DNA of 34,466 bases from Streptomyces sp. SBT349 (GTDB lineage Bacteria > Actinomycetota > Actinomycetes > Streptomycetales > Streptomycetaceae), in NCBI RefSeq assembly GCF_001083795.1, contig NZ_LAVK01000032.1:1-34466 (forward strand), in the 5' to 3' direction. Shown here in pieces: positions 1 through 34,466 of this stretch (position 1 is the first letter of the stretch; every line of letters starts with the position of its first letter). The notes beneath the pieces were generated by a model. That model saw nothing but the letters and a program-made list of their open reading frames with translations, did no database searches and was not told the DNA's origin. Position numbers and translations under genes: made by a program.

Positions 1-1
1 C

Positions 2-286
2 GCGGCCGACGGCGGCCGGGTCTCCCACCACGGCTCCCCGAGCGGGGGCTTCGCCGTCCCCGACCCCGGTGATGCCGCTCGCCGCGGCATCACCCCGCGG
101 GGCATCCAGGACCTTCAGCTGCCCCCGGAGGAGCGGGTCGCGCGGCTGGCCGAGGCGCTGGACGCGGCGGCGGTGGGAGCCGTCGGCCCGCTGATCGGCC
201 AGACGTACCCGCTGACCGCCGCGGCCGAGGCGCACACGGCGATCGAGACCCGCCGCACGACCGGCAAGACGCTGCTGCTCCCGTAA
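2..286 (+). CDS. Zinc-type alcohol dehydrogenase / quinone oxidoreductase, C-terminal fragment
   Basis: The open frame enters from the left edge and ends at TAA 284-286, leaving about 94 C-terminal residues. The tail contains the pattern LIGQTYPLTAAAEAHTAIE followed by RRTTGKTLLLP. This is the usual ending of NADPH:quinone reductase / zinc-binding dehydrogenase (MDR superfamily) proteins, where the last strand and GK(T/V)-LLP end close the catalytic domain. The nucleotide-binding and active-site parts lie outside the window, so substrate and zinc content cannot be judged. It converges on the ABC permease gene that follows, across about 127 bp containing a tandem repeat. Family assignment is fairly safe; the exact enzyme is not. 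Confidence 0.8.
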   Translation, partial: AADGGRVSHHGSPSGGFAVPDPGDAARRGITPRGIQDLQLPPEERVARLAEALDAAAVGAVGPLIGQTYPLTAAAEAHTAIETRRTTGKTLLLP

Positions 287-343
287 GCCTCCGCCCCACG
301 GTGGCCGGCCACGGCCGCGCGCCCCTCGTCGCGCGCCCCTCGC

Positions 344-381
344 GGGACGCGAGCGGTCCGCCGGGACGCGAGCGGTCCGCC
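344..381. repeat. Two tandem copies of a 19-bp unit
   Basis: The unit GGGACGCGAGCGGTCCGCC occurs at 344-362 and again, identical, at 363-381. Each copy can fold GGAC...GTCC around a seven-base loop. It lies between two convergent genes, so it may serve as a terminator region or be a slippage product. A second short direct repeat (GCGCGCCCCTCG) lies just before it. Confidence 0.7.
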
Positions 382-413
382 GCCGGGGGGCGAACGCGCG
401 CCCCGGCGGGCCG

Positions 414-1157
414 TCAGGCGTCTCTCGTGCGGAGGGCGGCCGTGGCGGCGAGGAGGGCGAGGGTGGTGTAGCCGGTGATCAGCAGCAGCGACGGCCAGGG
501 GCCGAGCGAGCCCACCGCCTCCGCCGTCGCGTCCGAGGTCTGGATCAGCTTCTCCAGCGCCGCGGTCGGGGAGGTCCCGGCCACCCACCGTTCCGCGTCC
601 CCGAACAGCGGCCCCAGCATCGACGGGAGCAGCAGCCCGGCCACCACGGCGGTGACGGCGCCCGCCGCGTGGCGGATCAGCGTGCCCACCGCGAGGCCGA
701 GGAGCCCCGCCACCGAGAACACCGCCGCCACCCCGAACAGCGCGGGCAACGGGTCGCCCTGCGCGTAGCCGTCGTCCAGCATCGCGCCCCCGACCAGGTA
801 GGCCCCCGCCGCGGACGGCAGCGCCAGCGCGAACAGCAGCCCCGCCAGCAACGCCGCCTTGGCCGCCAGCACCGTGGAACGTCGCGGCACCGCGGCGAAC
901 GTGGTCGCGATCGTGCCGCTTCCGTACTCGCCCGAGACCGTCAGCACCCCCACCACCGCGGCCAGCATCAGCGCGGGAACGGAGAGGGTCAGGCTGCCCC
1001 CGAGCACCGTGTCGTCCGGCTGGAGGCTCTCGGTCGCGGCGACGAACGCCGCTCCTGGCACCGGGAGCGCGGCCATCACCGCCGTGGTCCACACCGTGGA
1101 CCGCACGCTGCGGAACTTGATCCACTCGAAGGCCAGCGCCCTCGGGAACGTCCTCAC
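414..1157 (-). CDS. ABC-2 type exporter permease (module 1)
   Basis: A 247-residue membrane protein beginning with the segment ALAFEWIKFRSVRSTVWT, typical of small ABC-2 permeases of antibiotic or peptide exporters in actinobacteria. About six hydrophobic segments follow. The SGEYGSGTIATTFAAVPRR motif after the second helix is the usual cytoplasmic coupling region. The start is GTG at 1157, overlapping the TGA of the upstream ATPase gene (GTGA), so the two are translationally coupled. It is clearly paralogous to the permease at 22363-23103: both share FEW-K--SVRST, the EY-G-TI pattern and an R-RDA end. The substrate is unknown. The neighbouring two-component system suggests induction by cell-envelope or antibiotic stress. 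Confidence 0.88.
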   Translation of the reverse strand: MRTFPRALAFEWIKFRSVRSTVWTTAVMAALPVPGAAFVAATESLQPDDTVLGGSLTLSVPALMLAAVVGVLTVSGEYGSGTIATTFAAVPRRSTVLAAKAALLAGLLFALALPSAAGAYLVGGAMLDDGYAQGDPLPALFGVAAVFSVAGLLGLAVGTLIRHAAGAVTAVVAGLLLPSMLGPLFGDAERWVAGTSPTAALEKLIQTSDATAEAVGSLGPWPSLLLITGYTTLALLAATAALRTRDA

Positions 1158-2080
1158 CGCGCCACCTCCGCGCCCGCCGTGGCCCGGTACTCGGCGGAGG
1201 CCGCGGCCATCGCCGTGTAGACCTCCTCCAACGAGGAGAGCCGCGGCGTCAGTTCGCTCAGCGCCACGCCGTGCGCGCGGGCCAGTTCGCCGATCGCCGC
1301 CGCGTCCAGGGCCTCGACCAGCCAGCCGCCGCGCGGGTCGGGGCTCACCCGGGCGCCCGCGCCTTCCAGCAGCGCCCGCATCCGTTCCGCCTCCGCCGCG
1401 CGGACCAGCGTCCCGCCCGCCGAGTGCGACTCGATGAACTCCCGCATCGGCATGTCCGCCAGCAGCCTGCCGCGCCCGATCACGACCAGGTGGTCGGCCG
1501 TCAGCTCCATCTCGCTCATCAGGTGGCTGGAGAGGAACACCGTCCGCCCCTGCGCCGCGAGCGACCTCATCAGGTCCCTGATCCAGCGGATGCCCTCGGT
1601 GTCCAGGCCGTTCACCGGCTCGTCCAGGATCAGCACCTCGGGATCGCCGACCAGCGCCGCGGCGATGCCCAGCCGCTGGCCCATGCCGAGCGAGAAGCCC
1701 TTGGCGCGTTTCCTGGCCGTGCCCGCGTCGAGGCCGACCATCCCCAGCACCTCGTCCACCCTGCGCTGCCCGATGCCGCTCGCCGCGGCCAGCCCGGCGA
1801 GGTGGTGCCAGGCGGAACGGCCGCCGTGCACGCCCTTGGCGTCCAGCAGCGAGCCGACGGTGCGCAGGGGCGCGGACAGCTCCCGGTAGGCGCGCCCGCC
1901 GACGAGCGCGCTGCCCGCGGTCGGGGCGTCGAGGCCCAGGATCATGCGCATGGTGGTGGACTTCCCGGCCCCGTTCGGCCCGAGGAACCCGGTCACCCGG
2001 CCCGGCCGCACCGTGAACGAGAGCCCGTCGACGGCGCGCTCGGCGCCGTACCGCTTGGTGAGCTCGTGTATGTCAATCAC
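1154..2080 (-). CDS. ABC exporter ATPase (module 1)
   Basis: A 308-residue ATP-binding subunit. Visible motifs are Walker A GPNGAGKST, the degenerate signature FSLGMGQRLGIA, Walker B LILDEPVNGLD and the H-loop region FLSSHLMSEME. The last ~90 residues form the accessory C-terminal domain common in drug and bacteriocin-type exporters. An upstream ATG at 2161 gives a longer frame, but the added 27 residues look non-coding. GTG at 2080 starts directly with IDIHELTKRYG, matching family N-termini. That GTG has no Shine-Dalgarno sequence; instead TAGCGT lies exactly 7 nt upstream, suggesting leaderless translation. It pairs with the downstream permease through a GTGA overlap and follows the response regulator gene by about 150 bp. 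Confidence 0.9.
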   Translation of the reverse strand: MIDIHELTKRYGAERAVDGLSFTVRPGRVTGFLGPNGAGKSTTMRMILGLDAPTAGSALVGGRAYRELSAPLRTVGSLLDAKGVHGGRSAWHHLAGLAAASGIGQRRVDEVLGMVGLDAGTARKRAKGFSLGMGQRLGIAAALVGDPEVLILDEPVNGLDTEGIRWIRDLMRSLAAQGRTVFLSSHLMSEMELTADHLVVIGRGRLLADMPMREFIESHSAGGTLVRAAEAERMRALLEGAGARVSPDPRGGWLVEALDAAAIGELARAHGVALSELTPRLSSLEEVYTAMAAASAEYRATAGAEVAR

Positions 2081-2087
2081 GGGAACG

Positions 2088-2093
2088 ACGCTA
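2088..2093 (-). promoter_or_regulatory. -10 element TAGCGT of a likely leaderless promoter for ABC module 1
   Basis: On the minus strand TAGCGT is followed by 7 nt (CGTTCCC) and then the GTG start at 2080. No ribosome-binding site is present. This places the expected transcription start at or next to the G of GTG. The same hexamer and spacing occur before genes at 21345 and 21455. Confidence 0.55.
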
Positions 2094-2137
2094 GGCAGCC
2101 CTCGCTCCCCCGGAATCCGCCGCGGGGAGTCGGCCGC

Positions 2138-2153
2138 TACCCCGCCGGGAGTA
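2138..2153 (-). promoter_or_regulatory. Probable response-regulator operator TACTCC-N4-GGGGTA
   Basis: The minus strand reads TACTCC CGGC GGGGTA, flanked by GC on each side, a nearly perfect inverted repeat. The same layout, TACTCC-N4-GGCGTA, is present at 4089-4104 before the histidine kinase gene. Its centre lies about 65 bp upstream of the proposed transcription start of the ABC genes, a distance suited to an activator. The adjacent response regulator (2232-2939) is the obvious candidate binder. Confidence 0.5.
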
Positions 2154-2231
2154 GCCCGCACGCCGGCGGCAGCGGCGACGGCGGCGACCCGTTCGTCCAG
2201 CGGGCCGAGGGCGGCGTCCCGGGTGCCGGGG

Positions 2232-2939
2232 TCAGGCGGCGCCGCCGCCGGGCCGCTCGCCCGCGCGGACCAGGCCCGTCTCGTAGGCGAGGACCACCAG
2301 CTGCGCGCGGTCGCGGGCGCCGAGCTTGGTCATGGCGCGGCTGACGTGCGTCTTGGCGGTCAGCGGGGACATCAGCAGCCGCGCGCCGATCTCCTCGTTG
2401 GACAGGCCCGCCGCCACCTGCGCCATCACCTCGCGCTCGCGGACGGTCAGCGGCGCCAGCCGCGCGGCGCCGTCGGCCAGCGGGGTGCGCAGGCGGGCGA
2501 ACTCCTCGATCACCCGCCGTGTCACCGAGGGCGCCAGCAGGCTGCGGCCACCGGCCACCGTGCGGATCGCCTCGCGCAGCTCGCCCGGTTCGATGTCCTT
2601 GAGCAGAAAGCCCGCCGCGCCGGCGCGCAGCGCCTCGAAGACGTACTCGTCGGCCTCGAACGTCGTCAGCACCAGGACCCGCACCGCGTCCAGCGCGGGG
2701 TCGGCCGCGATCCGCCGGGTCGCCTCCAGGCCGTCCACGCGGGGCATGCGGATGTCCATCAGCACCACGTCGGGGCGGGTGGTGCGGACCGCCTCGACCG
2801 CCGCCCCGCCGTCGGCCGCCTCCGCGACCACCACCAGGTCGTCCGTCAGATCGAGCAGCGCGCGGAACCCGGCCCGCACCACCGTCTGGTCGTCGGCGAG
2901 GACGACGCGGATCCGCGCGCCCCCCGGCTCGCCGGTCAA
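2232..2939 (-). CDS. NarL/FixJ-family response regulator (module 1)
   Basis: A 235-residue regulator. The receiver domain is at residues 10-125, with acidic residues D16/D17, phospho-acceptor D62 in VVLMDIRMP, the switch Thr in LVLTTF and Lys in FLLKDI. The LuxR-type helix-turn-helix is near the end (LTVREREVMAQVAAGLSNEEIG...TAKTHVSRAMTKLGARDR). The start is a rare TTG at 2939, supported by AGGAGG four bases upstream and by the lack of any ATG or GTG before the conserved RIRVVLADD strand. TTG overlaps the kinase stop codon (TTGA). It should receive phosphate from the kinase at 2936-4054 and probably binds the paired TACTCC-N4-GGNGTA sites to control the exporter and its own operon. Confidence 0.92.
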   Translation of the reverse strand: MTGEPGGARIRVVLADDQTVVRAGFRALLDLTDDLVVVAEAADGGAAVEAVRTTRPDVVLMDIRMPRVDGLEATRRIAADPALDAVRVLVLTTFEADEYVFEALRAGAAGFLLKDIEPGELREAIRTVAGGRSLLAPSVTRRVIEEFARLRTPLADGAARLAPLTVREREVMAQVAAGLSNEEIGARLLMSPLTAKTHVSRAMTKLGARDRAQLVVLAYETGLVRAGERPGGGAA

Positions 2940-4054
2940 CGCGCCTCCTGACGGGTCGGCAGGGTGGCGCGCACGCGGAACCCGCCCGAGGGCAGCGCGC
3001 CGTACTCCAGGCTGCCGCCCACCGCCGCGGCCCGCTCCCGCATCCCGAGCAGCCCGAACCCGGTGCCGGGGCGCGGCGCGGACGGCCCCTCGTCCACCAC
3101 CTCGACCAGCAGGCTCCCCCCGGCCACCGTCCGCACCGAGACGGCGGCGTGCCGGGAGGCGGAGTGCTTCACCACGTTGGTCAGGGCCTCCTGGACGATG
3201 CGGTACGCGGCCAGCTCCACCACGGGCGGCAGCGCGTCGCCCGGCGTGTGGTGCAGGGTCACGTCCAGCGGAGCGCGCCCGACCAGTTCGGGGAGCTGTT
3301 CGAGACGCGGCGCGGGCGCGACCGGCTCGCCCGCCGTGCCCGGTTCCCCCGGCCCGCCCGGCTCGTCGCGCAGGATCGTCACCGTCGTCCGCAGCTCGCG
3401 CACCGCCTCCCGGCCCGAGGCGCGGACCTGGCGCAGCGCCGTTCTGGCCAGCTCCGGCCTGGTGTCGAGCGCTTCGAGGGCGACCCCGGCCTGCACGGTC
3501 ATCGCCGTGACGGTGTGGGCGATGACGTCGTGCAGCTCGCGGGCGATCCTGACGCGTTCCTCCCTCACCCGGCGCGCGGTCTCGCGTGCGCGCTCCTGGT
3601 CGGCCCGGCGCGCCAGCTCGTGCCGCCCGCGGATCACCTCGCCCAGCAGCAGCGGGACCAGCGGGATCGCCATCTCCAGCACGGGCGAGGGCACCGGGCG
3701 GCCCGTCTCCTGACCCGCCACCACGGCGGCGGCGCCCGACAGCAGCGCGGCGACCACCGCGACCCGCAGGGTGCGGCGGCGGTCGCCGCGTTCCGCGACG
3801 TAGTAGAGGCAGACCATCGCGGGGAGGTTGAGCAGCTCCCCGAGGTGGCCGAGGACCGTCCAGGTCAGCGACCCCGCGCCGGTCACCACCGCCGCCGCGA
3901 GGGGGCGGCGGCGGTGACCGAGGAGCGCGACGGCCGAGACGGCGAACACGGCCCAGCTCACCCAGTCGTCCTCGCGGGAGCCGGTCACGTTGGAGGCCAG
4001 GTCGGCGGCGGTCAGCGCACCGACGGCCAGCGTGAGCAGCAGTTCCTTGCCCAT
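2936..4054 (-). CDS. NarL-type sensor histidine kinase (module 1)
   Basis: A 372-residue membrane kinase. Four or five hydrophobic helices fill residues 1-140, with no large extracellular domain, so it probably senses within the membrane as intramembrane kinases do. The HisKA_3 dimerisation helix contains H175 in RIARELHDVIAH. The HATPase domain has the N-box RIVQEALTNVVKHS and G-box GFGLLGMRERAAAVGG. The frame is open upstream to 4087, but ATG 4054 begins the hydrophobic N-terminus (MGKELLLTLAVGAL) and sits 6 nt after TACGGT, suggesting a leaderless start. The gene overlaps the response regulator. The module layout kinase-regulator-ATPase-permease matches bacitracin-, lantibiotic- or envelope-stress-responsive export systems; the ligand is unknown. 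Confidence 0.92.
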   Translation of the reverse strand: MGKELLLTLAVGALTAADLASNVTGSREDDWVSWAVFAVSAVALLGHRRRPLAAAVVTGAGSLTWTVLGHLGELLNLPAMVCLYYVAERGDRRRTLRVAVVAALLSGAAAVVAGQETGRPVPSPVLEMAIPLVPLLLGEVIRGRHELARRADQERARETARRVREERVRIARELHDVIAHTVTAMTVQAGVALEALDTRPELARTALRQVRASGREAVRELRTTVTILRDEPGGPGEPGTAGEPVAPAPRLEQLPELVGRAPLDVTLHHTPGDALPPVVELAAYRIVQEALTNVVKHSASRHAAVSVRTVAGGSLLVEVVDEGPSAPRPGTGFGLLGMRERAAAVGGSLEYGALPSGGFRVRATLPTRQEAR

Positions 4055-4060
4055 CCCCCC

Positions 4061-4104
4061 ACCGTAGGCGCGCGGGGCGACGGGCACGTACGCCGAGCGG
4101 AGTA
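4061..4104 (-). promoter_or_regulatory. Promoter and operator of the module 1 kinase-regulator operon
   Basis: The minus strand has -10-like TACGGT at 4066-4061, six bases before ATG 4054. Upstream, TACTCC GCTC GGCGTA (4104-4089) lies inside a CGTAC-N10-GTACG inverted repeat (4087-4106). The operator is centred about 42 bp from the predicted start of transcription, overlapping the -35 position. It has the same sequence and spacing as the site before the ABC genes (2138-2153). Confidence 0.5.
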
Positions 4105-4115
4105 CGCGGGGGCCG

Positions 4116-5525
<1,410 letters not shown>

Positions 5526-5665
5526 GAACCCTCACGCCTTCTCTCGCACTCGCACGGTGTTCGTGACCATTCTCCCGCACCATGAGACCACCCCCGCGGG
5601 CCCCCGCGCGGCCGGGGACCCCCGCCGCCGGTCACGGGCCGCCGAACGGCACCGGTCCCCCGCGC

Positions 5666-6025
5666 CTACGCCCACCACGCCTCGGCGAGCACCGTTCCCG
5701 CGGCCGTCGCGGCCAGGCCCGCGGCGAGGCTCGTGGCCGCGTTGGCCGCGGCGCGCGGGCGGGCGCCGCTCTCCGCGAGGCGGAGCGTCTCCCACGAGAA
5801 CGTCGAGTACGTCGTCAGCGCGCCGCACAGGCCGGTGGCCAGGAGGAGGCGGGCCTCGGTGGCGACGCCCGTCAGGAGGCCGATCAGCGCGCAGCCCGCG
5901 ACGTTGGCCGCGAGCGTCCCCCAGGGGAAGGCGTCGCCGAGCCTGGCGCGCACCGCCTGGTCGGTCAGGTACCGCAGCGGAGCGCCCACCGCGCCGCCCG
6001 CCACGACCAGCAGCCAGTGGTTCAC
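5666..6025 (-). CDS. crcB: Fluoride channel CrcB/Fluc, second subunit
   Basis: A 119-residue membrane protein with four predicted helices. It has Fluc hallmarks: [11 protein letters not shown] at the N-terminus, [16 protein letters not shown] in helix 2 with the pore Asn, and [15 protein letters not shown] at the helix 3 break, whose Phe and Thr residues line the fluoride path. A longer open frame runs upstream, but GTG 6025 overlaps the stop of the preceding crcB (GTGA) and gives the standard Fluc start. Two adjacent crcB genes usually make an inverted heterodimer exporting F- passively; single genes form dual-topology homodimers. It probably depends on translation of the upstream copy. No fluoride riboswitch was recognised nearby. 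Confidence 0.93.
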
Positions 6026-6483
6026 CGCGCCACCCCGGCCAGCCTCCGTGTCGCCGCCGCGGCGAGCCACACCGCCGCCAGCGCCGCGAGCGGCGTCGCG
6101 CCCAGGTACAGCAGTCCGGCCGGGGCCGGGCCGCCGGTCAGCAGGTGCTCGGCGTCCTGCGCGTACGTGGAGAACGTGGTGAACCCGCCCAGCACGCCGG
6201 TGCCGAGGAAGGGGCGCACCAGCCGGTGCGGTGCGAACGCCTCGGTGGCCAGCACCATCAGCACGCCGATCAGCGCGCACCCCACCACGTTGATCAGGAG
6301 CGTGGTCCAGGGGAAGCCGTGCCGGGTCGTGGGCCACAGCAGGTAGGCGCCGTACCGGGCGGCCGTGCCGAGGGCGCCGCCCGCGGCGACGGCGGCGAGG
6401 ACGGGCCCCCACGGGCGCGGCCCCGGCCCCGGCGGCGGAGGCCGCCGGGGCTCGGGGGGCTCGGGGGGCTCGGGCGCGTTCAT
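6022..6483 (-). CDS. crcB: Fluoride channel CrcB/Fluc, first subunit
   Basis: A 153-residue Fluc subunit. Residues 1-25 are a proline/glutamate-rich tail coded by short 9-bp repeats (PEP PEP PEP), unusual for this compact family. Four membrane helices follow, with [29 protein letters not shown] and [17 protein letters not shown] carrying the conserved pore residues. It overlaps the second crcB by four bases. The start at ATG 6483 has no Shine-Dalgarno sequence, while TAGCAT ends 8 nt upstream, so a leaderless transcript starting just after the MreB-like gene is possible. Each subunit could face the opposite way in the membrane to form the double-barrelled channel. Function as a fluoride exporter is well supported by family. 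Confidence 0.92.
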
Positions 6484-6491
6484 CGCCCGGC

Positions 6492-6497
6492 ATGCTA
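6492..6497 (-). promoter_or_regulatory. -10-like TAGCAT before the crcB pair
   Basis: On the minus strand TAGCAT lies 8 nt before ATG 6483 and no ribosome-binding site is visible. It would let the crcB pair be transcribed separately from the MreB-like gene, which ends at 6511. Evidence is positional only. Confidence 0.35.
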
Positions 6498-6510
6498 CGC
6501 GGGCCGGGCG

Positions 6511-7722
6511 TCAGAGCGGGGCGCTTCCCGACCTGGCTCCCGACGCGATCCCGTCGTCGAGCCCGGGCTCGGGATCCGGGTCGGCCGCCATCGGGTCGAA
6601 CGGCTCGGTGTCGGCGACCGCCCCGGCCGTGAACGCCTCGGCCCGGCGGCGCCGCTGGCGCTCCTGGCGCTCCTGGCGCCGCGAGCCGCGGCCGGGGCGC
6701 ACGCCCCTGCGCGACAGCGGCCTGTCCCTGCCCTCGATCAGCGAACCGAGGCCCTGGACGGCGCAGAGCGCGGGCTCCTCGGCGATGTTGACGGGCATTC
6801 CGGTGCTGTCGCGGATCATGGTGTCGAGACCCGGCAGCTCGGCCGCGCCGCCGGTGAGCATCACGCCGCGCTCGGCGAGGTCGGCGACCAGGTCGGGCGG
6901 GCAGCGGTGCAGCACGGCGCGGATCGCGTCGAGCAGCCCGGTCACCGGCGGCTGGGCGGCGGCCCGCAGCTCCTCCGGGTCCACCTTCACCGTGCGGGCG
7001 AGGCCGGTGGCGACATCGCGGCCCGCGACCTCGGTCATCTGCGGCACCGCCCCCGCCAGCGCCCGGTGCAGGGGGCGGACGGCCTGGCTGGGCAGCAGCA
7101 TCTCGTGCTGGTTCCGCAGGTGCTGGACCAGGGCGCGGTCGATGGTCTCGCCGCCCATGGCCACCTTGTCGGCGGCGACGATCGAGCCGAGGGAGAGCAC
7201 CGCGATCTCGGTGGTGGCCGCGCCGACCTGGATGATCAGGGTGGCCTCCGGCTCCTCGACCGGCAGGCCGCAGCCCACCCCGGCGGTGATCAGGCTGTCG
7301 ACCAGCTCGACACGGCGCGCGCCGAGGCCGACCAGGGTCTCCAGCGCCGCCCGCCGGGCGAGGGGGTCGGCGTCGTGCGGGATGCAGACGGCGGCGCGCA
7401 GCATCGGCCGGAAGCGCCAGGCCCGGCGGAGCTTGGCGCCGACCATGGCGCGCAGCATGCGCTGGGCCATGTCGATGTCCACCACGGTTCCGCCGACGAT
7501 GGGGCGGACGACGCGGATGTTGGCGGGCGTGCGGCCCGACATCCGCTCCGCGGGCGTGCCGACCGCGATCAGCGCGCCGGTCTTGGTGTTCACGGCGACA
7601 ACGGAGGGCTCGTCGACGATCAGGCCGGTCTGTTTCAGGTAGACACGCGTGCGCGCCGCACCGAGGTCGGCGGCCACGGTGCAGCGGCGCAGGTGATCAA
7701 GCGTGAGGGTCATACTGATCAT
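6511..7722 (-). CDS. MreB/Mbl-like actin homologue with altered nucleotide-binding motifs
   Basis: A 403-residue actin-like protein (400 if started at ATG 7713; neither ATG has a clear ribosome-binding site). Similarity to MreB runs the full length: AADLGAARTRVYLKQTGLIVDEPSV, VGTPAERMSGRTPANI-VVRPI, VCIPHDADPLARRAALE, LPVEEPEATLII, LTGGAAELPGLDTMI and MPVNIAEEPALCAVQGLG. The phosphate-2 loop, DIGGGTT in MreB, is QVGAATT here (residues 165-171). The EEPMAAAIG helix motif is DSLITAGVG. About 80 extra residues at the end are first Arg/Gln-rich, then acidic. Streptomyces has such divergent MreB-like proteins (Mbl and a third homologue) linked to spore-wall integrity; this is probably one of them. 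Loss of the Asp suggests weak or no ATP hydrolysis. Confidence 0.85.
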   Translation of the reverse strand: MISMTLTLDHLRRCTVAADLGAARTRVYLKQTGLIVDEPSVVAVNTKTGALIAVGTPAERMSGRTPANIRVVRPIVGGTVVDIDMAQRMLRAMVGAKLRRAWRFRPMLRAAVCIPHDADPLARRAALETLVGLGARRVELVDSLITAGVGCGLPVEEPEATLIIQVGAATTEIAVLSLGSIVAADKVAMGGETIDRALVQHLRNQHEMLLPSQAVRPLHRALAGAVPQMTEVAGRDVATGLARTVKVDPEELRAAAQPPVTGLLDAIRAVLHRCPPDLVADLAERGVMLTGGAAELPGLDTMIRDSTGMPVNIAEEPALCAVQGLGSLIEGRDRPLSRRGVRPGRGSRRQERQERQRRRRAEAFTAGAVADTEPFDPMAADPDPEPGLDDGIASGARSGSAPL

Positions 7723-7811
7723 GTTGTGTGCCCGGGACAGGGCCCGCCCGCTGGAGTGCGCCGACCGGGGGAGCGCCTTCGCCGGAGGCGGCGCGCACGC
7801 GCGACGGCCCG

Positions 7812-9737
7812 TCAGCCCGCGGGCGTCGCGGCGGGCTCCTCGCGTGGGTCGAGCCCGCCGCCGAGCCCGCCGTCGAGCCCCGTGTCGAACTGCGTCGTGT
7901 ACAGCTCCTCGTACCGGCCGCCCGCGGCCAACAGGGACTCGTGGGTGCCGCGTTCCACGATCCGGCCGCCCTCGATCACCAGGATCTCGTCGGCCGCCCG
8001 CACCGTGGAGAGCCGGTGCGCGATGACCACCGAGGTGCGCCCGGCCAGCGCCTCGCCCAGGGCCTCCTGCACGGCGGCCTCCGAGGTGGCGTCCAGGTGC
8101 GCGGTGGCCTCGTCCAGGATCACCACCCGCGGGCGGGCCAGCAGCAGCCGGGCGATGGTGAGGCGCTGCCGCTCGCCGCCCGAGAGCCGGTACCCGCGCT
8201 CGCCGACCACCGTGTCGAGGCCGTCGGGCAGCGAGGCGACCAGCGCGTCGAGGCGCGAGCGGCGCAGCGCGTCCCACACCTCGGAGTCGTCCGCGTCCGG
8301 GCGGGGGAGCAGCAGATTGGCGCGGATGGTGTCGTGGAAGAGATGCCCGTCCTGGGTGACCAGGCCGAGCGTGGCGCGCAGCGAATCGGCCGTCAGGTCC
8401 TGCACGTCGACGCCCCCCACCCGGACGGCGCCCGCGTCGGCGTCGTACAGGCGCGGCGCGAGCTGCGCGATGGTGGACTTGCCCGCGCCCGAGGAGCCGA
8501 CCAGCGCGACCAGCCGGCCCGGCTCGACGCGGAACGAGACGCCGTGCAGGACCTGGTCGCCGCCACGGGTGTCCAGCGTGGCGACCTCCTCCAGGGAGGC
8601 GAGCGAGACCCGGTCGGCCGCGGGGTAGGCGAAGTCCACGGCGTCGAACTCGACCGACACGGGCCCCTCGGGCACGGGCCGCGCGTCGGCGCGCTCCTCG
8701 ATCAGCGGCCTCAGGTCGAGCACCTCGAACACCCGCTGGAAGCTGACCAGGGCGCTCATCACCTCGACGCGGGCGCTGGCCAGCGAGGTCAGCGGGGCGT
8801 AGAGGCGCGTCAGCAGCATGGCGAGCGCGACGACCGCGCCCGGGTCGAGGCTGCCGCGCAGCGCGTAGAAGCCGCCGAGCCCGTAGACCAGGGCGAGCGC
8901 CAGCGCGGAGACGAGGGTGAGCGCGGTGACGAAGACCATCTGGAGCATGGCGGTGCGGATGCCGATGTCCCGCACGCGCCCGGCCCGAGCGGCGAACTCG
9001 GCCGACTCCTCGGCCGGGCGCCCGTACAGCTTGACCAGCGTCGCGCCCGGCGCGGAGAACCGCTCGGTCATCTGCGTGGACATCACCGCGTTGTGGTTGG
9101 CCGCCTCGCGGGACAGGCGGGCGAGGCGGGCGCCCATGCGGCGCGCCGGAAGCACGAAGACGGGCAGCAGCGCGAGGGCCAGCAGGGTGATCTGCCAGCT
9201 GATGGAGACCATGACGCCGAGGGCGAGGAGCAGCATCACGACGTTGCTCAGCACGCCGGAGAGGGTGCCGCTGAAGGCGCGCTGGGCGCCGATGACGTCG
9301 GAGTTGAGGCGGCTGACCAGGGCGCCGGTTCTCGTTCTGGTGAAGAACGCCACGGGCATCCGCTGGACGTGGTCGTAGACGGTGGTGCGCAGGTCGAGGA
9401 TCAGGCCCTCGCCGATGCGGGCCGACAGCCAGCGGGCGGCCAGGCCGATGCCCGCCTCGGCCAGCGCGATGGCGGCGATCAGCAGCGCGAGGCGGACGAC
9501 GGTGGACTCGGCGGCGCCGTCGCTGATGGCGTTGACCACCCGGCCCGCGAGCACGGGTGTGGCCACCGCCAGCAGCGCGGTGGCGACGCTGAGCACCAGG
9601 AAGGCGACCAGCGCCCTCCGGTGAGGGCGTGCGAACCCGCCGATGCGCCGGAAGGTCTCCTTCGAGAAGGGCCGTTGGTCGTCCTTGGCGTGCCTGGCGT
9701 TGTACATCGCGTTCCAGGCGGTCATCTCCATGCTCAT
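7812..9737 (-). CDS. Multidrug-type ABC exporter, fused membrane and ATPase domains
   Basis: A 641-residue half-transporter. The six-helix ABC_membrane domain covers about residues 35-330, followed by the nucleotide-binding domain with Walker A GSSGAGKST, Q-loop GLVTQDGHLF, signature LSGGERQRL, Walker B VVILDEATAHLD and H-loop IAHRLSTV. It should act as a homodimer, resembling MsbA/LmrA-like lipid or multidrug exporters. ATG 9737 is chosen because a strong promoter places transcription start there: TTGACT, 19 bp, TAGGCT, then 7 nt to the ATG with no ribosome-binding site. The tail is Gly/Asp-rich with GGLG repeats. The promoter form implies control by a MerR-family activator, which is not encoded next to it. 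Confidence 0.93.
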   Translation of the reverse strand: MSMEMTAWNAMYNARHAKDDQRPFSKETFRRIGGFARPHRRALVAFLVLSVATALLAVATPVLAGRVVNAISDGAAESTVVRLALLIAAIALAEAGIGLAARWLSARIGEGLILDLRTTVYDHVQRMPVAFFTRTRTGALVSRLNSDVIGAQRAFSGTLSGVLSNVVMLLLALGVMVSISWQITLLALALLPVFVLPARRMGARLARLSREAANHNAVMSTQMTERFSAPGATLVKLYGRPAEESAEFAARAGRVRDIGIRTAMLQMVFVTALTLVSALALALVYGLGGFYALRGSLDPGAVVALAMLLTRLYAPLTSLASARVEVMSALVSFQRVFEVLDLRPLIEERADARPVPEGPVSVEFDAVDFAYPAADRVSLASLEEVATLDTRGGDQVLHGVSFRVEPGRLVALVGSSGAGKSTIAQLAPRLYDADAGAVRVGGVDVQDLTADSLRATLGLVTQDGHLFHDTIRANLLLPRPDADDSEVWDALRRSRLDALVASLPDGLDTVVGERGYRLSGGERQRLTIARLLLARPRVVILDEATAHLDATSEAAVQEALGEALAGRTSVVIAHRLSTVRAADEILVIEGGRIVERGTHESLLAAGGRYEELYTTQFDTGLDGGLGGGLDPREEPAATPAG

Positions 9738-9744
9738 GAGGGGA

Positions 9745-9775
9745 AGCCTAGAACCTCAAGAATCCTTTAAGTCAA
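9745..9775 (-). promoter_or_regulatory. MerR/SoxR-type promoter of the multidrug ABC gene
   Basis: Minus strand: -35 TTGACT (9775-9770), 19-bp spacer, -10 TAGGCT (9750-9745), then 7 nt to ATG. The spacer region holds a dyad; plus strand ACCTCAAG (9753-9760), AATC, CTTTAAGT (9765-9772), with six of eight arm positions paired. An over-long 19-bp spacer with a central dyad is characteristic of MerR-family promoters. The arms resemble the SoxR box (CCTCAAG...CTTGAGG) as I recall it. Confidence 0.6.
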
Positions 9776-9819
9776 GCGCGGGTCAGCCGCCCGCCCCCCG
9801 GCGGGTCCCCTCGGCCCGC

Positions 9820-10764
9820 TCAGCGCGGCACGAACACCACCCACACCTGGCCCTCGGCGAACGTCATCGGCTCCCCGTCCGGCGTCGTGAAGTCCGTGCC
9901 CTCGTCCTTGTGGTCCCGGTCCCACTCGGCCTCGAACGCCTGCCCGCCGCGCAGCACCGTCGCGTCCCCCGAGCCGACGGTCTCGGTGAACGGGGTGAAG
10001 TTCCCGTTGACGTCGTGCAGGTCCGACTCGGTGACCTCCACCTCCTGGAGCACCACCGTCGCCGGCGTCACATCCGTCTCGTCGCCGTCGAGCGCGACCC
10101 GCCACCGCTTCTCGTCCGGTGACCAGGTGAAGGTGAACTCGGCGTTGGGGTACGAGACGCTTCGCTCGGTCTCCGGGGCCCCTCCGCCGGGGGCCGCGCC
10201 GAAGCGGAAGCCGATGTCGCGGGCGTCGCTCGCGTCGGGCGCCGCGTCCAGGACGGCCCGGGGGTGGACGAACAGGTTGTGCGGGGCCTCCCGGTCGTCG
10301 TGGCGCTCATAGGCGTCGGGCAACGCGTCGGGCGGCTCGTCGAACACCGGCGCGTCGGCGATCGCGTCAAGCACCGCCCGCTGCGCGCCGGAGAACGCCA
10401 GCGCGGGCTCGCCGAACTGCCGCAGCAGGTCGAGGTCCGACTCCCGGGCGCTGCGCACCGGGCCGGCCAGGTCGGGCACGTCGGAGGAGTAGATCGCGAC
10501 CAACCGGCTGAACCCGGCCTCGATCGGCTCCACATAGATGAGGTCGGCCGCGTCGAGCCCGGTGTGCGGGCGGGCCTCGGGCGCGTTGTCCACCTTGATC
10601 GCGAGCACGGGCCGCCCGGCCTCGGCCGGCTCCCCGGTGAACGGCGACCTGTGCCCGTCCGGCGACTCGGTCCCCCGGCCGCCGTTCTCCTCGGTGCCCG
10701 TGCAGCCGACCGCCAGCGCGGCGAGTGCGGCGGCGACCGCCAGGGCGTGCGCTGATCTCGTCAC
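9820..10764 (-). CDS. DUF3048 (YerB-like) lipoprotein
   Basis: A 314-residue lipoprotein. A short signal peptide ends in the lipobox LAVGC; a Thr/Glu/Gly-rich linker follows, then the DUF3048 domain with PVLAIKVDNAPEARPHTGL-AADLIYVEPIEAGFSRL, PVRSARESDLDLLRQFG and a C-terminal part ending GQVWVVFVP. GTG 10764 is chosen rather than GTG 10773, because AAGGGG lies 8 nt before the former and only 1-2 nt before the latter. The family is widespread in Gram-positive bacteria, anchored outside the membrane, and its biochemical role is not established. It appears to be a single transcription unit; 110 bp with no recognised feature separate it from the upstream gene. Confidence 0.9.
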   Translation of the reverse strand: MTRSAHALAVAAALAALAVGCTGTEENGGRGTESPDGHRSPFTGEPAEAGRPVLAIKVDNAPEARPHTGLDAADLIYVEPIEAGFSRLVAIYSSDVPDLAGPVRSARESDLDLLRQFGEPALAFSGAQRAVLDAIADAPVFDEPPDALPDAYERHDDREAPHNLFVHPRAVLDAAPDASDARDIGFRFGAAPGGGAPETERSVSYPNAEFTFTWSPDEKRWRVALDGDETDVTPATVVLQEVEVTESDLHDVNGNFTPFTETVGSGDATVLRGGQAFEAEWDRDHKDEGTDFTTPDGEPMTFAEGQVWVVFVPR

Positions 10765-10884
10765 CGATATCACCCCTTCTGGCCGGTTTCGGCCAGTGGA
10801 CCACGGATGGCGCGGCTGCGCCGCCCGAGTGAGTCCGTCGCGGTCGGGCCCGCCGCGTCGCCCCGCCCCGGCTCGCCGGGGCGG

Positions 10885-11817
10885 TCAGCGCACCACGACC
10901 GCCTGCGACTCCACGACCGGCACGGTGGTCCCCGCCCACGCGCTCTCCAGGGCGTCGGGGAGGGCGGGGAAGTCCAGCGCGTTGCCGTTCTGCTCGTAGT
11001 GGACGTCGTAGACCAGCCGGGCCCGCGCCGCGTAGCCCGGGTCGGACTCGGCCCGCTCGTAGGTGTGCGCGCAGGTGTCGGCCTCGGAGGTGACGAACGG
11101 GCACGTCACCGCGCCGCTGCCGTCGCCCGGATCCACCTCGATGTGGCTCGGGGTGCCCACCGCCCGGACGCCGAGCGCCGAACTGCCGACGATCTCGCCG
11201 CCCGCGCCCGCGGCCCACCACCAGGTCTCGACGAAGATCACCGACTGCTCGGGCGGGCTGAACGCGAGGCCGAAGTCCGGCGGGGCGAGCAGGCCGTACG
11301 CCTGCCGGGCCAGCTCTTCGAGCGACGGCCCCTCGGGCTCGTGCCAGGTCCACTCCGAGACGACGACCTCGCCCGCCGGGGAGCGGCACTCCTTGTAGAT
11401 GTAGACCGACTCGGGAGTCGGCCGGCCCTCGGGCCAGTCCGCGGGGTCGGGGTAGACGGAGGAGGGGATGTTGGCCCAGCAGGCGTTCTGGCCCTCGCAC
11501 CACCGGCTGGCGTCGGGCTTGCCGAGGCCCTCGACCTGGCTCAGGTCGCACGCGGGCGTGCCGTCCCCCGAGCCGTCGTCCCCCTCGTCGCCCGGGTCGT
11601 TCTCCCCGGGGTCCTCGCAGTCGATGATGACGACGTCGCCGGTGGGCCCGGGGGCCGTGCAGGTGACGGGGCCCTCGGCGGCGGCCAGGGCGGCGCCGCC
11701 CAGCGCGAGCAGGCCGGTGGTGAGCAGAGCGGTGGTGAGCAGAGCGGTGGTGAGCGGAGCGAGGACCCGCGGGCCGTGCGCCCGCCGCGGGGGCCCCGTT
11801 CGCGCGCGTCTCAACAC
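10885..11817 (-). CDS. Secreted hypothetical protein of actinomycete type
   Basis: A 310-residue exported protein of unknown function. GTG 11817 is the start because it overlaps the stop of the upstream lipoprotein gene (GTGTTGA) and gives a signal peptide: basic MLRRARTGPPRRAHG, a hydrophobic core and a cleavage site near GGAALAAAEG. The open frame continues upstream to 12300, but that part is the shadow of the lipoprotein gene. The mature protein begins with an acidic Pro/Gly/Asp-rich linker (DPGENDPGDEGDDGSGDG). A globular part follows with several Cys (CDLSQVEG, WCEGQNACW, YKECRS, VTCPF, DTCAHTYERA), suggesting disulfides. The C-terminal region has a polycystic-kidney-like VDPGDGSG segment. 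Translational coupling suggests both proteins work together at the cell surface. Confidence 0.8.
   Translation of the reverse strand: MLRRARTGPPRRAHGPRVLAPLTTALLTTALLTTGLLALGGAALAAAEGPVTCTAPGPTGDVVIIDCEDPGENDPGDEGDDGSGDGTPACDLSQVEGLGKPDASRWCEGQNACWANIPSSVYPDPADWPEGRPTPESVYIYKECRSPAGEVVVSEWTWHEPEGPSLEELARQAYGLLAPPDFGLAFSPPEQSVIFVETWWWAAGAGGEIVGSSALGVRAVGTPSHIEVDPGDGSGAVTCPFVTSEADTCAHTYERAESDPGYAARARLVYDVHYEQNGNALDFPALPDALESAWAGTTVPVVESQAVVVR
11716..11760. repeat. Three tandem 15-bp units inside a signal peptide
   Basis: GGTGGTGAGCAGAGC at 11716-11730 and 11731-11745 is followed by a copy with one change (GGTGGTGAGCGGAGC) at 11746-11760. On the coding strand this makes the hydrophobic core repeat LTTAL/LLTTA of the signal peptide. 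Copy-number change would keep the reading frame and alter only core length. Confidence 0.85.
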
Positions 11818-12368
11818 GAGATCGTCGCTTGGTCGTTGCGCATGATCCGGCTGATCAGCCAGCCGTCCTCGGACCGTTCGGCGCCGACCACGTACGGGTG
11901 CGGCTCCATGAGCTCCTCGGGCAGCAACGCCGGGTTGACCTCGCCGTTCTCCAGGAAGGCCCAGTCGGCTTCGCTCTTGCAGGACTGGATGGTGGCCGCG
12001 TCGCCGTCGACCGCGACCGTGACACTCTCGATCACCGGCTCCCCCTGGCGGTGGATGTCGTTGTCCTTGAAGGCACTTACCCGCCCGAGCTGGGTCTCGA
12101 CCACCCCGGTGGTGGCGATGCCGTCCAGCGCGGCGCTGTCCATCTCGGTGGCGTTCTCCAGGGCGGTCATGGCGTCCCAGTACCGGCCGTAGAGAGCGGT
12201 GAGCTCGGCCTCGGCCTCCGCGTCGCCGCTCTCCTCCCCGGAGGGCTCGGCGGCGTCCACCGTTCCGTCGATGTCCTCGGGCTCGTCCTCCGAGGAGCAC
12301 CCGGCGACGGCCGTGGTCAGCGCGGCCAGGGCCGCGAAGGTGGCCAGTGTGGTCCGGATGCGTGGCAT
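11811..12368 (-). CDS. Small exported lipoprotein, unknown function
   Basis: A 185-residue lipoprotein. The signal peptide MPRIRTTLATFAALAAL is followed by the lipobox VAGCSS, then a strongly acidic linker (EDEPEDIDGTVDAAEPSGEE). The single globular domain of about 130 residues (ELTALYGRYWDAMTALENA...VYRVS-like fold with VTVAVDGDAATIQSCKSEADW and GWLISRIMRNDQATISC) resembles small NTF2-like secreted proteins of Streptomyces, but I do not recognise a specific family. ATG 12368 has GGGG a few bases upstream. Its stop overlaps the start of the secreted protein downstream, so the two form an operon. A large inverted repeat at 12441-12491 lies upstream. Confidence 0.82.
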   Translation of the reverse strand: MPRIRTTLATFAALAALTTAVAGCSSEDEPEDIDGTVDAAEPSGEESGDAEAEAELTALYGRYWDAMTALENATEMDSAALDGIATTGVVETQLGRVSAFKDNDIHRQGEPVIESVTVAVDGDAATIQSCKSEADWAFLENGEVNPALLPEELMEPHPYVVGAERSEDGWLISRIMRNDQATISC

Positions 12369-12440
12369 TGTCCCCAGCCTCTGAGTCCCGTGAGCCCCCT
12401 CATTACGGCCGTCAGGGTAGCGCGGGGGTCTGACGGGGAG

Positions 12441-12491
12441 GAGGGGCTCGGGAGGCACCGTGTCAGGGTCGTGACACGGCTCGGGCCCCTC
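12441..12491. promoter_or_regulatory. Nested inverted repeat between divergent genes
   Basis: The inner arms CCGTGTCA (12458-12465) and TGACACGG (12472-12479) are perfectly complementary around six bases. Outer arms GAGGGGC (12441-12447) and GCCCCTC (12485-12491) are also perfect. It sits between the lipoprotein gene (start 12368, minus) and the Zur-type promoter (12551, plus). It may be an operator (22-bp inner palindrome) or an RNA hairpin; I cannot decide. Confidence 0.45.
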
Positions 12492-12550
12492 CGGCGCGGG
12501 CGCGCACCCGCGGGGACGGCGACGCCGCGGGTGGTGTGATTCTCCTCTTA

Positions 12551-12578
12551 TTGAAAATGGTTTCCGTTTTTGTATAGT
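12551..12578 (+). promoter_or_regulatory. Promoter of rpmE2 with an overlapping Zur-like box
   Basis: -35 TTGAAA (12551-12556), 16-bp spacer, -10 TATAGT (12573-12578), expected start near 12585, leaving an untranslated leader of about 78 nt. TGAAAATGGTTTCCG (12552-12566) spans the -35 and spacer. It is an imperfect palindrome close to the actinobacterial Zur box as I recall it (TGAAAATGATTTTCA type). Repression when zinc is plentiful fits both downstream genes. Confidence 0.65.
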
Positions 12579-12662
12579 GGATCCGGTCGTCGCGGGATCC
12601 GGCGCGAGCAGAGGGTACTCGTAGGCGGCCTTCGGAAACGGTGTGAGAGGAGAGCTTGGACG

Positions 12663-12917
12663 ATGAAGGACGGAATCCACCCCGAGTACCGGCCGGTCGT
12701 GTTCCGGGACCGGGCCGCCGGCTTCGCCTTCCTCACCAGGTCGACCGCGACAAGCGACCGGACGATCGAGTGGGAGGACGGCAGGACGTACCCCGTCATC
12801 GACGTGGAGACCTCCTCGGCCAGCCACCCGTTCTATACGGGGACGGCGCGCGTGCTGGACACCGCGGGGCGCGTGGAGCGTTTCGAGCGCCGCTACGGCA
12901 AGCGCGAGGACGGCTGA
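12663..12917 (+). CDS. rpmE2: 50S ribosomal protein L31 type B (zinc-free paralogue)
   Basis: An 84-residue L31 of type [17 protein letters not shown] start, then SRTIEW-like [29 protein letters not shown] and an [12 protein letters not shown] tail. It contains no cysteine, so it lacks the zinc-binding ribbon of the normal L31. Such copies replace zinc-containing L31 under zinc starvation and so free zinc from ribosomes; in Streptomyces and many other bacteria they are Zur-repressed. ATG 12663 has GAGAGGAGAG a suitable distance upstream; the frame is open further upstream, but that part is leader. Its stop overlaps the next gene's ATG (TGATG). The promoter at 12551-12578 bears a Zur-like box. 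Confidence 0.95.
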
Positions 12918-14131
12918 TGCCGTCCGCGGCACTGCCCGTCGTGCTCGTCGGCGGGCTGCACGCCGACGCGCGCGGGGCCGCCGTCCAGCGGCTGCTGCGC
13001 GCCCTGCCCGGCAGCGTCGCGCTCCACCACGACCTGTCCGGGGCCGCGGGGCACCGGGTCGCCAGCAGCGTCAGGGACGCCGGCGGCGTGCTCGGCAGCA
13101 GGACCGCCCCGCTGGTGAACGACTGCGCCTGCTGCGCGCTTCGGGCCGACCTGGTGCCGGAGCTGACGCGGCTGGCGGACGGCGGCGGGTGCACGGTCGC
13201 CGTCGTGGAGCTGTGGGACTCCGTGGAGCCGCGGTCCATGGCCGAGGTGATCGCCGCGAACGCCGCCGGGCGCCTGCGGCTGGCCGGGGTCGTGACGGCG
13301 GTGGACCCGGCCCTGGTGCCGGCCTATGTCGGCTGCGGCGACGACCTCGCCGACGGCGGCCTCGCCACCGCGGCGAACGACCGCCGCACGGTCGCCGACA
13401 CCTGGGCGCGGCAGATCGAGTACGCCACGGTCCTGGCCCTCGCGGACGAGGGCGACGGCGGTGGCGGCAGTGGCGGCGGTGGTGACGTCGGTGACATCGG
13501 CGGCGGGGGGTCGTGGGCCGCGACGGACGAGGATGTGGCGCTGCTGGCCCAGTTGCACCCCACGGCGCACCGGGTGGCGGTCGCGTCGGGGGCGTTTCCC
13601 CGGCTGGCCCTCTCCGGGTTCGACGTGGCGGAGGCGGCGGCGCGGCAGCACCCCGCCAGCGCGCTGCTGCCCCAGGAGGCCGAGGAGCACGGGGTCTCGA
13701 CGATGGTGTGGCGCAACCGGCGACCGTTCCACCCGGTGCGGCTGTACGCGGCGCTGGAGGAGCTGACCTGTGCGGCACCGCGCAGTCGCGGCCGATTCTG
13801 GCTGGCGGACCGCCCGGACACGCTGCTGTCGTGGGATGCTGCCGGGGGCGCCCTGTGCGTGGACAACGCCGGGCCCTGGCTGGCCGCACTGCCCGACGCC
13901 GCCTGGGAGATGGTTCCCCCGGTGCGCCGCGTCGCGGCGGCCCTCGACTGGGATCCGGAGCACGGCGACCGCGTCCAGCACCTGGTCTTCACAGGTCCGG
14001 GCCTTGACCGCGGCGCGCTGCGGGGCGTGCTGGCGTCCTGCCTGCTGACCCGGAGCGAGTACGCGGCGGGGCGGTCCTCGTGGCGCCGGCTGGCGTCGGC
14101 CTTCGACGATCTCCTGGATCCCGTCTCCTGA
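12917..14131 (+). CDS. CobW/COG0523-like protein with CxCC motif but no P-loop
   Basis: A 404-residue COG0523 relative. The metal-binding motif is present as NDCACCALR (C70, C72, C73). The C-terminal CobW_C domain is clear (STMVWRNRRPFHPVRLYAAL, SRGRFWLADRP, GDRVQHLVFTGPGLD). The N-terminal strand PVVLVGG is followed by LHADARG where GTPases have GxxGxGKT, and no NKxD motif is seen; ANDRRTV sits near that position. GTP binding is therefore doubtful. A low-complexity Gly/Asp insert (residues ~180-200) separates the two halves. The ATG overlaps the L31 stop codon, so both are made under zinc starvation. By context it is probably a zinc-handling or metallochaperone-like protein, yet the usual GTP-driven mechanism cannot apply. 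Confidence 0.85.
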   Translation: MPSAALPVVLVGGLHADARGAAVQRLLRALPGSVALHHDLSGAAGHRVASSVRDAGGVLGSRTAPLVNDCACCALRADLVPELTRLADGGGCTVAVVELWDSVEPRSMAEVIAANAAGRLRLAGVVTAVDPALVPAYVGCGDDLADGGLATAANDRRTVADTWARQIEYATVLALADEGDGGGGSGGGGDVGDIGGGGSWAATDEDVALLAQLHPTAHRVAVASGAFPRLALSGFDVAEAAARQHPASALLPQEAEEHGVSTMVWRNRRPFHPVRLYAALEELTCAAPRSRGRFWLADRPDTLLSWDAAGGALCVDNAGPWLAALPDAAWEMVPPVRRVAAALDWDPEHGDRVQHLVFTGPGLDRGALRGVLASCLLTRSEYAAGRSSWRRLASAFDDLLDPVS

Positions 14132-14291
14132 GCGGTCCCCGACGCCCCTCAACGGTCATGGAACGTGCGGTTCCGCGGCCGTCGTACCAGGAGCCGAATT
14201 GCGCCATTCGCTGGTGCGAGGGAACCCGGAGGGGGGTTCGGCCGTCTCACAGGTGGCCTGGACGACGCGTAGTGACATCGCAACGGCGTGT

Positions 14292-14321
14292 CGTGCACGT
14301 GCATTGTCCCGTGCATATGCA
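14292..14321. promoter_or_regulatory. Bipartite operator A before the DUF397 gene
   Basis: Two perfect 10-bp palindromes, TGCACGTGCA (14294-14303) and TGCATATGCA (14312-14321), are spaced 18 bp centre to centre. Over 29 bp, 25 positions match the reverse complement of the site at 15451-15479, with the same spacing. A -10-like TATGCT follows at 14334-14339, so the second palindrome would cover the -35 position. Confidence 0.6.
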
Positions 14322-14408
14322 AGTGAACGAGGTTATGCTCAGGGATAGTTGGGTCCCATGGTGATCGTGGGGTCCCTTTGCACCACTCGCACGACCCGGG
14401 AGAGACCA

Positions 14409-14645
14409 GTGCCCGACGCGTACAACGGCATCGCCGCACACAAGCTCCGGGATGTGGTGTGGTTGAAGAGCAGCCACAGCAACTCACAGGGCACCTGCGC
14501 GGAGTTCGCCAAACTACCCAGCGGCGACGTGGCCATGCGCAACTCGCGCTTCCCCGAGGGCCCCGCGCTCGTCTACACCTCGGCCGAGTTGGAGGCGCTG
14601 CTGCGCGGCGTCAAGGAGGGCGAGTTCGACCACTTGATCGGCTGA
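14409..14645 (+). CDS. DUF397 small regulatory protein
   Basis: A 78-residue DUF397 protein: AAHKLRDVVWLKSSHSNSQGTCAEFAKLPSGDVAMRNSRFPEGPALVYTSAELEALLRGVKEGEFDHLI shows the family's W-KSS-S---G-CVE core and the R-S--P-GP-L-F--AE---F--G--GEFD end. These proteins are partners of XRE/DUF5753 regulators in Streptomyces (as in the whiJ and abaA loci), where the pair controls development or antibiotic production. GTG 14409 with GGGAGA just upstream is chosen; earlier starts add non-conserved residues. It converges with the HATPase gene. A bipartite operator about 90 bp upstream is shared with the XRE promoter. Confidence 0.92.
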   Translation: MPDAYNGIAAHKLRDVVWLKSSHSNSQGTCAEFAKLPSGDVAMRNSRFPEGPALVYTSAELEALLRGVKEGEFDHLIG

Positions 14646-14736
14646 CACCCGCTCCCGGCCGCCGCGTTCCCGCCCGGTTCCGCGCTTGGCGATCCCCGCC
14701 TCAGCGATCCCTCGCCGATTCCTCACCCTCGGCGAC

Positions 14737-14750
14737 CCCGGGCTTCCGGG
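14737..14750. terminator. Small hairpin between convergent genes
   Basis: CCCGG-GCTT-CCGGG lies just before the converging stop of the HATPase gene (14754) and after the DUF397 stop (14645). No T-run follows on either strand, so a terminator role is only a guess from position. Confidence 0.3.
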
Positions 14751-14753
14751 CCC

Positions 14754-15275
14754 TCAGCCTCCTGGGCCGCCGGTTCTGAACACCGCCCAGACGACCTTGC
14801 CGTGCCGCTCGCCCGCGAGGGTGCGCCAGCCCCAGCCGTCACTGAAGCACTCCACCAGGTGGAGCCCGCGGCCGGACTCGCCGACGCCGTCCATCTCGCC
14901 GACGCGCGGCGCCGACTTGCTCGGATCGTGCACGGCGCAGATCAGCCGGCCCGAGCAGCGCATCAGCTCCAGCTCCACGGTCGGGTGCCCGGCCGGTTCG
15001 CGGCCCGCGGCACCGCCCGCGGACCCGTGGGTCCTGGGCTCGTACGCCGTCGGCCGGCCCGCGACGCCGTGCCGCAGGGCGTTGGTCACCAACTCGGAGA
15101 CGACCAGGGCAACCGCGTCGAACTGCTCGGGGAGCCGCCATCCGTGCAGGGTGCTGCGCGTGAAGTCGCGGGCGCGACGGACGGATTCGGGCCGCGCCGC
15201 GAGACCGAGAGTCGCGGTGCCTGACAGAGTGTGAAGGTCCACGGGCGGGAACTGATGCCCTAATGAGTCGAGCAT
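14754..15275 (-). CDS. HATPase-domain regulator (anti-sigma / RsbW-like)
   Basis: A 173-residue single-domain GHKL ATPase. Visible are the N-box ALVVSELVTNALRHG, G1-like AVHDPSKSAPRVGEM, G2 ESGRGLHLVECFSDGWGW and a typical KVVWAVF end. A disordered Gly/Ala/His-rich loop (YEPRTHGSAGGAAGREP) is inserted after the N-box. Streptomyces genomes encode many such proteins beside DUF397 and XRE/DUF5753 genes; most are uncharacterised, some act as anti-sigma kinases. ATG 15275 is selected because AAGGA lies 7 nt upstream and it gives the compact family N-terminus; the frame opens up to 15335. It is divergent from the XRE gene, with shared operator B between them. Confidence 0.88.
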   Translation of the reverse strand: MLDSLGHQFPPVDLHTLSGTATLGLAARPESVRRARDFTRSTLHGWRLPEQFDAVALVVSELVTNALRHGVAGRPTAYEPRTHGSAGGAAGREPAGHPTVELELMRCSGRLICAVHDPSKSAPRVGEMDGVGESGRGLHLVECFSDGWGWRTLAGERHGKVVWAVFRTGGPGG

Positions 15276-15449
15276 GGGCGTTCCTTTGGTCCCCATGGCG
15301 CGGCACTCCTGGCGTTGCGGCGGCACTGCTGTCAACGGTGGCCGACCGTCCGGAACAGCCCCCGTACCCCGTCCTCGCCCGGCGAGCGGTCGAGGCCGTA
15401 CTGCCGCGCCGGCTGGCGGCGCGTAGAACTCATGCTTCCCAAGGCTTAC

Positions 15450-15477
15450 GGCAAATGCAAGGGAAGATGCACGTGCA
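15450..15477. promoter_or_regulatory. Bipartite operator B between HATPase and XRE genes
   Basis: GGCAAATGCA (15450-15459) and TGCACGTGCA (15468-15477) are spaced 18 bp. The first has one mismatch to the TGCA-N2-TGCA pattern, the second is perfect and identical to half of operator A (14294-14303). The -10-like TGTAAT of the XRE gene lies 18 bp further on (15496-15501), so the perfect palindrome covers its -35 position. Confidence 0.6.
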
Positions 15478-15570
15478 CGAAAAAATTTGATCCACTGTAA
15501 TCATGCGCACACCCAATGAAGCGCTGAGATGGCAGACTTCGCTCCGGCAGTCGATGAGGGCAGGGAGCAC

Positions 15571-16479
15571 ATGAGTACTCAGCGGATGGCGGGGGGAACC
15601 GATACCAACGTCACCGGCGGTGAGCAGGCCAGCGGGTCCATGGTCCGCCGGATCCTGCTCGGAACGCAGCTGCGGAGGCTGCGCGAGGCCTGCGGGGTGA
15701 CCCGCGAGGAGGCCGGGTATTCGATCCGGGCGTCGGAGTCGAAGATCAGCAGAATGGAGCTGGGACGCGTCAGCTTCAAGCCGCGCGACGTCGCGGACCT
15801 GCTGACTCTCTACGGGGTGACCGACGAGGCCGAGCGCGAACCGCTGCTCGGCCTCGCGCGTTCCTCGGGCAGGTCGGGGTGGTGGCACAGCTACAGCGAT
15901 GTGCTGCCGAGCTGGTTCCAGACCTATGTCGGCCTGGAGGCGGCGGCGGAGCGGATCGGGACCTACGAGCTTCAGTTCGTCCACGGCCTGCTCCAGACCG
16001 AGGCGTACGCGCACGCGGTCGTCGTCAGCGGGCACAAGGGGACACCGTCGCGTGCCGAGGTGGACCGCCGGATCGCGCTGCGGCTGGGGCGGCAGAAGCT
16101 GCTGGTCGCGGAGAGCGCGCCGCATCTGCACTGCGTGCTGGACGAGGCGGCGCTGCGGCGGCCGTTCGGCGGCAGCGAGGTCATGGACGAGCAACTGGGG
16201 ATGCTGCTCGAGTTCTCCGAGCACCCCAATGTCACGCTCCAGGTGGTGCCCTTCAGCAAGGGCGGGCATGTCGCGGAGTCGGGCGCGTTCACGCTGCTGC
16301 GCTTCGCGGAGATGGAGCTTCCCGACCTGGTCTACGTGGAGCAGCTCACCGGCGCGCTCTACCTGGACAAGCGCGAGGAGGTCGCCGCCTACCAGGTCGT
16401 GCTCGACCGGCTCGGCGCGGAGGCGCTGGACGAGAGCGGCACGCGCCGCCTGATCCGCGACATCCGCCGGGCGCTCTGA
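15571..16479 (+). CDS. XRE-family regulator with DUF5753 domain (WhiJ-like)
   Basis: A 302-residue DNA-binding regulator. The helix-turn-helix is near the N-terminus (LGTQLRRLREACGVTREEAGYSIRASESKISRMELGRVSFKPRDVADLLTLYGV), preceded by a flexible Gly/Thr-rich stretch. DUF5753 fills the rest: WWHSYSDVLPSWFQTYVGLEAAAERIGTYELQFVHGLLQTEAYA, a histidine/arginine-rich middle and VQVVPF-like LQVVPFSKGGH. ATG 15571 is preceded by GAGGGCAGGGAG; an earlier ATG at 15529 is possible. With DUF397 and HATPase proteins it forms the classic Streptomyces trio related to whiJ. It is the best candidate to bind the TGCA-N2-TGCA operators at both ends of the locus, controlling itself and the DUF397 gene. Confidence 0.93.
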   Translation: MSTQRMAGGTDTNVTGGEQASGSMVRRILLGTQLRRLREACGVTREEAGYSIRASESKISRMELGRVSFKPRDVADLLTLYGVTDEAEREPLLGLARSSGRSGWWHSYSDVLPSWFQTYVGLEAAAERIGTYELQFVHGLLQTEAYAHAVVVSGHKGTPSRAEVDRRIALRLGRQKLLVAESAPHLHCVLDEAALRRPFGGSEVMDEQLGMLLEFSEHPNVTLQVVPFSKGGHVAESGAFTLLRFAEMELPDLVYVEQLTGALYLDKREEVAAYQVVLDRLGAEALDESGTRRLIRDIRRAL

Positions 16480-16490
16480 GCGCCGCGGGG

Positions 16491-16512
16491 GGAGTAGGGC
16501 GAGAGCCCCTCC
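16491..16512. terminator. Hairpin between convergent XRE and padR genes
   Basis: GGAG-TA-GGGC-GAGA-GCCC-CTCC forms an eight-pair stem with a two-base bulge and a GAGA tetraloop. It lies between the XRE stop (16479) and the padR stop (16520). It has no strong T-run, but its place and symmetry suit a bidirectional terminator. Confidence 0.55.
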
Positions 16513-16519
16513 GCCCACC

Positions 16520-17131
16520 TCAGCCGAACGGGTTGTCCACGCCGTCCGGCAGCACGTCGACGCTGCGCCGCCCCTCGCCCGCCATCACATAGGCGCCGCC
16601 CTCGAGGCGCTCGATCAGGCCGCGTGTCCAGTCCGCACTGCTCTCGGCGTTATGGGTCCACAGGCGCATGATCTCCCCGATATGACCCCACTCGGCGGGG
16701 GTGGCCTCCGGGGTCCAGTGCTTGAGCACCTCCTCGCGCCAGGAGTCCAGCGCCGCGACGCGCTCCCTCAGCAGCGCGACCGCCTCGTCGCGGGGCAGGT
16801 CCACGATGAAGCCGACGCCCGTCGTCAGCACGTCGATCCGCTCGTCATGGGCGCGCAACGACTCCCGCAGCAGATCCAGATACGTCTCCTCGCCCGCGTC
16901 GGTCAGCTCGTACTCCGTGCGCGGCGGGCCGCCGGCCGTGCTCGGCGCGATCTCGTGGGCGACCAGCAGTCCCTGCTTGGCCATCGTCTTCAGCGCGTGA
17001 TAGATCGACCCGGGCTTGGCGTTCGACCACTGGTGGGCGCCCCAGAACTCCAGATCGTTCCTGATCTGGTACCCATGGGCCCGGCCGTGCTGGCGAACCG
17101 CCCCGAGGACCAGCAGCCGCATGACCGACAT
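16520..17131 (-). CDS. PadR-family transcriptional repressor
   Basis: A 203-residue PadR protein. The winged helix is residues 1-85 (RLLVLGAVRQHGRAHGYQIRNDLE, WSNAKPGSIYHALKTMAKQGLLVAHE, GGPPRTEYELTDAGEETYLDLL), followed by the helical C-terminal dimerisation domain (PadR_C / Vir_act_alpha_C type). ATG 17131 has AAGGGG nine bases upstream. It is divergent from the DrrAB-type exporter, and the 189-bp gap holds two near-identical palindromic sites overlapping the exporter promoter. PadR proteins of this kind bind drugs directly and release the promoter of a neighbouring exporter, as LmrR does for LmrCD. The ligand is unknown. Confidence 0.92.
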   Translation of the reverse strand: MSVMRLLVLGAVRQHGRAHGYQIRNDLEFWGAHQWSNAKPGSIYHALKTMAKQGLLVAHEIAPSTAGGPPRTEYELTDAGEETYLDLLRESLRAHDERIDVLTTGVGFIVDLPRDEAVALLRERVAALDSWREEVLKHWTPEATPAEWGHIGEIMRLWTHNAESSADWTRGLIERLEGGAYVMAGEGRRSVDVLPDGVDNPFG

Positions 17132-17180
17132 CCGTGGTCGCCCCTTCTCCGTGTCCTGATCCGCTGTCCTGGTCTGGATC

Positions 17181-17206
17181 CGCGGTGAGAGCAGTCTCTC
17201 ACCGCG
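17181..17206. promoter_or_regulatory. Perfect 11-bp inverted repeat in the padR upstream region
   Basis: CGCGGTGAGAG (17181-17191), loop CAGT, CTCTCACCGCG (17196-17206). No mismatches. No T-run follows on either strand, so it is not a usual terminator. It lies 50-75 bp upstream of padR, next to the first PadR-type operator, and could be a separate operator or a leader hairpin. Confidence 0.6.
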
Positions 17207-17210
17207 ATGG

Positions 17211-17230
17211 TAATCAAGTTTGACTAGTGA
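17211..17230. promoter_or_regulatory. PadR-type operator, copy 1
   Basis: TAATCAAGTTTGACTAGTGA. The core TCAA-GT-TTGA is palindromic, with TA at each outer end. It overlaps the -35 hexamer TTGACT of the exporter promoter. It is identical to copy 2 (17262-17281) except for one base. Confidence 0.65.
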
Positions 17231-17248
17231 AGGCGGGTCGGCTACCCT
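17220..17248 (+). promoter_or_regulatory. Promoter of the DrrAB-type exporter
   Basis: -35 TTGACT (17220-17225), 17-bp spacer, -10 TACCCT (17243-17248). This is close to the housekeeping consensus. The expected start is near 17255, between the two operator copies, so a bound repressor would block it from both sides. Confidence 0.65.
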
Positions 17249-17261
17249 CCCGGGGCTTGGC

Positions 17262-17281
17262 TAATCAAGTTTGACTAATGA
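17262..17281. promoter_or_regulatory. PadR-type operator, copy 2
   Basis: TAATCAAGTTTGACTAATGA, 19 of 20 bases the same as copy 1 and 51 bp downstream of it. It lies just after the expected transcription start of the exporter operon, a roadblock position. Confidence 0.65.
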
Positions 17282-17320
17282 GGGACGGTGGCCTTCCGGG
17301 GCCGCGCGAAAGGGGAACGG

Positions 17321-18346
17321 ATGCGCACCCGCAAAGGAAGCGAAGCAACCGCCGTGAGCGATGTGAACGACACGAACGAAGGAGGCCCGGCGATCCTCGC
17401 CGAGAACCTGACGAAGATCTTCGGCACCGGCAAGGCGGCCAAGACCGCCCTGGACGGCCTTCACCTCTCCGTCGCCCGCGGCACCGTCCACGGCGTCCTG
17501 GGACCGAACGGCGCGGGCAAGACCACCGCGGTCCGCATCCTCACCACCCTGCTGCGCCCCACCGGCGGCCGGGCCGAGGTCGCCGGGCACGACGTGACGG
17601 TCGACCCGGACCGGATCCGCTACCGCATCGGGCTGCTCGGCCAGCACGCGGCGCTCGATGAGCAGCTCAGCGGGCGCCAGAACCTCGAACTCTTCGGCCG
17701 CCTCTACCACTTGGGCGGCTCCGGCGCCGCCCGCCGGGCCGACGAACTCCTCGACCGCTTCGACCTCGCCGACACCGGGAAGAAGGCCGTGAGCCGGTAC
17801 AGCGGGGGCATGCGCCGCCGCCTCGACCTGGCCGCCAGCCTCATCCTGCGGCCGGCGATCCTCTTCCTGGACGAACCCACCACCGGCCTCGATCCGCGGG
17901 GCCGCACCGAGGTGTGGAACGCCATCCGCTCACTGACCGGCGCGGGCACCACCGTGCTGCTCACCACCCAGTATCTGGAGGAGGCGGACCAGCTCGCCGA
18001 CCGGATCTCCGTCATCGACGGCGGACGCCGGGTCGCCGAGGGGACCCCCGACGAACTCAAGGCCACCGTGGGCGCCGACCGGATCGACGTCATCGTGCGC
18101 GACGCGGCCCGCGTCGACGCCGCCGCATCTGCCGTCGGCGCCGCCGTCGGGACCCCGCACACCACCACCGACCCCGACCGCCGCCTGGTGAGCGCCCCGG
18201 TCACCGACCGGATGGCCGCGCTGACGGCCACCGTCCGCGGCCTGGCCGACGCGGGGATCGACGCCGAAGACATCGCCGTCCGCAGGCCGACCCTGGACGA
18301 GGTCTTCCTCCACGTGACCGACGACCGGCGGAAGGCTGCCGCATGA
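17321..18346 (+). CDS. Daunorubicin-resistance-type ABC exporter ATPase (DrrA-like)
   Basis: A 341-residue ATPase: Walker [10 protein letters not shown], signature [12 protein letters not shown], Walker [12 protein letters not shown], and the [17 protein letters not shown] segment and D-loop typical of DrrA-type proteins. The DUF4162-like C-terminal domain ends with [19 protein letters not shown], the conserved DrrA C-terminal motif. ATG 17321 with AAGGGG a few bases upstream is preferred; GTG 17288 and GTG 17354 are in frame but have no good ribosome-binding site. It overlaps the permease gene by ATGA. The pair should pump a hydrophobic drug outward, under control of the divergent PadR repressor. 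Confidence 0.93.
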
Positions 18347-19173
18347 CCTCCCAGACCATCCCGCCCCTTCAGACCGTCCCGATCGGCCGCACCCGGCGCG
18401 CCGTCACCGATTCGGCCACCATGGTCCGCCGGGGTCTCGCCCATTGGGCCCGCCAGCCTGGACAACTCATCGTGGGCCTCCTTTTCCCGGTGATGATGCT
18501 GGTGATGTTCGCCTACTTCATCGGCGGCGGCATGGCGGTGGAGGGCGGCGGCGACTACACCGACTTCCTTGTCCCCGGCATGCTCGCCCTCACCATGGCC
18601 TTCGGCCTCGAAGCCACCATGATCGCCATCACTCAGGACATCGACCGCGGCGTCCTGGACCGCTTCCGCTCCATGCCCATCGCCCCCTCCTGCGTTCTCG
18701 TCGGCCGCAGCGTCCTCGACATGCTCAACTCCGCCGGCAGCCTGCTGTTCATGCTCTGCGCCGGCTGGGCCATCGGCTGGCGATGGCACGGCACGGCGGC
18801 CGAGGCGCTGGCCGCGATCGGACTGCTGCTCCTCCTCCGCCTGGCCATGCTCTGGGTCGGCATCTACCTCGGTCTGGTCGCCGGGAAGCCGGAGATGGTC
18901 CAGGCAGTCCAGATCCTGGTCTGGCCCGTCGCCTTCCTCTCCAACGCCTTCACCTCCCCCGACACCATGCCCGGCTGGATGGGGGTCATAGCCGACTGGA
19001 ATCCCATGTCCGCCACCGCGGGCGCCGTCCGCGACCTGTTCGCCAACCCCGGCTGGGAGAGCGGCACCTGGGCGGCGGAACACACCATCGCCCTGGCCGT
19101 CGCATGGCCCCTGGTCCTGCTCGCGGTCTTCGTCCCCCTCGCCATCGGCCGCTACGGCCGACTCAGCTCCTAG
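18343..19173 (+). CDS. ABC-2 exporter permease (DrrB-like)
   Basis: A 276-residue permease with about six membrane helices: [22 protein letters not shown] first, then [14 protein letters not shown], and the DrrB hallmarks [24 protein letters not shown] and [20 protein letters not shown]. The latter is the conserved FxSxxFxPxxxMP-W region of ABC-2 permeases. ATG 18343 overlaps the DrrA stop (ATGA), coupling the two subunits. The stop codon TAG (19171-19173) overlaps the stop codon of the converging response regulator (CTAG), leaving no room for a terminator between them. Function as a drug exporter is inferred from the family and from PadR linkage. Confidence 0.92.
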
Positions 19174-19856
19174 CCACGCGCACCGCCCCCCTCGCCCGCT
19201 CCCACGAGCCCGGACTCGTAGGCGATGATCGCCGCCTGTACCCGGTTCTTCACGTGAAGCCTGCTCAGGATCGTGCTGACATAGCTCTTCACCGTGCCCT
19301 CGACCAGGTACAGGCGGCGGGCGATATCCGCGTTGGACAGGCCCTCGCCCACCATGCCCAGCACCGCGCGCTCCCGGTCGCTGAGCGCCGCCGTCAGCTC
19401 CGCCGCCCTGCGCCCCCGCGCTCCCGCTCCCGCCCGCAGCTCGCTGATCACCCGGCGGGCCACCCGCGGGGACAGGCAGGAGGCGCCGTCCGCCACCGCG
19501 TGCACGCCCGCGATCAGCTCCCGGGGATCCGACGCCTTCAGCAGGAACCCCGCCGCGCCCTCGTCCAGCGCCCGGGTGATGTACTCGTCCTGGCCGAACG
19601 TGGTCAGCATGATCACCGCCGTACTCGGCACGACCGACCTCAGCTCCGAGAGCGCGGTGAGCCCGTCCGTCCCCGGCATCCGGATGTCGAGCAGCACCAC
19701 GTCCGGCCGGTGTGCCCGCGCCAGCTCGACGGCCTGGTGGCCGTCCCCCGCCTCCGCGACGACCTCGATCTCCGCGTCGGAGGCGAGAATCGCCCGCACC
19801 CCCGCCCTGATCATCGCCTCGTCGTCCGCGAGCAGCACCCGCAGAGCGCCTGTCAT
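19170..19856 (-). CDS. NarL/FixJ-family response regulator (module 2)
   Basis: A 228-residue regulator. Receiver: D11/D12 in [12 protein letters not shown], phospho-acceptor D57 in [10 protein letters not shown], switch Thr in IMLTTF, Lys in FLLKAS. LuxR-type helix-turn-helix: [53 protein letters not shown], DesR/NarL type. ATG 19856 is preceded by a perfect AAAGGAGGT. It follows the kinase gene by 28 bp in one operon. The module (kinase plus regulator, divergent from an ABC exporter) resembles module 1 but has different operators. It probably activates the exporter genes at 21455-23103. Confidence 0.93.
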
Positions 19857-19884
19857 CCGTACCTCCTTTCCCCGGCTCCCCCTG

Positions 19885-21345
19885 TCATCTCTGGTGGAGC
19901 GTGTCCTTGGACACCAGCACATCCCCGTCGTCGAAGCACAGCCGGTAGGTGGTGTTCGACAGGTCGAAGACGTTGTCATCGACCCGGTAGTACTGGCACA
20001 CCGCTCCCCGCAGGGCCGGCGGCTCCGCCAGCAGCGGCGACGGGTTGCTGAATCCTCCGGACAGCATGTCGGCCAGCTCGGCCCGCGGCTGCCCGACCCG
20101 GATGCGCTCGAACTCCGAGGGCTCCATCGAGGTGGTCATCACCGTGAGCACATACAGCGTCACCAGGACACCCACCAAGGCCGCCGCAGCCGCGAGCGGC
20201 AGCGTGGAGACCAGCAGCAGATGACGGCGTACCTGCCGCGCGGCCCCCGCCAGGTCCTCGGGCGGATCGGACCGCTCCTTCGGTGCCTCCCGTTCGCCCA
20301 CCGCCGGAGGCGGCACCCGGGGCAGCCGGGCGACCACCTCGAAGCCCTCGCCGTGCGGCCCGGCCCGCAGGCTCCCACCCGCCAGGCGGGTCCGCTCGTC
20401 CAGGCTGATCAGCCCCGTCCCGCCCCGGACGGACGCCGGGGACGTGGTCTCCGTCGGCGGTCCGTTGACCACGGTGATCACCGCCTCGTCGGCCGAATCC
20501 TCCACCCGGACCCGTATGGGCCCGCCCGGCGCGTGCTTCACCGCGTTGGTCAAGGACTCCTGCACCACCCGGCGGGCGGCGTGCCGGGTCGCGGGTGGCC
20601 ACTCCTCCGCCTCGTCCTCCCCCGCCGCCCCGGCGCGGTGGTCCCGCTCGAGGACCACCGGCACTCCGGACAGCCGGGCCCGCTCCACCAGGGCCGCGAT
20701 GTCCTCGTCCGCCGTCCCCGTCGGCTCCTCGTGCCGCTCACCGAGCAGCCCGATGATCTCGTGCAGCCGCTCGGTGGCCGCCACAGCTCCCGCGCGCAGC
20801 CGGGCGGCGGTGGCCCGGTGCGTCTCGCCCAACTCGGGGGAGAGCTCCAGTCCCCCTGCGACCAGGGCCATCAGGCTGAGCTCGTGCCCCAGCGAATCGT
20901 GCATGTCCTGGGCGATCCTCGCGCGCTCCCGCAGCCGGGCCTGCTCGGCCGCGAGCACCTTCTCCCGCTGGAGCTGCTCGGCGCGAGCCCAACCGGCCCT
21001 GAGCAACAGCGTCCTCTGCTGCCACCAGCTCCCGGCCCACCACGGCAGCAGGACGGTCGCGAACTGGAGCAGCAGGACGTTGATCCATATGGTCAAGCCC
21101 CCGAGGAGGAGGGCGAAGAGCAGGCCGGCGGCCACCAGGATCGCGAAGATGTACTGCGAGTGCCGCAGCTCCTTCGTCCAGCGCCCGCCTATCAGACTGA
21201 GGATGCACGTCAGGACGATCAGCAGCGCGTGGCTCAGCCCGTCGACCAGGCCCAGCAGACTCGTCACGGCCGCGCTCGCCAGGTAGACGCGTCCGTCGGG
21301 AATGGCGGAATCGGAGAAAAGAACTCGGAGGAACCTGCGCTTCAT
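19885..21345 (-). CDS. Sensor histidine kinase with C-terminal membrane segment and extra domain
   Basis: A 486-residue kinase. Residues 20-115 carry about four membrane helices. HisKA_3 has H149 in RIAQDMHDSLGHELSLMALV. The HATPase domain shows VVQESLTNAVKHAPG and GGTGLISLDERTRLAGG. Unlike ordinary kinases of this family it continues: a further membrane helix near residues 375-402 (LLLVSTLPLAAAAALVGVLV) and an 84-residue tail with two cysteines (about 450 and 470). The tail pattern FERIRVGQPRAELADML ... YRLCFDDGDVLVSKD recalls BamE/SmpA-like small domains. If the helix spans the membrane, the tail lies outside. ATG 21345 lacks a ribosome-binding site but has TAGCGT 7 nt upstream, suggesting a leaderless start. 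Confidence 0.9.
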   Translation of the reverse strand: MKRRFLRVLFSDSAIPDGRVYLASAAVTSLLGLVDGLSHALLIVLTCILSLIGGRWTKELRHSQYIFAILVAAGLLFALLLGGLTIWINVLLLQFATVLLPWWAGSWWQQRTLLLRAGWARAEQLQREKVLAAEQARLRERARIAQDMHDSLGHELSLMALVAGGLELSPELGETHRATAARLRAGAVAATERLHEIIGLLGERHEEPTGTADEDIAALVERARLSGVPVVLERDHRAGAAGEDEAEEWPPATRHAARRVVQESLTNAVKHAPGGPIRVRVEDSADEAVITVVNGPPTETTSPASVRGGTGLISLDERTRLAGGSLRAGPHGEGFEVVARLPRVPPPAVGEREAPKERSDPPEDLAGAARQVRRHLLLVSTLPLAAAAALVGVLVTLYVLTVMTTSMEPSEFERIRVGQPRAELADMLSGGFSNPSPLLAEPPALRGAVCQYYRVDDNVFDLSNTTYRLCFDDGDVLVSKDTLHQR

Positions 21346-21352
21346 TCCCGTC

Positions 21353-21358
21353 ACGCTA
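21353..21358 (-). promoter_or_regulatory. -10 element TAGCGT of the module 2 kinase-regulator operon
   Basis: The minus strand reads TAGCGT, then GACGGGA (7 nt), then ATG 21345. The hexamer and spacing are the same as before the divergent ABC gene and before ABC module 1. The expected transcription start is at the A of ATG. Confidence 0.55.
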
Positions 21359-21441
21359 GCAACGCGCCACCCGGCCCGGAACTGACGAAAGTAAGGACTA
21401 TGACTGCCGATCGACCAGATGTCACGGGGGTGCGCCGTCCC

Positions 21442-21447
21442 TAGCGT
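21442..21447 (+). promoter_or_regulatory. -10 element TAGCGT of ABC module 2
   Basis: TAGCGT is followed by GTGACCC (7 nt) and the GTG start at 21455, without a ribosome-binding site. The 109-bp divergent region also contains ACTGACGA (21381-21388) and ACTGCCGA (21403-21410), direct repeats 22 bp apart that could bind the response regulator. Confidence 0.55.
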
Positions 21448-21454
21448 GTGACCC

Positions 21455-22366
21455 GTGATTGTTCTGCGAGATCTCACGAAGAGGTACGGAGAGAAAGTGG
21501 CGGTCGCCGGTCTCTCCCTGGAAATCCGGCCCGGCCGGGTCACCGGATTCCTCGGGCCCAACGGCGCGGGGAAATCGACGACCATGCGCATGATCACCGG
21601 CCTGGACGCGCCCACCGCCGGCACGGCACTGATCGACGGGCGGCCCTATGCGACGCTGCCCCACCCGCTGCGGGAGGTCGGCGCCCTGCTCGAGGCCGGC
21701 TCGGCACACCCGGGCAGGACGGCCAGGAGTCATCTGCTCGGCATCGCCAGGAGCAACGGCATACCGGCCCGGCGGGTGGCCGAGGTCCTGGAGCTCGCGG
21801 GCCTGGCGGAGGTGGCGCGCAAGCGGGTCGGTTCCTTCTCCCTGGGCATGAACCAGCGCCTCGGTATCGCCGCGGCCCTGCTCGGCGACCCGCGCGTGTT
21901 GCTGTTCGACGAGCCGGTCAACGGCCTCGACCCCGACGGCGTGCGCTGGATACGGGAGCTGATCCGGTCGCTGGCCGCGGAGGGGCGCACCGTCTTCCTC
22001 TCCAGTCACCTGATGAGCGAGATGCAGGAGACCGCCGACCACCTCGTCGTCATCGGCCGTGGGCGGCTGATAGCCGACGCACCCATCGCCGAGGTCATCG
22101 GCGGGAGTGCACGCAACGCGGTGCGGGTCCGCTCCCCGAGGGCCGAGGACCTGGGGCGGCGGCTCCTCGGCTCCGGAATGACGGTCGAAAGTCCGAACGC
22201 GGGAGAAATCATGGTGGGCGGCGGATCACTCGACGCCATAGGCGAGTTGGCCTTTGCGGAGGGGATCCCTCTGCACGAGCTCAGCCCGCGCCAGGCCACC
22301 CTGGAACAGGCGTACATGGAGTTGACGGCGGACAGCGTGGAATACGGCGAACGGGAGGGGAAATGA
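21455..22366 (+). CDS. ABC exporter ATPase (module 2)
   Basis: A 303-residue ATPase: Walker A GPNGAGKST, signature FSLGMNQRLGIA, Walker B LLFDEPVNGLD, FLSSHLMSEMQETADHLVVIG after it, and a C-terminal accessory domain ending in LSPRQATLEQAYMELTADSVEYGER. It is strongly similar to the ATPase at 1154-2080 in the same motifs, down to the order [20 protein letters not shown] and LMSEM. GTG 21455 is the start: IVLRDLTKRYG follows at once, and TAGCGT lies 7 nt upstream. The permease gene overlaps its stop (ATGA). Divergent from the kinase-regulator pair, it is probably switched on by that system; the exported substrate is unknown. Confidence 0.92.
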   Translation: MIVLRDLTKRYGEKVAVAGLSLEIRPGRVTGFLGPNGAGKSTTMRMITGLDAPTAGTALIDGRPYATLPHPLREVGALLEAGSAHPGRTARSHLLGIARSNGIPARRVAEVLELAGLAEVARKRVGSFSLGMNQRLGIAAALLGDPRVLLFDEPVNGLDPDGVRWIRELIRSLAAEGRTVFLSSHLMSEMQETADHLVVIGRGRLIADAPIAEVIGGSARNAVRVRSPRAEDLGRRLLGSGMTVESPNAGEIMVGGGSLDAIGELAFAEGIPLHELSPRQATLEQAYMELTADSVEYGEREGK

Positions 22367-23103
22367 AAGGCGCGCTCGCCTTCGAATGGACCAAGCTGTG
22401 GAGCGTGCGGTCCACACCGTGGAGCCTGGGTGCCGGCCTGGCCCTGACCGCGGGCCTCTCCGCCGTGCTCGGCCTGTCGGCCAAGGCCAGCGCGGAGAAC
22501 GGGATCGACACCATCACCACGGCCCCGCAGGCCGCCGCCGACTCCATGCTGCTGGTCCAGCTCACCCTGGTCGCGCTGGCCACGCTCGCCATCACCGCCG
22601 AGTACTCCGGCGGGTCCATCAGGGCGACGCTGCACAGCGTGCCCGTCCGGGGACGGATGCTGCTCAGCAAGACCGCCGTCGTCACCGCCGTCATAGGCGG
22701 CGCGGGGCTCCTGCTCAGCGCGGTCGGCACGGCCTCGGCCGCGCCGTTCATGGGCGAGGTCGGCACGTTCACCGTCGGCGAGGCGCTGTCCACCGCCCTC
22801 GGCACCGCCGCCTATGCGGCGGGGTTGGCCATGCTCGCCCTCGGCCTCGGCACCATGCTGCGGAGCTCCGCGGGTACCATCACCGGCGTTCTCCTCCTGC
22901 TCGCACTGCCTCAGCTGCTGGGGATCACGGGCGTCGAGTGGCTGGAGCGCGCCGGGGACTTCCTGCCCTTGACGGCGGGATCGGTGCTGATGACGGGTCA
23001 TGGTGACCCCTACGGCACGACGGCGGCGCTGGCCGTCATGGCGGCCTGGTCGCTTGCGGCCATCACCGGGGGATACGCGGTTCTCCGGGCCCGCGACGCC
23101 TGA
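22363..23103 (+). CDS. ABC-2 type exporter permease (module 2)
   Basis: A 246-residue permease starting MKGALAFEWTKLWSVRSTPWS, paralogous to the permease at 414-1157. About six membrane helices are seen. The EYSGGSIRATLHSVPVRGRM coupling segment and the ARDA C-terminus are shared with that protein. GVEWLERAGDFLPLTAGSVLMT is the extracytoplasmic loop before the last helix. ATG 22363 overlaps the ATPase stop codon. The next gene, a tipA homologue, starts 74 bp downstream with its own promoter, so this is the last gene of the exporter operon. Exporter type is clear, substrate unknown. Confidence 0.9.
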   Translation: MKGALAFEWTKLWSVRSTPWSLGAGLALTAGLSAVLGLSAKASAENGIDTITTAPQAAADSMLLVQLTLVALATLAITAEYSGGSIRATLHSVPVRGRMLLSKTAVVTAVIGGAGLLLSAVGTASAAPFMGEVGTFTVGEALSTALGTAAYAAGLAMLALGLGTMLRSSAGTITGVLLLLALPQLLGITGVEWLERAGDFLPLTAGSVLMTGHGDPYGTTAALAVMAAWSLAAITGGYAVLRARDA

Positions 23104-23115
23104 TCGGACCCGGAC

Positions 23116-23146
23116 TTGCACCTCACGTTGGGTGAGGGACCACCGT
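23116..23146 (+). promoter_or_regulatory. TipA-type MerR promoter
   Basis: -35 TTGCAC (23116-23121), 19-bp spacer, -10 CACCGT (23141-23146). CCTCAC (23121-23126) and GTGAGG (23132-23137) form a perfect dyad in the spacer. From memory the S. lividans tipA promoter has the same TTGCACCTCACGT...GTGAGG layout. The 19-bp spacer means activation needs the MerR-type protein encoded downstream. Confidence 0.8.
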
Positions 23147-23176
23147 GAGGCCGTACCCGAGAACAAGGAGACGGAC

Positions 23177-23941
23177 GTGAGCTACTCGGTCGGCCAGGTC
23201 GCCGACTTCGCCGGGGTCACGGTGCGCACGTTGCACCACTACGACGAGATCGGGCTTCTGGAGCCCGGCGAGCGCACGCACGCGGGCCACCGGAAGTACG
23301 GCGACGCCGACCTGGACCGATTGCAGCAGATCCTCTTCTACCGGGAGCTCGGCTTCCCGCTGGAGGAGATCACGGTGCTGCTGGACGACCCCGACGCGGA
23401 TCCCCAGGAGCACCTGCGCCGTCAGCACGGCCTGCTGACGGCCCGGATCGAGAAGCTGCGCGACATGGCCGCGGCCGTCCAACGAGCCATGGAGGCACGG
23501 AAGATGGGCATCAATCTCACCCCGGAGGAGAAGTTCGAGGTCTTCGGGGACTTCGACCCCGACGACCACGCGGAGGAGGCGGAGCGGCGCTGGGGGAACA
23601 CCGAGGCGTTCCGGGAGTCGCAGCGCAGGGCCGCGTCCTACACCAAGGAGGACTGGGAGCGGATCAAGGCGGCGGCCGACGACCTGAACCGGCGCTGGGT
23701 CGCCGCCCTGGACGCGGGGGTCGCGGCCGACTCGGCGACCGCCATGGACCTGGCCGAGGAGCACCGGCAGCAGATCTGCGACTACTACTACGACTGTCCC
23801 TACGAGACGCACGCGGGAATCGCCGAGCTCTTCGCTTCCGACGATCGGTACGCGAGGACCACGGACCAGCTGCGGCCCGGGCTGTCCGCCTATATGAGGG
23901 AGGCGATCCTGGCCAATGTGGCCCGCCGCACCGAGCGGTGA
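23177..23941 (+). CDS. tipA: TipA-type MerR activator with thiopeptide-recognition domain (TipAL)
   Basis: A 254-residue protein, TipAL length. The MerR helix-turn-helix is residues 1-70 (YSVGQVADFAGVTVRTLHHYDEIGLL), then a coiled-coil helix to about residue 109. The TipAS drug-binding domain starts at M110 (MGINLTPEEKFEVFGDFDPD), a near match to the known protein. GTG 23177 has AAGGAG upstream. TipAL senses thiopeptide antibiotics such as thiostrepton and activates its own promoter. C207 in YYDCPYETH is conserved. Position 214, a cysteine in S. lividans TipA as I recall, is Gly here, and an extra Cys is at 201. Ligand capture may therefore differ. It lies next to ABC module 2, with its own promoter. 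Confidence 0.9.
   Translation: MSYSVGQVADFAGVTVRTLHHYDEIGLLEPGERTHAGHRKYGDADLDRLQQILFYRELGFPLEEITVLLDDPDADPQEHLRRQHGLLTARIEKLRDMAAAVQRAMEARKMGINLTPEEKFEVFGDFDPDDHAEEAERRWGNTEAFRESQRRAASYTKEDWERIKAAADDLNRRWVAALDAGVAADSATAMDLAEEHRQQICDYYYDCPYETHAGIAELFASDDRYARTTDQLRPGLSAYMREAILANVARRTER
23504..23941 (+). other. Internal in-frame start giving the short TipAS drug-binding form
   Basis: ATG 23504 (codon 110 of tipA) is preceded by GGAGG at 23491-23495, an 8-nt spacing. Translation from here gives a 145-residue TipAS protein lacking the DNA-binding part. In S. lividans the same internal start makes excess TipAS that sequesters drug. Conservation of a strong ribosome-binding site here supports two products. 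Confidence 0.65.
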
Positions 23942-23997
23942 CGAGCGTCACGTCCTCGGGGCCCGGTCCTCTTTTTCGCTGAAAGGAGGACCATCCT

Positions 23998-24015
23998 ATG
24001 CTCGCGAAGGGGTAG
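23998..24015 (+). CDS. Five-codon leader ORF before the ThrE-type gene
   Basis: ATG CTC GCG AAG GGG TAG encodes only MLAKG, yet it follows a perfect AAAGGAGG (23982-23989) with 8-nt spacing. A run of five T precedes it. It ends 49 nt before the GTG of the transporter gene. It may be a translated leader peptide affecting expression downstream, or simply the remnant of an old start. Nothing shows it is translated. Confidence 0.35.
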   Translation: MLAKG

Positions 24016-24064
24016 CCCATTCGGGTGCGGACCCTGAAGGTTCCGAGCAAGGAGCGCATCACAC

Positions 24065-25669
24065 GTGGCCGGCGAGAGCATACGGCCGGGCGGTCAGGAG
24101 CCGACGGACCAGGAGACCACCTCCGGGTTCGTCGTACCCGAGGGGCTGGCGCTGCCCCCGTCCGACGACCACCCGACCTCCGAGTTCGCCGTCCCCCGGG
24201 GGCTGACGGTTCCCCTGCGCCCCGAGCCGCACAACGAGTTCACCCCGGCGCAGGGCATCCCGGCACTGGAATGGACGAGGACGGCTCCGTGGCAGGACCG
24301 CATGCGCAGTTTGGTGCGGCTCCCGCTCGCCGAGCGGCCCGCGCCGGAGAAGGCGGTGCGGGGCGAGGAAGAGACCGCCCACCCCGTTCCCCGCGTGCTC
24401 GACCTGACGCTGAGGATCGGGGAGCTGCTCCTCGCCGGTGGTGAGGGAGCGGAGGACGTGGAGGCGGCCATGTTCGGCGTCACCCACGCCTACGGCCTGG
24501 ACCGGTGCGAGGCCACGGTCACCTTCACCCTGATCTCGGTCACCCACCAGCCGTCGCTGGTGGACGCGCCGGTCTCCCTCAGCCGCACGGTGCGCCGCCG
24601 CGGCACCGACTACACCCGGCTGGCGGCGGTGTTCCAGCTGGTCGACGACATCTCCTCCGGCACGGTCACGCTGGAGGAGGCGTACGGTCGGCTGGCCACC
24701 ATCCGGCGCAACCGGCACCCGTTCACCAAGTGGCAGCTCACCGTGGCCTCGGGGCTCCTCGCCGGGGCGGCCAGCACGCTGGTCGGCGGTGGCTGGCAGG
24801 TGTTCCTGCTGGCCGCGCTGGGCGCCATGCTCGGCGACCGGCTGGCCTGGATCGCCGCCAGCCGTGGCCTGCCGGAGTTCTACCACTTCGTCGCCGCGGC
24901 GATGCCGCCCGCGGCGCTGGGGGTCACCTGGGCCGCGCTCCACACCACGGGCCGTGAGGAGGTCCAGGCCGCCGCCGTGATCACCGGCGGGCTGTTCGCG
25001 CTGATCCCCGGGCGGGCCCTGGTCGCCGGGGTGCAGGACGGGCTCACCGGGTACTACCTGACCGCCTCGGCCCGTCTCCTCGAAGTCGTCTACCTCAGCG
25101 TCGGCATCGTCTGCGGCGTCCTCGGCGTGCTCTACATCGGCGAGACCTCGGGGGTCAGGCTCGACCCCGACGTGGTCGAGCGCGCCGTCAGACCCGGCAT
25201 CCAGCTCGGCGCGGCGCTGCTGCTGTCCCTCACGTTCTGCGTGCTGCTCCAGCAGGCGAGGAACACGGTCATCCCCGCCACCCTCAACGGCGGCATCGCC
25301 TGGCTGGTCTATGGAGCGATGCACGACACGGCCGGGCTCTCGCCGTTCGCGGCCACGGCCGTGGGCGCGGGCATGGTCGGACTCTTCGGGCAGCTCGAGT
25401 CGCGTTACCGGTTCACCTCGTCGCTGCCCTATGTCACCGCCGCCATCGGCCCGTTGCTCCCCGGCAGCGCCGTCTACCTGGGCCTGCTCGGCTTCGCCCA
25501 GGGCAACGTCAACACCGGCCTGGAGAACCTGCTGAGCGCCGTCACCCTCGCCCTCGCCATCGCCGTCGGGGTCAACCTGGGGAGCGAGACGGCCCGGCTG
25601 TTCATCAAGACCCCGGGCCTCACCACCCCCATCGGCCGCCGCGGCGCCAAGCGCACGCGCGGCTTCTGA
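24065..25669 (+). CDS. ThrE-family threonine/serine exporter
   Basis: A 534-residue membrane protein with both halves of the ThrE family. The N-terminal ThrE (DUF1212) domain, residues ~100-350, has the motif LRIGELLLAGGEGAEDVEAAM and a catalytic-like cytosolic part before its helices. The ThrE_2 domain (DUF3815), residues ~370-520, includes NTVIPATLNGGIAWLVYG and ALLPG-like GPLLPGSAVYLGLLG. About ten helices in total. The first 100 residues are hydrophilic with VPEGLALP / VPRGLTVP repeats, probably cytoplasmic. GTG 24065 has AAGGAG ten bases upstream. Corynebacterium ThrE exports L-threonine and L-serine by proton motive force; the same reaction is likely here. It lies downstream of tipA and may be read from its promoter. 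Confidence 0.9.
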   Translation: MAGESIRPGGQEPTDQETTSGFVVPEGLALPPSDDHPTSEFAVPRGLTVPLRPEPHNEFTPAQGIPALEWTRTAPWQDRMRSLVRLPLAERPAPEKAVRGEEETAHPVPRVLDLTLRIGELLLAGGEGAEDVEAAMFGVTHAYGLDRCEATVTFTLISVTHQPSLVDAPVSLSRTVRRRGTDYTRLAAVFQLVDDISSGTVTLEEAYGRLATIRRNRHPFTKWQLTVASGLLAGAASTLVGGGWQVFLLAALGAMLGDRLAWIAASRGLPEFYHFVAAAMPPAALGVTWAALHTTGREEVQAAAVITGGLFALIPGRALVAGVQDGLTGYYLTASARLLEVVYLSVGIVCGVLGVLYIGETSGVRLDPDVVERAVRPGIQLGAALLLSLTFCVLLQQARNTVIPATLNGGIAWLVYGAMHDTAGLSPFAATAVGAGMVGLFGQLESRYRFTSSLPYVTAAIGPLLPGSAVYLGLLGFAQGNVNTGLENLLSAVTLALAIAVGVNLGSETARLFIKTPGLTTPIGRRGAKRTRGF

Positions 25670-25739
25670 CCGCCGGGCCGTCGACTGGCGACTGGGCCGT
25701 CGAGGGGACCCGGCCGGTGGGTCGCGCACGCGCCATCCG

Positions 25740-26054
25740 CTAGTGGGCGAGCTTGAGGCCGATGACGCAGCCGACGATCCCCGCGAGCAGCAGCACCCGC
25801 AGCGGGCTGGCCGCCTCGCCGTCGAACGCCATCCCGTAGGCGGCCGTGAGCACCGCGCCGATGCCGACCCACACGGCATAGCCGGTGCCCACCGGCAGGG
25901 TGCGCAGCGCATAGGCCAGCCCCGACATGCTCAGGACCAGCCCCAGCACGAACACCACGGTCGGCGTCGGCCGGCTGAATCCCTCGGACTTGCTCAGCGC
26001 CGTCGCCCACACGGCTTCCAGAACCCCGGACACGATCAGGACCACCCAGGCCAT
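25740..26054 (-). CDS. gdx: Guanidinium exporter, Gdx/SugE subfamily of SMR proteins
   Basis: A 104-residue four-helix SMR transporter. The essential E13 is in VLIVSGVLEAVWATALSKSEGFSRP. The pattern W-x-LxxSxGF, with Ser and Lys at the Gdx-typical places, separates it from EmrE-like Qac pumps. YALRTLPVGTGYAVWVGIGAVLTA is the standard helix 2-3 segment. It works as an antiparallel homodimer exchanging guanidinium for protons. ATG 26054 has GAGGGAG nine bases upstream. A guanidine-III riboswitch directly precedes that site, which strongly supports guanidine as the substrate rather than quaternary ammonium drugs. Confidence 0.93.
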   Translation of the reverse strand: MAWVVLIVSGVLEAVWATALSKSEGFSRPTPTVVFVLGLVLSMSGLAYALRTLPVGTGYAVWVGIGAVLTAAYGMAFDGEAASPLRVLLLAGIVGCVIGLKLAH

Positions 26055-26070
26055 CGCGCACAGCTCCCTC

Positions 26071-26111
26071 GCGCCGTCTTGTCATGACTGGGTACGACGC
26101 GCCTCGTCCAG
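26071..26111 (-). promoter_or_regulatory. Guanidine-III (ykkC-III) riboswitch
   Basis: The 41-nt minus-strand segment matches the guanidine-III class. GGACGAGG is followed by P2 arm GCGTCGT (26100-26094), then ACCC, and later GACAAG plus the other arm ACGGCGC (26077-26071). P1 is CTGG (26111-26108) pairing with CCAG (26091-26088). Compared with the crystallised T. fusca sequence as I recall it there are about five changes; the P1 change (CCGG/CCGG to CTGG/CCAG) keeps pairing. The ribosome-binding site GAGGGAG follows at once, so guanidine binding probably opens translation of gdx. Confidence 0.9.
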
Positions 26112-26137
26112 GAGCCTGTCGAGCTCTCCGGCCAGGC

Positions 26138-26178
26138 TCTCACACCGTCCGGGACGGGAGGGGCGGGACGGTGCGAGA
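26138..26178. terminator. Long hairpin between ppa and gdx
   Basis: TCTC-A-CACCGTCC (26138-26150) pairs with GGACGGTG-C-GAGA (26166-26178), 12 pairs with one mismatch, loop of 15. Together with the hairpin at 26181-26203 it makes two successive stems between the ppa stop and the riboswitch, fitting a terminator region. A third repeat, GAGCCTG (26113-26119) / CAGGCTC (26133-26139), overlaps it as an alternative fold. Confidence 0.45.
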
Positions 26179-26180
26179 CC

Positions 26181-26203
26181 CCGGCCGACTGTTCAGCGGC
26201 CGG
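26181..26203 (-). terminator. Hairpin directly after ppa
   Basis: CCGGCCG (26181-26187) and CGGCCGG (26197-26203) are perfect complements; CTG/CAG can extend the stem inside. On the minus strand the hairpin begins right after the TGA of ppa (26204-26206). No U-run follows, as is common for Streptomyces terminators. Confidence 0.5.
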
Positions 26204-26698
26204 TCAGTGGTGCTCGCCCGCGTCGGCCGCGCGCTTGAAGGACGCCTCGATCTCCACCTCGGCCTCGGTGCGGCCCACCCAGTTGGCGCCCTCGACCGAC
26301 TTGCCCGGCTCCAAGTCCTTGTAGACCTCGAAGAAGTGCTGGATCTCCAGGCGGTCGAACTCGCTCACATGGTGGATGTCCCGCAGGTGCTCCATGCGCG
26401 GGTCGGACGCCGGAACGCACAGCAGCTTGTCGTCGCCGCCCGCCTCGTCCCGCATCCGGAACATGCCGATCGCCCGGCACTGGATGAGGCATCCGGGGAA
26501 CGTCGGCTCGTCCAGAAGCACCAGCGCGTCCAGCGGATCTCCGTCCTCGCCCAGCGTGCCGTCCACGAATCCGTAGTCCGCCGGGTAGACAGTCGAGGTG
26601 AAGAGGTGACGGTCCAGTCGAATCCGTCCCGTCTTGTGATCCACCTCGTACTTGTTCCGGGAACCCTTCGGGATCTCGATGGTGACGTCGAACTCCAC
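26204..26698 (-). CDS. ppa: Inorganic pyrophosphatase (family I)
   Basis: A 164-residue soluble family I pyrophosphatase: [45 protein letters not shown] with the three metal-binding aspartates, [24 protein letters not shown], and [29 protein letters not shown]. It hydrolyses PPi with Mg2+, pulling biosynthetic reactions forward, as a cytoplasmic hexamer. GTG 26698 is chosen over GTG 26707, because AAGGAG lies 8 nt before the former but touches the latter. It is divergent from the carboxypeptidase gene. Length and sequence are standard; the C-terminus ends in a short His/Glu tail. Confidence 0.96.
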
Positions 26699-26788
26699 GG
26701 GGGACACTCCTTAAACGATCTGTGCACGCGACAGGTGGTTAAGTGTCCCTCACGCAGGTGTCCTGATGCGAAAGGGGCTGGTCCGGCA

Positions 26789-28204
26789 GTGCGCAGGGCA
26801 GCGGAATTGCTACGACGGCACCGGGCGACCTGGCGTCTGGCCGTGGGTGCGGCCGTCGTCGGGCTGGCCCTCGCCGCCGGGGTGGTAGCCCTGGCGGGGC
26901 CATGGGACGCCGGCCAGCGCACGGCGGAACGCGACCACGCGGTCGCGGACGCGATCCGTGAGGAGTCGGACACGGAGCGCATCGCGAGCACTGTACCGGC
27001 AGCCGCGCCCGTTCTCGACCCGCTGGACGGGCGGGCCCCCGAGAGCACCCCCGCCGCGGTCGAGCGCGCGATCTCCGAACTGCTGGACGCCCCGGCGCTC
27101 GGCGGCGGGGTGGCGGGAGCGGTCATCGACCTCTCCTCGGGCGACGTGCTCTACCGGGAGGACGCCCGCTCGCCCAGGGCCCCGGCCTCCACCGTCAAGA
27201 TCGTCATCGGCGTCGCCGCCCTGAACGCGCTGGGCCCCGACCACCGGCTGGCCACCCGGGCGGTCCTCGACCCGGAGGGCGAACGCGTCTTCCTCGTCGG
27301 CGGCGGCGACACGACCCTCACCGACGACGACCTCGCCCGCCTGGCGCAACGCACCGCCGAGGCCCTGCGTGAACGGGACACCGGCCGCGTCCGGATCGCC
27401 TACGACACCTCCCTCTACCGCGATCAGCACCACCCGATCGGGGCAGGCAACACCAACATCGCCACCATCACGCCCCTCCAGCTCAACGCCGGCCGCACCG
27501 ACGACAGCACCCACGGCCCCGCGCCCCGCTCCGAGGAGCCGGCCGCCGACGCGGCCGACGCGTTCGCCCGGCACCTGCGCGGCGCGGGTATCGACGTCAC
27601 CGGCTCCGCCGACACCCGCGGGGCCGCGCCCGAGGGCGCCGAGGAGCTGGCCGTCCACCACTCGGCCCCGCTCTCCTCGCTGGTCGAACGCATGCTGACG
27701 CACAGCGACAACGACCTCGCCGAGGCCGTCGCCCGCGCCACCGCCCTCGCCGCCGGCGAGGAGGGCGACTTCCGCGGCGTCGGCCGCGCGGTCACCGGGC
27801 AGCTCGAGGAGCTCGGGCTGCCGCTGGGCAACGTCCGGATCGCCGACGCCAGCGGCCTGGACCGCGACGGGCGCGTCACCGCCTCGCTCCTCACCCACGC
27901 CCTGGCCGCCGCGGCCGACCCCGAGCGGCCCGAACTCCGCGCCGCCCTGACCGGCCTGCCGGTGGCCGGCTTCACCGGCACGCTCGAGGGCCGCTACGAC
28001 GAGTCGGCGGGCGCGGGCGCCGGGGTGGTGCGCGCCAAGACCGGGACGCTGACCGGCGTCAACACCCTCGCCGGCACCGCGGTGACCCGGGACGGCCGCG
28101 TCCTCGGCTTCGCGTTCCTCGCCTCGGACACCGCGGCGGAGGCCGACGCCGAGGCCGCCCTCGACGCCGCCGCCGCCGCCCTCACCACCTGCCGCTGCCG
28201 TTAG
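26789..28204 (+). CDS. dacB: D-alanyl-D-alanine carboxypeptidase/endopeptidase, PBP4 (S13) type
   Basis: A 471-residue penicillin-binding protein. A signal anchor lies at residues 14-37 (TWRLAVGAAVVGLALAAGVV). The catalytic motifs are SxxK as STVK (S134, K137), SxN as SDN in MLTHSDNDLAEAVAR, and KTG in VVRAKTGTLTGVNTLAG, all in S13 order. It trims the terminal D-Ala of peptidoglycan stem peptides or cleaves cross-links outside the membrane. GTG 26789 fits the frame and places the basic RRAAELLRRHR before the anchor; AAAGGGG lies about 11 nt upstream. An earlier open frame is the antisense of ppa. It is transcribed toward tilS and ftsH, away from ppa. Confidence 0.93.
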   Translation: MRRAAELLRRHRATWRLAVGAAVVGLALAAGVVALAGPWDAGQRTAERDHAVADAIREESDTERIASTVPAAAPVLDPLDGRAPESTPAAVERAISELLDAPALGGGVAGAVIDLSSGDVLYREDARSPRAPASTVKIVIGVAALNALGPDHRLATRAVLDPEGERVFLVGGGDTTLTDDDLARLAQRTAEALRERDTGRVRIAYDTSLYRDQHHPIGAGNTNIATITPLQLNAGRTDDSTHGPAPRSEEPAADAADAFARHLRGAGIDVTGSADTRGAAPEGAEELAVHHSAPLSSLVERMLTHSDNDLAEAVARATALAAGEEGDFRGVGRAVTGQLEELGLPLGNVRIADASGLDRDGRVTASLLTHALAAAADPERPELRAALTGLPVAGFTGTLEGRYDESAGAGAGVVRAKTGTLTGVNTLAGTAVTRDGRVLGFAFLASDTAAEADAEAALDAAAAALTTCRCR

Positions 28205-28306
28205 CGGGCCCGCCGCGGCCGTGTTCCCGGTGGCGTTCCCGGCCCCCGGCGGCCGAGGGCGCCCGCGCGGTGCCCTGTGCCCTATCCGCTTTCGTCGCGG
28301 GCCACG

Positions 28307-28312
28307 TACCGT
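28307..28312 (+). promoter_or_regulatory. -10 element TACCGT before the metalloprotease gene
   Basis: TACCGT is followed by TGACAGC (7 nt) and ATG 28320; no ribosome-binding site is visible. This fits the leaderless pattern seen at four or more other starts in the window. Confidence 0.5.
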
Positions 28313-28319
28313 TGACAGC

Positions 28320-29501
28320 ATGACGAGCTTCGGCGGAACGGACCTGGTCGACTGGAACCTCGCGGTCTCCACCGCGACCCGGATCACGCGGCCGGGACCT
28401 GAGGTGAGCCGCGACGAGGCGCGCGAGATCGTCGCCGAGCTGCGGCGCCACGCCGCCGCCGCGGAGGAGCACGTCCGCGCCTACACCGGCCTCGACGCGG
28501 GCACCGTGGACACACCGGTGCTCGTCGTCGACCGGCCCGGCTGGGTCAGGGCGAACGTGGCCGGGTTCCGCGAGGTGCTCCAGCCCCTGATGACCCGCAT
28601 GCGCGAGCGCCGCTCCGGCATGCCCGGCGGCTCCGCCCTGACGATGGTGGGCTCCAAGGTCACCGGCGTCGAGGTCGGCATGCTGCTGTCGTTCCTGTCC
28701 TCGCGCGTGCTGGGCCAGTACGAGACGTTCGCCCCCGCCACCCCGCAGTTGCCCGGCGGCGAGGGTCCCGGCGCCGGCCGGCTGCTGCTCGTCGCGCCGA
28801 ACATCGTCCACGTCGAGCGCGAACTCCAGGTCGACCCCCACGACTTCAGGCTCTGGGTCTGCCTGCACGAGGAGACCCACCGCACCCAGTTCACCGCCGT
28901 CCCGTGGCTGAGGGACCATCTGGAGAGCGAGATCCAGGCGTTCCTCGGCGAGGCCGACGTGGACCCGGCCACCCTGGTCGAACGGGTCAGGCAGGCGTTC
29001 CAGTCGCTCACCGGCCAGCGCGGCGGCGAGGAGCCGAGGAGCGAGGCGGGGAACGGGACGGGCGACGGCGTCGCGGACGAGCCCGGCCAGGCCCCGGGCG
29101 GCGGCGGCCTCGGCATCGTCGACCTCGTGCAGACCCCGCGGCAGCGGGAGATCCTCGACCGCCTCACCGCCGTGATGTCGCTGCTCGAAGGGCACGCCGA
29201 CTATGTGATGGACGGCGTCGGTCCCGACGTGGTGCCCACCGTCGCGGAGATCAGGGAGAAGTTCACCCGCAGGAGGCAGACCGGTGCCGGGCGCCTGGAC
29301 CGCGCGCTGCGCCGCCTGCTGGGCATGGACGCCAAGCTGCGTCAGTACCGCGACGGCGAGCGGTTCGTCCGCACCGCCGTCGAGAGCTCGGGCATGGAGG
29401 GTTTCAACCGGGTGTGGACCTCGCCCAACACCCTCCCGAGCAAGGATGAGATCGCCCACCCGGAGCAGTGGGTCGCCCGTATGTCACCCGGCGCCGCCTA
29501 G
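28320..29501 (+). CDS. DUF2342 zinc-dependent metalloprotease-like protein
   Basis: A 393-residue actinobacterial protein of the DUF2342 family (also annotated as F420 biosynthesis-associated or zinc metalloprotease). The zinc-binding motif HEETH is at 183-187 in VCLHEETHRTQF; a downstream helix LLEGHADYVMDGVG supplies the likely third ligand. The N-terminal half has VNRPGWVRAN-like VDRPGWVRANVAGF and LGQYETFAP signatures. A disordered Gly/Glu insert lies near residues 240-265. The C-terminal FNRVWTSPNTLPSKDEIAHPEQWV is the family end. No protease substrate is known to me. ATG 28320 comes 7 nt after TACCGT, suggesting a leaderless transcript. It lies between dacB and tilS on the same strand. 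Confidence 0.93.
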   Translation: MTSFGGTDLVDWNLAVSTATRITRPGPEVSRDEAREIVAELRRHAAAAEEHVRAYTGLDAGTVDTPVLVVDRPGWVRANVAGFREVLQPLMTRMRERRSGMPGGSALTMVGSKVTGVEVGMLLSFLSSRVLGQYETFAPATPQLPGGEGPGAGRLLLVAPNIVHVERELQVDPHDFRLWVCLHEETHRTQFTAVPWLRDHLESEIQAFLGEADVDPATLVERVRQAFQSLTGQRGGEEPRSEAGNGTGDGVADEPGQAPGGGGLGIVDLVQTPRQREILDRLTAVMSLLEGHADYVMDGVGPDVVPTVAEIREKFTRRRQTGAGRLDRALRRLLGMDAKLRQYRDGERFVRTAVESSGMEGFNRVWTSPNTLPSKDEIAHPEQWVARMSPGAA

Positions 29502-29679
29502 CCCTGGACCCCTTCCGGCGGCGCCGGTTGCGAAATCGTTCCGGAATCACTCGTACGAGGGACCGTGGCGGCATGCCTGGCGTGCGATGCTCGGGTAACA
29601 GACCTCCTCTGTCACCATTTACGCACTCAGCGTGACAGCGCTTCAGAGCCCCTCGCTCCCAGAGAGAAGTGATTCGGAT

Positions 29680-30732
29680 ATGGGTCCCCACCCCGCGGTC
29701 GCTGCGATACGCCTGGCGGTCCGCCGCGCTCTGCACGAAGTCCTCCACGACGCCCGTCCCGAGGTGGCCCCCCTGGTTCTCGCCGCCTGCTCGGGCGGTG
29801 CCGACTCCATGGCGCTCGCGTCCGCGCTCGCGTTCGAGGCCCCCCGGCTCGGCGTCAGGGCCGGCGGCATCACCGTGGACCACGGCCTCCAGACCGGCTC
29901 GGGGGCCAGGGCCCGCGAGGTCGCCGAGCGGCTGACCGCGCTCGGGCTCGACCCCGTGGACACCGTCGCCGTCGACGTCGGCCGTGACGGCGGCCCCGAG
30001 GCCGCCGCCCGCACCGCCAGATACGCCGCCCTCGACGCCGCCGCCGAGCGGTACCGCGCCGCCGCCGTCCTCCTCGGCCACACCAGGGACGACCAGGCCG
30101 AGACCGTTCTCCTCGGCCTCGCCCGCGGCTCGGGCACCCGCTCGCTCTCCGGGATGGCGGCCGTCTCCGGCGGCCCCTCGGGCCCGGCCGGGCCGCCGGG
30201 CCCCTCGGCCTGCGGCGACGCGGCGCACCACTACCGCCGCCCGTTCCTCGCCGTCGACCGCCAGACCACGCGGAAGGCGTGCCTCGTCCAGTCCCTGCCC
30301 GTCTGGGACGACCCGCACAACGCCGATCCCTCCTTCACCCGCTCCCGCGTCAGGCACGAGGCGCTGCCCGTGCTGGAGAAGGCGCTCGGGCGCGGCGTCG
30401 TCGAGGCGCTGGCCCGCACCGCCCAGCTCTCCCGGGACGACGCGGACGCGCTCGACGCCTGGGCGCTGGAGGCCCAGCGGGCGGCCACCCGCCCCGACGG
30501 GACGCTGGAGATCGCGGCGCTGCGCCCCCTGCCCCCGGCCGTCAGACGCCGGGTGCTGCGCCGCGCCGCCATCGCCGCCGGCGCCCCGGCGGGCTCGCTC
30601 TTCGCCCGCCACATCGAGGAGACCGACCGCCTCATCACCGCCTGGCGCGGGCAGCGTCCGCTCAATCTGCCGGGCCGGGTCGAGGCGAGAAGGCAGGGTG
30701 GCAGACTGGTGCTCCAACAGGCCAGCCAGTAG
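29680..30732 (+). CDS. tilS: tRNA(Ile)-lysidine synthase
   Basis: A 350-residue PP-loop ATPase: [15 protein letters not shown] (SGGxDS, residues 38-43), [40 protein letters not shown] and [24 protein letters not shown], all standard TilS motifs. It attaches lysine to C34 of tRNA-Ile(CAU) so that AUA codons are read as Ile; it is essential in most bacteria. ATG 29680 starts the usual [16 protein letters not shown], with AGAGAGAAG upstream. GTG 29632 is an in-frame alternative. The C-terminal TilS domain is short, as in actinobacteria. It is followed by hpt after 29 bp; the tilS-hpt-ftsH order is widely conserved. Confidence 0.96.
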
Positions 30733-30761
30733 GCCGGGACGCGTAGGGCCAGTAGAGAGCA

Positions 30762-31325
30762 GTGGCACGGGTGCAGGACAGGGACCTGGGAGCCGACCTC
30801 GAGTCGGTGCTCATCAGCAAGGAAGAGATCGACGCCAAGCTCACGGAGCTGGCCGCGAAGATCGACGCGGAGTACGCGGGGAAGGACCTCCTTCTGGTGG
30901 GGGTCCTCAAGGGGGCGGTGATGGTGATGGCCGACCTCGCCCGTGCCCTGTCGTCCCGGGTCACCATGGACTGGATGGCGGTGTCCTCCTACGGCGCCGG
31001 CACCCAGTCCTCGGGCGTCGTCCGCATCCTCAAGGACCTGGACACCGACATCCAGGGCCGGCACGTGCTGATCGTCGAGGACATCATCGACTCGGGGCTC
31101 ACCCTCTCCTGGCTCCTGTCGAATCTCGGCTCCCGCGAGCCCGCCTCGCTGCGGATCTGCACGCTCCTGCGCAAGCCGGACGCGGCCAAGGTCGACATCC
31201 AGGTCGAGTGGGTCGGCTTCGACATTCCCAACGAGTTCGTGGTCGGCTACGGACTCGACTACGCGGAGAAGTACCGCAATCTGCCGTTCGTCGGCACGCT
31301 CGCTCCCCACGTCTACAGCGGATAA
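30762..31325 (+). CDS. hpt: Hypoxanthine phosphoribosyltransferase
   Basis: A 187-residue purine salvage enzyme converting hypoxanthine or guanine plus PRPP into IMP or GMP. The PRPP-binding loop is [18 protein letters not shown]. The flexible catalytic loop is [25 protein letters not shown] and the purine-binding end is [32 protein letters not shown] 30762 is used; a second GTG at 30771 is also possible. It lies between tilS and ftsH in the common bacterial order, probably co-transcribed with tilS. A small hairpin (31383-31397, CCCAGC/GCTGGG) lies about 60 bp after its stop. Confidence 0.96.
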
Positions 31326-31516
31326 CCGGGAACACCGGACGATGCCCTACCGTTTAGTTGGGGAAGGCGAAGGCTCCCCATGCCCAGCAGCGCTGGGCGG
31401 CAGTGCTGGGGTACCGTCGCGGTAGGTCAGCTGAGACAAGGCCGGGCGCACATCGGCCGACACCGCGCGCACAGCGGATCCCATCCGGGGGCTGTGCCTC
31501 TAACGTGGCAGGAGGG

Positions 31517-31536
31517 ACGGGGCCGCGCCGCCCCGT
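31517..31536 (+). promoter_or_regulatory. Hairpin between ribosome-binding site and start of ftsH
   Basis: ACGGGGC (31517-31523), loop CGCGCC, GCCCCGT (31530-31536). GGAGGG (31511-31516) abuts its 5' side, and ten bases separate its 3' side from GTG 31547. Folded, it would bring the distant Shine-Dalgarno sequence to a working distance. The 221-bp region between hpt and ftsH also holds TACCG-TCG-CGGTA (31412-31424) and -10-like TAACGT (about 31500). Confidence 0.45.
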
Positions 31537-31546
31537 ATGGATAGAC

Positions 31547-33544
<1,998 letters not shown>

Positions 33545-33561
33545 CCCGCCCGGAATGCCCA

Positions 33562-33597
33562 GCCGCGCCTCTCACGTTCTATCGTGAGGGGCGCGGC
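33562..33597. promoter_or_regulatory. 15-pair hairpin between ftsH and folE
   Basis: GCCGCGCCTCTCACG (33562-33576) pairs with CGTGAGGGGCGCGGC (33583-33597) with one G-T wobble and the loop TTCTAT. No long T-run follows. The loop overlaps a -10-like TATCGT (33580-33585), so the element may be a terminator, an operator or both. Confidence 0.55.
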
Positions 33598-33645
33598 CGT
33601 GCGTGAGGGACGGGGAGCGCCCGGCGACAAGGGAACGAGGAGCAC

Positions 33646-34263
33646 ATGACCGACCCGGTGACGCTGACGGGCGATGAGTCCGGCCACGGCCCGATCGGCG
33701 AGTTCGACGAGAAGCGCGCCGAGAATGCGATACGCGAGCTGCTGATCGCGGTGGGTGAGGACCCGGAGCGCGAGGGGCTGCGCGACACCCCGGCGCGGGT
33801 GGCACGGGCCTACCGCGAGATCTTCGCCGGCCTGTGGCAGCGCCCGGAGGACGTGCTGACCACCACGTTCGACCTGGGCCACGACGAGATGGTGCTGGTC
33901 AAGGACATCGAGGTGCTGTCGTCCTGCGAGCACCACCTGGTGCCGTTCGTGGGGCATGCCCACGTCGGGTACATCCCGTCGTCCAGCGGGAAGATCACCG
34001 GGCTGTCCAAGCTGGCGCGCCTGGTGGACGTGTTCGCCCGGCGGCCCCAGGTGCAGGAGCGGCTGACCACTCAGATCGCCGACTCGCTGATGCGGATCCT
34101 GGAGCCCCGGGGCGTGATCGTCGTCGTGGAGTGCGAGCACCTGTGCATGTCCATGCGCGGGGTCCGCAAGCCCGGTGCCAAGACCACCACCTCGGCGGTG
34201 CGCGGCCAGCTCAGGGACGCCGCCACACGCGCCGAGGCGATGAGCCTCATCCTCGCCCGCTAG
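33646..34263 (+). CDS. folE: GTP cyclohydrolase I
   Basis: A 205-residue enzyme converting GTP to 7,8-dihydroneopterin triphosphate, the first step of folate synthesis. Zinc ligands are seen in [10 protein letters not shown] (C94 and H97) and [18 protein letters not shown] (C167). Substrate-binding [19 protein letters not shown] and [24 protein letters not shown]-like segments are intact. The N-terminal ~20 residues are non-conserved. ATG 33646 has GAGGAG just upstream. In actinobacteria folE follows ftsH and precedes folP-folB-folK; here the next gene is on the opposite strand and overlaps the folE 3' end by 17 bp, at the edge of the window. Confidence 0.97.
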
Positions 34264-34465
34264 CCTTCCGCGTCCCCTTCGGCTTGCCAGGACGGGAGCC
34301 GGGTCCGGTGCCGGGTCCGGTGCCGGGTCCGGTGCCGGTGCCGAAGAAGTCGAACCCGCCGGGCCGCTGCGGAGGCGGCGCGACCGCGGGCTGCTGCGGT
34401 CGGCGCTGCGGCGGCGGGGCACCCGTCTGCTCGGGCTCCGTCTGCGGGGGCGGGGCCTGCGGGGC
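34247..34465 (-). CDS. Proline/glutamine-rich hypothetical protein, C-terminal fragment
   Basis: A minus-strand frame, open to the right edge, ends at TGA 34249-34247 and gives 72 residues. The composition is coherent: PPPQ and QPAVAPPPQ repeats, then RPGGFDFFG, a (GTGP)3 repeat and a basic end [17 protein letters not shown]. This looks like the disordered tail of a larger protein, not random code, and other frames of the region read less sensibly. Its start and any folded domain lie outside the window. The last 17 bp overlap the 3' end of folE on the other strand. Function unknown. Confidence 0.6.
34299..34340. repeat. 12-bp tandem repeat, 3.5 copies
   Basis: CCGGGTCCGGTG occurs at 34299-34310, 34311-34322 and 34323-34334, followed by half a unit. 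On the minus strand it encodes the GTGP repeats of the Pro-rich protein. Copy-number change would keep the frame. Confidence 0.85.
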
Positions 34466-34466
34466 C

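Follow-up and report, generated by a model that had tools for sequence, protein, structure and literature searches.

A predicted paired operator of 12-bp direct repeats at the XRE/HATPase/DUF397 locus SCO3421–SCO3424 of Streptomyces

The contig of Streptomyces sp. SBT349 analyzed here (NZ_LAVK01000032.1, 34,466 nucleotides; hereafter the window) carries the Streptomyces locus SCO3421 (XRE) / SCO3423 (HATPase) / SCO3424 (DUF397). Within this locus there is a paired and inverted sequence element, one copy of which lies upstream of the DUF397 gene (site 1) and the other between the HATPase and XRE genes (site 2; table 1). Each copy consists of a core, TGCACGTGCA, followed by head-to-tail units of 12 bp. 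Our analysis confirmed that this inverted pairing is real and beyond chance, and we consider it very probable from the sequence comparisons that the protein which binds the two sites is the XRE/DUF5753 regulator encoded by the locus itself.

The explanation that we favor, to which as a whole we assign a probability of about one half, involves a series of steps. The XRE protein would dock on the core and on the adjoining head-to-tail 12-bp units, up to the −35 position. This docking would reach two promoters, that of DUF397 from site 1 and that of HATPase from site 2, and would thus give the XRE protein control of both; from the outer end of site 2 it could also limit its own transcription. The likeliest sign of this control would be an activation of HATPase and DUF397 combined with a self-repression of XRE, as is the case for WhiJ9 at iosA/whiJ9, and the DUF397 product would feed back negatively on the XRE protein; we infer both this sign and this feedback. 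Two further inputs would act on the circuit: under envelope stress sigma-E would raise DUF397, and a TTA codon would serve as a gate for HATPase translation.

A more ambitious version of this scheme is tentative, and we would stop somewhat short of wagering on it. Here the XRE protein would nucleate on TGCACGTGCA and spread head-to-tail over the 12-bp lattice (~3–6 units), whose length would evolve by whole units as a form of gain control on a promoter of fixed geometry. The wiring, with an array at each HATPase and DUF397 promoter region, would be older than the divergence of several families within the class and would represent an ancestral WhiJ/BldB/AbaA circuit that is fed by sigma-E and, through the TTA codon, by bldA.

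The WhiJ/BldB/AbaA paralogues of Streptomyces are many, and they affect both development and antibiotic production. For the most widespread of these loci our analysis provides an exact predicted operator and a rule of promoter geometry. The predicted direct targets are few (HATPase, DUF397, and perhaps XRE), and they would be linked to sigma-E and bldA. It also makes a recognition code across the family testable, in which the helix ESKISRMEL would be associated with TGCACGTGCA.

Table 1. Features of the locus, in window coordinates
Feature	Position	Strand	Remarks
Sigma-E type promoter, GGAAC-N17-CGTC (sequence pattern)	14221–14246	+	Upstream of site 1
Site 1, predicted operator upstream of DUF397	14294–14321	+	Core TGCACGTGCA at 14294–14303, then 12-bp units
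−10 box of DUF397 promoter	14334–14339	+	TATGCT here, mostly TATGAT in relatives; fixed spacing to core
DUF397 (BldB-type) gene, SCO3424 orthologue	14409–14645	+	PF04149, 63 bits
HATPase (AbaA-type, anti-sigma-like) gene, SCO3423 orthologue	14754–15275	−	PF13581, 43.9 bits; codon 5 is TTA
Putative weak −10 of HATPase promoter	15432–15437	−	AAGCAT; same distance as the site-1 −10
Site 2, predicted operator between HATPase and XRE, aimed at HATPase	15450–15477	−	Core at 15468–15477
Putative −10 of XRE promoter	15496–15501	+	TGTAAT; by eye, with a nearly constant offset within the window's clade
XRE/DUF5753 regulator gene (WhiJ paralogue), SCO3421 orthologue	15529–16479	+	PF13560, 62.7 bits; PF19054, 200.3 bits

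The Locus and Its Genes

The XRE protein has the organization of the WhiJ-type class, an N-terminal XRE helix-turn-helix (HTH) joined to a DUF5753 domain, and by Pfam its gene is adjoined by both a DUF397 and a HATPase gene. Its start at 15529 is supported by a ATGGCAGACT-like stretch which, by eye, is kept in the window's clade. An XRE orthologue (E ≤ 1e-90) was found in 294 of 295 genomes of the genus, and a TTA codon in the HATPase gene, a mark of orthology to SCO3421–SCO3424, is present in 69 of 81 loci. The window's own genome (8.06 Mb in 691 contigs) contains 31 DUF5753 and 32 DUF397 matches. Directly upstream of the locus are the genes of ribosomal protein L31 (12663–12914) and of a CobW-type protein (12902–14128), a pairing known from zinc-starvation clusters; we take the same gene order to occur beside SCO3424 in S. 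coelicolor. The protein SspH was considered as the HATPase of this locus and rejected, since in the available extracts of PMC9137472 it is SCO1241, at a different locus.

A Rare and Conserved Inverted Pair

The preliminary description of this DNA had proposed that two TGCA-N2-TGCA palindromes upstream of the DUF397 gene recur in inverted orientation across the locus. The recurrence was borne out: the arms 14291–14320 and 15451–15480 match at 26 of 30 positions (87%), which is the best score of any separated inverted 30-mer in 13800–16000, and 60 dinucleotide shuffles of this segment gave a mean of 21.35 and a maximum of 23. Three of the four palindromes are exact, TGCANNTGCA being found at 14294, 14312, and 15468 (0.28 occurrences expected in the window; 0 of 100 shuffles reached three). 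The fourth unit, GGCAAATGCA at 15450–15459, has one mismatch and so is not an exact palindrome.

In the window's own genome the 28-bp pattern matches site 1 with no mismatch and site 2 with one, and nothing else at ≤1 mismatch. A third place at two mismatches is meaningless because a reversed control pattern yields 26 places at ≤2 mismatches. The core TGCACGTGCA occurs five times in the 8.06 Mb, twice at this locus, compared with 11 occurrences of its reversed control. Elsewhere in this genome one copy of the core is within a coding sequence (adenosine-deaminase-like, by eye), another is at the locus L259, and a lone copy (L258:1501–1510; C222:51065–51074) precedes a GAF-PAS-GGDEF (diguanylate cyclase) gene by ~20 bp. 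This last copy is kept in 2 of the 30 genus loci read, and the gene could possibly be a lineage-specific extra target. With 30 loci examined per family, the core was absent from the 29 paralogous DUF5753 and the 29 paralogous DUF397 loci of the genome.

The conservation of the pair within the genus is nearly complete. An absence of the motif from orthologous loci had been named beforehand as the outcome that would count against it; in the best 80 of 539 relatives, taken as the orthologous set, site 2 was present in 80 of 80 loci and site 1 in 79 of 80 (at least 20 of 27 consensus bases). The sole locus that lacks site 1 is L048, and over the part of it that was examined no DUF397 gene could be detected. 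At least one pattern match (≤1 mismatch) was found in 265 of the 295 genus genomes, some of these matches being simple (TGCAGG)n-type repeats. Of the 30 genomes that lack a strict match, we read 14, and in every one of these the two sites are present in a slightly altered form.

Array Architecture and the Likely Sign of the Predicted Control

The genus consensus of the sites is TGCACG TGCATC TGCCC(T/A) TGCATC TGC, that is, TGCACGTGCATC TGCCCTTGCATC TGC. Positions 1–10 are near-invariant in site 1 and site 2 alike, each base being kept in 79 or 80 of 80 rows (the L048 row of the site-1 profile is not a real site). From the initial view of two palindromes per site the TGCACGTGCA core is thus retained, and the second palindrome is better described as part of a 12-bp direct-repeat array; at site 2 it fails across the genus, with its last A found in 2 of 80 loci. 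The self-match of the site-1 array is 0.68 at lags of 12 and 24, 0.53 and 0.59 at lags of 6 and 18, respectively, and ≤0.28 at all the remaining lags up to 24. Site 2 has TGCATC twice, starting from positions 7 and 19.

Counted from where the site-1 core begins, the distance to the −10 box is 40 bp in 69 loci, 41 in 3, 52 in 11, 64 in 6, and 76 in 5 of the 94 loci scored (95 were scanned and no site 1 was found in L048). It is therefore either 40 bp or 40 bp plus a multiple of 12 in 91 of the 94, equal array lengths often being found in close relatives and the longer arrays not amounting to 22 independent events. Additional units come as complete 12-bp steps at the end of the array remote from the promoter; the promoter-proximal end is fixed. 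The longest site-1 arrays (76 bp to the −10) are those of L057, L075, L230, L233, and L236, which form two groups that differ inside the array.

The inverted site 2 has the same spacing to the −10 position of HATPase as site 1 has to the −10 of DUF397, and its orientation would fit a site that is aimed at the HATPase promoter. The conserved site-2 positions A42 (79 of 80), A45 (79 of 80), and T46 (80 of 80) yield a poor −10 (AACCAT), and TTGCAT at positions 18–23 is a possible HATPase −35. A small leader ORF after site 2, a leaderless micro-gene suggested by the conserved ATG at positions 45–47, was considered and rejected: the downstream frames vary in length and sequence, and the ATG is replaced by ATA or GTG in several loci. 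We read this ATG as a probable case of conservation at the DNA level. For the putative XRE promoter, a −10 box of TGTAAT or TGTAAC is found in the window's clade and is not conserved in the other Streptomyces loci compared; by eye, in the same clade, its −35 position overlaps the outer end of site 2.

The promoters of DUF397, HATPase, and XRE have been placed by their conservation alone, because a strict sigma-70 consensus scan of 14150–15600 found no promoter. With a 17-bp spacer from the conserved −10, bases 18–23 of each site come to lie at the −35. This agrees with the earlier suggestion that one palindrome covers the −35 at each place as regards position, but the promoters assumed in it were not returned by the consensus scan. 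Two other short stretches can be mentioned near site 1: a conserved TGAAC before the −10 (14324–14329, site-1 positions 31–36) and an AGTTGAC-like stretch near the expected transcription start (14347–14353, site-1 positions 54–60). On its opposite strand the WhiJ9 repeat given in extracts of PMC10294661 begins with GTTGAG, which can be compared with the latter stretch.

The most serious rival of our explanation, which we judge to be the less probable of the two, envisages the XRE protein as a repressor. It would block the −35 at its own promoter and at those of DUF397 and HATPase, and would be lifted by the DUF397 product, as in the classical model of WhiJ and in autoregulation of the type II toxin–antitoxin kind. 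The overlap of the operator with the −35 position of both promoters would suit such a role. In extracts of the literature, moreover, WhiJ is described as a repressor that is released by its DUF397 partner (PMC4255298; PMC6262351), and DUF397/XRE pairs have been proposed to be toxin–antitoxin pairs (PMC2701414). Nonetheless, we prefer activation because both promoters look weak and are without a good −35 (neither has a TTGACA-like element, and the −10 of HATPase is AACCAT), because the arrays have been extended only in the direction away from the promoter, and by analogy with WhiJ9, the paralogue studied by SPR, which in the extracts of PMC10294661 is required for the activation of its neighbor.

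Distribution outside the Genus and the Probable Binding Protein

Outside the genus, two further families of the order and several more of the class have kept the core. Loci of one such family, f3, have both sites, the one at HATPase having its second unit displaced by 1 bp; two further homologues from f3 (L212 and L214) have no core. In a draw of 148 genomes from the class, an XRE match (E ≤ 1e-70) was found in 39, of which 28 are outside the genus. The best locus was read for 20 of these 28 genomes and the core was present in 18, the exceptions being L246 and L250.

A larger comparison was made with 72 loci chosen by XRE similarity (12 at the level of the order, 20 from the class draw, and 40 further, more distant ones; one Streptomyces paralogue, L291, is included and the gene starts were extrapolated from tblastn). 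The core was found in 47 of the 72, with 60 sites in all. Fifty-three of these 60 cores precede the start of a HATPase or DUF397 gene by ≤300 bp, compared with 6.9 expected from random placement in the same loci; two others are upstream of XRE only and five are upstream of none of the three. Where HATPase or DUF397 was detected, the core is present in 46 of 54 loci (L246 and L300 are among the eight that lack it), and where neither was, in 1 of 18, these 18 being also the more distant homologues.

In the loci that have cores, their number mostly follows the promoter regions. There is a single core between the divergent DUF397 and HATPase genes of L263, L266, and L267, and a single one, between HATPase and XRE, in the loci where DUF397 comes after XRE (L211, L252, L264, L268, and L269). 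Two cores are found where HATPase and DUF397 are apart (L213 and its kin, L255, L290, and L295). The exceptions are L245, with a core at DUF397 only, and L300, where the three genes occur together without a core. A control of the XRE gene itself is not obligatory: in L290 and L295 the HATPase and DUF397 genes have cores, and the XRE start has none nearby. The activator geometry is not universal, since outside Streptomyces the directional tail is not in every case turned toward DUF397 (L213).

Both elimination and co-inheritance make the XRE protein the likeliest binder. When the presence of the core is mapped on an XRE tree, it requires 9 changes compared with ~33 in shuffled labelings, and 0 of 500 of these were as low; the tree has 100 rows and was made by a quick method, and near-copies inflate the clustering. 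Among the loci with an XRE identity of at least 49%, the recognition helix ESKISRMEL is accompanied by the core in 31 of 31 and DSKISR in 0 of 5. Helices near ESKISRMEL are poor predictors of the core: ESKISRLEL occurs 13 times with it and 7 times without, and HAKISRLEL 5 times with and 5 times without. The structure prediction makes this segment the third HTH helix (residues 70–77). According to extracts of PMC10294661, DNA binding by BldB was seen neither in SPR with its own promoter nor in ChIP-seq. That the DUF397 product may act as a partner of the XRE protein is what we infer from the literature on WhiJ and BldB. The original idea of one local regulator for all three genes is supported insofar as the core is found at HATPase and DUF397, clusters by clade, and is absent from the paralogues, but a control of XRE is no necessary part of it.

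The predicted model of the XRE protein has a mean pLDDT of 74.4, and its DUF5753 part appears to be near a phospholipase-D-like fold. The structural matches of this part are NucT (Z 10.8, 131 residues), TrmBL2 (Z 10.6, 122 residues), PLD3 (Z ~10), and Zucchini (Z ~9–10); the best Foldseek match has an E value of 7.5e-4 and a TM score of 0.29, and at E 0.01 the PDB contains no sequence relative of it. DUF5753 could be a sensor domain, as in the TrmB-type regulators.

It is improbable that TGCACGTGCA is bound by some other regulator acting in trans, such as a global developmental factor, and that the XRE protein is a mere neighbor of the sites. The further core 20 bp upstream of the GAF-PAS-GGDEF gene does make targets outside the locus conceivable; however, the core is rare in the genome (5 in 8.06 Mb) and this outside copy is seldom retained (2 of 30 loci). 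The contrast between loci with and without HATPase or DUF397 (46 of 54 versus 1 of 18, the latter more distant homologues) also argues for a binder from the locus, as does the agreement of core presence with the XRE tree and, partly, with the helix. Finally, we find it hardly credible that the repeat is a structural or replication-slippage product and no operator, since, despite the variation of array length in whole 12-bp steps that slippage would produce, the core is near-invariant over the orthologous loci and accompanies the same genes in other families, and no other place in the window's genome has the full pattern at ≤1 mismatch.

A Probable Input from Sigma-E

In 28 of 94 loci a pattern of the sigma-E type, GGAAC-N16..18-CGTC, precedes site 1 by ≤150 bp; its reversed form was found in 0 of 94, and random segments contained the pattern in 13 of 1900 cases. 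In extracts of two published studies, sco3424 belongs to the sigma-E regulon with a mapped site (PMC6767563) and SCO3423 is among the sigma-E targets that were seen only in ethanol-stressed cells (PMC10771440). Among 392 genus genomes, the published sco3424 sigma-E sequence has an exact match in 2 and a match with ≤2 mismatches in 3 more. Four of these five loci were read, and in all of them the published site begins 86 bases before the core, which is followed by TTATGATCC and then, by eye, by a DUF397-like start. The window has its own GGAAC-N17-CGTC in place of this published sequence.

Comparison with Known Systems

For most loci of this type an operator had been said not to be described, and we agree; the one published case found is WhiJ9, in the extracts of PMC10294661. 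A search of the open-licence PMC literature yielded no operator for the SCO3421–SCO3424 locus, and among the matches listed for the core TGCACGTGCA as a word there was no title on an actinobacterial regulator. The passages available on SCO3421–SCO3424 of S. coelicolor describe no operator or regulator target, and the extracts of PMC10364602 do not name these genes. The pair Scr1/Scr2 (SCO4441/SCO4442) and other XRE-DUF397 pairs belong to the same protein families and have positive effects on antibiotic production (PMC6262351; PMC10364602); however, they are other paralogues, and the extracts of these papers give no operator sequence for them. The locus also differs from a type II toxin–antitoxin pair in that it is no single operon, the HATPase gene being on the other strand between DUF397 and XRE.

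The comparison with WhiJ9 of S. venezuelae is more instructive. According to the extracts of PMC10294661, WhiJ9 binds three direct repeats and is needed for the activation of iosA, and the loss of whiJ9 doubles the transcription of whiJ9, which amounts to autorepression. In both systems a WhiJ-family regulator adjoins a DUF397 gene (a bldB paralogue), and direct repeats occupy the intergenic region between the regulator gene and a neighboring target; in the locus analyzed here these head-to-tail repeats have a period of 12 bp. The three WhiJ9 repeats, with a 10-base consensus, were carried on 34-bp duplexes, and by simple arithmetic they would fit a 12-bp pitch. The systems differ in the sequence of the repeat, which is CGXXCTCAAC for WhiJ9, a sequence not found in sites 1 and 2, as opposed to TGCACGTGCA and TGCATC here. 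They differ as well in that the WhiJ9 site, described for one locus of one species, is 113 bp upstream of the iosA start, that its target IosA is not a HATPase, and that in the extracts no second site is described at the DUF397 gene.

Two wider searches for arrays of this pitch were made. Three copies of CGNNCTCAAC at a 12-bp pitch (≤2 mismatches) were found in 7 of 101 genomes, with a control pattern also found in several genomes, and the best match (L206) has no XRE or DUF397 gene among its ORFs by eye. In the window's own genome no excess of lag-12 self-match was detected ≤330 bp upstream of 30 DUF5753 loci (29 paralogues and the focal locus; L161 gave no tblastn match), and the focal locus did not stand out at this lag either, which makes the scan a weak one.

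The WhiJ-type direct-repeat operator is therefore of a known kind, represented by a single case, that of WhiJ9. What is new, as far as the literature was searched, is the sequence of the sites, their paired placement at HATPase and DUF397, the rule of 12-bp steps, and the occurrence of the core across families. In S. venezuelae, according to the extracts of PMC10294661, all five abaA paralogues rise when BldB is lost, an effect that the authors speculate to be mediated in each case by the neighboring WhiJ protein. For the locus analyzed here, the two sites would be the DNA side of this effect of BldB on abaA.
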